Made by a program: the position numbers and the translations under genes. Shown here one piece after another: positions 1 to 64,000 of a stretch of 64,000 nucleotides of DNA. The notes beneath the pieces were generated by a model. It was not told the DNA's origin, did not search any database, and saw nothing but the letters and a program-made list of their open reading frames with translations. Origin of the DNA: Clostridiales bacterium (GTDB taxonomy: Bacteria > Bacillota > Clostridia > Oscillospirales > Oscillospiraceae); assembly GCA_029268065.1 (NCBI GenBank), contig JAJUHC010000006.1, positions 28,766 through 92,765 of the forward strand, given 5' to 3'. Numbering within the stretch: position 1 is the first letter of the stretch; every line of letters begins with the position of its first letter.

Positions 1-267
1 GAAAAGCTTAGGGCGGCGGGGCTCACCGTAAAGGAAACGCCGGTTATCGGAGTCCTCCTGGAGGATACCCCGGGCACCTTCCACAATGTGCTTGAGGTGC
101 TGTTCAAAGCGAATGTCTCTATCGAATACACCTACGCCTTTGCCAAAAACTCCGGCAGCCACAAGGCGTATATGATGCTCAGAGTCGAAGACACAGACAA
201 GGCGGTAAGCGCCCTTACGAACGCCGGCTTCACGCTTTTGTCGCCCGGCGACGTTTACGAGGAATAA
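1..267 (+). CDS. ACT-domain protein, C-terminal part (start lies outside window)
   Basis: Frame 1 open from base 1: EKLRAAGLTVKETPVIGVLLEDTPGTFHNVLEVLFKANVSIEYTYAFAKNSGSHKAYMMLRVEDTDKAVSALTNAGFTLLSPGDVYEE*, with an ACT-like pattern (DTPGTFHNVLEVLFKANVSIEYTYAF). Confidence 0.75.
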   Translation, partial: EKLRAAGLTVKETPVIGVLLEDTPGTFHNVLEVLFKANVSIEYTYAFAKNSGSHKAYMMLRVEDTDKAVSALTNAGFTLLSPGDVYEE

Positions 268-371
268 GCGGGGGCTTATTCGAGCAGGAACCTCGGCGGA
301 TATGGTATCCCGCTTACGCGGATTTCATATCCGCCGTGAAACCCGTTTCCGCAGGCATGAAAGGAACGAAA

Positions 372-596
372 ATGAAATCAATAAAGCTGCTCCTCTTTGG
401 AATCGGACTTATACTCGTCGCCGTATGGGCCGTATTGTGCGTGCTGCTTATTCCGCGCACGGCGCTGCTCATAGCAGCGTGCTTTATTCTGGCCGCGGGA
501 ATCGTGTTTATTTTTCTCGGGCTTTTTGCAAAAGAAAGGGACAATAAGCCGATAAACGTTGAAGAAACCGTGCCGGAAGAGCAAATAAAGACTTGA
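372..596 (+). CDS. small hydrophobic protein with two predicted TM segments
   Basis: MKSIKLLLFGIGLILVAVWAVLCVLLIPRTALLIAACFILAAGIVFIFLGLFAKERDNKP...; internal start of ORF 336..596. Confidence 0.5.
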   Translation: MKSIKLLLFGIGLILVAVWAVLCVLLIPRTALLIAACFILAAGIVFIFLGLFAKERDNKPINVEETVPEEQIKT

Positions 597-639
597 CAAA
601 CCGCTTTTTGCGGTATATCATACGGTTTAATCGAACAGC

Positions 640-908
640 AAAACTTTTGACTGAGAATAGTACGTTGGCACTTTTGCCTCACAGAGAGCTGCAGAGGGTG
701 GGATTGCGGCAGGCGGCGGCTTACGGAATGGCCTCATGAAGGCGGGAGAAAAGGCTTTGACGCCGAGTAATGCCCGACGGGATATCCGCCCGTTACCAAG
801 GGATGGCGCATGAAGGTGCGTTTGAGAGCGGGTGCGTTTGCATCAATTTAGGTGGTACCGCAGAAGTTTTAAGCTTTTGTCCTATGTCTGGGACGAAAGC
901 TTTTTGTT
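640..908 (+). promoter_or_regulatory. T-box leader (putatively tRNA-Trp responsive) upstream of trpB
   Basis: Conserved T-box core GGTGGTACCGCAG at 851-863, followed by terminator hairpin AAGCTTTTGTCC-tatgtct-GGGACGAAAGCTT plus T-run (871-908) and then the trpB SD. Candidate TGG specifier in GGAATGGCC (729-731). Confidence 0.85.
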
Positions 909-927
909 TTTTAAAGGAGGAAACCAA

Positions 928-2112
928 ATGAAAAAGGGAAGATTCGGAGCTTTTGGAGGGCAGTACATCCCCGAAACGCTTATGGCGGCGGTTTGCGAGC
1001 TGGAAGAGGCGTATGAGCATTACAAGGAGGACGCGCAGTTCAAAAAGGAATTAGACGACCTTTTGAGGAACTACGCGGGGCGTCCCTCTCTTTTGTATTA
1101 CGCAAAAAAGATGAGCGCCGCCCTGGGGGGAGCGAAAATATACCTTAAGCGGGAGGATCTGAATCATACCGGCTCGCATAAGATAAACAATGTGCTCGGC
1201 CAGGCGCTTCTCGCAAGGAAGATGGGCAAGACCCGTCTGATTGCCGAAACCGGCGCGGGCCAGCACGGAGTCGCGACCGCGACGGCGGCGGCGCTGATGG
1301 ACATGGAGTGCGAAATATTCATGGGTAAGGAGGACACCGAGCGGCAGGCGCTCAACGTGTTCCGCATGGAGCTGCTCGGGGCAAGGGTGCACGCCGTGAC
1401 CAGCGGAACCATGACGCTCAAGGACGCGGTCAACGAAGCTTTCCGCGAATGGACGAGCCGCATAAGCGACACGCATTACGTAATGGGCTCGGTAATGGGT
1501 CCGCACCCCTTCCCCATGATAGTGAGGGATTTTCAAAAGGTCATCGGCAGGGAGATAAAGGAGCAGGTCCTCAAGATTGAGGGCAGGCTGCCGAGTGCGG
1601 TTTTGGCCTGCGTGGGAGGCGGCAGCAACGCCATGGGGGCGTTTTACGAATTTATAGGCGACGAAGGCGTAAAGCTTATCGGCTGTGAGGCGGCCGGGCG
1701 CGGCGTGGACACACCGGAAACCGCTGCCACAATCGCGACCGGTACGCTTGGCGTCTTCCACGGGATGAAGTCCTACTTCTGCCAGGACGAATACGGGCAG
1801 ATAGCGCCCGTTTACTCGATATCGGCGGGGCTTGATTATCCCGGCATAGGACCCGAGCACGCGTACCTGTTCGATACCGGACGCGCCCGGTATGTTCCCG
1901 TAACAGACGCGGAGGCCGTTGAGGCCTTTGAATACCTTTCGAGGACTGAAGGGATAATACCCGCCATTGAAAGCGCCCACGCGGTGGCCCACGCAATGAA
2001 GCTCGCACCTCAGATGGGAAAAAGCGAGATAATAGTAATTAACCTATCCGGACGCGGCGATAAGGACGTCGCGGCAATAGCAAGATACAGGGGGGCAAAT
2101 ATACATGACTAG
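928..2112 (+). CDS. trpB: tryptophan synthase beta chain
   Basis: [29 protein letters not shown]...[15 protein letters not shown]...[17 protein letters not shown]...; start 928 preceded by AAAGGAGG. Confidence 0.97.
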
Positions 2113-2884
2113 GATAAGCAAGGCGTTTTCCAAGGGCAAGGCTTTTGTCGCGTTCGTTACCGGCGGGGATCCCGATATCGAAACCACTGAAAAGCTGGTT
2201 CTCTCGATGGCGGAGGCGGGAGCGGATATTATCGAGATAGGGATACCCTTCTCAGATCCCATGGCGGAAGGAATCGTAATTCAGGACGCCGATGAAAGAG
2301 CGCTGTCGGCGGGATGCACGACAGACAAGCTTTTCGGCCTCGTAAAAAGCATCCGTCAAAAATCGGAAGTTCCGCTTCTTTTCATGACATACATCAATCC
2401 GATATTTACCTACGGCAAGGAACGCTTCATGAAACGCTGCGGCGAATGCGGCATAGACGGCATAATAGTTCCCGACATGCCCTTTGAGGAAAAGGACGAG
2501 CTCTCGGAGGTCTGCGAGGCTTACGGAGTCGACCTCATTTCCATGATAGCCCCGACCTCCGAAAAACGCGCCGAAATGATAGCAAGAGAGGCGAAGGGCC
2601 TTCTTTACTGCGTTTCTTCCCTCGGCGTGACGGGCGTCAGAAAGGAGATAGGCCCGGAGATCGAAAAGCTTATCGTTACCGCGAAGACGGTTTCCAACAT
2701 ACCCTGCTGCGTCGGCTTCGGCATATCGACTCCGGAGCAGGCGGCGAAAATGGCCGCCGTTTCGGACGGGGTCATTGTGGGCAGCGCGATAGTCAAAATC
2801 GTAGCGGAGTACGGGAGAAACAGCGTTCCCTATGTAAGCGAATATGTTAAGAGCATGAAGGCCGCTGTCGGAGGCATAAAATAA
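2105..2884 (+). CDS. trpA: tryptophan synthase alpha chain
   Basis: [44 protein letters not shown]...; overlaps the trpB end by 8 nt. Confidence 0.97.
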
Positions 2885-2918
2885 GGCTGCGGGGCATTTC
2901 ACGCCCCGCAGCCTATTT
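2885..2918 (+). terminator. Rho-independent terminator after trpA
   Basis: GGCTGCGGGG...CCCCGCAGCC followed by TATTTTA. Confidence 0.75.
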
Positions 2919-2927
2919 TATGTAATA

Positions 2928-3545
2928 TTACTTCATCTTTTCCATTACAAGAGCCTTTATGGCCGCGACGGCGCCCTCGAGACCTGTGCGCGAGGTGTTG
3001 ATGCACAGATCGTTTTTGCTCATGTCGGACCAGTCCGACCCCGTAAAGGTTCTGTAATAGCTTTCCCTGCCCTTGTCCACATACTTCATCTGGTCCCTGG
3101 CGTCCTTCTCGTCCAGCCCGTATTCGTTTACTATACGGTGAAGCCTGTCAGACTTTTCCGCATGCAGAAAAACATTGACGAGACCCGGCTCGTTTCGAAG
3201 GATATAGTCTGCGCAGCAGCCGATTATCACGGCGCTTTCCTTCGAGGCTATTTCGCGTATTATGTCGGACTGCGCCTTAAATACCTCCCCGTTCGGAGCC
3301 GTGTCATAAGAAATGATCGGCATGGGAAAAGCGCTCATCGCCTGACTCAGGTTGAAGTAGTAGCTTGACGCCGCGTTGGTTTCGAGATTTTCCATCAGCT
3401 CGGGGCTCATCCCGGTTTTTTCTGCGGCCATCAAAATTATTGCCCTGTCGTAGTATTTGATGCCGAGCTGCTCTGCAAGCATAAAACCGATCTTCCGACC
3501 GCCCGAACCAAATTGTCTGCTTATTGCGATTATCGTATTCTTCAT
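2928..3545 (-). CDS. cytidylate kinase-like family protein
   Basis: MKNTIIAISRQFGSGGRKIGFMLAEQLGIKYYDRAIILMAAEKTG...; P-loop-like SRQFGSGGRKIG. Confidence 0.8.
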   Translation of the reverse strand: MKNTIIAISRQFGSGGRKIGFMLAEQLGIKYYDRAIILMAAEKTGMSPELMENLETNAASSYYFNLSQAMSAFPMPIISYDTAPNGEVFKAQSDIIREIASKESAVIIGCCADYILRNEPGLVNVFLHAEKSDRLHRIVNEYGLDEKDARDQMKYVDKGRESYYRTFTGSDWSDMSKNDLCINTSRTGLEGAVAAIKALVMEKMK

Positions 3546-3551
3546 TTTTTC

Positions 3552-4502
3552 TTACCCCTTACTATCACCAAAATATTCGCTTCCGCCAATAAACTCGCGA
3601 AGCAGCGAATTAGGCCCTACGATTGATGGATTTATGCTCTCAAAGAACTGGAACGCCGCGAGGATGCTCTCAAGCTCCTCCTGGTTTTGGAACCTGCCCG
3701 GCAGCTTGCGGAGGAGAGGCTCGGCGTAGCGCTTCATAAGAGGGATTTCATAGGGAAGCGCCGTGTCGAGAGCAATGTTCGCCTTATACACATTGGGGTC
3801 GATATAGAGCTTCTCTCCTCGCAGCACATTGGGCCACATCCTGAGAGTATACTCGGCGCTCGAGCCCCTGAAGTTGTCGTCGCGGACGATGCGCCGGATC
3901 AGGCGCAGCCATGTGCTTTCAAAAAACGGTTTACCGTCCCTTCTTATTTCCGAGCTTGCGCTTATATACAGCTTAAACGCCTCCGGATGCACTTTTGTTA
4001 TCTCGTCATTCAGCGCGTGGATCCCCTCGAAGATCACTATTTCGCTATCCCTCAGGCGGAGGGGGGTAAAGCGGCTCGTGCTGCGCTTCTGAGTGGCGAA
4101 CGTGAAATGCGGGATGCGGATTATTTCGCCTCTCATAATAGCCGTGAAGTGCTCGTTAATCAGCTCCATGTCGAGGCATCTGGGGGATTCGAAATCGTAT
4201 TCCCCGGTGGGCGTCCTGGGGGTGGTTTCCGGGTCTATGCTAAGGAAGTAGTTATCCATCGATACTGCGACGGTGCTGATTCCCTGCGCCTCCAGCTCCT
4301 TCTCGACCATCCGCGACATGGTGGTTTTCCCGCTGCCGGAGGGACCGGAGAGCAATACGATGGGGCAAGTCTTCATGTGAATCCGTATGCTGTTGGCCGC
4401 AACAACCACGCACTGCTGCAAAAGCGCGTCGCAGTCCCTGACGAATTCCCTGGGGTCCTCACGGATTCTCCGGTTGATTTCCGATAGATCATACGCAGAC
4501 AT
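3552..4502 (-). CDS. uridine kinase-like P-loop kinase
   Basis: Walker A LLSGPSGSGKTTMSRMV, then VSMDNYFLSIDPETTPRTPTGEYDFESPRCLDMELI and IVIFEGIHALN (PRK/URK family pattern). Confidence 0.82.
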   Translation of the reverse strand: MSAYDLSEINRRIREDPREFVRDCDALLQQCVVVAANSIRIHMKTCPIVLLSGPSGSGKTTMSRMVEKELEAQGISTVAVSMDNYFLSIDPETTPRTPTGEYDFESPRCLDMELINEHFTAIMRGEIIRIPHFTFATQKRSTSRFTPLRLRDSEIVIFEGIHALNDEITKVHPEAFKLYISASSEIRRDGKPFFESTWLRLIRRIVRDDNFRGSSAEYTLRMWPNVLRGEKLYIDPNVYKANIALDTALPYEIPLMKRYAEPLLRKLPGRFQNQEELESILAAFQFFESINPSIVGPNSLLREFIGGSEYFGDSKG

Positions 4503-4511
4503 AGTTACACC

Positions 4512-5984
4512 TCAACTGTACTTTTCAAGAAATTCCTTTAAAAATTCCTTTTTCTTAATTTCTTCTTTGATGCGCTCCATATATTCATATGGATACTTTG
4601 CGTTAAAAATACGCTCGATCCTTCCGCACTCCGGCGCGACAAGCTTCGTCACTCCCCCGGCTCCCAGGGAAACTATAGTTTGAAGCTCCTCCATGATGCA
4701 GACATTGTAAACGCTCTCGGCGCCGTCCCTGCACCAGCCCAGGTTTTCGAAGTTTCCCGCCGTGAATTTCTGACGGTAAAGGTAATAAGGCGAATATCCC
4801 GAACGGCGCAGCGTTTCGGCGCTTGCCTCGAGCATTTCCCTGACGTCGCTTTCGGAAGGGAGAAAGCCGCCTTCGTTGAGCCTGGAGCCCCTTTTTACTG
4901 CAAGCGTGTGCACGGTTATATTCTCGGGGGATAAATTGATCATGGCGCTGAGGCTGTCCCTGAAGCTTGCGGGAGTATCGGTAGGAAGCCCCGCAATAAG
5001 GTCGGAGTTTATCACCCTGAAACCGACCCTGCGAGCCGCGCTGAAGGCTGCTTCAACGTCCCTCGCCGTATGCCTCCTGCCGATGGCGCGGAGCACACCG
5101 TCGTTCATCGTCTGCGGGTTTATGCTTATCCTGTCCGCTCCGCCGGATTTTATTGCCCGAAGCTTCTCTTCGTCGACCGTATCGGCGCGACCGGCTTCGA
5201 CTGTGAACTCGCGAAGCGTCCCAAGCCCAAACGAAGAGCTTATTTTACCCAAAAGCGCGTTCAGCTGTTCGGCCGTGAGCGTCGTAGGCGTGCCGCCGCC
5301 GATATAAACCGATATTATATTCAGACCCGTCTCCCTGATGAGCGCCGCCGCCGCTTCGATTTCCAGATACAGGGCGTCGAGGTAGGGCCGAATAAGCTTA
5401 AACGATTTTTCGACCGAATTGCTGACAAACGAGCAGTAGCTGCATCTTGTCGGACAAAAGGGGATCCCGACGTACAGCGATATGTCGCGCTTCCCAAGCG
5501 AATTTTTGACGGAGATGGTTTTCAGGGCTGTCTCCACCGCAAGCGAGGCTTTTTCGGGCGTGACAAAGTATTCTTCCCTGAGTATCCTTTCGGCGTCCTC
5601 TACGGAGACTCCCGATTCAATGAGCCCTGTCGGTATCTTAACGGGCCTGATGTTGGTAACGGCGCCCCAGGGGGCGGACCTGCCCGTCGCCCTTACGGCG
5701 GCGTTGTAGAATGCCAGCTTCAGATACTTTTGAAGCTCCCTTCGCAGCGTCAGTCTGTCGGGGGCGGAGGGCCTGAAGACCTCGCTTGCCGTCGCAACCG
5801 TCCCGCCGAAGGATATTTCGGCCTTGGCGGCGTATTCTCCGTCCGATTCCTCAAGGGAAACGACTGCAAAGTCGCCGCGCCCCGGCGGCATTTCCTCGTA
5901 TTGCGGCTTTTTCCCCGGGAAGAAAATAAGAAAAATCTGCTCTACGGCGTATTTAAAATCGTGTCCAAGCAGGCAGAGCTTCAT
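4512..5984 (-). CDS. hemZ: coproporphyrinogen III oxidase-like radical SAM protein (HemZ-type)
   Basis: VGIPFCPTRCSYCSF radical SAM cluster and YIGGGTPTTLTAEQL; long N-terminal extension typical of HemZ. Confidence 0.85.
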   Translation of the reverse strand: MKLCLLGHDFKYAVEQIFLIFFPGKKPQYEEMPPGRGDFAVVSLEESDGEYAAKAEISFGGTVATASEVFRPSAPDRLTLRRELQKYLKLAFYNAAVRATGRSAPWGAVTNIRPVKIPTGLIESGVSVEDAERILREEYFVTPEKASLAVETALKTISVKNSLGKRDISLYVGIPFCPTRCSYCSFVSNSVEKSFKLIRPYLDALYLEIEAAAALIRETGLNIISVYIGGGTPTTLTAEQLNALLGKISSSFGLGTLREFTVEAGRADTVDEEKLRAIKSGGADRISINPQTMNDGVLRAIGRRHTARDVEAAFSAARRVGFRVINSDLIAGLPTDTPASFRDSLSAMINLSPENITVHTLAVKRGSRLNEGGFLPSESDVREMLEASAETLRRSGYSPYYLYRQKFTAGNFENLGWCRDGAESVYNVCIMEELQTIVSLGAGGVTKLVAPECGRIERIFNAKYPYEYMERIKEEIKKKEFLKEFLEKYS

Positions 5985-6008
5985 ATCTTCCCCCAAAAAG
6001 TATCCGTT

Positions 6009-6623
6009 CTAATCGTTTTCGTTTACCGCGTATTGCATGTAGTAGTTGAATCTGCGTTCTCGCGAAAGTGTGCTCTGATCGGCGTGTCCGGGGCAGACCT
6101 CAAAGTCGCCTTCAAGCTGATAGAGCCTTTTCAGCGATTTTAGAAGCACCTCCATGCTGCCGCCGACGAGATCGGTTCTCCCGCAGCTGTCCCTGAAAAG
6201 CGTGTCGCCCGTGAAAAGCGCGTCCTCGCACTTCAGGGTGACGGAGCCGGGGGAATGCCCGGGGGTTTCGAGAACCTCGAACCTCAGACCGGAAACGCTT
6301 ATTGCGTCGCCTTCAGAATAATATTTTGTTCCCGGGGGAGCCTTGTACAGCATGGGCCCCGGCGTCCCGGCCTGACAGTCGAGCCGGCTTATATATACGT
6401 CCGCGCCCGTCGCCTTCACAAGATTTTCAACGCCCCCGGTATGGTCGAAATGCCCGTGCGTCAAAAATATGACCTTGGCTTTCAGCTTGTTGTCCTCAAG
6501 ATAGTCAAGTATCACCGAGGATTGGGCGCCCGGATCGATCACCGCGCACTCAAGCGTATTTTCGTCGGTGACGATGTAGCAGTTTGTCTGGAGCTGTCCG
6601 ACCTGAAGGGTTTTGATATACAT
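6009..6623 (-). CDS. MBL-fold metallohydrolase (glyoxalase II-like)
   Basis: MYIKTLQVGQLQTNCYIVTDENT...; FLTHGHFDHTGGVENL metal motif; LETPGHSPGSV; FTGDTLFRDSCGRTD. Confidence 0.88.
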   Translation of the reverse strand: MYIKTLQVGQLQTNCYIVTDENTLECAVIDPGAQSSVILDYLEDNKLKAKVIFLTHGHFDHTGGVENLVKATGADVYISRLDCQAGTPGPMLYKAPPGTKYYSEGDAISVSGLRFEVLETPGHSPGSVTLKCEDALFTGDTLFRDSCGRTDLVGGSMEVLLKSLKRLYQLEGDFEVCPGHADQSTLSRERRFNYYMQYAVNEND

Positions 6624-6640
6624 AGCTTTCCTCCTGAGCA

Positions 6641-7087
6641 TTAAAGCGTTTCCGTATCCATCAATATTGTCACGGGACCGTCGTTTTGGGAGAACACCTG
6701 CATGTCCGCGCCGAACTCGCCGGTTTCGACATCAAACCCGAGCCTTCTGCACTCGCCGATAAAAAGCTCGTAAAGCGGCACGGCGGTTTCGGGACGCGCC
6801 GCCGAAAGAAATTCCGGACGGCGGCCTTTTTTGCAGTTTCCGTACAGCGTGAACTGCGATACAACAAGGAGCCCGCCGTTCACCTCGGCAAGACTCAGGT
6901 TCATTTTGCCGTCCGAGTCCTCAAATATCCGAAGCTTTGTAATCTTGTCCGCAAGCTTGACAGCGTCGGCTTCGGTATCGTCCGATTTCACGCCGAGCAA
7001 GACAAGAAGGCCCATTCCGATTTTCCCTCTTACACCGCCGTCGATTTCAACCCGCGCGTTTTTTACTCTCGTTATTACCGCCCTCAA
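6641..7087 (-). CDS. dtd: D-aminoacyl-tRNA deacylase
   Basis: MRAVITRVKNARVEIDGGVRGKIGMGLLVLLGV...LLVVSQFTLYGNCKKGRRPEF...NDGPVTILMDT. Confidence 0.95.
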   Translation of the reverse strand: MRAVITRVKNARVEIDGGVRGKIGMGLLVLLGVKSDDTEADAVKLADKITKLRIFEDSDGKMNLSLAEVNGGLLVVSQFTLYGNCKKGRRPEFLSAARPETAVPLYELFIGECRRLGFDVETGEFGADMQVFSQNDGPVTILMDTETL

Positions 7088-7099
7088 TCTGACTTCTCC

Positions 7100-9292
7100 T
7101 TACATGCTGCTGCGCCTTACGTCTATGACGCCCGGGATGGACGAGAGCCTTGCGATGGCGTATTTAAGCTCGTCGCGGTTCAAGACTTCTATCGATATCT
7201 GCGCTGTGGCAAGGCCGTTTTCGGCGTCCTTGACCGAAAGGGCGCGGACCTTTGCGTTTATCGCCGCCAGCGTGGTGGCAATGTCGATAACAAGGCTGCT
7301 GCGGTCGTTTGCCGTAAGAGATAGTACGGTCTGATAGGCATCCTTGCCGGTCGCCGCCCACCTTACGTTTATCCAGCGCCCCGCTTCCTCGGGTCTTGCC
7401 TGGGAATTGAGGTAATTAATGCAGTCCTTCCTGTGTACGGAAACCCCGTAGCCCTTGGTAATGAAGCCGATTATCTCGTCGCCCGGAACGGGGCTGCAGC
7501 AGCGCGAGAATTTGACGAGACAGTTGCTCACGCCCTCGACTATTATACCGTTTGAGGCCTTTACGGCCTTGCCGGGCTCATCCGGCTGCTGACGGTTGAT
7601 CCGGTCTAGCAGGAGCTTGTCGGGGGAGGCCTTGGAGCTGCGGATAAGCTCGTCCTTGATCCTGTTCACGGCCCTGGTTGCGGTCATGCCTCCGAAGCCT
7701 ATCGCGGCGTACAGGTCCTCAAGCGAATTGAGCGCCAGCTTTTTGAGGATAAGGGGCAGGGTTTCGTCGTGCTCCAACACCGACGGCTTGAGATTCTGGC
7801 GGCGCATTTCCGCCTCAAATATCGCCTTGCCCTGAATAATGTTCTCCTCGCGCTTCTCCTTCTTGAGCCACTGCTTGATTTTGCTCCTCGCCTCGCTGCT
7901 CTTGGCGATGTTTATCCAGTCGCGGCTCGGACCCTTCGAGGAATTCGACGTGATTACCTCAACTATATCGCCGTTTTGGAGCGTGGTGTCGTAGGGAACT
8001 ATGCGCCCGTTCACCTTGGCTCCCGTCATGCGGTTGCCGACGGCGGAGTGTATGCTGTACGCAAAGTCTATCGGCGTCGCTCCGGCGGGGAGGTTAATGA
8101 CGTCCCCCTTCGGCGTAAACACAAAGACTTCGTCGGCGAACATGTCAATCTTGAGCTCGTGTACGAAGTCTGACATGTCCGTGTCCTGCTGCGCCTCGAG
8201 GAGACTGCGGACCCATGCGAACTGCTCCTCGTGGCTGTGACGGTCTATTCCCTGCTTGTATTTCCAGTGGGCGGCGATTCCGTATTCGGCGGTGCGGTGC
8301 ATTTCCCAGGTGCGTATCTGCACCTCAAAGGGGATACCCTCCGTTCCGATGACCGTCGTGTGAAGGCTCTGGTACATATTGGGCTTGGGGGTTCCGATGT
8401 AGTCCTTGAACCTGCCCGGCACGGGTTTGAAAAGATCATGGATATGCCCCAGAACATTATAGCAGTCAGCTACGGTATCTACTATGACGCGGAACGCGCA
8501 GAGGTCGAAGACCTCGCTCAGCTCCTTGTTCTGGCTGTACATTTTCCTGTATATGCTGTAAATATGCTTCAGGCGCCCGTAGACCTTGCATTTTATGCCG
8601 TACTCGCTGAGACGGTCCTCTATCTTCTGCTGTATGCTTGACATAAAGCTGTCGAGCACATCCTTGCGGTTTTCAAGAGCGTCGGTGATTTCCCTGTACC
8701 CGACCGGGTCGAGATACAGGAGCGCAAGATCCTCAAGCTCCCACTTGACCTTCTGCATACCAAGGCGGTGTGCTATCGGCGCGTATATCTCCATCGTTTC
8801 AAGCGCTTTTTCACGGCGCTTGCCTTCCGATTGATACGCCATAGTCCTCATGTTATGCAGACGGTCTGCGATCTTTATGAGGATGACGCGGATGTCCTTG
8901 GCCATAGCCATGAGCATCTTCCGCAGATTTTCCATCTGCTCGTCTTCCTTGTTCGTATATACCACGCGGGTGAGCTTGGTTACCCCGTCCACGAGATTCG
9001 CAACCGAGGCGCCGAATTTCTTCGCCATCTCCTCATACAGGACAGGAGTGTCCTCAATCACGTCGTGAAGCAGGCTTGCGATTATCGAATCCTCGTCCAG
9101 ACCCATTTCGGCCGTGATTTCAGCGGCCGCAATGGGATGTGTCACATACGGCGAGCCGTCCTTCCTCTTCTGGCCCTGATGCGCCGACACAGCGAATTCA
9201 AAGGCGGAACGGAGCCTCTGCACATTAAGATTGGGGTTATATGCCAGCACTTTTTTTTCAAGGTTTTCGTATTCCTTGAGCAGATCCTCCAT
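7100..9292 (-). CDS. relA: bifunctional (p)ppGpp synthetase/hydrolase (RelA/SpoT)
   Basis: HD domain (LLHDVIEDTPV), synthetase domain (KPNMYQSLHTTVIGTEGIPFEVQIRT), TGS and ACT domains. Confidence 0.96.
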   Translation of the reverse strand: MEDLLKEYENLEKKVLAYNPNLNVQRLRSAFEFAVSAHQGQKRKDGSPYVTHPIAAAEITAEMGLDEDSIIASLLHDVIEDTPVLYEEMAKKFGASVANLVDGVTKLTRVVYTNKEDEQMENLRKMLMAMAKDIRVILIKIADRLHNMRTMAYQSEGKRREKALETMEIYAPIAHRLGMQKVKWELEDLALLYLDPVGYREITDALENRKDVLDSFMSSIQQKIEDRLSEYGIKCKVYGRLKHIYSIYRKMYSQNKELSEVFDLCAFRVIVDTVADCYNVLGHIHDLFKPVPGRFKDYIGTPKPNMYQSLHTTVIGTEGIPFEVQIRTWEMHRTAEYGIAAHWKYKQGIDRHSHEEQFAWVRSLLEAQQDTDMSDFVHELKIDMFADEVFVFTPKGDVINLPAGATPIDFAYSIHSAVGNRMTGAKVNGRIVPYDTTLQNGDIVEVITSNSSKGPSRDWINIAKSSEARSKIKQWLKKEKREENIIQGKAIFEAEMRRQNLKPSVLEHDETLPLILKKLALNSLEDLYAAIGFGGMTATRAVNRIKDELIRSSKASPDKLLLDRINRQQPDEPGKAVKASNGIIVEGVSNCLVKFSRCCSPVPGDEIIGFITKGYGVSVHRKDCINYLNSQARPEEAGRWINVRWAATGKDAYQTVLSLTANDRSSLVIDIATTLAAINAKVRALSVKDAENGLATAQISIEVLNRDELKYAIARLSSIPGVIDVRRSSM

Positions 9293-9340
9293 TTTACCGC
9301 CTCCTTTCCATGAATTTCGGCATATTAATCAATTAAAGGC

Positions 9341-11389
9341 CTAAGAGCGGAGCTTTTTGAGTATTCTCGAGGAATTCAAATCGGTCCTCCTGTTGCTGTG
9401 AACGGTTATCTCAATGTTATTGTCACTTTCCGATATCGAAATCAGACCCAGCTCCGAAAAAATTCTGAGGCAGGAATAAATTTTTGCCGGCGGGGTAGAC
9501 GGGGTCATGGCGCCTATGCCGTAGAGCACCTCGGGAAGCTCTCCGGAAAAATGCGGAAGAATTTCCGCGAGCCTTTCTATTGTATGCCAAACGTCGACAA
9601 AATTGCGCCTGTCCGGAAGAAGCAGTCTTTTTTCTTCCCTTGAAAGATAATCGCCGAAGCGGCCGATCAGCGCGAGCTCGCCGGAGCGCCTCTCCGCCGT
9701 TTCCGCGGAAGGCCTTACATCCCTCAGTATCAGCTGTATGTATTTGTCGCCGCGAAATTCGTTTATGTGAGGATAGAAGGCGAGATCGGCTCTGTCGCCG
9801 GGCCTGAGTCCGATGTCGTAAAGCTTCTTTGCGAAAAAAATGCAGTCGAGCTGGACGCCGTCCTTGGAAACCCGCAATTTCAGATGCCTCTCGTCGCCTA
9901 TGGGAGTAATCTGGTCTATTGCCGCCCCGTATATGCAGAAAACAGGGTGGGGGTTGCAGTTGCCCCAGGGCTCGAGCTCCAGAAGATCTTCGATGTTTTT
10001 AAGCGTGAAGAGTTTTGCGTCCTCTATGACAAAGTTGATATCCAAAGGCGGCACTGCTTTGCAATCCGCGTTCATAGAATAGTATTCGCAGAAGGAGCGC
10101 CTGAAGTCGTCGAATTTGTCGCGCTTTACCGTAAGCCCCGCCGCAAGCGTATGCCCTCCGAAGCATTCCAGATGCTCCTTGGACGCTTCAAGCGCGGAGT
10201 AGAGGTTGAAGTTGCCGAAGCTCCTGCAGGAGCCGTGACCATCTTCGCCGTCGAAACAGACAATTATCGTCGGCACATAGTACCTTTCGCTCATGCGGGA
10301 GGCCACAATTCCGGCGACGCCCTGATGCCAGGAATCCGAGCCGAGAACTATCGGCTTTTTTACAGGGAACTCAGTGAGCATCGAGATAGCCTCGGCAAGT
10401 ATCGCGGCTTCGATGCTTTGCCTTTCCCGATTGAGGTCGCAGAGCACCTGAGCTATTTCGTTTGAGTCGACCCGTCCCTTGGACGAAAGCAGGGAAAACG
10501 CGGTTCGCGCCTGTCCCATGCGCCCGGCGGCGTTCAGCCTCGGAGATATCGTATAGCCGATTTTGTCTGCGGCTATTTTATTTATGTTTTCTCCCGCCGC
10601 CTCGATAAGGCTTGCAAGCCCCTGCCGCCTGCCGCTTCGCACTATCTCCATGCCGCGGCGTATAAGAAAACGGTTTTCGCCCAGAACGGGCATTACGTCG
10701 GCGAGCGTTCCCAGGGCGACGAGGTCGCCGTATGCGTCGAGAAGCTCCTTGTACTTTTCCTTGCCTTGCATTGCGCACAGCAGCTTGAAGGCGACGCCGA
10801 CCCCGGCGAGAAACGGAAAAGGGTATTCGCCGTCCTTTCTCTTGGGGTCTATGACAGCAACGGCCTTCGGAAGCTCGTCCATACATTCGTGGTGGTCAGT
10901 AACGATAACGTCGACGCCGAGCTCGACCGCTATATCCAGCTCCTTAAACGCGGTAATTCCGCAGTCTACGGTGATTATGAGGGTTGCGCCTTTGCTCGCG
11001 AGCTCCCTTATCGCGTTTTCGTTTATGCCGTAGCCCTCGTCTATCCGGTCGGGGATATGAATCAGGCAGGATAGTCCTTTTTCCGTAAGATACTCGTATA
11101 TGAGGCAGGTCGCGGTAACTCCGTCAACATCATAGTCGCCGTAAACGGCGACCTGCTCCCTTTTTTCGATGGCGGCATTAATTCTGCTTACGGCCTTTTC
11201 CATATCCTTCAGAAGGAAAGGGTCCAAAAAGGAGTCGTATCCGCAGTTCAGAAATTCTCTGGCCAGTTCGGGCGTCGTAAATCCCTTGGAGCACAGAACT
11301 CCCGCAAGCAGGGGTGAGTACCCTTCTCTTATGAGGTTTTCGACATCCTCCTTCCTGCAACCGAGAACGTTCCAATTCCTAACAGACAT
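9341..11389 (-). CDS. recJ: single-stranded-DNA-specific exonuclease RecJ
   Basis: VAVYGDYDVDGVTATCLI, VTDHHE, SWHQGVAGIVASRMSERY, GGHTLAAGLTV. Confidence 0.95.
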   Translation of the reverse strand: MSVRNWNVLGCRKEDVENLIREGYSPLLAGVLCSKGFTTPELAREFLNCGYDSFLDPFLLKDMEKAVSRINAAIEKREQVAVYGDYDVDGVTATCLIYEYLTEKGLSCLIHIPDRIDEGYGINENAIRELASKGATLIITVDCGITAFKELDIAVELGVDVIVTDHHECMDELPKAVAVIDPKRKDGEYPFPFLAGVGVAFKLLCAMQGKEKYKELLDAYGDLVALGTLADVMPVLGENRFLIRRGMEIVRSGRRQGLASLIEAAGENINKIAADKIGYTISPRLNAAGRMGQARTAFSLLSSKGRVDSNEIAQVLCDLNRERQSIEAAILAEAISMLTEFPVKKPIVLGSDSWHQGVAGIVASRMSERYYVPTIIVCFDGEDGHGSCRSFGNFNLYSALEASKEHLECFGGHTLAAGLTVKRDKFDDFRRSFCEYYSMNADCKAVPPLDINFVIEDAKLFTLKNIEDLLELEPWGNCNPHPVFCIYGAAIDQITPIGDERHLKLRVSKDGVQLDCIFFAKKLYDIGLRPGDRADLAFYPHINEFRGDKYIQLILRDVRPSAETAERRSGELALIGRFGDYLSREEKRLLLPDRRNFVDVWHTIERLAEILPHFSGELPEVLYGIGAMTPSTPPAKIYSCLRIFSELGLISISESDNNIEITVHSNRRTDLNSSRILKKLRS

Positions 11390-11660
11390 CGACAAGTCCC
11401 GCATCTCCTCTAACCGCACAATTCATTAAACGGCCTCAATAAAATCAAAGCGCGCCGTCACCTTTATTCCCTTATTTTATCAAAATAAGCTATGGAATTC
11501 AACAAAATATTCGGCATGGTAAAAGTGCCGCTCCGGAACCGGATACATGACGAAGGACTTCGCGGCATAATGTTTATCGACAACGAGAAAAAGGTATGCT
11601 ATATTATACATAATTAATTAAGTATGGCGGATCAGCACGTTGCGAAAGGATTGAGAACAT

Positions 11661-12767
11661 ATGAAAAAGCTTGGTTTTGGTTTGATGAGGCTGCCCAAAC
11701 TTCCCGGAGGCGGAGAGAAGGACGTAGACAAGGCGCAAGTCGCGGAAATGATCGATTATTTTATGGGCCGCGGGTTTTCCTATTTCGACACGGCTTTCGT
11801 GTATCACAGCGGTGAAAGCGAAAAGATTGCGGGGGAGCTGCTGGTGGAGCGTTATCCGCGCGACAAGTTCCAGCTTGCCACCAAGCTGCCGGTCATGGAA
11901 ATGAAAAGCGGCGGCGACTGCGAAAGGATTTTCAGCACCCAGCTTGAGCGCACGAAGGCCAAATATTTTGATAACTACCTGATCCACGGCATAAACAGGG
12001 GGATAGCCGATAAAATTGACGAGTTCGGGGTCTGGGACTACCTGAACAAGCAAAAGGAGAAGGGACTTATCCGGCATCTGGGCTTTTCCTTCCACTCGAC
12101 GGCGGATCATCTGGAGCAGATATTTAAGGCGCATCCCGAAGCCGAGTTCGTTCAGATACAGCTCAACTACGCGGACTGGGAAAGCTCTGAGGTTCAGTCG
12201 CGTCTTTGCTACGAGGTTGCGGAAAAATTTGGCAAAAGAGTGCTTGTTATGGAGCCGGTCAGGGGCGGAGCGCTTGCCGCCATGCCTCCGGAGGTCAGGG
12301 ACATTTTCTTCCGCGCCGCACCGGAAAGGAATCTTGCTTCCTGGGCGCTGCGTTTTGCGGGTTCCTTCCCTCTGGTCGACGTCGTGCTGTCCGGAATGTC
12401 CGAAATGAGCCACATGATTCAAAATACCGAGACCTTCGACAATTTTGAACCGCTCACGAAGGCTGAGCTGGGGGTCATTGCGGAAGCTCTCGAAATGCTG
12501 TCAAAAATGCCGACGGTGCCCTGCACCGCCTGCAAGTACTGTGTGGACAGCTGCCCGGAGAGGATAAATATTCCCGGAATTATAAAGCTTTATAACGACT
12601 ACCACATTTACAGGAATCTTGAAGCGAATAAACGTCGTTATGATATGGTAACGGCGCGCGGCGGCAAGGCGTCCTCCTGCGTAAAGTGCGGCGAGTGCGA
12701 GAGACATTGTCCCCAGAATATCCACATAAGGGATACGCTTGAGCTCGCAGCAAAGGATTTCGAGTGA
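11661..12767 (+). CDS. aldo/keto reductase with C-terminal 4Fe-4S ferredoxin-like domain
   Basis: MKKLGFGLMRLPKLPGGGEKDVDKAQV...; C-terminal CTACKYCVDSCPERINIP and CVKCGECERHCPQNIHIRD. Confidence 0.92.
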   Translation: MKKLGFGLMRLPKLPGGGEKDVDKAQVAEMIDYFMGRGFSYFDTAFVYHSGESEKIAGELLVERYPRDKFQLATKLPVMEMKSGGDCERIFSTQLERTKAKYFDNYLIHGINRGIADKIDEFGVWDYLNKQKEKGLIRHLGFSFHSTADHLEQIFKAHPEAEFVQIQLNYADWESSEVQSRLCYEVAEKFGKRVLVMEPVRGGALAAMPPEVRDIFFRAAPERNLASWALRFAGSFPLVDVVLSGMSEMSHMIQNTETFDNFEPLTKAELGVIAEALEMLSKMPTVPCTACKYCVDSCPERINIPGIIKLYNDYHIYRNLEANKRRYDMVTARGGKASSCVKCGECERHCPQNIHIRDTLELAAKDFE

Positions 12768-12776
12768 TTCAAGCTC

Positions 12777-12811
12777 AAGAGGCTCCGCAAAAACGAACTG
12801 CGGAGCCTCTT
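12777..12811. terminator. Hairpin terminator between convergent aldo/keto reductase and lepA
   Basis: AAGAGGCTCCGCA ... TGCGGAGCCTCTT perfect arms. Confidence 0.7.
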
Positions 12812-12813
12812 AG

Positions 12814-14628
12814 TTATTCGTCAAGCTTCAAAACGGCCATGAAGGCTTCCTGCGGAACGGTTACCGAGCCGAGGTTCCTCATGCGCTTTTTGCCTTCCTT
12901 CTGCTTTTCAAGGAGCTTCTTCTTTCTGGTTATGTCGCCGCCGTAGCACTTTGCAAGCACGTCCTTGCGCATTGCCTTTATGGTCTCGCGGGCGATTATC
13001 TTGCCGCCGACGGCGGCCTGTACGGGGACCTCGAAAAGCTGCCTCGGAATGCTTTCCTTGAGCTTTTCGGCTATCCTGCGGCCCCTGGGATAGGCCTTAT
13101 CCTTGTGGACGATGAAGGAAAGGGCGTCCACGATTTCGCCGTTCAGCAGAATGTCCAGCTTTACGAGATCGGACTCGCGGTAACCCGCCAGCTCATAATC
13201 CAGAGAAGCGTAGCCGCGGCTGCGCGATTTGAGCGCGTCAAAAAAGTCATATATTATTTCGTTAAGGGGAAGGGCGTATCGAAGCTCCACGCGGTCCTTG
13301 TCAATATAGACCATTTCCTTATATTCCCCGCGCCTGTCCTGGCAGAGCTCCATGATGTTGCCCACGTATTCCGTGGGACACATTATACCCGCGTTGACAA
13401 AAGGCTCCTCGGCGGCGGCAATGACTGCAGGATCCGGATAATTGAGCGGGTTGTCTATCATGACCACATCGCCGTCCGTCTTTGTAATCCTGTAAATGAC
13501 GCTCGGAGCCGTGGTTATGAGGTCGAGGGAATATTCGCGCTCCAGACGCTCCTGAACTATCTCCATATGGAGCAGGCCGAGAAAGCCGCAGCGGAAGCCG
13601 AAGCCCAGGGCTGCGGAGGATTCCGGCTCGAACGAGAGTGCGGCGTCGTTTAGCTTAAGCTTTGAAAGAGCGTCGCGGAGATCAGGGTACTTGGCTCCGT
13701 CGGTAGTGTATATTCCGGAAAACACCATGGGGTGGGCCGGCCTGTATCCCGGCAGGGCCTCAGAGCAGGGCCTTGCGGCCTCGGTGACCGTATCTCCCAC
13801 CTGCGTGTCGGTGACGTTCTTGATGCTGGCGGTAAAGTAGCCGACGTCGCCCGCCTTGAGGCTTTCGCAGGGCTCCAGCCTTGTCGGACGCAGGTGCCCG
13901 AGCTCGACCACCTTGTAGACCGCGCCGGAAGCCATCATTTTTATTTCGGCGTCCCTGCGTATTTCGCCGTCGATGACGCGGATATATACTATAACGCCGC
14001 GGAAGCTGTCGTACTGGCTGTCGAATATGAGCGCGCGGAGAGGGTCGCCGGAGTCGCCTTTCGGCGGAGGAATAAGTTTTACAATGCTTTCGAGAACGTT
14101 TTCAATGCCGATTCCGAGCTTTGCAGAAATCTCCGGGGCGTCCATGGCCGGGATGCCTATGACGTCCTCTATCTCGGCCTTCACCTTCTGCGGATCTGCG
14201 CCCTGAAGATCGATTTTATTGATGACCGGCAGGATCTCAAGGTTATGGTCAAGCGCGAGATAGGTGTTGGCCAGGGTCTGAGCCTCTATGCCCTGCCTCG
14301 CGTCCACGACCAGCACGGCGCCCTCGCAGGCTGCGAGGCTCCGCGAAACCTCGTAATTGAAGTCAACGTGTCCAGGCGTGTCTATAAGGTTTAGGGTATA
14401 GGTTTCGCCGTCCTCGGCCTTATACTTCAGGCCTACCGCGCGGGCCTTGATGGTTATGCCGCGCTCACGCTCCAAATCCATGTTGTCCAGTATCTGGTTT
14501 TCCATTTCACGCGGGTCAACCGCGCCGCACTTCTCCAGGAGGCGGTCGGCAAGGGTCGATTTTCCGTGATCTATGTGGGCGATTATAGAAAAGTTTCTTA
14601 TCTTGGCCTGTTCAGTCAAGAGTTTCAC
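12814..14628 (-). CDS. lepA: elongation factor 4 (LepA)
   Basis: [46 protein letters not shown]-terminal [30 protein letters not shown]. Confidence 0.97.
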
Positions 14629-14637
14629 CTCTTAATA

Positions 14638-15270
14638 TTACTTTTTGTCCGCTTTTGAGGTTCCGAGCCGCTCCTCGGTTCTGGAAATCATCGACTCAAA
14701 AGATTTATAGCTGCTTTTTGAAATGCTGTTGTGCACAAGCTCCGGAGTGATCTTAATGTTCTTCCTTGCAAGCTCCTCGGATATTTCGAGGCAAAGCAGC
14801 CTCATGTCAATTTCGCTGAGAGCCTCCGCTCTTTTTATATTAGGGGAAAGCAGCCCGGAGTCGGGGCCGAATATTCCGCACAAAAGCCTGTATCCCGAAG
14901 AGGCTATGTAATTCAGCGCCGCTTCCGCGACCGTATCGCCGCAATTTGAAACAATCCTGAATATCGTCGCTGCCAGTATGATAGCCTCCTGCTTCATCCT
15001 GTCAAGTGCCGGAGCGTTTTCACCATCGGTTCCGGCCATGCTTTTAGAGAGGACCGTTTCGCGTATGTTGGTTCTTCCCAGTACATAATCTGCGGAAACC
15101 CCGTAATAATCGCATACACGGACCAAAAAGTCGAGGCCGGGCTCGCGGATGCCGTTCTCATAGTGTGACAAAAGCGCCTGCGAAATCTTCAGCTCGGAAG
15201 CGGCCTTCCGCTGGTTCAAACCGCGCTCCTTTCGTAATTTGGAAATGTTTGACGAAAATGGTGTCTCCAT
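14638..15270 (-). CDS. XRE-family helix-turn-helix transcriptional regulator
   Basis: SNISKLRKERGLNQRKAASELKISQALLSHYENGIREPGLDFLVRVCDYYGVSADYVLG. Confidence 0.88.
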   Translation of the reverse strand: METPFSSNISKLRKERGLNQRKAASELKISQALLSHYENGIREPGLDFLVRVCDYYGVSADYVLGRTNIRETVLSKSMAGTDGENAPALDRMKQEAIILAATIFRIVSNCGDTVAEAALNYIASSGYRLLCGIFGPDSGLLSPNIKRAEALSEIDMRLLCLEISEELARKNIKITPELVHNSISKSSYKSFESMISRTEERLGTSKADKK

Positions 15271-15440
15271 GGCGGTACCTCCGAAAGCTATTGCTGATTA
15301 CAGCCAGTATATTATATAAGTAAGGGGTAACTTTGTAAACATATATTGATAAAAGAAATAAAATTTTTGCGATGCACTTGAACTTTTGCCGATATGGTGG
15401 TAGAGTTTTCTGTGCAGTAAAGATTATTACGGAGGATAAA

Positions 15441-16019
15441 ATGAAACAGCTTCAAGTAACGATAGAAGGCTCCGGACGCCATGTGCATTTGACAAAAGAG
15501 TGCCTCGAAACGCTTTTCGGCGCGGGTTTTGAGCTTGAGCCCAAAAAATTTCTTTCCCAGCCCGGAGAATTCGCAAGCAATTCAAAGGTGGACGTAGTGG
15601 GGCCGAAGGGCACGATCAAGGGCGTTTCCATTCTGGGACCCTGCCGCGCGTTTACGCAGGTGGAGCTTTCGTTTACCGACGCGCGGATACTCGGAATCAA
15701 CCCGCCTATCCGCCAGAGCGGGAATATTGCCGGCAGCGCGCCCGTAACGCTTATAGGTCCGGCCGGCAAGGCTGAGCTTAGCGAGGGCGCGATAGTAGCC
15801 AAGCGGCATCTGCACATTTCAAAGGCGGACGCCGAGGAGTATGGAATAAAAAATGACGAGATAGTCCAAATAAAGGTTGGGGGAGAGCGCGGCCTGATCT
15901 TTGACGAGGTGGTCGCAAGGGTCAGCGAAAAGTTCGAGACCGCCGTGCATCTGGATTACGATGAAATAAACGCCGCGGCGCTTTTCGGCGACAATGCCGT
16001 CGGCACGGTGCTCAGATAA
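15441..16019 (+). CDS. pduL: phosphate propanoyltransferase (PduL-type phosphotransacylase)
   Basis: GSGRHVHLTKECLETLFG...; IKGVSILGPCRAFTQVELSFTDARILGINPPIRQSG; AKRHLHIS. Start 15441 behind GGAGG. Confidence 0.9.
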   Translation: MKQLQVTIEGSGRHVHLTKECLETLFGAGFELEPKKFLSQPGEFASNSKVDVVGPKGTIKGVSILGPCRAFTQVELSFTDARILGINPPIRQSGNIAGSAPVTLIGPAGKAELSEGAIVAKRHLHISKADAEEYGIKNDEIVQIKVGGERGLIFDEVVARVSEKFETAVHLDYDEINAAALFGDNAVGTVLR

Positions 16020-16082
16020 ATTCGACACGCTCGGCGGAGGCGGCAGTTGCCGCCTCCGCAAAAAAATTCTAGGGGGGCTTTT

Positions 16083-16994
16083 GTGGGCAACGCGGCGACG
16101 AAGATCGTGAGCTATCTGCTGATAATAGCGCTCGGATACCTGCTGAAAAAGGCTCGGCTTTTTCGGACGGAGCATTCCGAGGTGCTTTCCAGGATTATAC
16201 TCAACATCACGCTGCCCTGCGTCATCGTAACCGGCTTCCAGAACGTAGCCTTGTCGGGTGAATTTGCCGCTGTACTTGCAATGGGCTTTGTGTTCAACGC
16301 GGCAATGCTGGGCCTTGGCGCTTTTTTTGCGAAGCGTGCGGGAGAAAAAGACGACAAGGTGATGTACGGGCTCTTTATACCGTCCCAAAACATAGGGATA
16401 TTTGGCGCACCCATCGTGCAGGCCTGCTTTTCGCCGACGGTTTCGGCGTCCATATTCATTTTTGATATTGGCAACGCGGCCATAATGTTTGGGCCGTCTT
16501 TTATAATTGCGTCGGCGGTATCGGACGGCAGGCGCGTAACTCCGCTCTCGGCGATTAAAAAGCTGCTTTCGACTGCGGCCTTTGACGCATATATACTGGT
16601 TATTGCGCTTTCACTTCTGGATTTGAAGCTTCCCGCTCCCGTTTTGTCCCTGGCGAATATCTGCGGCGCGGGCAACGGGTTTTTAGCCATGCTGTTTTTC
16701 GGCATAATGCTTGAGCCGAGGTTTGACGATTCCGACAGACGGATGATTTCTAAAATTCTGCTTGTTCGCCTGGCTGCCGGCGCCGCCGCGGCTATTTTTG
16801 TGTGGACCTTGCACCCAATACAGCCCGAGCTTAAAATCGGGGTTACGCTCTGCCTTTCAATGCCGATAGCGACGGCATCGGCCGCCTATGCCTCGGGCTT
16901 GAATTGCAAAAAGGAGAGAATATCGGGGGTGTCGGCCCTCAGCCTGTTTATAAGCGCGGGGCTGGCGCTTCTGCTCGCCGTATTATTTTCATAA
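16083..16994 (+). CDS. AEC-family (auxin efflux carrier-like) transporter
   Basis: Hydrophobic with SYLLIIALGYLLKKARLFRTEHSEVLSRIILNITLPCVIVTGF; GTG start behind AGGGGGG. Confidence 0.82.
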   Translation: MGNAATKIVSYLLIIALGYLLKKARLFRTEHSEVLSRIILNITLPCVIVTGFQNVALSGEFAAVLAMGFVFNAAMLGLGAFFAKRAGEKDDKVMYGLFIPSQNIGIFGAPIVQACFSPTVSASIFIFDIGNAAIMFGPSFIIASAVSDGRRVTPLSAIKKLLSTAAFDAYILVIALSLLDLKLPAPVLSLANICGAGNGFLAMLFFGIMLEPRFDDSDRRMISKILLVRLAAGAAAAIFVWTLHPIQPELKIGVTLCLSMPIATASAAYASGLNCKKERISGVSALSLFISAGLALLLAVLFS

Positions 16995-17071
16995 AATAAA
17001 AAACCGGTGCAATTATGCTGATACATATGATACAATGTAATTAATATTATAATGGGAAAGAGGTCGGAAAA

Positions 17072-18163
17072 ATGAATGTTACAGCTTATACGCGTCCGGG
17101 AGACTTCGGGCTTGTTATCTATGCGCTTGAAGCGGAAACGGACATCGCGGGAGAGGTCGGGGCTTCGGATTTTGAGATTACCGGAAATTATGCGGAGCGT
17201 TTCACGGATAAGATTGCGGGAGGCATAAAATCCGTACAGCTTACAGACGGGGTCATAAAGTTTGAGCTGCACGAATTTGTTTATATGAAAAGCAGGTTCG
17301 AGATAAGGGGAAAAGGCCCCGCCGAAGGCTTTTTGGTGTCGAGAGACGATGTCACGGAGGTAAAGACTCAAATTGCGGACGAATTTGAATACTGCGAAGA
17401 GGACGGCATCCTGTACAGGCTTCACGTTCCCGCCACGAAGGAAAAGCGGCCGCTGGTCCTCTTTCTTCACGGCGGCGGCGAGAACGGCTTTGACAACAAG
17501 CTGCAGCTTGTCGGAAGCATCGGCGCTCCGGCGATAGCAAAAAGGTACCCGGACGCCTACGTTATGGCGCCGCAGGCGCCCGCGAGGCCGGGCTTCGACG
17601 GCGGTCCTCCGATGCCGATGTCGAAGCAGACCTTCAGCGCGAACCTTCTTTCCGCCACCGACAATCCATACGGCTGGAACAGGACGAACCTTGCCGCAAT
17701 ATGTAATATAATAAGGCGAATGATTGCGGCCGGCAAGGTGGACGAAAAAAGGGTCTATGTCACGGGGCTTTCAATGGGCGGCGGCGGCACGATAATGTCG
17801 CTTTCCGTCGGCGCCGGGCTTTTCGCCGCTGCGGTACCCATCTGCCCGACAATGACCCCGGATACATACAACGTTCTCCGCGGACTGACGAAGCAGAAGC
17901 TGTGGGTAGCGGCCGCCTTCGTAGATCATACCATCTACCGCCACAAGTATATCGTGGACGCGATACTTCAGCTCCGCGACGCGGGAAACAGGGATGCGAA
18001 GCTCACGCTTTTCGCCCCTGAGGAGCTTGAGGCCTACGGAATGGGAGTCGCCGAGGGCATTTCATATGAAAAGAAGTTTGAGGAATATCACAACTGCGCC
18101 GTTCTGGTTTATCACAACGAGCACGGCATCATGGACTGGATGATGGATCAGACCAAGGACTGA
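17072..18163 (+). CDS. alpha/beta hydrolase (esterase/dienelactone hydrolase-like)
   Basis: RPLVLFLHGGGENGFDN; VYVTGLSMGGGGTIMSLSVG nucleophile elbow; EHGIMDWM. Confidence 0.82.
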   Translation: MNVTAYTRPGDFGLVIYALEAETDIAGEVGASDFEITGNYAERFTDKIAGGIKSVQLTDGVIKFELHEFVYMKSRFEIRGKGPAEGFLVSRDDVTEVKTQIADEFEYCEEDGILYRLHVPATKEKRPLVLFLHGGGENGFDNKLQLVGSIGAPAIAKRYPDAYVMAPQAPARPGFDGGPPMPMSKQTFSANLLSATDNPYGWNRTNLAAICNIIRRMIAAGKVDEKRVYVTGLSMGGGGTIMSLSVGAGLFAAAVPICPTMTPDTYNVLRGLTKQKLWVAAAFVDHTIYRHKYIVDAILQLRDAGNRDAKLTLFAPEELEAYGMGVAEGISYEKKFEEYHNCAVLVYHNEHGIMDWMMDQTKD

Positions 18164-18193
18164 TATATAACTGCGGAAGGGCGTAAATACAAC

Positions 18194-18245
18194 GTGGGCT
18201 GTCTCGAAATGGAGGTTCGAGGCAGCCCACTGAGCTTTGTTTTTT
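18194..18245. terminator. Hairpin terminator between convergent hydrolase and permease genes
   Basis: GTGGGCTGTCTCGAA...TTCGAGGCAGCCCAC followed by TTTGTTTTTT. Confidence 0.75.
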
Positions 18246-18250
18246 GAGCG

Positions 18251-19600
18251 TCAGGAAAACAGGGACTGAAGCACAAAGTTCAGGACGAAAAGTGCGGAAG
18301 CGACCCATAGTATGGGGTGCGTGTTCTTCACGTCCCTTTTTGCGATCTTAACGACGCAGTAGAAAATGAAGCCCGCGCCGATACCGTAAGAGATGTTGTA
18401 GCAGAGCGCCATGAAGACTCCGCAGAAAAATGCGGGTATAGCCTCTTCAATATCGTCCCACCTGACGTCGATAAAAGAGGACATCATCATAATTCCCACG
18501 ACGACGAGTGCCGGGGCGGTAGCCGCCATGGGTATCGCGCTGACAAACGTGGCGAGGAAAGCGCTCAGGATAAAGAGCACGGCGGTTACGACGCTTGTAA
18601 GCCCCGTCCGTCCGCCTTCGCTGATGCCGGCGGCGCTTTCAATGTAAGTGGTAGTGTTTGAGGTGCCGAAAATCGCGCCGATGGAAGTGGCGATAGAGTC
18701 GGCGAAAAGAGCCTTGTCCATCTTGGATTTGAAGCCGGTGCTGCTTTCAAGCGCTCTCTCATCCTCTTCGCTGAAGATACCGCTGCGGCGTCCCGTTCCA
18801 ATAAAGGTGCCGATGGTGTCAAAGGTGTCGGAGAGGCTGAAGGCAAAAATAGTAACAAGCGCTATGGGGATTTTGGAAGGATCGGAGAACAGAGAAATAA
18901 GACCTGCCGGGGTAAAAATCACTCCTAATGTGGAGGGCAGCGCTTTGAAGGCGTCCGCAAGGCTAATCGTATTGGAGGTCTTCGTTACTCCGACGAATAT
19001 GCCGATAACCGTTGTGGCGATGATGCCCCAGAGTATGGCGCCCCTGACCTTCATGAGCATCAGGAAAACAATCAGGAACAGTCCCACAAGGAAGAGTATG
19101 AGCGACGGCTTGTTGGGCATCGTCATGGCCGGAACCCCGGCGGCAAAGTTTATGAGACCGGCGTCGACAAGTCCGATAAAAGCGATGAATATGCCTATAC
19201 CGCCGCTTATCGCGTGCTGAAGGCTTTTCGGGATCGCCTTGATGATTTCCTTCCTTATCCTTGTGACGGTAATGAAGATGTTGATAAGCCCGCAGATAAA
19301 GACCATCGACAGCGCCTGCTGCCAGGTAAATTTAAGACCGAAGCAGACCGTAAACACAAAGAACGCGTTGAGCCCCATTCCGGGCGCCAGCGCGTAAGGC
19401 ACGTTTGCGAAAAGCCCCATAACCAGAGTGCCGATTGCGGAAGCAATAATCGTGGCGAGGAACACGGCTCCCCACTCCATGCCCGCCTGGCTTAAAACCG
19501 TCGGATTGACAACTATGATGTAGGCCATTGTGAAGAACGTCGTAACGCCCGCGATGATTTCGGTTGATACGGTCGTTCCGTTTTCCTTAAGCTTGAACAT
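18251..19600 (-). CDS. NCS2-family nucleobase permease (guanine/hypoxanthine type)
   Basis: GVTTFFTMAYIIVVNPTVLSQAGM...YALAPGMGLNAFFVFTVC...; DTFDTIGTFIGTGRRSG; GASTTTTYIES-like GTSNTTTYIESAAGISEGGRTGLT. Confidence 0.93.
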   Translation of the reverse strand: MFKLKENGTTVSTEIIAGVTTFFTMAYIIVVNPTVLSQAGMEWGAVFLATIIASAIGTLVMGLFANVPYALAPGMGLNAFFVFTVCFGLKFTWQQALSMVFICGLINIFITVTRIRKEIIKAIPKSLQHAISGGIGIFIAFIGLVDAGLINFAAGVPAMTMPNKPSLILFLVGLFLIVFLMLMKVRGAILWGIIATTVIGIFVGVTKTSNTISLADAFKALPSTLGVIFTPAGLISLFSDPSKIPIALVTIFAFSLSDTFDTIGTFIGTGRRSGIFSEEDERALESSTGFKSKMDKALFADSIATSIGAIFGTSNTTTYIESAAGISEGGRTGLTSVVTAVLFILSAFLATFVSAIPMAATAPALVVVGIMMMSSFIDVRWDDIEEAIPAFFCGVFMALCYNISYGIGAGFIFYCVVKIAKRDVKNTHPILWVASALFVLNFVLQSLFS

Positions 19601-19704
19601 ACTTTTTTCTCCCCATATCGTATTTGTGCACTATTTTAAGCCTTTTCCATAATTTGAGCAATAGTGTAAGCGACTTTGTTTTTTAAAGATTTTTCGAGGT
19701 TTTG

Positions 19705-20067
19705 TTACACTGCGTTCTTTGCCCTGTCGATAATGATATCCGCGAGGCGCCTGTCCGCGCCCAGGGTTTTGCCCATGGTGATTTTTACGTTCGGGTGCGA
19801 AGCCGTAAACTCCCGCAGCTCTGCGGGGATGTCCTCCTTGATGTGCACCCCTTCAAAAAGAAAATATGGAATAACCTTAATATCGGTGGCCCCTTTTTCA
19901 ATAAGGCTCTTAAGCCCTTTCTCGAGATTTTTGTCGCGAAACTGAAGGTAAGCTTCCTCCACCAGGGCTCCGACGAGACCTTGCCTGACGTAATCGGTAA
20001 TCTGACGCATAGTCTTTTCCGTATCGCCCTCGCGGCTGCCATGAGCCAATAATAGTATTCCGGTCAT
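19705..20067 (-). CDS. cbiX: CbiX/SirB-like sirohydrochlorin chelatase
   Basis: MTGILLLAHGSREGDTEKTMRQITDYV...VIPYFLFEGVHIKEDIPAEL; located at the end of cbiMNQO. Confidence 0.85.
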   Translation of the reverse strand: MTGILLLAHGSREGDTEKTMRQITDYVRQGLVGALVEEAYLQFRDKNLEKGLKSLIEKGATDIKVIPYFLFEGVHIKEDIPAELREFTASHPNVKITMGKTLGADRRLADIIIDRAKNAV

Positions 20068-20071
20068 ATCT

Positions 20072-20965
20072 TTACTCCTTGTCTTCATATGTGTTTTCCT
20101 CGTGCGTATCGCTCCGATGGTTTTCGGCAAACAAATGCCTGATGCTTCTTCTTGCCTGGGATATGGTGGACGCGGTGGTATCCAGGTCGAGATTATCCCT
20201 GCTGTGCAGGATGTTCATCAGATGGTTTATCCTCGGCAGACGCAGATTATGCGCCCTTAACAGGTCGGGCTGCGAGAAAAGCTCCTTCGGAGTTCCGCCG
20301 AAAATCACGGAGCCTGCGTCCAGCACATATACCTCGTCGCAGTAAAGAGGCACCAGATCTATATCGTGCGTTGATATGATTATGGTTATCCCGAGCTTAA
20401 GCTTGATTTCATCGAGGAGACTCAGGATTTCGCTGACTCCCTGAGGGTCAAGGCCGGCAGTCGGCTCGTCGAGTATGATCACGGAGGGCTCCATGACAAG
20501 GATTCCCGCTATCGCGACGCGCTTCTTCTGCCCGAAGCTTAGGGCGTGCGTCGGCTTCCCGACTATTCCCTCTATGCCTGTCTGTTTTACGACGAGATCG
20601 ACCCTTTTCCGTATCTCATCCTCCGGGAGACCGAGCTTCATAAGGCCGAAGGAGATGTCCTTCACGACGCTTGAGGAAAAAAGCTGGTCGTCGGGATCCT
20701 GAAAGACGATTCCTATCCTCCGCCTGATTTCCGTTACTTCGCTTTTGCCGTATTTGACCTCTTTTCCCCCAAAAAGCACCCTGCCGCTTTTGGGCGTCAA
20801 AACGCCGTTCAAATTCAAAAAAAGCGTGGACTTGCCCGCGCCGTTCCCGCCGAGGATGGCGGTCGTTTTGCCCTGCTTTATTGACATACTGACGTTGTTC
20901 AAGGCGGGGGAACCGTCCTCGTATGAAAAACAGAGATTGGATATTTCTATAATGTTCATCATCAA
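20072..20965 (-). CDS. cbiO: cobalt/energy-coupling factor ABC transporter ATP-binding protein
   Basis: ILGGNGAGKSTLFLNLNGVLTPKSGRV; LSFGQKKRVAIAGILVMEPSVIILDEPTAGLDP. Confidence 0.93.
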   Translation of the reverse strand: MMMNIIEISNLCFSYEDGSPALNNVSMSIKQGKTTAILGGNGAGKSTLFLNLNGVLTPKSGRVLFGGKEVKYGKSEVTEIRRRIGIVFQDPDDQLFSSSVVKDISFGLMKLGLPEDEIRKRVDLVVKQTGIEGIVGKPTHALSFGQKKRVAIAGILVMEPSVIILDEPTAGLDPQGVSEILSLLDEIKLKLGITIIISTHDIDLVPLYCDEVYVLDAGSVIFGGTPKELFSQPDLLRAHNLRLPRINHLMNILHSRDNLDLDTTASTISQARRSIRHLFAENHRSDTHEENTYEDKE

Positions 20966-21732
20966 AGCCTTTCGATCAAGCCTATCGCGGTGAAAGAAAC
21001 CGCTGTAAGAATGGTCATACCTGTGAGCAGGAGGCTTGACTCCTCTTTTTCGGTGAGATAATCGAAATTGCCCTCGAAGCCCCTCGAATCAAGCGCAACG
21101 CTAATGCGGTCGACACGCCGGAGAGACCTTAAAAATACGGTTGTTACGAGCTCGCCCAGAGAGCTCATGCTGTTTTTAAAGCCTTCGTAGCCCAGGCGAG
21201 AGGCCTGCGCCGTACGAATCCTCTGCGCTTCGTCCCAGATTATGAAGATAAAGCGGTAAATAAGCTCCATAAGCTCGATAAAAACCCCAGGCATCCTCCT
21301 CCGCAGAAGCGAGAGGAAGGAGTTCATGGGGGTGTTGAGGGAAAAGAAGTAGAGACAGGAAACGGCGCCAAGGGATTTCAGCAGAATATTAATACCAAGA
21401 CTCAGGGATGGCCGGCTGATTCCGAAATACGCGCCGAAGAGCCTGAAATAAAAAAGCGCCGCAGCGGTGTCCGTTATTTTGTTGATCACTATCGTAATAA
21501 CGCCGGTAACAAGGAACGCAAAGGGCACAAGCATCAGCTTGAGGTATTTTACGGGTCGGCAGCCGCCCAGAAAGAGGGTGGCTGCCGACATGACCGCAAT
21601 AGTCAGCAAGCTTATAATGTTGGAGCCGAAAACAAGGCAAATCAGCATCATGCAAATGGAAAACAGCAGCTTGCTTGACGCCTTGACCCGGGAGATTTTC
21701 GATTGGTATGCGTGTTTGTCTATTCCGCTCAC
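20962..21732 (-). CDS. cbiQ: energy-coupling factor transmembrane protein CbiQ
   Basis: VSGIDKHAYQSKISRVKASSKLLFSICMMLICLVFGSN...; QAE/ARG-type motifs AQRIRTAQASRLGYEG. GTG start 21732 overlaps the cbiN end. Confidence 0.88.
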   Translation of the reverse strand: MSGIDKHAYQSKISRVKASSKLLFSICMMLICLVFGSNIISLLTIAVMSAATLFLGGCRPVKYLKLMLVPFAFLVTGVITIVINKITDTAAALFYFRLFGAYFGISRPSLSLGINILLKSLGAVSCLYFFSLNTPMNSFLSLLRRRMPGVFIELMELIYRFIFIIWDEAQRIRTAQASRLGYEGFKNSMSSLGELVTTVFLRSLRRVDRISVALDSRGFEGNFDYLTEKEESSLLLTGMTILTAVSFTAIGLIERL

Positions 21733-22016
21733 TTTTTTTCGCTCGCCTTGTACCTTTCCGAAAGCTTTCCGAAGCCGAAGCCGATTATCAGACCGCCTAT
21801 CGACGCCTGAAGAGCGAAAAGAAGCGATTCGATTTCTCCGCTGGGCGGCTCGTAGATCGATTTGAACCATGGCTCATAATCGGGCTTAATTTCGGATATG
21901 ACTGATTCCGCCTGATCGTCCGCTCCGCCGTACTCGCCTTGTACTATTGCGAGAGGCACTACGCATATGAGCAGGGCAAGCAGTAAAAGAAGGAGATTTT
22001 TTTTCCAAAGCTTCAT
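21729..22016 (-). CDS. cbiN: cobalt transport protein CbiN
   Basis: MKLWKKNLLLLLLALLICVVPLAIVQGEYGGADDQAESVISEIKPDYEPWFKSIYEPPSGEIESLLFALQASIGGLIIGFGFG. Confidence 0.9.
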   Translation of the reverse strand: MKLWKKNLLLLLLALLICVVPLAIVQGEYGGADDQAESVISEIKPDYEPWFKSIYEPPSGEIESLLFALQASIGGLIIGFGFGKLSERYKASEKK

Positions 22017-22029
22017 TTTTCGGCCCTCC

Positions 22030-22878
22030 TTAGTCCGCTTTCAGCGCCTGAAGCTCGGCGCTGCTGTACTTCTTGAGACCGTTATAAACAATAACGGTCA
22101 AAATCCCTTCAGCAACGGCGAGGGGCAGCTGAGTAAACGCAAAAATACCGAGGAATTTCGCCGCCGAGACGAAGAAGCCGCCTCCGGAGTCCGGGAAGGC
22201 CGCTCCGAGCTGGAGCGAAGTCACGATATATGTAAAGATGTCGCCTATGAACGCCGCAATAAAGACTGAGACGGTGCTTTTCACACCCAGCTTCTTAAGC
22301 AGGCGGTAAAGGAAATACGAGGCGAAGGGACCGGCTATTCCCATCGAGAAAGTGTTGGCTCCGAGTGTGGTCAGCCCGCCGTGAGCCAGCAGTATGGCCT
22401 GGAAAAGCAGTACGATAACGCCGATAACCGACATTGCGGCAGGTCCGAACATAATGGCGCCAAGCCCGACTCCCGTCGGGTGGGAGCAGCTTCCGGTAAC
22501 GGAAGGCAGCTTCAAAGCCGAGAGAACAAAAGCAAAAGCGCCGCACATGGCGAGAAGGAGCAGCATCTTTGAGTTCCCGCTGACTTTTTTCTTGATGGAG
22601 AAGAAGCCCCTCACGACGAATGGAATGCAAAGTGCGCCCCAGGCAACCGCCCAGCCGGGCGGAAGAAAGCCCTCCATTATGTGCATGGCGTTTGCGTTCA
22701 TAACCGGAAAAGCCAGGATAACCGCCAGTATAACTGCCGTCTTCTGCGCGTATTTTTCGAATAAAGCGCCGCTTTTTGCTGAAAATACACTGTTTTTTCT
22801 CCGCGTTTTTACCTCCCGGAAAAAACAGCACCCTCCTTCGGGAAGGTGCGTCAATTCCGGCCCTTGATTTTTTGCCAT
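22030..22878 (-). CDS. cbiM: cobalt ECF transporter S component CbiM
   Basis: [32 protein letters not shown]...; [28 protein letters not shown] 22878 follows AAGGAGGGT (22887-22895). Confidence 0.93.
22828..22849 (-). terminator. Terminator-like hairpin within the first codons of cbiM
   Basis: Minus strand GCACCTTCC-CGAA-GGAGGGTGC (9 bp, one wobble) followed by TG and T6 (T-run at 22820-22825). Confidence 0.6.
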
Positions 22879-22924
22879 AAAAATTGACCCTCCTTATGCT
22901 TCGTAAGGTTTGAGCTCTCACGGA

Positions 22925-23095
22925 CGAAAGATAATTGGCTTCCTCCGTCCCGGTTCCGGCACAGTATCCTGACTAATGCGTCATAGCCCGGGCCGCCTTC
23001 CCGGTTTTATCCAGTGGCATAATGGCCGTAGCTCGGCAAATACAGTTGCGAGACAGCGCGGGATTTTCACCCGCTTCCTGTAACCGAATCCGCAA
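22925..23095 (-). promoter_or_regulatory. Cobalamin riboswitch upstream of cbiM
   Basis: Minus strand GGTTACAGGAAGCGGGTGAAAATCCCGCGCTGTCTCGCAACTGTA...GCCACTGG...GGGAAGGCGGCCCGGGCTATGACGCATTAGTCAGGATAC. Canonical B12 riboswitch core. Confidence 0.93.
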
Positions 23096-23124
23096 ATTAT
23101 AATGTTTTGCAAAACATCATAATT
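23095..23124. promoter_or_regulatory. 30-bp inverted repeat (putative operator) at the riboswitch promoter
   Basis: AATTATAATGTTTTGCAAAACATCATAATT; the inner 16 bp ATGTTTTGCAAAACAT (23102-23117) is a perfect palindrome. Minus strand TATAAT overlaps the arm. Confidence 0.5.
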
Positions 23125-23213
23125 ATACATTAATCGGGAAAAGAGTCAAGGCGTTTTTTGGCGAAAATCCATTCGGCCAGGCGTCGGCTTATGAAGGTGA
23201 AAAATACAAATGG

Positions 23214-23339
23214 ATGCAGGCTTATAAAACGGCGGCGATAATTATGCCGAATGTACATTTATGTGCCGGCTGCTTTAAAAACAGCCTGGGCTGTGATAAA
23301 ATGTGCAAAATCAAGTGGATATTTTATCAAAAAACATAA
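23214..23339 (+). CDS. possible 41-aa Cys-rich small protein upstream of the glycyl radical enzyme
   Basis: MQAYKTAAIIMPNVHLCAGCFKNSLGCDKMCKIKWIFYQKT*; Cx2Cx6Cx3C. Below the ORF-track length cutoff; no strong SD. Confidence 0.35.
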   Translation: MQAYKTAAIIMPNVHLCAGCFKNSLGCDKMCKIKWIFYQKT

Positions 23340-23412
23340 GCTTTGACCAAAGCCTTTCACGTGGTAAAAAATCGTCTTCCGCCTGCGGAAAAATCAGAAA
23401 GCGAGGAATAAT

Positions 23413-25815
23413 ATGAAGGAAATGCTTGAACGCATAGAAAGAATCAAAAAAAGGGTCGTGGTTGACCACTATCCTATCTGCATTGAAAAATTCCGCATAG
23501 CAATGGACATGATAGAGGAAACGAAAAACGATCCGGTTATTGTCCGGAGGGCAAAGATACTGAGCGCGACGCTGGAGAGGGTGCCCATAGCTATTGCGCC
23601 TGACGAGCTTATCGTCGGCATAGGCGCGTCGAAGCCCATGGGGCTCGAAATTGATCCCGACTACGGCATCTGGACCCAGGACGAGATAGATTCGCTCATT
23701 GAGGACGGCTATCAGATGGACCCCCGGGATGTAAAGGATCTGCAGGAGCTGAACAAAAAGTATGATCCCCCTACGCTTATAGGGCAGATGGGAAACATCG
23801 TATATGAAAACGAGCGCATAATTTCCCTGCTCAAGGCGGGGATAATACTCCCTCCGTGGAAGGATAAGCAGGAGGGAAGGGGCGTCGGCGGCGGCTACTG
23901 CCAGTCCGGTCTCGGCCTCGGCCCATCGCTTATACTGCTTTGCATAGACTACACAAAGATGCTGCATCTGGGCACCAACGCGATGATCAGCCAGGCCAGG
24001 GAGGAGCGCAGCAGGCTCCGCTTTGACGAAAAGGGCGCGGTCGCCAAGTTTAATTACTACAACTCCGTCATCATGTGCCTGGAGGCTGCAAACAAGCTCG
24101 CGCTGCGCTATTCGGCGCTCGCAAAGGAGATGGCGGAAAGGGAAGCGGATCCTAAACGCAGGGCTGAGCTTCTGCAGATAGCCGAGAATTGCGCCTGGGT
24201 GCCGATGAATCCCGCCAGAACCTTCCGCGAGGCGGTGCAGTGCTTCTGGTTCCAGTTCCTCATGCTCAGCCCGTCGACGACGCTGCCGGGAGCCCGCTTC
24301 GACCAGTATATATACCCCTATTACAAGGCGGACTTAGAGGCGGGGCGCATAACGAGGGACGAGGCGCTGGAGCTTTTGTGCCTGCTGCGCCTCAAAGATA
24401 TGGAGCTGAACCGCACCTCGGGAAAGAATAACCGCAAGAAGAACGCCGGAATGGCGAAGTGGCACAACTTTACCATCGGCGGAGTAGATAAAAACGGAAA
24501 CGACGCGACTAACGACATTACATATCTGCTGCTTGACGCGGCGGCCATCACGAAGGTGCCGCACCACACGCTCACTCTCCGCGTACACTCGGGGACGCCT
24601 GAAAAGCTGATGCTGAGGGCTCTCGAGGTCGTGAGGATGGGCATGGGCATGCCGGCCTTCGTAGGCGACGAAAGCTACATAAAGTGCTTTACCTCGCGCG
24701 GGCTGCCCTTAGAGGACGCGAGGGAATATGTTATGACCGGCTGCCTAGACGCGAATGTGCCCGGGCTTTCACGCACTGGGCCCGTGCCTATGATAACGAT
24801 CCCGCTCATTTTTGATATTTTCCGCCATAACGGCGTCAACGTAAAAAACGGCGAGCTCTGCGGCATACGCACGGGCGAGTTCACGGAGTTCAAAACCTAC
24901 GAGGAGCTCTTTGAGGCTTTCAGAAAGCAGCTTGATTACTGCCTGCGCATCGTCGGTGAAAAGAACAACATAGAGCTTACCATCACGCAGGAGCTTCTGC
25001 CGGATCCGATACGTTCAGCCACGATGTGGAACGGCATCGAATCGGGAGAGGACACCTTCCGGCGCACCATGCCCTTTGAAAACGGCGCGGTGCTGAATCC
25101 CATAGGCATGGTGAACGTGGGAGATTCTCTAGCGGCTATAAAGAAGCTCGTATTTGACGAGAAAAAGTACACTCTAAAGGAGCTTAACAACGCGCTTGAG
25201 GCGAACTGGGCCGGCTTTGAGGATATGCAGAAAGACTTTCTCGAGGCTCCGAAGTTCGGCAACAACGACGATTATGTTGATAGGATCGTCGCCGAGTGCT
25301 ATCAGGTGTTCTGCGATATCGCGGCGACCATGCCCACGATACTCGGCGGCGTACACATACCGACGGGCATATCCATCACCTCGCATCAGCCGGGCGGCGG
25401 ACTCACTGGCGCGACTCCCGACGGACGCAAGGCGGGTGAAATACTCGCCGACGGCACAATGTCGCCGATGCACGGCATGGATCAGCGCGGGCCGACGGCG
25501 GTGCTGCAGAGCGCGATGAAGATAAATCAGGATCCCTTCCAGGCTACGCTTCTCAACATGAAGTTCCATCCCTCGGCGCTCAAAACGGACGAGGACCTCA
25601 TGAAGCTTGCCAGCATGATAAAGGTCTACCTTACAAACGGCGGAAAACACATACAGTTCAACGTCGTAGATAAACCGACGCTTTTAGCGGCAAAAGCCGA
25701 TCCGAAGACCTACCGCGACCTTATAGTGCGGATAGCGGGGTACAGCGCATACTTCGTACAGCTGAACGAGCAGATGCAGGACGAGGTCATAGCCCGTGTG
25801 GAGCACAAACTCTGA
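23413..25815 (+). CDS. glycyl radical enzyme (pyruvate formate-lyase-like superfamily), substrate unknown
   Basis: C-terminal glycyl radical loop VRIAGYSAYFVQLNEQMQDEVIARV; candidate active-site Cys in EYVMTGCLDANVPGLSRTG; N-terminal PFL-like domain (APDELIVG). Confidence 0.93.
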   Translation: MKEMLERIERIKKRVVVDHYPICIEKFRIAMDMIEETKNDPVIVRRAKILSATLERVPIAIAPDELIVGIGASKPMGLEIDPDYGIWTQDEIDSLIEDGYQMDPRDVKDLQELNKKYDPPTLIGQMGNIVYENERIISLLKAGIILPPWKDKQEGRGVGGGYCQSGLGLGPSLILLCIDYTKMLHLGTNAMISQAREERSRLRFDEKGAVAKFNYYNSVIMCLEAANKLALRYSALAKEMAEREADPKRRAELLQIAENCAWVPMNPARTFREAVQCFWFQFLMLSPSTTLPGARFDQYIYPYYKADLEAGRITRDEALELLCLLRLKDMELNRTSGKNNRKKNAGMAKWHNFTIGGVDKNGNDATNDITYLLLDAAAITKVPHHTLTLRVHSGTPEKLMLRALEVVRMGMGMPAFVGDESYIKCFTSRGLPLEDAREYVMTGCLDANVPGLSRTGPVPMITIPLIFDIFRHNGVNVKNGELCGIRTGEFTEFKTYEELFEAFRKQLDYCLRIVGEKNNIELTITQELLPDPIRSATMWNGIESGEDTFRRTMPFENGAVLNPIGMVNVGDSLAAIKKLVFDEKKYTLKELNNALEANWAGFEDMQKDFLEAPKFGNNDDYVDRIVAECYQVFCDIAATMPTILGGVHIPTGISITSHQPGGGLTGATPDGRKAGEILADGTMSPMHGMDQRGPTAVLQSAMKINQDPFQATLLNMKFHPSALKTDEDLMKLASMIKVYLTNGGKHIQFNVVDKPTLLAAKADPKTYRDLIVRIAGYSAYFVQLNEQMQDEVIARVEHKL

Positions 25816-25994
25816 GCTTATCCCAAATCCGTGGTACGAATCACGGGCAAACGCGGAAAAACTGCGGCTACGCGCCGAAATGGATAAAAAGTGCGCCCTC
25901 AGATTAACCGTTTGGAGGCCAAGCGCCATATCCGAATAGCCGCTGCTCAAAAATAAGCCTAAAGCGCCCCGCAACTGGCGCTCAGACTGTCGAA

Positions 25995-26028
25995 AAACCC
26001 GGTCCGCATAAAAGCGCGGACCGGGTTT
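25995..26028 (+). terminator. Hairpin terminator
   Basis: AAACCCGGTCCGC ataaaagc GCGGACCGGGTTT. Confidence 0.65.
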
Positions 26029-26056
26029 ATGGCGCATCCAGGCTCGAAAATGACAT

Positions 26057-26094
26057 AAAAAAGGATCAGCGTGCCGAAAAAGCTTTCGGCACGC
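26057..26094 (-). terminator. Terminator after rpsI
   Basis: Minus strand GCGTGCCGAAA-gctt-TTTCGGCACGC then TGATCCTTTTTT. Confidence 0.75.
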
Positions 26095-26142
26095 CTCTTG
26101 CTGTCGGAAACAGCGGATTCCCGAGGGTATAACGCGGTGCTT

Positions 26143-26547
26143 TTATCTCTTGGAGAACTGGGGCGCGCGCCTCGCCGCTTTGAGGCCGTACTTCTTGCGC
26201 TCCTTCATCCTCGGGTCGCGGGTCAGGAGACCGGCGGCCTTCAGCGGCGCGCGGAAGCTTTCGTCAACCAGAAGCAGGGCTCTCGCTATGCCGTGGCGGA
26301 TGGCGCCTGCCTGACCGGTAACGCCGCCGCCGACAACGGTGGCTTCGATATCGACCTTGCCGAGGGTGCCGGTGGTGTTGAGCGGCTGACGGACGATGAG
26401 CTTCAGAGTTTCAAGTCCGAAATAATCGTCTATGTCGCGTCCGTTTATAGTAATGGCGCCGGACCCGCCGGAGAAGAGGTGGACTCTCGCAACCGAGGAC
26501 TTTCTTCTGCCGGTTCCGTACACATAGGGCTTCTTGCTTTTATACAT
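26143..26547 (-). CDS. rpsI: 30S ribosomal protein S9
   Basis: [34 protein letters not shown]...[25 protein letters not shown]. Confidence 0.98.
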
Positions 26548-26561
26548 TATCGGTTACCTCC

Positions 26562-26990
26562 CTATTCGGCCCAGGCCACAGGCTGCTGTGCCGCGTGAAT
26601 ATGCTCGCTGCCCTTGAAAACCTTAAGCCTTTTCAGTTGGGCCCTGCCGAGCGAGTTCTTGCCGAGCATGCCCTTGACGGCAAGGGACATGGCCATCTCG
26701 GGCCGCTCCTCCATGAGCTTCTTGTACTGAGTCTCCTTAAGCCCGCCGGCATATCCGGAGTGCGTGCGGTAGTACTTCTGCACGAGCTTCCTTCCTGTGA
26801 GCACAGCCTTGTCGGTGTTGAGAACGATCACGAAATCGCCGCAATCGACATGGGGCGTGTAGGTTGTCTTATGCTTGCCGCGAAGCAGAACGGCGGCTGT
26901 CGCCGCGGTGCGTCCGAGAGGCTTTCCGGCCGCGTCAAGAATGTACCATTTCCTGACGACATTACTGCTGTTTGCCATAAAAGTGGACAT
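26562..26990 (-). CDS. rplM: 50S ribosomal protein L13
   Basis: [58 protein letters not shown]. Confidence 0.97.
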
Positions 26991-27263
26991 TTTTATTACC
27001 ATTCCTTCCAATTGTCGAAACAATATTGTAAACTCTATTAAACCAGCATGGAAATAATAAAATATACTTTGACAAAACCCGCATGGCGACTCTAATATAG
27101 CCATAGCAAGGCTATATTTTTATACCACATGAGAAAAGTCCTGTCAACACCAATTTGCAAGATTTTTTATTTACTTTATGCAAACTCACGATTTCGGCGT
27201 TTATCTCCTGATTTCTCCCGATTTCTCGGTTTGAATTTTTGATTTTTTACGGAGGCTGTGCGT

Positions 27264-27989
27264 ATGAACAGGCTGACAAGCTATGTCCGCCGCTGTGTCG
27301 ACGACTATGAAATGATTGAGTCGGGCGACCGGATCGCCGTCGGGGTATCGGGCGGCAAGGATTCGCTGGCGCTGCTTTGCGCGCTTTCAAATCTCAGAAG
27401 GTTTTACCCAAAGCCCTTCGAGCTCAGGGCGATAACGATACACATGGGCATGGAGGACATGGATTTCCGGCCGGTAGCCGAGCTATGCGAAAAGCTCTCC
27501 GTTCCGTATACGCTCGTGAAAACAGAGATACAGAAGGTGGTTTTTGAGGACAGAAGCGAGAAAAACCCATGCTCGCTCTGTGCCAGAATGAGGAAAGGAG
27601 TGCTCAACGAAAAGCTCCTTGAGCAGGGGATAACAAAGGTGGCACTCGGTCATCACTTCGACGACGCGGTGGAGACGTTTTTTATGTCGCTCTTTTACGA
27701 GGGGAGGCTAAACTGCTTCCGTCCGCTCACGTTTATGGACAGGACGGGCGTTACCCAGATACGCCCGCTGCTTTATGTGAGCGAGGAGCAGCTCCGCTCT
27801 TTCGCTGAGCGCTATGACCTGCCGGTAATAAAAAACACCTGCCCGATGGACGGCGCAAGCCGCAGGCAGGAGGTAAAGGAGCTGGTCGAGAGGCTTTCCG
27901 CCGACTATCCGGATCTGAAAAGCAAGGTTTTCGGGGCGATGAAGCGCCTGCCGCTTGCGGGCTGGGGAGGGCCGGAAAAAAGCGAATAG
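27264..27989 (+). CDS. TtcA/TilS-like PP-loop ATPase (tRNA thiolation family)
   Basis: IAVGVSGGKDSLALLCALSNL PP-loop; CSLCARMRKGVLN; ALGHHFDDAVETFFMSLFYEGRL. Confidence 0.88.
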   Translation: MNRLTSYVRRCVDDYEMIESGDRIAVGVSGGKDSLALLCALSNLRRFYPKPFELRAITIHMGMEDMDFRPVAELCEKLSVPYTLVKTEIQKVVFEDRSEKNPCSLCARMRKGVLNEKLLEQGITKVALGHHFDDAVETFFMSLFYEGRLNCFRPLTFMDRTGVTQIRPLLYVSEEQLRSFAERYDLPVIKNTCPMDGASRRQEVKELVERLSADYPDLKSKVFGAMKRLPLAGWGGPEKSE

Positions 27990-28005
27990 GGAAATCCCCG
28001 GGCGG

Positions 28006-29106
28006 TCAGCGCCGCACAGGGATTTTTCCTTTGAAAGCGGCTCTTTTTAAGGCCGATGTCATGCTCTTATACAGGAATACTATTAGGAAGCTTATGAGGA
28101 ATGCGGATGCTGAGATTAGCGGAACCGAAAGCACAGGATTAAATGACAGTGTCGTGATTCCAAGCTTGCTTATCCGCTCGACAATAAAGGCGTGGAGCAG
28201 ATATATGCCGAAGGTGCAGGAGGAAAGGACGCCGATTGCTTTGGCGGCTGCGCCGCCGAACTCATGCTTTGACACATATTCCCTGAAGAAGACGAACATG
28301 CCGGCGCTGGTGAAAAAAACGGGAAGAAAGAAGAAATCGTAATTGCCCCTGGGCTGGCTGAATTTCAGGGCATATTCCAGAGACAGCGTAACGGTCCAAA
28401 GGGCTGCGCCTACCGCCGAGACATAAAGAGCTCTCTTTATTTTCGCGGAGAGCGGATATTTGGCGAGATAATGCCCCAGCATATAATAGCCGAGGTACCT
28501 GCCTGTTACGGCAGGGGGAATTTTATCAATAAAGGAAATGAAGTAATAATAAAGCTCGTTGAATTCCGGGTCATCGGGCTTGTAGAGCAATGGAAGCATG
28601 GATCTCAGCACAGTGAAAAGGAAGAACAGCGCTAAAAAGTACTCGATGAGCCGCCTGTCGCCCTTCTCGGTTACGGCACGCAGGACAGGAGTCGCCATAT
28701 ACAGCCCGGCAAGCATCGGCAGATACCAGAGGTGAAAATGCCCTTCGAGCGCCGTCTTGATAAACAGACTTACCGTGCCAGCATCAAGAGCATACCCCAT
28801 GTTCAGGAAGTGAACGAAAGCATATAAGATTTCCCACAGCACCCAAACGGCAAGTATCCTGAGGACATATCCTATGTAAAGCCGCTTCACCGTGAGCTTC
28901 CTTTCGGGGTCGAGCATGAACATTCCGCTCATCATCACAAAAACGGGGACGCTGAAGCGGGAGAGAGCGTTGTATACGTTAAAGACCTGCCATGCAAAAC
29001 TTGTTATTTCCGAGGATTCCTGCTTCAGCGCGCTGACGTGTATCGTAATGACCGCGGCGCAGGCGAGTATGCGGAGCAGCTCCAGTGATGTGACGCGTTT
29101 GCGCAT
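28006..29106 (-). CDS. acyltransferase 3 family membrane protein
   Basis: SLELLRILACAAVITIHVSAL...FSVPVFVMMSGMFMLDPER; multiple hydrophobic segments. Confidence 0.82.
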   Translation of the reverse strand: MRKRVTSLELLRILACAAVITIHVSALKQESSEITSFAWQVFNVYNALSRFSVPVFVMMSGMFMLDPERKLTVKRLYIGYVLRILAVWVLWEILYAFVHFLNMGYALDAGTVSLFIKTALEGHFHLWYLPMLAGLYMATPVLRAVTEKGDRRLIEYFLALFFLFTVLRSMLPLLYKPDDPEFNELYYYFISFIDKIPPAVTGRYLGYYMLGHYLAKYPLSAKIKRALYVSAVGAALWTVTLSLEYALKFSQPRGNYDFFFLPVFFTSAGMFVFFREYVSKHEFGGAAAKAIGVLSSCTFGIYLLHAFIVERISKLGITTLSFNPVLSVPLISASAFLISFLIVFLYKSMTSALKRAAFKGKIPVRR

Positions 29107-29295
29107 GCTTCAACTCCCAATGAATAATAAGTGCATATAATAGGTATTTATAGCACCGGACAAAGAGTTTTACAATATTTTTTTGCTGCTAAAAGTTGGG
29201 TTGATTTATTTGAGTGAATACTGTATATTGTATATTGAGGCAGAATGTGCAAAAATGAGCCGCTTTTTGCCCAAAAGTATTTTCGGAGGGTTCAG

Positions 29296-31278
29296 ATGAA
29301 GGCTTCAAAAAAGCCCGAATACGGCAACGAAAGCATATCGTCTCTCAAGGGCGCGGACAGGGTAAGAAAGCGCCCGGGAGTCATTTTCGGCTCGGATGGG
29401 CTGGAGGGCTGCGAGCACGCGGTGTTCGAGATACTCTCAAACTCGATAGACGAGGCGAGGGAAGGACACGGCGACCTGATAGTCGTTACGCTTTATGAGG
29501 ACAGATCCATAGAGGTGGAGGACTTCGGGCGCGGCTGTCCGGTGGATTACAACCCCGTGGAGCAGCGCTATAACTGGGAGCTTGTCTTCTGCGAGCTTTA
29601 CGCGGGCGGGAAGTATAAGAACGACGAGGGCGAGAGCTATGAGTACTCGCTGGGGCTCAACGGGCTCGGTTCCTGCGCAACTCAGTATTCCTCGGAATAT
29701 ATGGATGTGACGGTATGGCGCGACGGCAATAAGTACAGCCTGCATTTTGAAAAGGGTGAGAACGTCGGAGGGCTCAGGATCGAGCCGACGGACAGGAAAA
29801 AAACGGGCTCGCTCATCCGCTGGAGACCGGATATTGAAGTTTTCACCGACATCGATATTCCGGAGTCGTATTTCCTCGACGTACTGAAAAAGCAGGCGGT
29901 AGTCAACAAGGGAGTGACCTTTCGCTTCAGGAGCCAGAAAAACGGAAAATTCGAAATCACCGAGTTCAAATACGAAAACGGCATAATAGACTACGTCGCA
30001 GAGCTGGCCGGGGACGATGCCCTGACGGTCCCCGTATTTATCGAGTCCGAGCGCAGGGGGCGCGACAGGGAGGACAAGCCGGAGTACAAGGTGAAGCTTT
30101 CCGCCGCGTTCTGCTTTTCAAACCGCTTCGCCGCGATAGAGTACTACCACAACTCGTCATGGCTTGAGTACGGCGGAAGCCCCGAAAAGGCGGCCAAAAG
30201 CGCGTTCGTGTCGGCGATAGACGCCTATCTCAAGAAAAATAACAAGTACCAGAAAAACGAGAGCAGGATAAGCTTCAACGATATTCAGGACTGCCTGATA
30301 CTTGTCACGAACTGCTTTTCAACGCAGACCTCTTACGAAAACCAGACAAAGAAAGCCATAACGAACAAGTTTATCCAGGACGCGATGACGGATTTTTTCA
30401 AATCCAAGCTCGAGATATACTTTATAGAGAACCGTGCGGAGGCTGAGAGGATAGCGGAGCAGGTGCTTATCAACAAGCGCAGCCGGGAGACAGCCGAAAA
30501 AACGAGGCTGAATATAAAAAAGAAGCTGTCGGGCGGCGTCGATATCGCAAACAGGGTCCAGAAGTTCGTGGACTGCCGCACAAAGGACATAGACAAACGC
30601 GAGCTTTATATAGTCGAGGGGGATTCCGCTCTGGGAGCCTGCAAGCAGAGCCGGAACGCCGAATTTCAGGGCATAATGCCGGTCCGCGGAAAGATTCTGA
30701 ACTGCCTCAAGGCGGATTACGCGAAGATATTCAAAAGCGAGATAATAACGGACCTCGTGAAGGTCCTCGGCTGCGGCGTGGAGGTACAGCACAAGCAGAA
30801 GGAAATAAGCTCCTTTGACCTTGGGAGTCTCAGATGGAGCAAAATAATCATATGCACCGACGCGGATGTGGACGGCTTCCAGATAAGGACGCTCATACTG
30901 ACGATGCTGTACAGGCTCGCGCCGACGCTTATAAGCGAAGGACTTGTATATATAGCGGAGTCTCCGCTTTTTGAGATCGAATGCAGGGGAAAAACCTACT
31001 TTGCCTATTCGGAGAGGGAAAAGGCCGAGATCATAAGCTCGTTCGGAGGGGCAAAGCACACTATAAGCCGCTCGAAGGGGCTCGGTGAGAACGAGCCTGA
31101 AATGATGTGGCTCACGACAATGAACCCGGAAACCCGGAGGCTTATAAAGGTAATGCCTCAGGACGCAAAACGTACCTCCGAGGTTTTTGAGCTGCTTCTC
31201 GGCGACAACCTCGCGGGGCGCAAGGAGCATATCGCCGAAAACGGCTATAAATACCTGGACCTTGCGGACATTTCATAG
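29296..31278 (+). CDS. divergent type IIA topoisomerase ATPase subunit (GyrB/ParE-like)
   Basis: GHKL motifs (NSIDEAREG; GLNGLGS) and TOPRIM EGDSALGACKQSRNAEFQGIMPVRGKILN, IIICTDADVDGFQIRTL. Start 29296 behind GGAGGG. Confidence 0.88.
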   Translation: MKASKKPEYGNESISSLKGADRVRKRPGVIFGSDGLEGCEHAVFEILSNSIDEAREGHGDLIVVTLYEDRSIEVEDFGRGCPVDYNPVEQRYNWELVFCELYAGGKYKNDEGESYEYSLGLNGLGSCATQYSSEYMDVTVWRDGNKYSLHFEKGENVGGLRIEPTDRKKTGSLIRWRPDIEVFTDIDIPESYFLDVLKKQAVVNKGVTFRFRSQKNGKFEITEFKYENGIIDYVAELAGDDALTVPVFIESERRGRDREDKPEYKVKLSAAFCFSNRFAAIEYYHNSSWLEYGGSPEKAAKSAFVSAIDAYLKKNNKYQKNESRISFNDIQDCLILVTNCFSTQTSYENQTKKAITNKFIQDAMTDFFKSKLEIYFIENRAEAERIAEQVLINKRSRETAEKTRLNIKKKLSGGVDIANRVQKFVDCRTKDIDKRELYIVEGDSALGACKQSRNAEFQGIMPVRGKILNCLKADYAKIFKSEIITDLVKVLGCGVEVQHKQKEISSFDLGSLRWSKIIICTDADVDGFQIRTLILTMLYRLAPTLISEGLVYIAESPLFEIECRGKTYFAYSEREKAEIISSFGGAKHTISRSKGLGENEPEMMWLTTMNPETRRLIKVMPQDAKRTSEVFELLLGDNLAGRKEHIAENGYKYLDLADIS

Positions 31279-31331
31279 GCGGAAGGGCGTTTTCCGCTTC
31301 AGACTTTACTTTAGAGCAAAGGACGGATAGC

Positions 31332-33572
31332 GTGGCAAAAAGGAAGGAAACCGGCGGCTCCGATAAAAATTCCGCTAACCAGAACGTTATAGGTCTCCGC
31401 GCCGATGTTCTTGAGCAGGGCATAACCGAAACTCTTGAACTTAACTATATGCCTTATGCGATGAGCGTCATCGTGTCGCGCGCCATACCCGAAATAGACG
31501 GCTTCAAGCCGTCTCACAGGAAGCTGCTCTACACGATGTACAAAATGGGGCTTCTGACCGGCGGACGTACAAAGTCCGCGAACATCGTCGGCCAGACGAT
31601 GCGCCTCAACCCGCACGGAGACAGCGCGATATACGAGACCATGGTGCGCCTGTCCAAGGGCTACGAGGCGCTGCTTACGCCCTTCGTGGATTCCAAGGGC
31701 AATTTCGGCAAGGTGTATTCGAGGGACATGGCCTACGCCGCGTCGCGCTACACCGAGGCAAAGCTTTCCGGCATCTGCGCCGAGCTGTTCAGGGATATAG
31801 ACAGCGATACCGTTGACTTCATCGACAATTACGACGGCACAATGAAGGAGCCCGTGCTTCTTCCGACGACCTTCCCGAACCTGCTGGTGTCGGCTAATAT
31901 GGGCATCGCCGTCGGAATGGCGAGCCAGATTTGCGGCTTCAACCTTGCGGAGGTCTGCCAGACGGCGATAGATTATATAAACGACCCGGGGCACGATATT
32001 ATGTCAACCTTATTGGCCCCCGATTTTCCAACGGGCGGGGAGCTGATATATGATTCGAAGGAAATAGGCGAAATTTACCGCACGGGGCGCGGCAGCTTCA
32101 AGGTGAGGGCCAGGTGGCGCTACATTCAGAAGGAAAACATCATCGAGGTGTACGAGCTTCCGTACACTACCACCTCTGAGGCGGTGATGGACAAGGTGGC
32201 GGAACTCATCAAGCTGGGGAAGCTCCGCGAAATCACGGATATGCGCGACGAAACGGACCTGAACGGCCTGAAGCTCGCCATAGACTTAAAACGCGGCACA
32301 GATCCGGAGAAGCTCATGCAAAAGCTTTTCAAGATGACGCCGCTTATGGACGGCTTCTCCTGCAACTTCAACATTCTTGTGGCGGGCACTCCCCGCGTAA
32401 TGGGCATAAGCGAAATACTGGACGAGTGGACCGCCTGGCGGACCGACTGCGTAAAAAGGCGCGTGTTTTTCGAGCTTACAAGGAAAAAAGACAAGCTTCA
32501 CCTCCTGAAAGGGCTGGGGAAGATACTCCTTGACATCGACAAGGCGATAGCTATAATCAGGAACACGGAGGAAGAAGCCGAGGTCGTTCCGAATCTCATG
32601 ATCGGCTTCGGGATAGACGAGGTCCAGGCCGAGTTCGTCGCGGAGATCAAGCTCAGGAATATCAACAAGGAGTATATTCTGAAGCGCGTGCAGGAGACGG
32701 AAAGTCTCGAAAAGGAGATAGCCGATCTGGAGGATCTGCTTCAAAGTCGGCGCCGTATAAAGGCTATCATTATTGACGAGCTTAAAAATGTGATAAAGAA
32801 GCACGGCGCTCCGCGAAAAACAGGCATAATCTACTCCGACGAGGTCGCGGAGTACAGGGAAGAGGAGCATATTGAAAACTACGAGGTAGTGCTGTTTTTG
32901 TCCCGCGAGGGGTATTTCAAGAAGATCACGCCCTTGTCACTCAGAATGGGGGGCGAGCAGAAGTACAAGGAGGACGACGGGCCGCTTGTGTCCTTTGAGG
33001 GCACGAACCGCGACGAGCTGCTGATATTCACAGACAGGCAGCAGTGCTACAAGGTGAAGGCTTCGGACTTTGAGGATAGCAAGGCCTCGAGCCTCGGGGT
33101 ATATCTTCCGTCGCATCTTGGCATGGACGCTGGCGAAAACGTGCTGTATATGCTGAAGTGCGGAGACTATAAGGGCAGCATACTCTTCATGTTCGAAAAC
33201 GGCAAGGGGGCGCGGGTCCCCGTCTCGGCTTATGAGACAAAGACGAACCGAAGAAAGCTCACGGGCGCCTATTCGGACAAGAGCCCGCTGAAAGCGGTCA
33301 TTCCGTTTGAATCGGAGCTTGAAATCGCCGCATATTCGACTGAGGGGCGGGTCATCATATTCAGTACGGCGCTTTTGTCGCCCAAGGCGACACGGGACAC
33401 CCAGGGCGTTTCCGTCATGGCGCTGAAGCCCAAATTTAAGCTCAAGAAGGCGCTGCCCTGCTCGGAAACCTCGATAGTCAACCACGCGCGCTACCGCGTC
33501 CGGAGCATTCCTGCGGCCGGGGCACTGCTCAGGGAAGAGGACATGGAGGAAAAGCAGCTCAGCATGATTTGA
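31332..33572 (+). CDS. divergent type IIA topoisomerase cleavage subunit (GyrA/ParC-like)
   Basis: MPYAMSVIVSRAIPEIDGFKPSHRKLLY; NPHGDSAIYETMVRLS; AASRYTEAKL (catalytic Tyr context). No GyrA-box QRRGGKG seen. Confidence 0.88.
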   Translation: MAKRKETGGSDKNSANQNVIGLRADVLEQGITETLELNYMPYAMSVIVSRAIPEIDGFKPSHRKLLYTMYKMGLLTGGRTKSANIVGQTMRLNPHGDSAIYETMVRLSKGYEALLTPFVDSKGNFGKVYSRDMAYAASRYTEAKLSGICAELFRDIDSDTVDFIDNYDGTMKEPVLLPTTFPNLLVSANMGIAVGMASQICGFNLAEVCQTAIDYINDPGHDIMSTLLAPDFPTGGELIYDSKEIGEIYRTGRGSFKVRARWRYIQKENIIEVYELPYTTTSEAVMDKVAELIKLGKLREITDMRDETDLNGLKLAIDLKRGTDPEKLMQKLFKMTPLMDGFSCNFNILVAGTPRVMGISEILDEWTAWRTDCVKRRVFFELTRKKDKLHLLKGLGKILLDIDKAIAIIRNTEEEAEVVPNLMIGFGIDEVQAEFVAEIKLRNINKEYILKRVQETESLEKEIADLEDLLQSRRRIKAIIIDELKNVIKKHGAPRKTGIIYSDEVAEYREEEHIENYEVVLFLSREGYFKKITPLSLRMGGEQKYKEDDGPLVSFEGTNRDELLIFTDRQQCYKVKASDFEDSKASSLGVYLPSHLGMDAGENVLYMLKCGDYKGSILFMFENGKGARVPVSAYETKTNRRKLTGAYSDKSPLKAVIPFESELEIAAYSTEGRVIIFSTALLSPKATRDTQGVSVMALKPKFKLKKALPCSETSIVNHARYRVRSIPAAGALLREEDMEEKQLSMI

Positions 33573-33590
33573 GCTTAGGGGAAACGGAGT

Positions 33591-34466
33591 ATGGTTATGT
33601 TGGAAAAAAGCCTGAAGCCGATGCTCATTATGTGCGTGAAAATACTGGCGGGGGCGGTTATCGACGCCGCGGGGATAAGCGTCCTTTTGTATCCCAACGG
33701 TATAATAACGGGAGGAATTATGGGGATTTCCATGATACTGAACAAGCTGTTCTCGACTCCCGTCGGACTTCTTACAATCGTTTTCAACGTACCGCTTTTT
33801 ATTGTCGCATGGAGGACACAGGGACTCAAGTTTCTCGTCGGTTCGCTGCTCGGAATGGGGCTGAGCTCCGTACTGCTTGACGTGTTCTCGCTTTTTACGA
33901 CCGTTTATGTCACAAGCAATCAGCTTCTGGCGGGGATCATAGGAGGCGCCGTGTCCGGCTTCGGGATGGGAATAATATACTCGGCCGGAGGGAGCACCGG
34001 AGGAGTTGACATAGTCGCGAAGGTTTTGAGAAGAAGGTACCCATACGCCAACCTCGGGAGCATAGTTATGGTGCTTAACGCGGTCGTGTTTGCGTTGTAC
34101 GCGCTGGTACTCGGCAAGTACGAGGCGGCGATGTATTCCGTCGTAACGGCCTTTGTGTCCTCAAGAGTCATTGATACGGTGCTGTACGGCTTAAATTATT
34201 CGAAAATATGCTTTATAATAAGCGAAAAGGGGAGCGCGATAAGCGAATCGATAACCCGGGAGCTGCACCGCGGCGTAACGGTGCTCTCAGGGCGGGGAGC
34301 CTATTCGGGTCAGGAGAAAACCGTTCTTCTTTGCGCCATCAAGAAGCAGCAGATACTCGAGCTGAAAAAGATTGTCAGGCAGACGGATCCGGATGCTTTT
34401 GTAATAATATCCGAATCGAGAGACGTGATGGGCAACGGGTTTCAGATACTGGAAGACAAGGAGTAG
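33591..34466 (+). CDS. YitT-family membrane protein
   Basis: GAVIDAAGISVLLYPNGIITGGIMGISMILN...; GMGIIYSAGGSTGGVDIVAKVL; C-terminal DUF2179-like ...RDVMGNGFQ. Confidence 0.88.
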   Translation: MVMLEKSLKPMLIMCVKILAGAVIDAAGISVLLYPNGIITGGIMGISMILNKLFSTPVGLLTIVFNVPLFIVAWRTQGLKFLVGSLLGMGLSSVLLDVFSLFTTVYVTSNQLLAGIIGGAVSGFGMGIIYSAGGSTGGVDIVAKVLRRRYPYANLGSIVMVLNAVVFALYALVLGKYEAAMYSVVTAFVSSRVIDTVLYGLNYSKICFIISEKGSAISESITRELHRGVTVLSGRGAYSGQEKTVLLCAIKKQQILELKKIVRQTDPDAFVIISESRDVMGNGFQILEDKE

Positions 34467-34478
34467 GGGGGAGCCGGC

Positions 34479-35600
34479 ATAAAAAGATATATAGCGCTTG
34501 CGCTTATAACGGCGCTTTTGTTCACCGCCTTCGGCTGGTCCGCCTCCAAAAGCCGCGATTACTACTCCGAGACCGACCATAAGGACGAAACACGCCTTAC
34601 CGACAATGAAAACGAAGTCGTCAGCGTGAAGACGTATCAGGGCATCAAAACCGCGATACTTTCCTTCATAAAGGACGGCAGGGAGAAGTGCTACCTGAAT
34701 GTCAGCGATTACGAGGGCAACGTTTCAGACGCGGTGTCCGAGGCGAGCCTCGAGATAGTACATAATACCGCGCTGGGAGTCTATGCGGTCGAGAACATCA
34801 CCCACAGCTACACGAAGGAATCCCAGTATTTCAACGTGGTCATGGACATCTATTACAAGCATACCAAGGAACAGGTGAGGAGCATAGCGTATCTGAATTA
34901 CGTTTCCGCGGTTCAGGGCGCTCTCGGCAAGGCTATTTCCGACCATAAGGAATACCTGGTCATTTCCATTTCCTCGGCCCAGGTAACGCAGGACTATATA
35001 AGAGCCTACGCGCTTGAGTATTACCGCGCAAATCCCCTCGAGGTGACGGCGCCGCCGGAGATTAAGACAATCGTCCATGCGGCAAAGGAGCAGACTAAAA
35101 TTATAGAAATAGAGCTTTCCTATCCCAATACCCTTCCGCAGGAAATCGAAATGAGGACAAAGCTCCAAAGTACGGCAAATCTGCTCTTGAAGAACGCGAA
35201 GAGTTCGAAGGACGTGGCGACTGCCGCAAACGCGTGCAAGCGCCTTATTGAGTCTTCGGATTATGTGCAAAGCGGGAGCCCGACTGCCTACGGCACGCTT
35301 ATCGAGCGCACGGGGAACAGCGAGGGCTTTGCGATGGCTTACAAGATCTTCTGCTCGGTTCTCGGCATAAAGTGTACGGTAGTCGAGGGCGCTTTAGGGG
35401 GCGACAGGCATTTTTGGAACATCATAGAGCTTGGCGGAGAGTGTTACCATGCGGACCCCGCTGTCTGCGGCCTTGCGGGGATGTCCGCGGCCTTCCTTAA
35501 AACGGACGCCGAGTTTAGGGCGATGGGATACCGCTGGGATACTTCCAAGTACAAGCCCTGCAACGGAAACCTGAAGTACGAGTCTCTGGAAAACGGATGA
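34479..35600 (+). CDS. secreted/anchored protein with transglutaminase-like core (catalytic Cys replaced by Ser)
   Basis: Proposed N-terminus (I/M)KRYIALALITALLFTAFGWSASKSRDYYSE from an ATA codon behind GGGGGGAG; C-terminal GNSEGFAMAYKIFCSVLGIKC..DRHFWNII..CYHADPAVC. The ORF track starts at TTG 34518. Confidence 0.65.
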   Translation: MKRYIALALITALLFTAFGWSASKSRDYYSETDHKDETRLTDNENEVVSVKTYQGIKTAILSFIKDGREKCYLNVSDYEGNVSDAVSEASLEIVHNTALGVYAVENITHSYTKESQYFNVVMDIYYKHTKEQVRSIAYLNYVSAVQGALGKAISDHKEYLVISISSAQVTQDYIRAYALEYYRANPLEVTAPPEIKTIVHAAKEQTKIIEIELSYPNTLPQEIEMRTKLQSTANLLLKNAKSSKDVATAANACKRLIESSDYVQSGSPTAYGTLIERTGNSEGFAMAYKIFCSVLGIKCTVVEGALGGDRHFWNIIELGGECYHADPAVCGLAGMSAAFLKTDAEFRAMGYRWDTSKYKPCNGNLKYESLENG

Positions 35601-35826
35601 CGATTTAAAATATTGTTTAATAAATATACAATTTCTGTTCACACAACTCCTTGGCATGCGGCTATAATAATAATCAGAGCCGGGCGCCATGCCGGACTCG
35701 GACACGGAAGAAAGCAAATAGAAAGCGGTACGGGCAGCTTGAAGGGCGCGGCATCCGCCGCGCCCCCCGACAAAAACAAATATAAAGCAATGAAACGGAG
35801 CGCTGCGGAGGCGCTCCGTTAAGTTT

Positions 35827-36564
35827 TCAGCGATTCAGGAGCTTCTCCACCAGCTCAAGCTGTTCGGGGGTGTTGACACCCAGAAGCTCGGATCCCAGAT
35901 GGCGGCGGCAGATCCCGATTTTTCCGCCCTCGGATTTAAGTATCCCCGGAATGTCCGTAAGGTAGTATTCTCTCTGAGCATTGTCGCAGCGGAGCTTTCC
36001 GAGAGCTCCGAGCAGGAGCTGCGCTTTGAAAATGTACACACCGCTGTTGAGCTCCTTTATTTTCCGCTCATCCTCGCTGCAGTCCTTGTGCTCAACGAGC
36101 CTGAGAAAGGCGCCTGAGCCGTCCCGGACTATTCTTCCGTAATCGAGAGGCTCGTCGCTCGTGCCGCTGAGTATGGTGCAGTCGTTTTTCTCCCTTACAT
36201 GCGTGTCAACGAGCTCGAGGAAGGAAGCTTTGCTTATGAGCGGCATGTCGCCGCAGCAGACCAAAACGGAGCCGCCGAAATTATCGAGCGCCGGAGCCGC
36301 GGCCATTACAGCGTGACCGGTGCCGAGCTGTTCCGTCTGCTCGGCAAAGCCGTACCCGGTGAAAGCGGAGAGAATGGCCTCCTTTTTATAGCCCACAACG
36401 ATGGTGGTGTCGGTTTTAGGGATGAAGTCTATCGCTTCAAGAACATAAGATATCAGCGGGCGGCCGTTTGCAAGGCGCATTACCTTCGGCAAGTCGTTTT
36501 TTTCCGAATGGAGACGGGTGCCCTTGCCCGCGGCAAGCACCACCGCCTTTAAATTGTCTTTCAT
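35827..36564 (-). CDS. GlmU-like nucleotidyltransferase (uridyltransferase domain only)
   Basis: MKDNLKAVVLAAGKGTRLHSEKNDLPKVMRLANGRPLISYVLE; EQLGTGHAVMAA; 245 aa, no left-handed beta-helix acetyltransferase domain. Confidence 0.85.
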   Translation of the reverse strand: MKDNLKAVVLAAGKGTRLHSEKNDLPKVMRLANGRPLISYVLEAIDFIPKTDTTIVVGYKKEAILSAFTGYGFAEQTEQLGTGHAVMAAAPALDNFGGSVLVCCGDMPLISKASFLELVDTHVREKNDCTILSGTSDEPLDYGRIVRDGSGAFLRLVEHKDCSEDERKIKELNSGVYIFKAQLLLGALGKLRCDNAQREYYLTDIPGILKSEGGKIGICRRHLGSELLGVNTPEQLELVEKLLNR

Positions 36565-37715
36565 TGTTGGAGTTCCCCGTTCAAATATGTATTTGCGGTT
36601 TCGTTTATGGTTTTTATGACGTAGTCGTTTGAATAGATGAGGCGCAGCGCTTCCCTGAAAAGCGGTAAAGAGTCGCCGGAAAAGGCGAGGTCAAGCCTGC
36701 CGCGGGCGTTTTCGAGCATACGGTCGATTGTGTTCACATTAGCGTAGGAATTGTAGCCGAAGACCTTCATTTCGGAGTCGTTCCATATCAAAAGGCCGTT
36801 GCTTTTGGCGACGGTTCCCAGCTCCGGAGTGAATTTGGAGTCGAGAGAGACGATGATGCTGTTCACCCTCGCAGCGTCGCGCAGAAGCGCCGAGGCCCGT
36901 CCGTAATCATAAGACACGTTCTCAGAGCAAATTATGCCCAGACCGTGCCCGGAGCCCGCAATCCTTCTTATAAGGTCGGGGTTATCGCGGATCTCCTCGG
37001 GGGTTACAAAAAAGCAGGCGCTGTAACCGTAATATGAAAGTAAGTCCAGCATGCTTTCGGTGGAGTCCCCTATCCCGCGGACGCTAAGGTAGATGTAAGC
37101 GTACCTGTTGGTAGGCTCCGGAGTCTCGGAGACGGAGGGCGTGGGGGAAGCGGGCTCCGGAGACGAGGCGGACGGCGACACCGCCGGGGCATGGTCTGAG
37201 AGGTACTTATTCATCATGGATTGCATCTTCAGCGCCGAAAGCCTTGCAAAATCGTCGTCTGAAATCGTGGAGCCGGATCCCTTGATCCTCAAAAATACTC
37301 CGGTATTATTGGAGTATATGGAAAACTTAAAGCCAAAATACTGGCATACTCTGACGGCCGGCACATAAACGCCGGAATTGTAATAAATCGCCTGAAAGCC
37401 GTAGCCGCGTCCCCTGTTGTCGTAGGTGTTGCCGCTGCCCAGCTCAAAGCTTATGGATTTTTCGTCGGAGTAGATTGTGGCGATCCGCTTGTCCCGATCA
37501 TAGGTGGAATATGTCGAGAGCGTATACTGGTTGAATACCGAAAGAGGGACATAGTAGACCTCTCCGATTTTCACGGGCATGGTTTCGTCGTTAAGGTCCA
37601 AAAGGCGGTCGTTAACGACGGTAAAGTAAATTTCGGTTTCAGCCGCGGCCCATTTGAGAGGCAGAACCGCCGCAATGCAAAATGCTATTATAAGCAAAAG
37701 CGCCGCTTTTTTCAC
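36561..37715 (-). CDS. secreted protein: copper-amine-oxidase-N-like/stalk domain, Pro/Ser/Glu linker, degenerate polysaccharide-deacetylase-like domain
   Basis: Signal peptide MKKAALLLIIAFCIAAVLPLKWAAA; VKIGEVYYVPLSVFNQY; linker PAVSPSASSPEPASPTPSVSETPEPT; C-terminal YGYSACFFVTPEEIRDNPDLIRRIAGSGHGLGI. Confidence 0.6.
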   Translation of the reverse strand: MKKAALLLIIAFCIAAVLPLKWAAAETEIYFTVVNDRLLDLNDETMPVKIGEVYYVPLSVFNQYTLSTYSTYDRDKRIATIYSDEKSISFELGSGNTYDNRGRGYGFQAIYYNSGVYVPAVRVCQYFGFKFSIYSNNTGVFLRIKGSGSTISDDDFARLSALKMQSMMNKYLSDHAPAVSPSASSPEPASPTPSVSETPEPTNRYAYIYLSVRGIGDSTESMLDLLSYYGYSACFFVTPEEIRDNPDLIRRIAGSGHGLGIICSENVSYDYGRASALLRDAARVNSIIVSLDSKFTPELGTVAKSNGLLIWNDSEMKVFGYNSYANVNTIDRMLENARGRLDLAFSGDSLPLFREALRLIYSNDYVIKTINETANTYLNGELQQ

Positions 37716-38041
37716 GTCGCACCCCTTTCAGGCAGCTGCTGTAATTATTATCCCACGAAGCCTATACTAGCATAAAAAGCACAAAGCCGCAAGTATGAAC
37801 GTACACATGGGCTTTTGTCTATAATTGCATAATACTTCGAAAATAATTACAAAATTTTATCGTTATTGAAAATTGCGTTCATTTGCTGCCTGTGCTATAC
37901 TATTATATAGTTAGATATGGGCGTTTTATTGGGCAAAAGCATCGTATGCTAAATATTTTGAAATATTAAGCAGTATGAGACGGCCGGTTTTCCCATCTGA
38001 GGCGGTTTCATGCTTGTTTTATTATCTGAGAGGCTATCCGA

Positions 38042-39280
38042 ATGAACGAAGGTCAAAACGGGAAGGTACTGAACAAAACGTTTGTCTGCTGCATGCTGTG
38101 TCAGGTCTGCCATGGGATGGCGGCCTTTATGGCGAATCCTCTTATATCCTCATATGCGGCGTATATGGGGGCCGGCGCGAAGCTGGTGGGGCTCCTCACG
38201 GGGCTTTATCTCGGGGTGTCGGTGCTCATGAGGCCATTCGCGGGGCCTGCGGTCGTCCGGATGGATAAGAAGAAGCTGCTGGTGGTTACATATACCATCG
38301 GCGCCGTCGTGAATTTCTGCTATGGCGCCTTCAGCAATATGACGGTCTTTGTGCTGGCGAGGGCCTTTCACGGACTGCAGTATTCGCTGATGGGCACGCT
38401 GCTCATTACGATTGCCGGCGACAGCCTGCCCAAGGACAAAATGGGCTCCGGCCTCGGGCTTTTCGGAATCGGCACCGCGGTATCCGGGGCGATCGGACCC
38501 TCGGTCGGACTGGCGCTGAGGTCTTGGGGCACTGCGACCTTCGGGACGCTCGGCGGGTACAAGGTGATGTTTTTCGCGGCGTCCGCGCTCGTCTGCTGCG
38601 CGCTGATACCTTGCTCCATGATAAAGGTAAAAAAACGCTCCAAGGAGGAGCTTATGGGGACGGGAGCCTGGTACAGGAATATCATCGCTTTGCCCGCGCT
38701 TCCCTCCGCCGTCTGCAATATGTTTTTTGCGATGGCCTTCGCCCTTTACAGCGCCTACATGGTTCCTTATGCCGAGGAGAAGGGCTTTGCCGGGGTAACG
38801 CTGTATTTCACCTTCTATGCGTTCATTATGCTCTTGTCCCGCCCGCTCGCGGGAAGGCTCACAGACAAATACGGGCCCGCGGCGGTTATTTATCCCAGCT
38901 CCGTTTTTTTCATCATCTCGTTTCTGATGCTCTGGGGCGCGCGGAATGTTTACACGGTTTACGCGACCGCAATCTTTTCGGCACTGGGATACGGCGCCGC
39001 GTATCCCGCTCTTCAGACCAACAGCCTGAGGTCAGTGCCTTCGATAAGGCGAGGCGTGGCGAGCAACACAAGCTATTTCGGCATAGATCTCGGAGGCTTT
39101 TTGGGACCTACATACGGGGGGTTCATAATATCGGCCTTCCTGAATACCGGAAAGGCATATTCCACGATGTATCTTTTCGGGATAATCCCGGTGCTGCTTG
39201 CCGTACTGACATATACCTTTACGAAAAAATATATGGACAGGGCAATGGTACTGGCGGCTGCCGTGGAAAGCGAGTATTAA
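38042..39280 (+). CDS. MFS transporter
   Basis: 12-TM-like hydrophobic pattern; GLLTGLYLGVSVLMRPFAGPAVVRMDKKKLL; AGRLTDKYGPAAV. Confidence 0.88.
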   Translation: MNEGQNGKVLNKTFVCCMLCQVCHGMAAFMANPLISSYAAYMGAGAKLVGLLTGLYLGVSVLMRPFAGPAVVRMDKKKLLVVTYTIGAVVNFCYGAFSNMTVFVLARAFHGLQYSLMGTLLITIAGDSLPKDKMGSGLGLFGIGTAVSGAIGPSVGLALRSWGTATFGTLGGYKVMFFAASALVCCALIPCSMIKVKKRSKEELMGTGAWYRNIIALPALPSAVCNMFFAMAFALYSAYMVPYAEEKGFAGVTLYFTFYAFIMLLSRPLAGRLTDKYGPAAVIYPSSVFFIISFLMLWGARNVYTVYATAIFSALGYGAAYPALQTNSLRSVPSIRRGVASNTSYFGIDLGGFLGPTYGGFIISAFLNTGKAYSTMYLFGIIPVLLAVLTYTFTKKYMDRAMVLAAAVESEY

Positions 39281-39306
39281 CAACTTGTTTTGGAAAGTGA
39301 GTATTT

Positions 39307-40584
39307 ATGGAGAGAAGCGAATCTATGATGATAAATGAGGTTCAAGTGAGAGAAAAAAGTGAAAAGCAAGTTCCGACGATTTGGAACAGGACCTTTGTTT
39401 GCGTCATGATCAGTCAGGTATGCCTGGCCATGTCCCAATCAATAACAAGTCCGCTTGTATCGTCATATGCGGCGTTCCTCGGGGCGGGAGCGGTTCTTAT
39501 CGGCGTGCTGACAGGGCTTTATTTCGGAGTGGCCGTTGCGATGCGCCCTGTGGCGGGGCCCGCCGTGGTATTTCTCGATAAGAAGGTGCTGCTGATTTCG
39601 GCGAACATACTGGGGATTCTGGTCAATTTCTTTTACGCGACCTTCAACAACATTCCCCTTTTCGTCGTGGCAAGAGTGCTGCACGGGATCCAGTTCAGCA
39701 TTATCGGTTCTCTAGTCGTGACGATAGCGGGAGACAGCCTTCCAAAGGAAAAGCTCGGCTCCGGTCTCGGCATTTTCGGGATAAGCACAGCGGTACCCAC
39801 GGCCGTCGGAGCGACCGTCGGACTGGCGATAAGGACATGGGGGAACGCGCGCTTCGGCGTAGTAGGGGGGTATAAGGCCATATTCTACGCCGCGACCATT
39901 TTCATGGTTTTCTCCCTTATTCCGAGCTTTTTTGTGGAGCCCGTCAGGCGCTCGAAGGAGGAACTTGCGGCCGGAGGGCCCTGGTATAAAAGCATTATAG
40001 CGCTGCCAGCCGTCCCGCCCTCGATTTGCAACATGCTGCTGTCCATGTCTTCTGCGCTTTTCAGTGCGTATCTGGTTCCGTATGCGGCAGAAAAGGGCTT
40101 TTCCGGCATCTCTCTGTTCTTCACCTTTTACGCCGCAACGATGATAATCTCAAGACCGCTTTTCGGAAAGCTCGTCGACAAGCACGGAGGAACCGTTGTC
40201 TTTCTGCCCTGCATAATATTCCTTATGATTACCTTTGTGCTGCTATGGCTTGCCAAAGGCATTCTGCTGGTATATGTGGGCGCGTTGATTGCGGGCATAG
40301 GCTACGGCGGGGCGTTCCCCTCCATTCAGGCCTGCTGTCTTCAGACGATGCCAGCCTTCAGGCGCGGGGTTGCCAGCAACACCAATTTTCTGGGTGTGGA
40401 CCTCGGGATGTTTGCAGGTCCCGCTCTCGCGGGCGTTGTAATATCGGCCTTCATAGGGAGCGGCAAGGCCTATTCGATTATGTACCTGTTTGCGACGATA
40501 CCGCTTATACTTTCGCTTGTGCTGCTTCTGGCGTTTAAAGGGTACATAGACCGAAGGATAAAAGAAGTGTCTGAAATGGATTGA
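39307..40584 (+). CDS. MFS transporter, paralogue of the preceding gene
   Basis: Shared blocks with 38042..39280: GLYFGVAVAMRPVAGPAVVFLDKK, TIAGDSLPKEKLGSGLGIFGI, RRGVASNT. Confidence 0.88.
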   Translation: MERSESMMINEVQVREKSEKQVPTIWNRTFVCVMISQVCLAMSQSITSPLVSSYAAFLGAGAVLIGVLTGLYFGVAVAMRPVAGPAVVFLDKKVLLISANILGILVNFFYATFNNIPLFVVARVLHGIQFSIIGSLVVTIAGDSLPKEKLGSGLGIFGISTAVPTAVGATVGLAIRTWGNARFGVVGGYKAIFYAATIFMVFSLIPSFFVEPVRRSKEELAAGGPWYKSIIALPAVPPSICNMLLSMSSALFSAYLVPYAAEKGFSGISLFFTFYAATMIISRPLFGKLVDKHGGTVVFLPCIIFLMITFVLLWLAKGILLVYVGALIAGIGYGGAFPSIQACCLQTMPAFRRGVASNTNFLGVDLGMFAGPALAGVVISAFIGSGKAYSIMYLFATIPLILSLVLLLAFKGYIDRRIKEVSEMD

Positions 40585-40597
40585 TTTAAGAGTCTCG

Positions 40598-40630
40598 GCA
40601 TACGCGGCGTCCGCCGCGTATGCTTTTTTG
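40598..40630 (+). terminator. Rho-independent terminator after the MFS pair
   Basis: GCATACGCGGC-GTCC-GCCGCGTATGC TTTTTTG. Confidence 0.85.
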
Positions 40631-40765
40631 CTTTTATGGGCGCTTTTGCCAAACTGTAATATAAGGGTGGTTGCATTTTTGGCGTTACAGAGCCCAAATC
40701 GGGTCCGAGATAGGCAAAATATTGTAGCAACGCGTTTGTTTGCGAATATAGTGGTTGTAGAGGTG

Positions 40766-41212
40766 ATGGCGTTGGACACAAGAGAGCTGTTTGCGAGGCT
40801 TATCAAATGCGAGGCGGGCGGCGAGGGTATCGACGGGATGAGGGCCGTAGCGACCGTAGTAATGAACAGAGTTCACGTACCGAACGGCGAATATCAGAGG
40901 GTGAATCAGGGGAGTCTCAGGAGGGTTATAGAGCAGCCTTATCAGTTTACCTGCATGATGACGACCGTTTACGGAGAGCCGAACCCGCAGAACGTCTGGA
41001 CGGCCACGCCGGACGACATACACTACGAGGTGGCGGACTGGGCCATACAAAACGGTGTTTTTTCCGGAGTGGGTTCGCAGTCTCTTTGGTATATGAACCC
41101 CTTCAACCCGAACTGCCCGGGCCTTTTTCCGTACAACGGGACCGGCTACTGGCTGACAAGGATAAATCAGCATTGCTTCTACAATCCCACGGCGGCTTAT
41201 GCCCAGACATAA
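40766..41212 (+). CDS. SleB/CwlJ-type cell wall (spore cortex) hydrolase
   Basis: MALDTRELFARLIKCEAGGEGIDGMRAVATVVMNRVHVPNGEYQRV...; Hydrolase_2-type E-A-x-GE...GMxAVAxVVxNR pattern. Confidence 0.85.
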   Translation: MALDTRELFARLIKCEAGGEGIDGMRAVATVVMNRVHVPNGEYQRVNQGSLRRVIEQPYQFTCMMTTVYGEPNPQNVWTATPDDIHYEVADWAIQNGVFSGVGSQSLWYMNPFNPNCPGLFPYNGTGYWLTRINQHCFYNPTAAYAQT

Positions 41213-41231
41213 ATTTTAATGAGGTGATAAT

Positions 41232-41687
41232 ATGCCTATCAACTGGACAGACAACAAGGTTTTCAATTCTAATCCGCAGCAGAGGACGGCCTACAACACG
41301 AAAGCGCCGATGCAGCCGGCTCCGCAAATGGAAAATATTCAGATGAGCCACAAAATGAGCGTTCAGGGCGATACGATGAACGCCAAGGATATGACGGGCG
41401 GGCAAATGATGAATGAAAGAATGATGAACAGCGACGAGATGAACGGGGATATGATGTTCCAGCAGGGTCCGCCTCCGGTAATGGATAAGCATTATCTTGC
41501 GGGATATCTTGCCGCCAATATCGGAAAAAACGTCAGGGCTGAATTCGCGCTTCCCGGAGGCTTTTTCATCGACAAAGCCGGCATACTGAGGGAAGTCGGG
41601 GTCAATTACTTTGTTTTGGAGGATAATATTTCGCACGCGCGCATAGTCTGCGACCTCTATTCCGTAAAATTCCTGACCATACTTTGA
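41232..41687 (+). CDS. GerQ-like spore coat protein with Met/Asn-rich N-terminal region
   Basis: MPINWTDNKVFNSNPQQRTAYN...MMNERMMNSDEMNGDMMFQQG...YLAGYLAANIGKNVRAEFALPGGFFIDKAGILREVGVNYFVLEDNISHARIVCDLYSVKFLTIL; sits directly after the CwlJ-like gene. Confidence 0.6.
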   Translation: MPINWTDNKVFNSNPQQRTAYNTKAPMQPAPQMENIQMSHKMSVQGDTMNAKDMTGGQMMNERMMNSDEMNGDMMFQQGPPPVMDKHYLAGYLAANIGKNVRAEFALPGGFFIDKAGILREVGVNYFVLEDNISHARIVCDLYSVKFLTIL

Positions 41688-41852
41688 CATTAACTTTCTT
41701 TACATATTTTTGGACTGCGGACTGGGAATTCCCCGAATCATACGGGGAATTTCGTTTTTCTTATGGAAAAGCCGCATTGTTTGTGGGATAATATCCGCAG
41801 GGCGGATACCGTCCCGCAGAAGCAGTTTTTTCTTGTGAACGGAGTGATTTTT

Positions 41853-42545
41853 ATGGCGTCGATTCTTATAGCGGACGATAACAGGCAGATAACCTCCATC
41901 CTGGAGGAATATGCGAAAAAAGAGGGGCATACCACCAGGACCGCTTTCGACGGCGAAGAGGCTCTCGAGCTTTTCAGGAGCTTTAAGCCCGATGTAGTGC
42001 TCCTCGACGTCATGATGCCGAAAACTGACGGTTTTGAGGTCTGCCGCGAAATCCGGAAAGCTTCGGGCACGCCCGTAATAATGATAACCGCGAGGGGCGA
42101 GGATTTTGAAAAGATCATGGGCCTTGACATAGGCGCGGACGACTACATCATTAAGCCCTTTTCTCCCGGGGAGGTTATGGCAAGGGTACGCGCTATTTTG
42201 CGCCGCGTCCAGTCGGACGGGCAGAAGAAAAAGCAGCTTTCATATCGGGACCTCGTTATCGACCTCGAGGACTACACAGTGACGGTCGGGGGGCACGATG
42301 TCCCTCTCACGAAAAAGGAGCTTGAGATACTGTGGACGCTTGCTTCGAACAAGAGCAAGGTTTTTTCGAGGGACAACCTTCTGAACAGCCTATGGGGCTA
42401 CGACTACTTCGGCGACAACAGAACCGTGGATTCTCACATCAAGAGGCTCCGCGCAAAGCTCGACGAATATCCGCACGAGGGCTGGGAGATAAGAACCATA
42501 TGGGGAGTCGGCTATAAATTCGAGGTAAAATCCGATGAAAAATAA
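41853..42545 (+). CDS. OmpR-family response regulator
   Basis: MASILIADDNRQITSILEEYAKKEGH...; VVLLDVMMPKTDGFEVC; C-terminal winged helix NRTVDSHIKRLRAKL. Confidence 0.93.
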   Translation: MASILIADDNRQITSILEEYAKKEGHTTRTAFDGEEALELFRSFKPDVVLLDVMMPKTDGFEVCREIRKASGTPVIMITARGEDFEKIMGLDIGADDYIIKPFSPGEVMARVRAILRRVQSDGQKKKQLSYRDLVIDLEDYTVTVGGHDVPLTKKELEILWTLASNKSKVFSRDNLLNSLWGYDYFGDNRTVDSHIKRLRAKLDEYPHEGWEIRTIWGVGYKFEVKSDEK

Positions 42546-44028
42546 GATAGCCTTCAGGCTCATGCTTGCCTTTCTCTCGGCTCTTCTGATATTTTCACTT
42601 GTTATCGGGGGCGTTTTTATCGCTCTTTTCCGCAGCAATACGATGAACGCAAAAAAGACCGAGCTGGAAACCCGCGCGAAATCGATTGCCGCAACGCTCT
42701 CCTCCGTGAACGCTCAATCAGGAACGGGCAAGGGGAAAAACGGCGGCGGAATGTCGGGCGGGGGTGCGGGCGGCGGAGAGCAGATCGGATACGGTGTGCT
42801 TATGCGCTATATGAACGAAATCTCCGGCGCCAACGTCTGGGTCGTAGATCAAAGCCTCCAGCTTATCACCTCAAGGATGGGCGGCAGGCAGTATCATTAT
42901 TCAGACCTGCCGAGGAACGCGGAAGAGGTGGTCCAGGAGGTGTTCAAGGGCAACACAACCTTCAGCGAGGATTTCAGCACGCTTTTAAACGCGCCCACGC
43001 TTACCGTCGGCACGCCGATAATGTCCGGCGGCGCCGTAGCCGGGGCCGTGCTGCTCCATTCCCCCGTGCAGGGCATTACAGAAGTGACGACACAGGGAAC
43101 GCGGATTCTGCTTGTCAGCCTTTTTGCGGCGCTGGCGCTTTCGCTCCTGCTTTCCGCGGCTCTCGCCTACAACTTCACAAAGCCGCTCAGAATAATGAAA
43201 AGGACCGCTGTGAGCATAGCCTCCGGCGACTATTCCGCAAGAACCGGCATCATCAAAAGGGATGAAATCGGCGAGCTCGCCGAGGCCATCGACACTATGA
43301 GCGGCAGGCTCCACGAAGCTCGGCTTGAAAGCGAAAAGCTCGAAAGGCTCCGGCGTGAGTTTGTGGCGAACATATCCCACGAGCTGAAAACTCCGGTCAC
43401 GGTTCTCAGAGGCTCGCTTGAGGCCTTGTGCGATGAGGTGGTGACGGAGCCGGGGCAGGTGAAAAGCTATCACAGCCAGATGCTGGCCGAAACCCTTTAT
43501 CTGCAGAGGCTTATTAACGACCTTCTTGACCTTTCAAGGCTCCAGAACACCGACTTTAAAATTGAAGCCTCCGAAATAAACCTCGGCGAGGTCCTGAGAG
43601 ACTCCGTCCACAGCGCGGGCAGGCTTGCGGCTAAAAAGGACATTGAAATAAGGGAGAAGCTTGACGAACAATTTTTTAGAGTAACGGGCGACTACGGGCG
43701 GCTCAGGCAGATGTTCCTAATAATACTCGACAACGCCGTGAAGTTTTCGCCTCCCGGCTCCGAGATCACGGTTTCGCTTGAAAACGGTACGGTATCCGTG
43801 AGCGACAGCGGCGTCGGTATTCCGGAGAAGGAGCTCCCTTACATCTTCGACAGGTTTTATAAAACAAAGTCTGAGGAAAACAAAAGCGGCTCGGGGCTCG
43901 GCCTTGCCATCGCAAAGCAGATCGCCGAGCGGCACGGCGTCACCATAAGCGTTGAAAGCAGGGAGAGCGAAGGCACGACCTTCAGGTTTCATTTCAGGAA
44001 TTCAGACTTAAATACAAACAGGCTGTAA
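42535..44028 (+). CDS. sensor histidine kinase (HAMP)
   Basis: EFVANISHELKTPVTVLRGSLEAL; ILDNAVKFSPPGSEITV; GSGLGLAIAKQIAERHG. Confidence 0.94.
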   Translation: MKNKIAFRLMLAFLSALLIFSLVIGGVFIALFRSNTMNAKKTELETRAKSIAATLSSVNAQSGTGKGKNGGGMSGGGAGGGEQIGYGVLMRYMNEISGANVWVVDQSLQLITSRMGGRQYHYSDLPRNAEEVVQEVFKGNTTFSEDFSTLLNAPTLTVGTPIMSGGAVAGAVLLHSPVQGITEVTTQGTRILLVSLFAALALSLLLSAALAYNFTKPLRIMKRTAVSIASGDYSARTGIIKRDEIGELAEAIDTMSGRLHEARLESEKLERLRREFVANISHELKTPVTVLRGSLEALCDEVVTEPGQVKSYHSQMLAETLYLQRLINDLLDLSRLQNTDFKIEASEINLGEVLRDSVHSAGRLAAKKDIEIREKLDEQFFRVTGDYGRLRQMFLIILDNAVKFSPPGSEITVSLENGTVSVSDSGVGIPEKELPYIFDRFYKTKSEENKSGSGLGLAIAKQIAERHGVTISVESRESEGTTFRFHFRNSDLNTNRL

Positions 44029-44055
44029 TTGCCGGTTAGCCGGCAATTACAGCCT
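44020..44055 (+). terminator. 16-bp perfect inverted repeat overlapping the HK stop codon
   Basis: AGGCTGTAATTGCCGG-TTAG-CCGGCAATTACAGCCT. Confidence 0.6.
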
Positions 44056-44056
44056 G

Positions 44057-44085
44057 AGCGTGTCGAAATAGCCTTTCGACACGCT
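44057..44085. repeat. Hairpin module AGCGTGTCGAAA/TTTCGACACGCT, copy 1
   Basis: AGCGTGTCGAAA-TAGCC-TTTCGACACGCT; arms identical to 49849-49877. Confidence 0.75.
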
Positions 44086-44090
44086 TAAAG

Positions 44091-44120
44091 GGAGGGTATC
44101 GGATACCCCCCCATTTTTTT
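44091..44120. repeat. GGGTATC/GATACCC hairpin followed by T-run, copy 1
   Basis: GGGAGGGTATCGGATACCCCCCC ATTTTTTT; related to CCAGGGGGTAT-TGG-ATACCCCCTGG at 49823. Confidence 0.6.
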
Positions 44121-44913
44121 AAAACGTAGGAGCTATATTGCACATATGGTCTAACGGTCCGCTTCCCTTCCCGAGGTCAAGACCCGCCCTTAACGCGGCA
44201 GTGACATAAGCCTTCGCGCCCGCTATGCTTTCCTCAAGGCTGCGGCCCGCGGCAAGGTTGCAGGCTATCGCCGAGGAGAAGGTGCAGCCCGTGCCGTGCG
44301 TATTCGGATTATCAACCCTTTCGCAAGGGTACCAGCGCAGCTCACCCTTCCGATACAGGAGGTCGTCCGCGGAAGCGGGGAGGTGCCCGCCCTTTATCAT
44401 CACGCCGCCAGGGATGAAGGCTGATATTTTCTCCGCCGCCTCAATCATATCCTCGCGGCTTTTGATTTCTATGCCGCAGAGGGCTTCCGCCTCGGGAATA
44501 TTCGGCGTTATTACCGTGCCGAGCGGCAGCAGTCTCTTCACAAGCGCTTCCATAGCCTCCTCAGACAAAAGGCGGCTCCCGCTTGTAGCTATCATCACGG
44601 GGTCCACCACGATGTTTTCGGCCCCGTATTCAATGAGCTTGTCCGCTATGGCGTTTATGATGCCGGGACTCGAGACCATGCCGATCTTGACGGCGTCCGG
44701 GCGTATATCCTCGAAGATACAGTCTATCTGCTGCTTAACGAACTCGGGAGAGGCCTCGAAAATCCCGAAAACGCCCGTCGTATTCTGGGCCGTAAGGGCC
44801 GTAATGGCGCTCATCGCATACATTTTATGCGCGGTTATGGTCTTGATGTCCGCCTGTATGCCGGCTCCGCCGCTGGAATCCGAGCCCGCTATAGTAAGAA
44901 CCTTTTTCATCAC
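44119..44913 (-). CDS. thiD: hydroxymethylpyrimidine/phosphomethylpyrimidine kinase
   Basis: VLTIAGSDSSGGAGIQADIKTITAHKMYAMSAITALTAQNT; PNTHGTGCTFSSAIACNLA. Confidence 0.96.
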   Translation of the reverse strand: MMKKVLTIAGSDSSGGAGIQADIKTITAHKMYAMSAITALTAQNTTGVFGIFEASPEFVKQQIDCIFEDIRPDAVKIGMVSSPGIINAIADKLIEYGAENIVVDPVMIATSGSRLLSEEAMEALVKRLLPLGTVITPNIPEAEALCGIEIKSREDMIEAAEKISAFIPGGVMIKGGHLPASADDLLYRKGELRWYPCERVDNPNTHGTGCTFSSAIACNLAAGRSLEESIAGAKAYVTAALRAGLDLGKGSGPLDHMCNIAPTF

Positions 44914-45557
44914 ATGAATGCCTCCAATGCCGAAAAGGAACTGACAAATATATCGGAAAGACGAGCTATTTCGTCACGCTGCTTTTTTGCGCTTTCATCG
45001 CTTATCGCGACCACCGTAAATCCGGCTTCCTTTCCAGTTTTTATCGCGTAGAGAGCGTCCTCGAAAATAAAGGTTTCCTCCTTTTTTGTTCCGAGAAAGT
45101 CAAGAGCCGCGTTGAAAACGTCCGGACTGTCCTTCCCCGCCCCGACCTCGGTGCAGGTTACGATTGCGCCGAAATAGCCGAGCATCCCGTTTCTTTCAAG
45201 CCCGGCTTCGACGAGATGCCTGTTCGTCGCCGTTGCGACGCACATTTTTACTCTCCTCGAACGAAGGCTCTCAAGGAATCCGATTACCCCTTCCTTGGGT
45301 CTGACTTCATTCCGATAAAAATCCTCGACCGCCCCGTCTATGCCTTCCATGATTTCGGAAACGGACTCCGTCACTCCGTACTCGCGCCGGAAATAGTCCG
45401 CGGCCTGCATCAGGCTGAGCGAAATGATTGTATCCCGCAAATCCGGCCTCGGCGTCTTGCCGATACTTTTCAAATATCTGGCTCCCGCCGTCTCCCAAAC
45501 GGACATAGAGTCCAGCAGGGTTCCGTCAAGGTCGAATATCGCTCCCTTTATCCTCAC
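44910..45557 (-). CDS. HAD-superfamily hydrolase (beta-phosphoglucomutase-like phosphatase)
   Basis: GAIFDLDGTLLDSMSVWETAGARYL; CVATATNRHLVEAGLERNGM; FIFEDALYAIKTGKEAGF. Confidence 0.9.
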   Translation of the reverse strand: MRIKGAIFDLDGTLLDSMSVWETAGARYLKSIGKTPRPDLRDTIISLSLMQAADYFRREYGVTESVSEIMEGIDGAVEDFYRNEVRPKEGVIGFLESLRSRRVKMCVATATNRHLVEAGLERNGMLGYFGAIVTCTEVGAGKDSPDVFNAALDFLGTKKEETFIFEDALYAIKTGKEAGFTVVAISDESAKKQRDEIARLSDIFVSSFSALEAFM

Positions 45558-46194
45558 AATTCACCGTTCTTTCCGCAAGCTTCAGCATTTCTTCCGCCGC
45601 TTTTTTTATATTGCCGCCCGCGAATATAGCGGAAACGACCGCGATGCCGGCGATTCCCGAGCCGGAAAGCTTAAGCACGTTTTCGGGGCTGATGCCGCCT
45701 ATCGCCACCACCGGTATTTTAACGGCCTTGCAAATCGCCCTCAGCGTTTCGTATGACACCGCGTTTGCGTCGCTCTTCGTCGAGGTCGAAAAAACCGCGC
45801 CGACGCCGAGGTAATCCGCTCCGCGGCTCTCGGCGGCGAGAGCCTGCTCGATGGTATGCGCCGACACGCCTAGTATCATGTCCGCACCGATTTTTTCCCT
45901 GACGAGCCCCGCTTCCATATCGCTTTGTCCGACATGCACGCCGTCCGCGCCGCATTTTAGGGCGACTTCGACGTTGTCGTTGATTAAAAACGGAACCTTG
46001 TACTTTCTGCAGAGATCCTTTATCTCAAAAGCCTCCCTGAGAAAATCCTCGTCGTCCATTTCCTTCTCCCGGAGCTGTATCATCGTCGCACCGCCGAGAA
46101 GCGCCTCCTCGACCTGCTCATACAGCGTTTTTTCTCCGAGCCACGCACGGTCGGTTACCGCGTAGAGCAGAAGATCGCGCTTATCTGATTTCAT
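45526..46194 (-). CDS. thiE: thiamine-phosphate synthase
   Basis: LYAVTDRAWLGEKTLYEQVEEALLGGATMIQLREKEMDD...; DGVHVGQSDM; VAIGGISPENV. 3' end overlaps the HAD gene by 32 nt. Confidence 0.95.
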   Translation of the reverse strand: MKSDKRDLLLYAVTDRAWLGEKTLYEQVEEALLGGATMIQLREKEMDDEDFLREAFEIKDLCRKYKVPFLINDNVEVALKCGADGVHVGQSDMEAGLVREKIGADMILGVSAHTIEQALAAESRGADYLGVGAVFSTSTKSDANAVSYETLRAICKAVKIPVVAIGGISPENVLKLSGSGIAGIAVVSAIFAGGNIKKAAEEMLKLAERTVNCEDKGSDIRP

Positions 46195-47002
46195 ATTTCG
46201 CACCGCTTTCAAGAGCTTCCGGCGTCAGATTGTATACCGCGTCAATTATTCGGGTTCTGTACGCCGAGTTGCCCTCGCCCTCTTTGAGCCTCGAGTACGC
46301 GATTTCGCCGCAAAGCCCCATGGCCGCAACCGCCGCGGCGGAGGCTTCGAGCGGGCTTTCGGCGTTTGCCGCGAGGTACGCCGCGAGCATCGCGCTCAGC
46401 ATACAGCCCGTTCCCGTTATTTTGGACATCGCGGGATGGCCGTTTCGTATAATATACACCATTTTTGAATCAGCTACAATATCTATCGCGCCGGTTATCG
46501 CTATTACGGCCCCTGTTTTTTCCGAAAAGCGCCTCGCGAAATCCGCCGCCGCACCGAGAGAGGTTTCGGTAACGGCGTCTGCAACGTCCGCGTCCACGCC
46601 CCTGGTCGTGCCGCCGCCTGAAGCAAGAGCCTTGATTTCCGATATGTTGCCGCGTATGACGGCGAGATTAAGCTCGTTTACAAGTCTCATCGCCGTCTCC
46701 GTGCGGAGCTTCGACGCGCCGGCCCCCACGGGGTCAAGTATAACGGGATGCGAAAGCAGGTTCGCTCTTTTTCCCGCGAGGAGCATGGACGGTATCGTTC
46801 TCTGGTTCAGCGTCCCGATGTTTATATTCAGCGCGCTGCATATGGATGTTATCTCCTCAACCTCGGCCCCGTCGTCCGCCATGATGGGGGAAGCGCCCGA
46901 GGCGAGAAGGATATTGGCGCAGTCGTTGACAGTGACGTAATTCGTTATGTTATGCACGAGCGGCGCTTTTCTTTTCAGGTTTTCAAGCATTTCAGCCAGC
47001 AT
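46181..47002 (-). CDS. thiM: hydroxyethylthiazole kinase
   Basis: APLVHNITNYVTVNDCANILLASGASPIMADD; LDPVGAGASKLRTE; ITGTGCMLSAMLAAYL. Confidence 0.95.
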   Translation of the reverse strand: MLAEMLENLKRKAPLVHNITNYVTVNDCANILLASGASPIMADDGAEVEEITSICSALNINIGTLNQRTIPSMLLAGKRANLLSHPVILDPVGAGASKLRTETAMRLVNELNLAVIRGNISEIKALASGGGTTRGVDADVADAVTETSLGAAADFARRFSEKTGAVIAITGAIDIVADSKMVYIIRNGHPAMSKITGTGCMLSAMLAAYLAANAESPLEASAAAVAAMGLCGEIAYSRLKEGEGNSAYRTRIIDAVYNLTPEALESGAKYEIR

Positions 47003-48167
47003 TTTTCTTCACTCCCGATACTTTGTTTATTATTATCCCCGCGAGCGACGTTATAACCATGACGGGTGCTGTGACGCCAAGAGGCGTATCAAGATTGATA
47101 ATCAGCCTGTACAGCGCGAAGCCCGCCGCCCAGAGGATGAGATTTGCCCAGTCAAAGCTTTTCGCGGATGCATCTTTTCTCAGTATAAAGTAGTCGGTAA
47201 GCAGTATCGCGGTCATGGGCGCGAACACCGAGCCGATAAGATACAGGAAGTTTTCATACTGAGTTATAGGGGTAAATACAGCCAGTATGACCCCGACCAC
47301 GCAGACGAGTACGGCGACAGGCTTTTCCTTCAGCTTCTTCGAAACGGATTCCGAGCTGACACCCGCGGAATAAGCGTCGAGGAAGGTCGTTGTAACCGTC
47401 GAGAACACCACGATTATTATAGCCGCGATGCCGAGGCCGGCGTTCATCATGATTTTTGCGATGTCGCTCTCGCCCGTAAATATGGCGGCCGCAAGACCGA
47501 TGGCATACATCCAGCAGCTTGTGACAAAGTAGGTTGCGGCGCTTGTCAGTGTCGCAGAAAACGGCTTTTTTGCGTTTCGCGTGTAGTCGGAAACGAGCGG
47601 AAGCCATGAAAGAGGCATCGCTACCGAAAGCTCGACCGCCAGCCCGAAGCTCATTGACTCGCCCGAGAGGGAAGCGCCCTTTGCTTTGAAAACGATCGAG
47701 CTTAGGATGAGCGTGAGGACAAAGAGCGCGGCCATTGCGACCATGTTCAGGCGGTTTAAGGTTTTGACGCCCGCCGCTATCCAAACGATTATCAGCGCTC
47801 CTATCGCCACGCTCCAGAAGGGGACGCCGAGCTTCCATACGGAGTCGGCGCCGAGCGCGCCGGAAAGCACCATGACAGCCGTCCAGCCGATGAGCTGCAA
47901 GATATTGAGGACCGAGAAAATTATGGCACCCTTCTGACCGAAGGATATTTTCACGGTCTCCATTGCGCTTTTCCCGCTCCTCGCGCCGATGAGTCCGGCA
48001 AAGAAAAAGATAGCGCAGCCGATCAGATGACCTGTAACTATCGCGAGCAGGCCCCTGCCAAAGCCAAGCGGCGCGAAAAGCGTACCGGTCAGAATCTCGG
48101 CGATTGACACCGCCGCGCCGAACCAGATAAGTGCGTTTGCAAAATTCGATGTTTTGGTTTTTTCCAC
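46992..48167 (-). CDS. cytX: NCS1-family transporter, putative hydroxymethylpyrimidine transporter CytX
   Basis: SNFANALIWFGAAVSIAEILTGTLFAPLGFGRGLLAIVTGHLIGC...; GTG start 48167 with AAGGAG; directly downstream of a TPP riboswitch. Confidence 0.88.
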   Translation of the reverse strand: MEKTKTSNFANALIWFGAAVSIAEILTGTLFAPLGFGRGLLAIVTGHLIGCAIFFFAGLIGARSGKSAMETVKISFGQKGAIIFSVLNILQLIGWTAVMVLSGALGADSVWKLGVPFWSVAIGALIIVWIAAGVKTLNRLNMVAMAALFVLTLILSSIVFKAKGASLSGESMSFGLAVELSVAMPLSWLPLVSDYTRNAKKPFSATLTSAATYFVTSCWMYAIGLAAAIFTGESDIAKIMMNAGLGIAAIIIVVFSTVTTTFLDAYSAGVSSESVSKKLKEKPVAVLVCVVGVILAVFTPITQYENFLYLIGSVFAPMTAILLTDYFILRKDASAKSFDWANLILWAAGFALYRLIINLDTPLGVTAPVMVITSLAGIIINKVSGVKKNAG

Positions 48168-48189
48168 GATAATACTCCTTAAAACAAAA

Positions 48190-48220
48190 TAGGCGTGGGA
48201 TGCCATAAGGCTTCCCACGC
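48190..48220 (-). terminator. Expression-platform terminator hairpin between TPP riboswitch and cytX
   Basis: Minus strand GCGTGGGA...TCCCACGC then CTATTTTGTTTT. Confidence 0.65.
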
Positions 48221-48237
48221 AAAAAATATGCGTCAAA

Positions 48238-48322
48238 AACTACCTCCGTTGGCATTACCCAAATCAGGTTCTAGGGTCGAAGCGTTCGCTTCCTCTCAGC
48301 CGGTCAAAGCTCCCCTGTTTAT
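48238..48322 (-). promoter_or_regulatory. TPP riboswitch
   Basis: Minus strand ACAGGGGAGC...CGGCTGAGAGGAAGCG...GACCCTAGAACCTGATTTGGGTAATGCCAACGGAGGTAG (THI-box core). Confidence 0.95.
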
Positions 48323-48343
48323 AAATTTTACTTTTTGATGTTA

Positions 48344-48979
48344 TCACATGTTTATTAACTTTTCAAGACTTTCTTTCCATAAAATTACGAGAGTGCCTTT
48401 TCGGACGCTTATTTCGGCCTCTTCACCGATGAATTCGTTGCTTACGCCCAGTGGCGCATCATCCGTAAGCACGGCGTCGACGAGCGGATATTTTAGCCCC
48501 CTGAGGTTTACGCCCTCCGCTTTGCCCCCGCTGCAGAAAACCGATACCACGCCCTGCTCCTGGGCGCCAAATTTAACGGCCGAATCCGTTACGGCGGTTA
48601 CCGCCGCGCCCCCGCCCGCGAGGAAGGCCCTTGACCCGCGCCTTGAGAGGTAGACGAGCGTCTGAATGTTTGAGAGCGTATGGTCAAGCCTTCCGCCAAG
48701 CCCGCCGAGCAGAATAAAGTTTTTATAGCCCAGCCCGAGGCCGGCCTTTACGGCAAGCATCATGTCCGTGTCGTCCTTCGCCGCCGGGTGCCTGATCACA
48801 TTGGGGTGCCGCGGTACTTCGGAGGAGTCAAAATCGCCGAGCACTGCGTCAGCCTCAACGCCTATCCTTTTCAGGTGCTCATAGCCCCCGTCCGCGGCTA
48901 TGACCATATCGTCCGCGCGTTTTTCGAATTTGCCCTCAACAAATTCGCCCGCGCCTACAACGAAGCAGATTTTTTCCAT
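48344..48979 (-). CDS. thiN: thiamine pyrophosphokinase
   Basis: MVIAADGGYEHLKRIGVEADAVLGDFDSSEVP; HPAAKDDTDMMLAVKAGL; LGGLGGRLDHTLSNIQTL. Confidence 0.93.
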   Translation of the reverse strand: MEKICFVVGAGEFVEGKFEKRADDMVIAADGGYEHLKRIGVEADAVLGDFDSSEVPRHPNVIRHPAAKDDTDMMLAVKAGLGLGYKNFILLGGLGGRLDHTLSNIQTLVYLSRRGSRAFLAGGGAAVTAVTDSAVKFGAQEQGVVSVFCSGGKAEGVNLRGLKYPLVDAVLTDDAPLGVSNEFIGEEAEISVRKGTLVILWKESLEKLINM

Positions 48980-49035
48980 ACGGCATCGGCCTTTCCTGCT
49001 GTCAAGATGCTTTCATACCTTGAACTTATGAGATT

Positions 49036-49135
49036 TATGGTGTAATGCCGTGCTTTGCGGTTCCGGCCCGCAGTGCCGGAAGCAAAACGGCTTTGCTTTG
49101 AGCATCACCCTTTTTTGAGAGGGCGCGCGGGAGGC
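49036..49135 (-). repeat. Structured intergenic repeat, diverged copy of the 57.45-kb elements
   Basis: Minus strand CCCGCGCGCCCTCTCAAAAAAGGGTGATGCTCAAAGCAAAGCCGTTTTGCTTCCGGCACTGCGGGCCGGAACCGCAAAGCACGGCATTACACC aligns by eye with 57453-57545. Confidence 0.75.
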
Positions 49136-49328
49136 ATAACAACCGATTCCCGGTTATTATATCACACTTCAATGCTGAAATGCGGCAAAAGTATTTTTTT
49201 TGTGACATCAATTTTATCATAAAAAAACATACTTTTGCCATTATTGTCTGTCATATTGTAGGCACAGGGGAAAGGAACCGGAAACGGCCTCGCCCCGAAA
49301 AACAAAATATTGAAAAGGAGAGTTCAAT

Positions 49329-49637
49329 ATGACAAGTGTGAAGAAGATAATTGCGGTCTGCGCGGCGGTTCTCACCATCGGTACGGTTTCGACGGCAGCG
49401 CTCGCTGCAGCCGACGAAGCGAGCCCCGCGCCCTCGGCGAGCCCAAAGAGCGAAGTAGTGTGCAGCTGCGGAGGTACCTGTGACGGCAGCGGAGCCGGCA
49501 CCGGGAGAATGTACGGCAAGCGCAGCGGCGCACGCGACGGCTCCGGCAAAATGTACGGCAGAAACGCCGCCAACCGCGGAGCTGACTGCGGAGCATACTG
49601 CGACGGAAGCTGCGAAACCGCGGTGCAGCAGAAGTAA
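49329..49637 (+). CDS. small secreted Gly/Ser/Cys-rich protein, function unknown
   Basis: Signal peptide MTSVKKIIAVCAAVLTIGTVSTAALAAADEA; mature part VCSCGGTCDGSGAGTGRMYGKRSGARDGSGKMYGRNAANRGADCGAYCDGSCETAVQQK; SD AAGGAG upstream. Confidence 0.65.
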   Translation: MTSVKKIIAVCAAVLTIGTVSTAALAAADEASPAPSASPKSEVVCSCGGTCDGSGAGTGRMYGKRSGARDGSGKMYGRNAANRGADCGAYCDGSCETAVQQK

Positions 49638-49658
49638 TCTGAAAGGACTTAAGCGGAA

Positions 49659-49686
49659 CGGGGATAAGGAATTAGCCTTATCCCCG
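49659..49686. repeat. 28-bp perfect hairpin CGGGGATAAGG-AATTAG-CCTTATCCCCG, copy 1
   Basis: Identical copy at 49880-49907; both followed by CAGACT (one extra C in copy 1). Confidence 0.85.
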
Positions 49687-49737
49687 CCAGACTGTAGACA
49701 AACATGAATTTAAAAATAATATAACATCAAAAAAACA

Positions 49738-49877
49738 TTTTTCCGGCGGCGTGTACGCCGGAAAAATACATTATACCGCGCAATTGTGCGCGACCGGGGG
49801 TATCGAGCCGTGAGGCTCGTATCCAGGGGGTATTGGATACCCCCTGGAAGCGTGTCGAAACGCTTTTTCGACACGCT
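49738..49877. repeat. Cluster of five consecutive hairpins
   Basis: TTTTTCCGGCG/CGCCGGAAAAA (49738-49766); CGCGCA-ATTG-TGCGCG (49777-49792); CGAGCC-GTGA-GGCTCG (49804-49819); CCAGGGGGTAT-TGG-ATACCCCCTGG (49823-49847); AGCGTGTCGAAA-CGCTT-TTTCGACACGCT (49849-49877). Confidence 0.85.
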
Positions 49878-49879
49878 CA

Positions 49880-49907
49880 CGGGGATAAGGAATTAGCCTT
49901 ATCCCCG
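49880..49907. repeat. 28-bp perfect hairpin CGGGGATAAGG-AATTAG-CCTTATCCCCG, copy 2
   Basis: Identical to 49659-49686. Confidence 0.85.
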
Positions 49908-49914
49908 CAGACTT

Positions 49915-50844
49915 TCATTGCTGTTTATTGTGATCTTCGCTCTGGAGCGGGGGCTCGCCTGAATTGAAGCTGCCTCCCGATAATATGAGCAGGAAAACTG
50001 CGATGACAATAAAGGGCAGGCCGCCAATCAGGCCGGCGATAGTCGGTCCCAAAAGCGTGTTGTAGCTGCCTTTGACAAGATACATCGGGAGCCCGGCTCC
50101 GGCGTTGATCGCGGAATGGATCATGGCGGCGGGTATAGCGCTTTTCAGCTTTATAGACACGTAACCTTCGATAGTGCCGAGAGCAAAGCAGAATACTATC
50201 ATCGCGAGAATACCGAGATAAGGGAAACCGGGGTAAAACGTTCCGTAATTGTGCCCGAGAGCGATAGCGGGAGCGTGCCAGAGTCCCCAGATGACGCCGG
50301 ATATGATAAACGCCGCTCTGTCCGAGAAAAGCAGGCGCAGCCGTGGCAGCAGGTAGCCTCTCCAGCCGAGCTCCTCCCCCAGGGTGGGGATGATATTTAT
50401 TACGGGACCAATAATTAAGACTTGAAGAACAGAAAGAAGTAGGATATTCGATGCGGTAAGCCCCTTGCCGCTGCCCATTGCGGCAATACTGTTAAGAGTG
50501 GTGAGATTATAGTCGAACTGACTCGGAAAAATCAGAAAATAAACGACCCCGCTGAAAAGAATCAGAAGCGTTGGAGCGAAAAATACGAGCAGATATGCTT
50601 TTATATGACCCTTGAAATTCGGGCGCAGGTACATTTCGCCAAAGCCCTCCCTTGTAATAAGCCTTGTAAGGACATTGGCTGCGCTGGGGGCGAACATTGC
50701 GGCCGCCAGCAGCACGGCCGATATGCCGGAGCCGTAGCTTATGCCGCTCAAGGGTATCGATAAAAACAAGGCCCAAGCGATTATGAAAGCGATTAAAACA
50801 AAAATTATTACGCGTTTTCTTACGGATGACTTGTTTGTGTCCAT
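49915..50844 (-). CDS. CPBP-family intramembrane metalloprotease
   Basis: PTLGEELGWRGYLLPRL; SGVIWGLWHAPAIALGHNYG; multi-TM. Confidence 0.9.
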   Translation of the reverse strand: MDTNKSSVRKRVIIFVLIAFIIAWALFLSIPLSGISYGSGISAVLLAAAMFAPSAANVLTRLITREGFGEMYLRPNFKGHIKAYLLVFFAPTLLILFSGVVYFLIFPSQFDYNLTTLNSIAAMGSGKGLTASNILLLSVLQVLIIGPVINIIPTLGEELGWRGYLLPRLRLLFSDRAAFIISGVIWGLWHAPAIALGHNYGTFYPGFPYLGILAMIVFCFALGTIEGYVSIKLKSAIPAAMIHSAINAGAGLPMYLVKGSYNTLLGPTIAGLIGGLPFIVIAVFLLILSGGSFNSGEPPLQSEDHNKQQ

Positions 50845-50867
50845 ATGAATCTCCTTAAAGTACTATA

Positions 50868-51974
50868 TCAGCAGTTGCTCCTAAGCCTTTCGAGGAGCAG
50901 CCCGTAGCGCGGATTTTCCGACAGCGCGGAAAAGGCGGGATTTTTTGAAACAGCCTCCACCATGCTCCTCCTTATGGTTTTTTCGCTTCGCGGAAAGCTG
51001 CTTCCGAGGTCGAGATCCTCAAGCCACTTGTCGAGAAGGTCAAAATAGGAATCCCCGTGGAGCTTCATGGGATGAAAATTGCCTGTGACGGTATCGGCGT
51101 ATTCTTCAAGCAATTCAAGCGCCCTTTCCGGTCTTTCCGTCACCATAAAGCCCTGAGCCGCAGCAAGCAAAAAGGAAGCGAACGCGCCGGGATGGAGCCG
51201 CTTAAAGTCGAAGGCTTCGGCGACAGCCAGGCCGCGCCTGAGAGTCTCGTCGAATATTGAGGGCTTGTCGGCATTCAAGCTCAGGTATGACGACAAAAAA
51301 TTGATGAGCACCGTAACGTTCTGGTACATTCCCGCCTGCAGCACCTCGTTTGCCTCGCGGTTTCTGCCGGAAATACGGTAGGCGGCGGCTATTAGAAGCT
51401 CCGGCGGCAGGGCGCCTGCAACCTTCTCTCCCAACAGCCTGAGGGTTTCCTGCGCGTCGCTAAAATGAAGCCTGCAGAGCGCTTCAAGGTAAACGGCCAT
51501 CCTGACCACCTCAGGGTCGTCGCTCTCCTGCCTCGCCCGGCTGAAAAGCGCCTGAGCTTCAAGCATGATCGCGTCAACCTCGTCGTGGCTTTTCAGGAGA
51601 TCGGTGTGGTTAACGAGCAAAAGCCCCATTTGGGTGAGAAAAGGGTAACAGGCAAAGTATTTTTTTGTAAGCTCCCGGATTTTTGCAAGAACCTCTTCAA
51701 AGGGCTTGACGGCGAATTCCGCGGAAAGGCTGATATACAGCTTTCTTATGCTCTCTTTTGACAGTTGGGGCTTATAGTCCATAAGCTCGTCTATGCTTAT
51801 TCCGAAGTAGGACGCAAGCTGCGGCAAAAAGGTAAGATCCGGGTAGCTCTGCCCGGTTTCCCACTTTGATACGGAAGCTTTGGATACCCCGATGAAATTC
51901 GCGAGCTCCTCTTGGGTAATCCCTTTTTCGCGGCGTTTGCTTACAAGCACGCTTGCGAGGTTTATCTCCTTCAT
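50868..51974 (-). CDS. XRE-family HTH regulator with C-terminal helical (TPR-like) region
   Basis: LASVLVSKRREKGITQEELANFIGVSKASVSKWETGQSYPDLTFLPQLASYFGISIDELMDY. Confidence 0.88.
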   Translation of the reverse strand: MKEINLASVLVSKRREKGITQEELANFIGVSKASVSKWETGQSYPDLTFLPQLASYFGISIDELMDYKPQLSKESIRKLYISLSAEFAVKPFEEVLAKIRELTKKYFACYPFLTQMGLLLVNHTDLLKSHDEVDAIMLEAQALFSRARQESDDPEVVRMAVYLEALCRLHFSDAQETLRLLGEKVAGALPPELLIAAAYRISGRNREANEVLQAGMYQNVTVLINFLSSYLSLNADKPSIFDETLRRGLAVAEAFDFKRLHPGAFASFLLAAAQGFMVTERPERALELLEEYADTVTGNFHPMKLHGDSYFDLLDKWLEDLDLGSSFPRSEKTIRRSMVEAVSKNPAFSALSENPRYGLLLERLRSNC

Positions 51975-52236
51975 TTTTTTACCACCCTCCCTAATTGTAG
52001 CGGCTTGGAAGAAGCAAATCAATAGAATAATCGTTGATTTGCGTTGACCGAATAAACCTCCGCGATACAGGACCTGATTTTAAGCAGTAAAATGGACGGC
52101 TGATGATAAAAAATTATTACAATTATTCGAGGCTGTGCTATACTTTTCACAGAGGCTCGCAAAGACAATTTTTTGTCGGTTCGCCCAAAAAGCTTCTCAA
52201 AAAATTGTTTGAAAGGAAACGGAGGTAAAGATAAGC

Positions 52237-52878
52237 ATGAAATTGATGGTCATCAACGGAAGTCCGAGAAAGAATTGGAACACAGGCATGCTTCTGAAAA
52301 GCGCGATGGACGGAGCTGGGGCTCATGGCTCCGAAACCAGGCTGGTGCATCTCTATGAGCTGAATTACAAGGGCTGCATAAGCTGCTTTTCCTGCAAGCT
52401 GAAAAACGGAAAAAATTACGGCAGGTGCAGCTTAAGCGACGATTTGACTCCCGTGCTTCGGGACATTGAAGAGTGCGACTCTCTGCTTATCGGCTCTCCC
52501 ATCTATTTCGGCGACGTCACCGGAGAGCTGCGCTCATTTCTTGAGCGTCTGCTTTTTCAGTATCTCGAATATAACAGGCAGCGCTCGAGCACGTTCAAAA
52601 AAAGGATCAGATGCGGCTTTATCTATACCATGAACGCGGGAGAGGATCAGGCGGAAATATACAAGGAAGTGATTTTCTCGAGGATGGAGGGCGTGATGAG
52701 AAGGTTCCTCGGCGAGACGCGCTCCATATATGCGACGGAGACTCTGCAATTTGACGATTATTCACTGTATGTCTCAGACGCTTTTGACCCTGAAGCCAGA
52801 TTAAGGAGACGGAAGGAGGAATTTCCGAAAGATTGCTCGAAAGCCTTTGAGCTGGGAGAATGGCTTGCGGGCGAATAA
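52237..52878 (+). CDS. NAD(P)H-dependent FMN reductase-like/iron-sulfur flavoprotein
   Basis: MKLMVINGSPRKNWNTGMLLKSAMDGA; YKGCISCFSCK; LLIGSPIYFGDVTGELRSFLERL. Confidence 0.88.
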   Translation: MKLMVINGSPRKNWNTGMLLKSAMDGAGAHGSETRLVHLYELNYKGCISCFSCKLKNGKNYGRCSLSDDLTPVLRDIEECDSLLIGSPIYFGDVTGELRSFLERLLFQYLEYNRQRSSTFKKRIRCGFIYTMNAGEDQAEIYKEVIFSRMEGVMRRFLGETRSIYATETLQFDDYSLYVSDAFDPEARLRRRKEEFPKDCSKAFELGEWLAGE

Positions 52879-53050
52879 GATTGATGCGTCGCCTAAGTAT
52901 TTTCTATAAAAGGAAAGATAATTTTTATAAAAAAATAGTTATATTTTACTATATTAAAATCCCCGGCTGCACTATATTGATAGTAAGTTACTGATTAGAC
53001 TGACATTCCAATTTTGCTAGTTTCTCTTATTATCCTCTTTTTATTATACT

Positions 53051-53093
53051 GCGTCTGAGGCCGGCGGTGAGCGCAAACCGCCGGCCTCAGGCG
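53051..53093. terminator. Long GC-rich hairpin in intergenic region
   Basis: CGTCTGAGGCCGGCGGT-gagcgcaa-ACCGCCGGCCTCAGGCG then TTTTGT; 17-bp stem with one T-G wobble. Confidence 0.6.
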
Positions 53094-53262
53094 TTTTGTC
53101 CGGCTTTTTGACTAAAATTGGGACTTTAAATCCTCAAGCCCGGCATGGGACCTTTGTCTTGAAAAATTCACATAAAAATAATACAATTATTTTATAAAGC
53201 AAGCTGCTTTTTGGCCCGCTTTGGGCGGGACTGAGAAAGCCAATAATCGAGGAGGAGTCAAA

Positions 53263-53853
53263 ATGGCAAAACTATTGTTTCAGGGACACGGAAGCTTCCG
53301 GATAACTTCGGAGAGCGGCTTTGTAATCTATATGGACCCCTTTGCGGGCGAGGGTTATGACCTTGATGCCGACCTTATCCTCATTACCCACGAGCATTTT
53401 GACCACAACGACCTGTCGAAAGTCAAGGCCAAAAGGAGCACGCGCATAATTCGTCCGGCCGATGCGCTTGAGGACGGAAGGTACAGATCGTTTGAAGTCG
53501 GCGGAGTCAAAATCGAGGCCGTGGAGGCCTACAACAAGAACCATAAGAAGGAGGAGTGCGTCGGCTACATCCTCGCTCTGGACGGCGTAACGCTTTACGC
53601 CTCAGGCGACACCTCCGAGACCGAGCAGATGAAAACCTTTAAGGCCCGCTCATTGGACTGGGCGATTTTCCCGACCGACGGGAAGTTCAATATGGGCCCT
53701 GAGGAGGCTTCGCGTTGCGCCGAAATGATAGGAGCGAAACACAATGTTCCCATACACATGGCGCCGGGTCAGATGTTCGACATGGGTGTGGCGGAGAAGT
53801 TCAAGGCTGACGGCAGAGTGATAATCAGGCCGGGGGAAACGGTCGATCTTTGA
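53263..53853 (+). CDS. MBL-fold metal-dependent hydrolase (UPF0173-like)
   Basis: MAKLLFQGHGSFRITSESGFVIYMDPF; LILITHEHFDHNDLSKV; LYASGDTSE. Confidence 0.88.
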   Translation: MAKLLFQGHGSFRITSESGFVIYMDPFAGEGYDLDADLILITHEHFDHNDLSKVKAKRSTRIIRPADALEDGRYRSFEVGGVKIEAVEAYNKNHKKEECVGYILALDGVTLYASGDTSETEQMKTFKARSLDWAIFPTDGKFNMGPEEASRCAEMIGAKHNVPIHMAPGQMFDMGVAEKFKADGRVIIRPGETVDL

Positions 53854-53995
53854 AACGCGGGCGGCGCGGCGAGCGCCGCCTTTCTTTAATGAGATTTTAA
53901 TGTGAAATTAATGCGCCGTAAGTTGAAATGCCTGCCGTTTTGCTGTAAACTGTAAGGCATATTATAGCATATTACCTATTGTCTGGAGAAACAAC

Positions 53996-55066
53996 ATGGA
54001 AAAACAGGGCGTAAACTCACTTCTTAACAGCGCGATAGAAAACTTCCTGAAGGACGCGCTCCGGGTCGTCGCAAAGAATCCTGCGATGAGCGGATACCTG
54101 CTCAGGGCTGCGGGCCACCAGAAAAAAGCGGAGAGACTCCGCGCGGAGCTTGAGGAAGAGGGCGTCAAGGTTCCGCCCTATATGATAATCAGCGTAACGA
54201 ACAGCTGCAACCTCCGCTGCAAGGGCTGCTATTCCAGGGCGCAGCACCGGCGCGAGGGGAATGAAATCAGCCTTGAGAGGCTGAGGGAGCTTATTGGCGA
54301 AGCAAAAGAGCTCGGCGTTTCATTTGTCTTTCTAGCTGGCGGAGAGCCGCTTATGAGACCGGATATCCTCGACGCGGCTGGCGATTTCCCCGAGATCATT
54401 TTCCCGCTTTTCACAAACGGCCTTCTCATCACCGACGATATAACAGAGAAGCTCAGAAGAATAAAGAATGTTGTGCCTGTCGTAAGCATAGAGGGACATA
54501 AGGGAGAAACTGACGGAAGGCGCGGCGAAGGAGTGCATGAGCGCGTAAGCGCGGCGCTTGGAAAGCTCCGCGACCGCGGGGTGTTCTACGGCGTGTCGTT
54601 CACGGTGACGAGCGAGAATTATAAAACGCTCACCGACGAAGCCTACATAGGCGGGCTTATAGACTCGGGCTGCCGTCTGTATTTCTTCGTCGAATACGTT
54701 CCGGTCAGGGAAAACACTGAAAACCTTGTCGTATCGGACACGCAGAGAATGGAGCTTTCCCTAAAGCTCGAGTCGTTCAAATCAAAGTTTCCCGGCCTTT
54801 TCGTAAGCTTTCCGGGAGATGAGGAGCAGTTCGGCGGCTGCCTGTCCGCGGGGAGGGGCTTTATACATATCAGTGCGGAGGGCGACATAGAGCCTTGTCC
54901 GTTTGCACCCTATTCTGACAGAAACCTCAAGAATATGTCTCTAAGGGATGCGCTCAACTCCGATCTCCTTCGCAAGATACGGGAAAACAGCGCCGCACTT
55001 TCCGAGACTCACGGCGGCTGTGCGCTCTGGGAAAAGCGCGAATGGGTAAGGTCGCTTGTCAAATAG
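53996..55066 (+). CDS. radical SAM protein with SPASM-like C-terminal Cys region
   Basis: ISVTNSCNLRCKGCYSRAQ; FLAGGEPLMRPDIL; C-terminal GGCLSAGRGFIHISAEGDIEPCPFAPYS..GGCALW. Confidence 0.88.
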   Translation: MEKQGVNSLLNSAIENFLKDALRVVAKNPAMSGYLLRAAGHQKKAERLRAELEEEGVKVPPYMIISVTNSCNLRCKGCYSRAQHRREGNEISLERLRELIGEAKELGVSFVFLAGGEPLMRPDILDAAGDFPEIIFPLFTNGLLITDDITEKLRRIKNVVPVVSIEGHKGETDGRRGEGVHERVSAALGKLRDRGVFYGVSFTVTSENYKTLTDEAYIGGLIDSGCRLYFFVEYVPVRENTENLVVSDTQRMELSLKLESFKSKFPGLFVSFPGDEEQFGGCLSAGRGFIHISAEGDIEPCPFAPYSDRNLKNMSLRDALNSDLLRKIRENSAALSETHGGCALWEKREWVRSLVK

Positions 55067-55070
55067 AAAA

Positions 55071-55101
55071 ACCGGGACGCTTCAGAAGTGAAGCATCCCG
55101 G
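55071..55101. terminator. Bidirectional terminator between convergent genes
   Basis: CCGGGACGCTTC AGAAGT GAAGCATCCCGG flanked by A-run and T-run. Confidence 0.75.
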
Positions 55102-55106
55102 CTTTT

Positions 55107-56033
55107 CTATTTTGTCTGGCTCAGCGGTCTTACGGGACGCGCCTCGATATAGCCGCGGTAGCCCATAGGGGCAAGCTGGAACCTTGGTCCGTCCTCCTCG
55201 GCCCATTCATAGCCGTATAAAGACGGGTCAAAGCCCTTTATAAGATCCCAGACCTCGGAAATGGCTTCCTCGAACCTGTCGTCCTCATAAGGAGGCCCCT
55301 GGAACACCATCATTTTGCAGGGCGGGAATTCGGTGAGCTCATAGCCGTCCGGCATGGGCTTTGAGTAATCGAGCGGCAGCTCAATACCCTGGACATACTC
55401 GGATGTCCCGGCCCTTCTCATGTTTTTGGGAAGCCACATTCCGATAGGCTCGTAAAGCGCCTCCTTTACGCTCGTCAGCGTGCCCCAAACGTCACAGCCG
55501 ACCTCCCCGCAGTATTCAAAGTAGTCGCTGGCGGCAACGCCTCTTCTGAGCATCACCTTTCTCGCGGGCCTCTCTACGACCTGTACGAAGACGGCCTGAA
55601 GCTTTTTGCTTTCCTGCATGGCAACTTCTCCTTTATTATCAGTATGGCGAAGGTCGGTGGCGGGGTAGGGAATGAAGAGCTTTATCGGAGGAGTGTTTTT
55701 TGAATAGTACTTGGGGGACAGACCAAACTGCTTTGAAAAGGCTTTCGTGAAGCCCTCGTGCGAGTCGAAAACAAAATCGAAGGCTACATCGATGACCTTC
55801 GGCCTGCCGTCCCTTAAAAGGAGAGCCGCCTTCGTAAGGCGCAGCGCCCTGATATATTCAAAAATGGTCTTGCCGGTGAATTCCTTAAACAGCCTTTCAC
55901 AGTGCCATTGCGAGTAACCCGCTGTCCTTGAGAGTTCATGAAGCGTCATCGGCTCTGCTATATGATCCTCGATGTACCTTTGAATGCTCCTTACAGCCCT
56001 GATGTTTTCCCACCTATCCACTGATTTCACCAC
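55107..56033 (-). CDS. AraC-family regulator with GyrI-like effector-binding domain
   Basis: SIQRYIEDHIAEPMTLHELSRTAGYSQWHCERLFKEFTGKTIFEYIRALRLTKAA; C-terminal GyrI-like region. GTG start 56033. Confidence 0.88.
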   Translation of the reverse strand: MVKSVDRWENIRAVRSIQRYIEDHIAEPMTLHELSRTAGYSQWHCERLFKEFTGKTIFEYIRALRLTKAALLLRDGRPKVIDVAFDFVFDSHEGFTKAFSKQFGLSPKYYSKNTPPIKLFIPYPATDLRHTDNKGEVAMQESKKLQAVFVQVVERPARKVMLRRGVAASDYFEYCGEVGCDVWGTLTSVKEALYEPIGMWLPKNMRRAGTSEYVQGIELPLDYSKPMPDGYELTEFPPCKMMVFQGPPYEDDRFEEAISEVWDLIKGFDPSLYGYEWAEEDGPRFQLAPMGYRGYIEARPVRPLSQTK

Positions 56034-56219
56034 CAAATACAGGATATCCCGCGGCGAGACTAATTTCTTGACCCGAATTGGCAAAAAGCCAATGAAGCCG
56101 GAATGTGACTTGGTCACACGGGATATAAATAATTATAGCATTTAAATAAGAATAATGGTATAATTTGTTTATCCTAATATTTTGGTATGAAATAATTACA
56201 TTATGAAAGGTTGGTAAAC

Positions 56220-56609
56220 ATGAATAAGGAGCAGCAGAAGTTTTATATCTGTAAACACTGCGGGAACATCATCGGGCTTATCAATAATGCGGGCGTGCCG
56301 CTTGTGTGCTGCGGCGAGGAAATGGCCGAGCTGGTCCCGAACACCGTTGACGCCTCCAAGGAAAAGCACGTTCCGGTCATAAAGGCCGACGGCGGGCGCG
56401 TTACCGTGGAAATTGGCTCCGCTCCCCATCCTATGCTTCAGGAGCACCACATAGCCTGGGTGTATATTCAGACCGCAAGGGGCGGTCAGCGCAAGAGCTT
56501 TGAAATAGGTGAAAAGCCCGTAGTCGAATTCTTCGTCACGGATGACGACAAGCTCCTTTCGGCGTTTGCCTACTGCAACCTCCACGGGCTCTGGAAGGCC
56601 GACGTATAG
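56220..56609 (+). CDS. desulfoferrodoxin-type superoxide reductase
   Basis: FYICKHCGNIIGLINNAGVPLVCCGEEM (desulforedoxin-like centre); EKHVPVI; PHPMLQEHHIAWVYI; CNLHGLWKADV. Confidence 0.92.
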   Translation: MNKEQQKFYICKHCGNIIGLINNAGVPLVCCGEEMAELVPNTVDASKEKHVPVIKADGGRVTVEIGSAPHPMLQEHHIAWVYIQTARGGQRKSFEIGEKPVVEFFVTDDDKLLSAFAYCNLHGLWKADV

Positions 56610-56624
56610 TTTGAGGAGACCATA

Positions 56625-57266
56625 ATGGATAATAAGGCTCTATATAAGATTTCCTACGGACTTTATGTCGTGGGAAGCAGGATAGACGGAAAAAACGCCG
56701 GCTGCGTGGTTGACGCGTTTATACAGTCGACAAGCTCCCCGGTGCCGACCGTCATTCTCTGCAGCATCCAGGCGAACGAGACAAATACAGCCATAAAGCA
56801 GACCGGCGAATTCACAATATCGATTCTTCCGACCGACGCGGACCCGTTTGTAATCGGGAACTTCGGCTTTCAGTCGGGACGGGACGCTGACAAGTGGTCA
56901 AACGTCTCGCATAAGATTGTGGACGGGCTGCCCGTTTTGGAGAAAGCAGCCGCCTTCCTGCGCTGCAAGGTCACGGATTACAAGGAGCTTTCCACCCATA
57001 CGGCGTTTTTCTGCGAGGTCACGGATGCCTGGCAGGGCGAGGGCGAGCCGCTGATTTACGGAGACTACCAGAAAAGCATGAAGACAGCGGCTCAGGAGGC
57101 GTTCAAATCATTCAAAGAGAGCGGAAAGGCGCCTCCGAAGGCAGAAAAATGGGTCTGCAGCGTGTGCGGATACGTATACGACGGAGAGATACCCTTTGAA
57201 CAGCTCCCCGAAGACTATACCTGTCCGATTTGCGGACAGCCGAAAAGCGTATTCGAGAAGCAATAA
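56625..57266 (+). CDS. flavin reductase-rubredoxin fusion (Hrb-like)
   Basis: N-terminal flavin reductase-like domain; C-terminal [39 protein letters not shown]. Confidence 0.9.
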
Positions 57267-57274
57267 AGGATACC

Positions 57275-57315
57275 GGAAGGCCATACCGATCGAACGGTCG
57301 GGATGGCCTCCTTTG
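57275..57315 (+). terminator. Hairpin terminator
   Basis: GGAAGGCCATACCGA tcgaacgg TCGGGATGGCCTCC TTT. Confidence 0.65.
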
Positions 57316-57452
57316 ATGCCGTCGGCTATTTTTCACTTGGCACCGCGGCGGTCCGGCGAAAAATAGCTGATGCGCTGTGAAACGATAATATAAACAGACA
57401 AATTTCACATCCGCTACAAATTCTTGTGCTAATATGGCGTAGGGTATAATAT

Positions 57453-57575
57453 CCGCGCATGCGCCCTCTCCGAGGGCGCGCGCTCAAAACAAAGCCGTTT
57501 TGCTCCCGGGCCCTTCGGGCCGGAACCGCAAAACACGGCAACATACCATGAATTTGGAAAATTCATGGTATAATA
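57453..57575 (+). repeat. Structured tandem repeat, unit 1
   Basis: CCGCGCATGCGCCCTCTCCGAGGGCGCGCGCTCAAAACAAAGCCGTTTTGCTCCCGGGCCCTTCGGGCCGGAACCGCAAAACACGGCAACATACCATGAATTTGGAAAATTCATGGTAT... Confidence 0.92.
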
Positions 57576-57593
57576 TCCGCAGAGCGGATATTA
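57571..57593. repeat. TAATATCCGC-AGA-GCGGATATTA hairpin linking the repeat units
   Basis: Perfect 10-bp arms; related TATCCGC-AGG-GCGGATA near 41790-41811. Confidence 0.8.
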
Positions 57594-57596
57594 TAC

Positions 57597-57719
57597 CCGC
57601 GCATGCGCCCTCTCCGAGGGCGCGCGCTCAAAACAAAGCCGTTTTGCTCCCGCCCCTTCAGGACGAAACCGCAAAACACGGCAACATACCATGAATTTAT
57701 CAAATTCATGGTATATTAT
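57597..57719 (+). repeat. Structured tandem repeat, unit 2
   Basis: First ~59 nt identical to unit 1, inner loop diverged (CCGCCCCTTCAGGACGAAACC), then GCAAAACACGGCAACATACCATGAATTTATCAAATTCATGGTAT. Confidence 0.92.
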
Positions 57720-57751
57720 TAAAGGCAATTATTGCTTCTGGTGGTGGTTTT

Positions 57752-58414
57752 TTGAAACTGCTTGTTGTCGAGGATGATCGCGATACAAGCGACGGAGTCT
57801 GTGAATACTTCAGGGAAATGGGATACGAGGCATCTCCCGCCTATGACGGCATGGAGGCTCTCGAGCTTGCCGGGCGCAGTTCCTTTGACCTTATTCTGCT
57901 CGACGTTATGCTGCCGCGGCTGACCGGGCTTGCGGTTTTGCACGAGCTTCGCAAAACCAGCGACGTGCCGGTCATCATGCTCACCGCGATCGGTGACGAA
58001 TATACGCAAATCGCAAGCTTCGACGGACTGGCGGACGATTATGTCACAAAGCCATTTTCCGTAGTGCTGCTCGGAAAGCGCGTAGAGGCGCTGCTTCGGC
58101 GGGGGAAACCCAGGGACGGCCAATACATATGGCGGTACAGGGATATCGCGGTCAATTTTACAGGCTACACTGCCGAGGGTCCGGACGGCCCCGTTGAAGT
58201 CACTCCCATGGAGGTGAAGCTCCTGCGGCTTCTGGTGGAGCATAGAGGCAAGGTGATGACACGCGGGCGCATCTTGGACGAATTATGGGGGGATGACCGG
58301 CCAGTCTTTGACAGGACGGTGGATTCCCACATAAAGAACCTCCGCAAAAAGCTGAACTTGGACTGCATTGTGACTGTAACCGGCGTGGGGTACAAGCTGG
58401 AGGATGAGCGATGA
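57752..58414 (+). CDS. OmpR-family response regulator (TTG start)
   Basis: MKLLVVEDDRDTSDGVCEYFREMGYEAS...DLILLDVMLPRLTGL; DRTVDSHIKNLRKKL. Confidence 0.92.
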   Translation: MKLLVVEDDRDTSDGVCEYFREMGYEASPAYDGMEALELAGRSSFDLILLDVMLPRLTGLAVLHELRKTSDVPVIMLTAIGDEYTQIASFDGLADDYVTKPFSVVLLGKRVEALLRRGKPRDGQYIWRYRDIAVNFTGYTAEGPDGPVEVTPMEVKLLRLLVEHRGKVMTRGRILDELWGDDRPVFDRTVDSHIKNLRKKLNLDCIVTVTGVGYKLEDER

Positions 58415-59883
58415 AGTTTTTTCCGAAGACCTTTTTGTATACGCTGACTCTGCTGGTGCTGATCGCACTGCTCGCCAACGGACTCGTTTATGCTCTTATG
58501 CCAAAAGCTTATACGAGGCAGAAACAGCGCAATCTATCCGCTCAGGCGGATAAGCTTGCGCAGAAGCTTGAGAATGGAAAACAGGAGGATATCGTCAGCC
58601 TGATGGGAGACGTCGCCGCGCAGGGGCAGACAAACATCATCGTCAGGGTCGGCGAGGAAAAGTATGCGCTGATTGTATGGAGCGGCGGCGAAAAGCGGGA
58701 CAGCTCCGTTACAACCTATGTAACAATAACAAAAGGTACGGATTCGGAAAATGTCTGCTCTGTTTCGGCGCCGGGCCCGGACAGTGACAGCGGCAATGTG
58801 AGCGGCATGGTCATTACTGACAGGAGCGCGGAGCCTGCCTTGGACGGCCTGTACAGCTCAGTGCATACAATAGGAGCGACGCGCAATTTTACGATGGACG
58901 GAAGAGACGGCTCTCTTTTGTTAACCATGACCCTGGCCCCTGTCGAGGAGGCCGTAAACGTGATCGTAACGCTGATTCCGATATCAATCATCCTTTGTTT
59001 AGTGATTGCCGTCATATTTTCTCTTTTATATGCCCGCGCAATAACCCGCCCTATCAAGATGATTTCCGAAGAGACCCGGCAAATGACTGCGTTGGATCGC
59101 GACGCCAAATGCCGGATAAGCTCGAAGGACGAGTTTGGCGAGCTCGCCGACAATGTGAACGGACTGTATGAAAATCTTCTTTGCACCATAGATTTCCTTG
59201 AAGCGGAATTAAAAAAGGTCGCCGCTGCCGAAAAGTCAAAGTCTGATTTCCTGAGGGCTGCTTCTCATGAGCTGAAGACGCCCGTAACGGCGGTGAGCGT
59301 AATTATGGATAACATGATTCTGGGTGTCGGAAGGTATAAAAACTACGGCGAGTGGCTTCCCAAATGCAGGGCTCTCGTCGACAGCCTGTCTGCCAAGCTG
59401 CATGAAATACTCGAAGTGTCTAGCTTTGAGGAGATCACGGAGCCATACGCCACTCAGAGCGTGGAAGAACTCTGTTCCGAAATACTGGAGCCATACATCA
59501 TTATTGCCCGTGCCAAGGGCCTGTCAATCTTTGCCGACTGGAGCGCGTCCTTCACAATAACGGCGCCGCCGAGGCTGCTGGAAAAAGCCTTGTCCAACAT
59601 TTTTTCAAACGCTGTGCAATATACGGCGCCCGGGGGGAAGCTGTCGGTATACTGCAGGGGGAGAAGCCTTGTCGTGGAAAATGAGTGCGCGCCTATACCG
59701 GAAGACCAACTGAAAAGGCTGTTCGAACCCTTCTTCAGACCTGACGCCTCTCGAAGCCGGGAAACCGGAGGCAACGGACTCGGATTATTCATCGTGGAGA
59801 CGATTTTAAGCCGTGTAGGGCTTGATTACAGATTCGAGCCTATGTCGTCACCGGATGGCATGCGCTTTACAATAACATTTTAA
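58411..59883 (+). CDS. sensor histidine kinase
   Basis: SDFLRAASHELKTPVTAVSVIMDNM; ALSNIFSNAVQYTAPGGKLSV; GGNGLGLFIVETIL. Confidence 0.92.
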   Translation: MKFFPKTFLYTLTLLVLIALLANGLVYALMPKAYTRQKQRNLSAQADKLAQKLENGKQEDIVSLMGDVAAQGQTNIIVRVGEEKYALIVWSGGEKRDSSVTTYVTITKGTDSENVCSVSAPGPDSDSGNVSGMVITDRSAEPALDGLYSSVHTIGATRNFTMDGRDGSLLLTMTLAPVEEAVNVIVTLIPISIILCLVIAVIFSLLYARAITRPIKMISEETRQMTALDRDAKCRISSKDEFGELADNVNGLYENLLCTIDFLEAELKKVAAAEKSKSDFLRAASHELKTPVTAVSVIMDNMILGVGRYKNYGEWLPKCRALVDSLSAKLHEILEVSSFEEITEPYATQSVEELCSEILEPYIIIARAKGLSIFADWSASFTITAPPRLLEKALSNIFSNAVQYTAPGGKLSVYCRGRSLVVENECAPIPEDQLKRLFEPFFRPDASRSRETGGNGLGLFIVETILSRVGLDYRFEPMSSPDGMRFTITF

Positions 59884-59970
59884 ACTTCATATCCGCTACA
59901 CTAAGGCTCCATAATCGCTCCATTTGCCGGTCGTATGCTTTAAGCATCACCGAAGAATGGAGCTGATTTT

Positions 59971-60702
59971 TTGAAAATCGAACTGAAAAACCTGCAAAAA
60001 ACCTATAAGGACGGAAAGTCCGCTCTGAAGGGCCTTAATCTGACGCTGGCAAGCCCCAGCCTGATCGGTCTTGTCGGGCCGAACGGCGCCGGCAAAAGTA
60101 CCCTCATGAAGCTTCTAACCGCGAACCTTTTCCCCAGCTCAGGGGAAATCATTGTTGACGGCCTGCCGCTTGAAAAGCAGGAGACGCTGTTCAAATCAAG
60201 CCTCGGCTATCTGCCCCAGGAATTCGGATTGTTTGAAGATCTGACGACGCGGCAATTTCTGGACTATATGGCCGCCTTGAAATGCATTGACAAAAAAGCG
60301 GTCGAGGCCGAAATCGACAGGGTCGTTTCTCTGACGCATTTGGGGGACAAGCGCAATTCCAAAATCCGGACCCTGTCCGGCGGGCAGAAGCAGAGGGTAG
60401 GAATTGCGCAGGCTCTGCTCGGAGACCCGAAGCTCATTATCCTTGACGAGCCCACGGTGGGGCTCGATCCGGCGGAGCGGGTGGCTTTCCGCCGGCTCTT
60501 TACCGACACGGCTAAAAGCCGTCTGGTCATCCTTTCCACGCATATCATCGAGGACGTGCAATCGGCCTGCGATCATCTGATCGTGCTGAACCGCGGAGAG
60601 GTTCGTTACGCAGGCGCACCTGAAGAGCTTATGGCGCAAAATGACGCAGCCTCACTCGAGACTGCCTATATGGCGCTGATGGATGGGAGGGAGGAGGAGT
60701 GA
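59971..60702 (+). CDS. ABC transporter ATP-binding protein (TTG start)
   Basis: GLVGPNGAGKSTLMKLLTANLFPSSGEI; LSGGQKQRVGIAQALLGDPKLIILDEPTVGLDP. Confidence 0.95.
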   Translation: MKIELKNLQKTYKDGKSALKGLNLTLASPSLIGLVGPNGAGKSTLMKLLTANLFPSSGEIIVDGLPLEKQETLFKSSLGYLPQEFGLFEDLTTRQFLDYMAALKCIDKKAVEAEIDRVVSLTHLGDKRNSKIRTLSGGQKQRVGIAQALLGDPKLIILDEPTVGLDPAERVAFRRLFTDTAKSRLVILSTHIIEDVQSACDHLIVLNRGEVRYAGAPEELMAQNDAASLETAYMALMDGREEE

Positions 60703-62927
60703 CCGCAGCCGCTAAGCTCTCCCGCGAAACGCGGCGAGTTCTGGGTGAACGCCTGACCTGGATCGTCATAGCTCTGACCGCCGCTGGAGCGGTATGGTTC
60801 AGCCTGAACGGAAGCGGCAGGACCGCTTCAGATGCGTACATCATCAACGCGGCTAAAGGCAGCGCCTTTCTCGGCGCGCTTCTCTTTTCGTTGCTGTCGC
60901 TTGCCCAGCTGCACAGGGATTATAAAAACAATACGGACGCCATCGTGTTAACCTGCACCGATCCTGTTCGGCATCAGGTGCGCCGGACGCTCGCGCTTGT
61001 CGGCGTCGCGGCCGCAACAACGCTTATTATTTCACTGTTCGCGCTTCCCTTTGGAATCGTGAAAACCGGCGGTTATTTTCAGCCCGCGACCTTCCTTACG
61101 GCGTGGATACTAATTTTCTTCGGAGCGCTTGTCTTTGCCGTGCTTCTTTCCACCGGGCTTTATATGCTGACAAAGCGTGCAGAAGCGGCCTTTATCCTCA
61201 TAGCGGGCCTGATACTGCTGTCCAAAATGCTTGAAACCTGGCTTTTGCTGAATCCAAGCTATCTTTTTTATTGGGTGCAGACGACCGCCGAAAGCTTTTC
61301 AGACCTGATTACGAATCAGTTTCAAATCAATATGCTGCTTTGGAACCGCCTTTTTTGCCTGCTGGTGTCGCTCGGAGTCTGGCTGCTGGGCCTTTGTTCG
61401 TTCAGACGCTACGGACGAGGGCTGTTGGGCTCGTTTAAAGCAAACTGCCGCCGGGTATGGATACCGCTTCTGCTTGCCGTGGCTTTTTCGCTCTCGGGCG
61501 TCAGCTATGCCTTTGAACCGATATTCGATGATTCAAAACCCGCGGATCTGGGCGCTGCGATAGGCTCGAGCGGGGGCGCGTCGTCGGTCATATCCTACTC
61601 CATAAGCACCCCGAAGGTTGGAAATCCCGACCTCACGCTCAGGGACAAGAGCTTTATCCTGGAGCTATGCACAGGGCGTCAGACGCTGTCCGGAACTGCG
61701 AAGTACAGGCTGGAGAACGTTTCGGGAAACGCTCAGACACTGCCGATTCTTGTCAACACGGGGATTTTGATCGACAGTGTTCTTGTTAACGGCGTAAAGC
61801 TTAAGGCGGTTCGAGGGGAAACGGGTGAAGGCAGCTCCGCAAGCTGGAGCGTCATGCTGCCCTCCGCCGCGAAATACGAGATAGAAATCGCCTATTCAGG
61901 AAGCGTTCGCAATGACAATACGATGACTCAAAGAGCCCAATTTGGAATTGCCGAAGGCTTCATCTGGCTCCCGACGCTTGGAGTTTCACCGAAGCTGGAC
62001 ATTAATGTCGCGGAGGACAGCGATTTTTCCGGTACGCTTTTGCTGGACGAGGGTCTTGAGCCGATATTCTCCAAGGGAAAGGCAAAAAAGGTCTCGTCAG
62101 GGGAAGGCAAGGCCGAATGGAGGTATAACGGAGCCGCGGGCAGGCAGGGCGACGGCTTTTTCGCCGCGGAGTATCTGACAAAAACCTTTGAGGCCGGCGG
62201 TCTTAATATAGATTTCAAGTATTTCAGAAAGCACGACGGGGCGGTTGCCGAGATGGACGCCGTCAGCGTAATGAAGGCGGCGATCGACTACTTTACCAGG
62301 GCTTACGGTCCGCTGGTTTACAGCAAAAACCTGACTATGCTCGAGCTGCCGGCGTACTTCGCCGGAGGCTTTGCCGCCGGTAACATAAGCGCGATGGATG
62401 AGACAAGCTTCGCCGCCGAGGGCTGCCTGCCCGCGGAGTCTCTTTCGCCCGACACAGGCGGCGGGATTGACGTTTTAGTACATGAGATTGCGCATCAGTG
62501 GTGGGGGCTTGGCAGTATGCCTGTGCCGGACGGCGTTTCGAACTGGTCCGCCGAGGGCCTCACATGCTACGGAGCCTACTGCTTCATGAAGCAGTACTTT
62601 GGCGAGGAATACGCAAACGAGCGCTATATGAAGGCTTGGCAGCGCGGCTGGGACACATACAGAAACGCCTTCTACGTCAGGCACCCCGAGTATCTTTCAA
62701 AGCTGAGCGAAAAGGAAGTCTCGAACGTTATTGCTTCGTTCGTCAGCATGAAGCAGTATGACCTCATGCCGCTCATGCTGCTCAGAGGAGAAGAGGCCCT
62801 TGGCGGGACCGAGGCGTTCCGGAAAAAGCTCTCAGAGCTCTACAAAACACACATCATGAAGCCGATTACATATCAGGACTTTCTTGCCGTCACCGGACTT
62901 ACAGAGGAGGCGATAAAACTTGCGTAA
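60699..62927 (+). CDS. fusion of multi-TM ABC-permease-like region and M1-type (gluzincin) peptidase domain
   Basis: About 240 aa of hydrophobic segments, then an M1-like domain: VLVHEIAHQWWGLGSMPVPDGVSNWSAEGLTCYG (HExxHxW, then E about 18 residues later). Confidence 0.82.
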   Translation: MTAAAKLSRETRRVLGERLTWIVIALTAAGAVWFSLNGSGRTASDAYIINAAKGSAFLGALLFSLLSLAQLHRDYKNNTDAIVLTCTDPVRHQVRRTLALVGVAAATTLIISLFALPFGIVKTGGYFQPATFLTAWILIFFGALVFAVLLSTGLYMLTKRAEAAFILIAGLILLSKMLETWLLLNPSYLFYWVQTTAESFSDLITNQFQINMLLWNRLFCLLVSLGVWLLGLCSFRRYGRGLLGSFKANCRRVWIPLLLAVAFSLSGVSYAFEPIFDDSKPADLGAAIGSSGGASSVISYSISTPKVGNPDLTLRDKSFILELCTGRQTLSGTAKYRLENVSGNAQTLPILVNTGILIDSVLVNGVKLKAVRGETGEGSSASWSVMLPSAAKYEIEIAYSGSVRNDNTMTQRAQFGIAEGFIWLPTLGVSPKLDINVAEDSDFSGTLLLDEGLEPIFSKGKAKKVSSGEGKAEWRYNGAAGRQGDGFFAAEYLTKTFEAGGLNIDFKYFRKHDGAVAEMDAVSVMKAAIDYFTRAYGPLVYSKNLTMLELPAYFAGGFAAGNISAMDETSFAAEGCLPAESLSPDTGGGIDVLVHEIAHQWWGLGSMPVPDGVSNWSAEGLTCYGAYCFMKQYFGEEYANERYMKAWQRGWDTYRNAFYVRHPEYLSKLSEKEVSNVIASFVSMKQYDLMPLMLLRGEEALGGTEAFRKKLSELYKTHIMKPITYQDFLAVTGLTEEAIKLA

Positions 62928-63630
62928 GGGCACGATTTTCTATTATGAGCTTAGGAGGCTTCTGCTTGCTAAGGAATATCTTCTGCTGCTCGCGGCGACG
63001 CTGGCATACAGCTTGTCACTTTTCAGAAGCCTTGTCATATTCGGCGTGGATTTTACCGCGCCCTTCTCGGAGCGGACCTTCGCCGCATATTGCGCTTCCT
63101 TGGCCCCGTTTCTCTTCGTCCTGCTGCTCGTCCTTTGCGTAAGACAGCATAGGGCCTCCGAACGCAGGGCCGAGACAATCATCGGCGCGACTCCATTTCC
63201 GGCACGGGCTTTCCTGCTTCTGCGATACGGCGCGGTGGCCTGCGCGTTTCTGCCGGCAGTCATCCTGCCGTTTGCAGCCTGCGCGCTGCTCTATCGCCAG
63301 ATATTTGAATATACCGCAGTGGGCGGACTTCTTTGGCTCGGGGCGCAGATCCTGCTGCCGCCAACGATTCTGCTGTTCGGCGCGGCTGTTCTGCTCGGCC
63401 GCGGGAAGGCTGCGACCGTGTATGTTCAGACTGCGGCGGTGCTCATCTTAGGGGCTTTCAAAATACCGCTCCCGGCAGCCTTGGACATCTTCGGAGCCTC
63501 GGCCGTAGTGCCCGGCAATGGGGCAATAGCTCCCTCCTTCGTCGCCGGACGCGTCGCTTTTTCAGCGATCGGAATTGCATTCATCATCGTTTCACTTAAA
63601 AAGGGCAGATTTTATCTTGATGAAAGCTGA
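62920..63630 (+). CDS. multi-TM protein, putative ABC-2-like permease partner
   Basis: MRKGTIFYYELRRLLLAKEYLLLLAATLAYSLSLFRS...; six or so hydrophobic segments; 8-nt overlap with the previous gene. Confidence 0.65.
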   Translation: MRKGTIFYYELRRLLLAKEYLLLLAATLAYSLSLFRSLVIFGVDFTAPFSERTFAAYCASLAPFLFVLLLVLCVRQHRASERRAETIIGATPFPARAFLLLRYGAVACAFLPAVILPFAACALLYRQIFEYTAVGGLLWLGAQILLPPTILLFGAAVLLGRGKAATVYVQTAAVLILGAFKIPLPAALDIFGASAVVPGNGAIAPSFVAGRVAFSAIGIAFIIVSLKKGRFYLDES

Positions 63631-63702
63631 GGAAAGCCAATATCGCAAAAAAACGTGTTTCGATCTCTCGGTTGGCTCTAAATAATACAAAAAAGAGAAA
63701 AA

Positions 63703-63736
63703 GGGGCTGTAGCAATTTTTGTTTTGCAACAGCCCC
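63703..63736 (-). terminator. Hairpin terminator (T-run on minus strand)
   Basis: Minus strand GGGGCTGTTGCAAAACAAAAATTGCTACAGCCCC followed by TTTTTCTCTTTTTT. Confidence 0.55.
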
Positions 63737-63960
63737 ACCGGTTCACAGCGCCCGGTACCGCCGGACGCAAGCGGTTTTTGCATGAGTTCGGTCACGAAAT
63801 TTCAGGTGGCTGTAAAATTGGTAAGGTACACCTTTGAGGTGAACGTAATAGAAAAATAATGGCGGATATACAATACAAGTGCAACACAAAAAAGAAGTGA
63901 CTCAAAGCTCATGATCCTTTAAACTGGTGTTTGTGGACAACTCAGAAAGGAAATGAAGCA

Positions 63961-64000
63961 ATGAGTCACTACAAACATCTTAGCATAGAAGAGCGAGAAA
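63961..64000 (+). mobile_element. start of IS30-family transposase gene (truncated by window end)
   Basis: ATGAGTCACTACAAACATCTTAGCATAGAAGAGCGAGAA = MSHYKHLSIEERE, characteristic IS30 transposase N-terminus. Confidence 0.7.

Follow-up and report, generated by a model that had tools for sequence, protein, structure and literature searches.

A hairpin-built repeat of Clostridia that sits on promoter -10 boxes and is probably a non-autonomous mobile element

Directly upstream of a two-component system operon in a Clostridiales bacterium lie two direct repeat units of ~144 bp, each built of near-perfect hairpins, and the question that they raise is what kind of element they represent and why they are placed where they are. 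The window analyzed here is a 64,000-nucleotide stretch of contig JAJUHC010000006.1; the genome to which it belongs (G000) comprises 2.44 Mb in 50 contigs and is 89% complete, and the genomes with which it was compared are mostly MAGs and fragmented. A preliminary description of the locus had offered three options, namely a regulatory RNA, a MITE-like element, or a protein-binding array. Our analysis points to a probable answer that is closest to the second of these: the two units form an array of a dispersed, non-autonomous, hairpin-built mobile element of Clostridia that is aimed at -10 boxes.

The two units span positions 57442-57717 of the window, so that the repeat starts at 57442 and not at 57453, where it had been placed before. 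The earlier account of two near-identical tandem units of ~144 bp is borne out, with a start-to-start spacing of 144 and 96% identity over the first half of the units and a spacing of 143 and 87% identity over the second half. The array has a predicted folding energy of -133.8 kcal/mol, compared with -78.2 kcal/mol for shuffled sequences (z -12.4), and the patterns of hairpins A and B are expected 0 times by chance. There are four hairpin types altogether: A, B, and C within each unit, all of them named in the preliminary description and found at matching positions in both units, and a joint hairpin D between the units. In unit 1, hairpin A (GCGCCCTC-TCC-GAGGGCGC) occupies positions 57461-57479, hairpin B (GCCGTTTTGC..GCAAAACACGGC) positions 57494-57539, and hairpin C (ATACCATGAATTT-GGA-AAATTCATGGTAT) positions 57543-57571. 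The corresponding features of unit 2, likewise on the forward strand, are hairpin A (GCGCCCTC-TCC-GAGGGCGC) at 57605-57623, hairpin B (GCCGTTTTGC..GCAAAACACGGC, with an imperfect inner stem) at 57638-57682, and hairpin C (ATACCATGAATTT-ATC-AAATTCATGGTAT) at 57686-57714; the reported change of the hairpin C loop from GGA to ATC with retention of both arms is thus correct. Across units, hairpin A takes the form GCGCCCTC-TCN-GAGGGCGC. Hairpin B of unit 1 is composed of a 7-bp stem, an internal loop TC/AACC, an inner stem, and a 3' bulge AC before GGC, an architecture that is found again in many genera.

The AGA hairpin said to join the units is present, and its arms are longer than had been given: hairpin D (GGTATAATATCCGC-AGA-GCGGATATTATACC, 57567-57597, forward strand) has 14-bp arms. 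Unit 2 begins with the right arm of this hairpin. The left arm represents an extended -10 box (TGGTATAAT, TATAAT at 57569-57574) and overlaps the right arm of hairpin C (ATGGTAT), such that one segment has two alternative pairings. The left arm of the first D also carries TATAAT (segment GGGTATAATATCCGC, 57442-57456, forward strand; TATAAT at 57445-57450). Unit 1 is without the 20 nt AGAGCGGATATTATACCCGC, which in other copies sit between two CCGC direct repeats, and the deletion between these repeats therefore leaves the first D, intact in other copies, without its 3' arm. The array ends with TGGTATATT (57709-57717, forward strand), the right end of hairpin C of unit 2. The next feature is a host gene outside the element, encoding an OmpR-type response regulator (57752-58414, forward strand), for which the TTG start proposed earlier is at 57752; Pfam agrees with the predicted operon, which consists of this response regulator, a HisKA-HATPase kinase, an ABC ATPase, and an M1-peptidase-domain protein.

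Copies of the element are dispersed. A BLAST count, the check proposed in the preliminary description, identifies ~10 loci with near-complete units plus fragments in the own genome, matches in 4 of 5 genomes of the genus, and matches in 31 of the 201 genomes sampled from the family. The pattern of hairpin D occurs in 37 of these 201 genomes, with up to 18 instances per genome, and a reversed control of the pattern gave none. The window itself contains a second, decayed copy on the reverse strand (49015-49175; BLAST match G000:C6:77780-77868, 82%), composed of D, a remnant of A, B, and a remnant of C, and a third, fragmentary copy on the forward strand (GGGATAATATCCGC-AGG-GCGGAT, 41785-41812; BLAST match G000:C6:70549-70573) that sits 5' of another response-regulator gene. 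A scan for GGTATAATAKCCGCNNNGCGGMTATTATACC across 84,980 species returned 55 stretches, and every named host is from Clostridia (Oscillospiraceae, some Lachnospiraceae, Papillibacter, Bittarella, Intestinibacillus, and Bacilliculturomica, a placement that we take from general knowledge); cultured hosts exist in Papillibacter cinnamivorans, Bittarella, Intestinibacillus, and Bacilliculturomica. Collections of phages, plasmids, and viral contigs contain no match, and an origin from these sources was rejected. Rfam yields nothing above the gathering threshold and, inside the window element, no match even at E up to 5, so that the described Rfam family that would have spoken against the preliminary description was not found; weak-scoring matches were rejected as chance. 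A literature search limited to open-licence papers found no description of such a family. The element is short, dispersed, and devoid of a conserved open reading frame, as MITEs are, and no autonomous copy was seen.

Most pairs of copies within G000 are about 90–98% alike. Unit 1 of the window array shares 98% identity with a unit at cdaA, and unit 2 shares 97% with one on contig C36, compared with 94% between units 1 and 2. Because each is closer to a unit elsewhere than to its neighbor, local tandem duplication was rejected as their origin, and the identities suggest separate arrival, or conversion, as the probable origin of the two. At cdaA, the orthologous unit in the sister species G003 is only 62% identical, which, set against the likeness of the G000 copies, would indicate recent amplification or homogenization. 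Two G000 loci (L012 and L002; C12:2832-2988 and C32:1-157) have ~157 bp of flank plus D in common and are then followed by different genes. An integrative-element attachment site was considered here and rejected, as the neighboring ORFs are SLH-, NYN-, and lipoprotein-like with no integrase; a repeat-driven assembly overlap, or a rearrangement through the element, is more likely.

What the preliminary description lacks is the main point: the joint hairpin includes the -10 box of a promoter, and promoters are exactly where the element is placed. It follows a host TATAAT -10 hexamer immediately on the 3' side, in one orientation, and reads into the 5' UTR of the downstream gene. The -10 box (ggTATAAT) has its complement in the first segment of the element, GCGGMTATTATACC, and host -10 and element together make up hairpin D; the joint "TAATATCCGC-AGA-GCGGATATTA" is a -10 box paired with the complementary arm of the element. 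We counted 97 array starts, defined as those without an upstream C module and oriented by the purine-rich loop, and scored as -35-like any hexamer with at least 4 of 6 matches to a TTGACA-like sequence at 16–18 bp. Such hexamers precede 49 of the 97 starts compared with 62 of 582 shifted controls (p 4.6e-18), and their distribution peaks sharply where the spacer to TATAAT is 17 bp. They are present in 27 of 50 starts in a subset for which GG before TATAAT was no selection criterion (40 of the 50 have the TG of an extended -10), and in only 3 of 104 cases on the other side of the D palindrome, which serves as an internal control. In the same 50, the base before TATAAT and the base opposite it in the element are G-C in 32, C-G in 3, T-A in 1, and A-T in 1. 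The next downstream ORF is on the same strand in 66 cases versus 25, at a median of 181 nt to its start; these figures come from a crude ORF call in which shadow ORFs are included. The window array itself has a weak -35 upstream (TTGTGC, spacer 15), and nothing was registered there in the -35 scoring; given this, the first -10 may be inactive. The last TGGTATATT of the array is a putative box, and an RNA that began from it would have only a short leader ahead of the TTG at 57752.

Element-free relatives separate host from element. They retain TATAAT at four loci, which we name ECF-sigma, parA, cdaA, and flavoprotein from reading the translations, and the -10 box is thus host sequence and the complementary arm part of the element; together with the -35 peak 17 bp upstream, this identifies the joint as a -10 box plus an element arm. 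The ECF-sigma site is a clean one. Its empty form in G003 reads ...TATGGTATAAT|CAAGC... (in longer view ...CACTAAATATATGGTATAAT|CAAGCATCACTC...), and TATGGTATAAT is retained in G004, while the filled form in G000 reads ...TGTGGTATAAT, then the element, then CAAGC... (in longer view ...CACTAAGTGTGTGGTATAAT-ACCTGCAGAGCGGATAATATACCC...CACGGCGTAGT-CAAGCGTCACTC...), with ~112 bp of element after TATAAT and host sequence intact on both sides. The junctions are TATAAT|ACCTGC.. on the left and ..GGCGTAGT|CAAG on the right, and the alignments of the empty and filled sites overlap by 4 bp, including the TATAAT end. The right end of the element is probably truncated here; the 3' boundary is well fixed in some copies only, others (ECF-sigma, parA) being truncated. 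The same ECF-sigma promoter in G001 (L281/L284, G001:C128) bears a different palindrome, GCTATAATATTTGA..TCAAATATTATAGC, that is also built on the -10 box.

At parA, relatives that include G002 of the same genus have the arrangement parS (GTTTCACGTGAAAC)-TTGAAA-N16/17-TATAAT, and the element begins at that TATAAT in G000 and G003; in a second genus (G035), an element is found at the same -10 of the parA promoter. At cdaA, TTGYCA-17-TATAAT is kept in most genera and the element begins at TATAAT in four species (G000, G001, G002, and G003), a conserved position that also fits an old, retained regulatory element. The base before TATAAT in these four is G, A, A, and T, respectively, and the base opposite in the right arm of D is C, T, T, and A. 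Such matching of the base after ATTATA to that before TATAAT is what guided insertion predicts, although later co-change could also produce it. The fourth empty site, at a flavoprotein gene after a tRNA, emerges from comparison of G000 with G003. At an aldehyde dehydrogenase locus (L006 versus L220), the intergenic regions could not be aligned, and the window locus offers no empty site because the relatives of its response regulator in the genus reach only ~43%.

The ends of the units account for the arrays. In many units the terminal sequence is ATGGTATAAT, by which the target is formed anew, and many arrays close with TGGTATAAT, beyond which the sequence is unrelated; an exact TATAAT is present at 16 of 31 recognizable array ends. 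A unit that inserts after TATAAT and itself ends in TATAAT provides its own next target, and direct head-to-tail arrays without spacers follow. Full units have TATAAT at either end, which may represent a 6-bp duplication or, alternatively, the end of the element. Insertion aimed at the -10 box would account in one stroke for the tandem stacking, the orientation, and the placement in the 5' UTR.

The preliminary description had further suggested that stems are conserved and loops variable, and had proposed a covariation check; the stems of hairpin B covary strongly. The plan D-(A)-B-C is kept across genera as sequences drift, and hairpin B keeps the internal loop TC/AACC between stems of ~7 bp and 4–7 bp, the sequences of which change freely. 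Among 22 B sequences, 85.8% of cells are paired (65.8 ± 1.8 in shuffles), 67 cells carry changes on both sides (24.9 ± 3.4 in shuffles), and the covariation score is 0.537 (0.187 ± 0.022 in shuffles) and is lost when the structure is slid along the alignment; as the set was chosen partly by pairing, the score leans towards structure, whereas the diversity of the stems is direct.

Covariation of this strength, a sense position in the 5' UTR, conserved TC/AACC loops and tetraloops, and retention at cdaA and parA in sister species would all suit a portable cis-regulatory leader RNA, the transcribed hairpins of which serve as binding sites for a protein or ligand, or govern decay, and so form a regulon. 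The character of the pairing argues otherwise. Departures from Watson-Crick pairing in hairpin D are symmetric, with 21 A-C and 19 G-T among 1656 cells, and those in hairpin B number 17 A-C versus 5 G-T. On the mRNA strand, G-U pairs make up only 1 of 96 predicted pairs in the window element, as against 14 of 75 in the T-box of the same window; the three riboswitches that Rfam recognizes in the window (a T-box leader at 638-887, forward; a cobalamin riboswitch at 22941-23103, reverse; and a TPP riboswitch at 48224-48326, reverse, which lies ~0.7 kb from the decayed copy) have 14/75 for the T-box and 6/46 and 1/21 between the other two. The strand opposite to the mRNA folds more stably in 27 of 37 non-redundant units (p 1.5e-4), with 75 G-U among 1232 pairs compared with 43 among 1199 on the mRNA strand. 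Covariation is thus present without G-U tolerance on the transcribed strand and with a bias to the other strand, so that the constraint looks to be one on DNA; this argues for recognition at the DNA level, possibly on the bottom strand, and disfavors selection on an mRNA leader. Moreover, the genes that follow the element have no relation to one another and vary from species to species, the first D straddles the start site, which leaves its 5' arm outside such an RNA, and Rfam has no counterpart. The regulatory-RNA option is weakened accordingly, and we regard it as unlikely.

The MITE-like option survives in the loose sense of dispersed copies with natural empty sites, but the terminal inverted repeats of a classical MITE are not found at the junctions of the clean empty site. 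A MITE mobilized by a DDE transposase would have GCGGMTATTATACC..GGTATAATAKCCGC as inverted repeats and 3-bp target duplications as loop triplets, a reading encouraged by the 14–15 bp inverted arms that flank each unit and by triplets that are often equal within an array (AGA/AGA, AAG/AAG, and GAG/GAG). The host at empty sites has TATAAT and no KCCGC arm, however, so one supposed inverted repeat would be host DNA; the triplets around one single unit are unequal (AAA versus AGA); and the clean ECF-sigma site shows no host duplication beyond the alignment overlap described above. Empty sites and unequal triplets led us to reject the model of inverted repeats plus 3-bp duplication, and a classical MITE is very improbable. 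Palindromes might instead have grown at -10 boxes by template switching during replication, spread by slippage, and been homogenized by gene conversion, with no mobile element involved. Perfect stems with free loops, arms that sometimes run up to 24 bp into unique host sequence, the different palindrome at the ECF-sigma promoter of G001, and the deletion between CCGC repeats in unit 1 are all in keeping with this; yet a multi-hairpin sequence of 112–144 bp that is 92–98% identical at unrelated loci cannot arise locally, and the B module with its TC/AACC loop recurs across genera, leaving little room for such an origin. An array of promoter sites bound by a DNA-binding regulator would explain palindromes that overlap the -10 and the start site, but other genera have different hairpin sequences in the same architecture, the target genes are incoherent, and the stems are variable; we give this explanation hardly any credence.

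How a mobile element of this kind would reach promoters can be only tentatively outlined. The element would be non-autonomous and copied in trans by a putative enzyme, for which the conserved hairpins may be recognition signals that act at the level of DNA, or of the strand that opposes the mRNA. The arm ATTATACC probably selects the target by pairing with single-stranded TATAAT, as in an open promoter. The original -35/-10 would then transcribe the element as a leader, and the extended -10 of the unit itself (TGGTATAAT) could restart transcription beside the gene, so that insertions might be tolerated as near-neutral for the host promoter. The full proposal, that base pairing between the conserved ATTATACC arm and the single-stranded -10 of an open promoter guides insertion 3' of TATAAT, and that the end of the element rebuilds the extended -10 such that the gene remains expressed and a further copy finds a landing site, is one to which we attach a rather low probability. 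No mobilizing enzyme was found in the genomes examined. A Y1 transposase (PF01797) is absent from the own genome (89% complete), and Y1 matches occur in 7 of the 16 genomes with at least 3 D hairpins compared with 82 of 201 overall, with no association with copy number; a Y1/HUH transposase was therefore rejected as the driver.

Several known systems invite comparison. IS200/IS605 elements insert as single strands, in a target-specific manner, 3' of a fixed short sequence and without target duplication, and have subterminal hairpins and a segment complementary to the target. The present element has a fixed short target, insertion 3' of it, and a fixed orientation, and by analogy the lack of a clear host duplication, the subterminal hairpins, and the internal target-complementary segment would also be IS200/IS605-like; the differences are that the target is TATAAT at promoters, that the geometry of the pairing arm is another, and that TnpA was not found. 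BOX elements of Streptococcus pneumoniae (boxA-boxB-boxC) are similarly modular and structured, with a variable number of tandem units upstream of genes, but their sequence and host are unrelated, and we know of no insertion of BOX elements at -10 boxes. 'Putative mobile promoters' resemble the present element in placing related promoter-region sequence upstream of non-homologous genes; here, in contrast, the -35 and -10 are those of the host and only the downstream part moves. A search limited to open-licence papers found none on such promoters. REP, REPIN, and BIME sequences with RAYT (Y1) transposases are likewise hairpin-built, intergenic, and mobilized in trans in arrays. REP/REPINs are defined in PMC3733652 by a GTAG or CGTC tag beside the palindrome, and neither the units inspected nor the alignment of B showed such a tag beside the hairpins. 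The present units are, in addition, direct rather than inverted, lie on promoters, and belong to a genome without a Y1 transposase. The ~155 bp bcr1 of the Bacillus cereus group appears in PMC3733652 as one of the bacterial MITEs and in PMC2267715 as a family of stem-loops, with Okstad 2004 cited for its mobile-element character. It is of similar size and is likewise short, non-coding, structured, intergenic, and dispersed with the character of a mobile element, but its host group and sequence are different, and the sections of these papers that treat it describe no -10 targeting, no -10-pairing arm, and no tandem stacking. Each of these systems thus shares some features with the element and fails others. 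Small non-autonomous elements are common in bacteria, and a family with the -10 box as its insertion point would be a new target preference. The element reshapes the promoter and leader of the gene where it lands, and core-gene promoters of common gut Clostridia (parA, cdaA, ECF-sigma, and two-component systems) would have been rebuilt by mobile DNA; it also offers a direct test of transcription bubbles as landing sites.

Related structures accompany the element in some genomes. Arrays of G001 (L031, L041, L046, and L047) mix the GCGCATGCGCC module with a second module, TGTCGCGACCGCC-TC-GCCCC..GGGGC-AACC-GGCGGCGATGACA, and the modules are connected by the same kind of -10 palindrome. A second repeat family, with ends AGACTGTCAAAAAA..TTTTTTGACAGTCT, occurs at L220 (G003:C35), L042/L033 (G003:C13), L082, and L018/L008 (G000:C20), and is sometimes inserted beside or between the D and C hairpins of the present element. 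Finally, isolated D hairpins (L094 5287-5317, L130 3130-3160, L098, and L083) have arms that reach 19–24 bp into otherwise unique sequence, in some cases followed by a T run, and may be bidirectional terminators or remnants.
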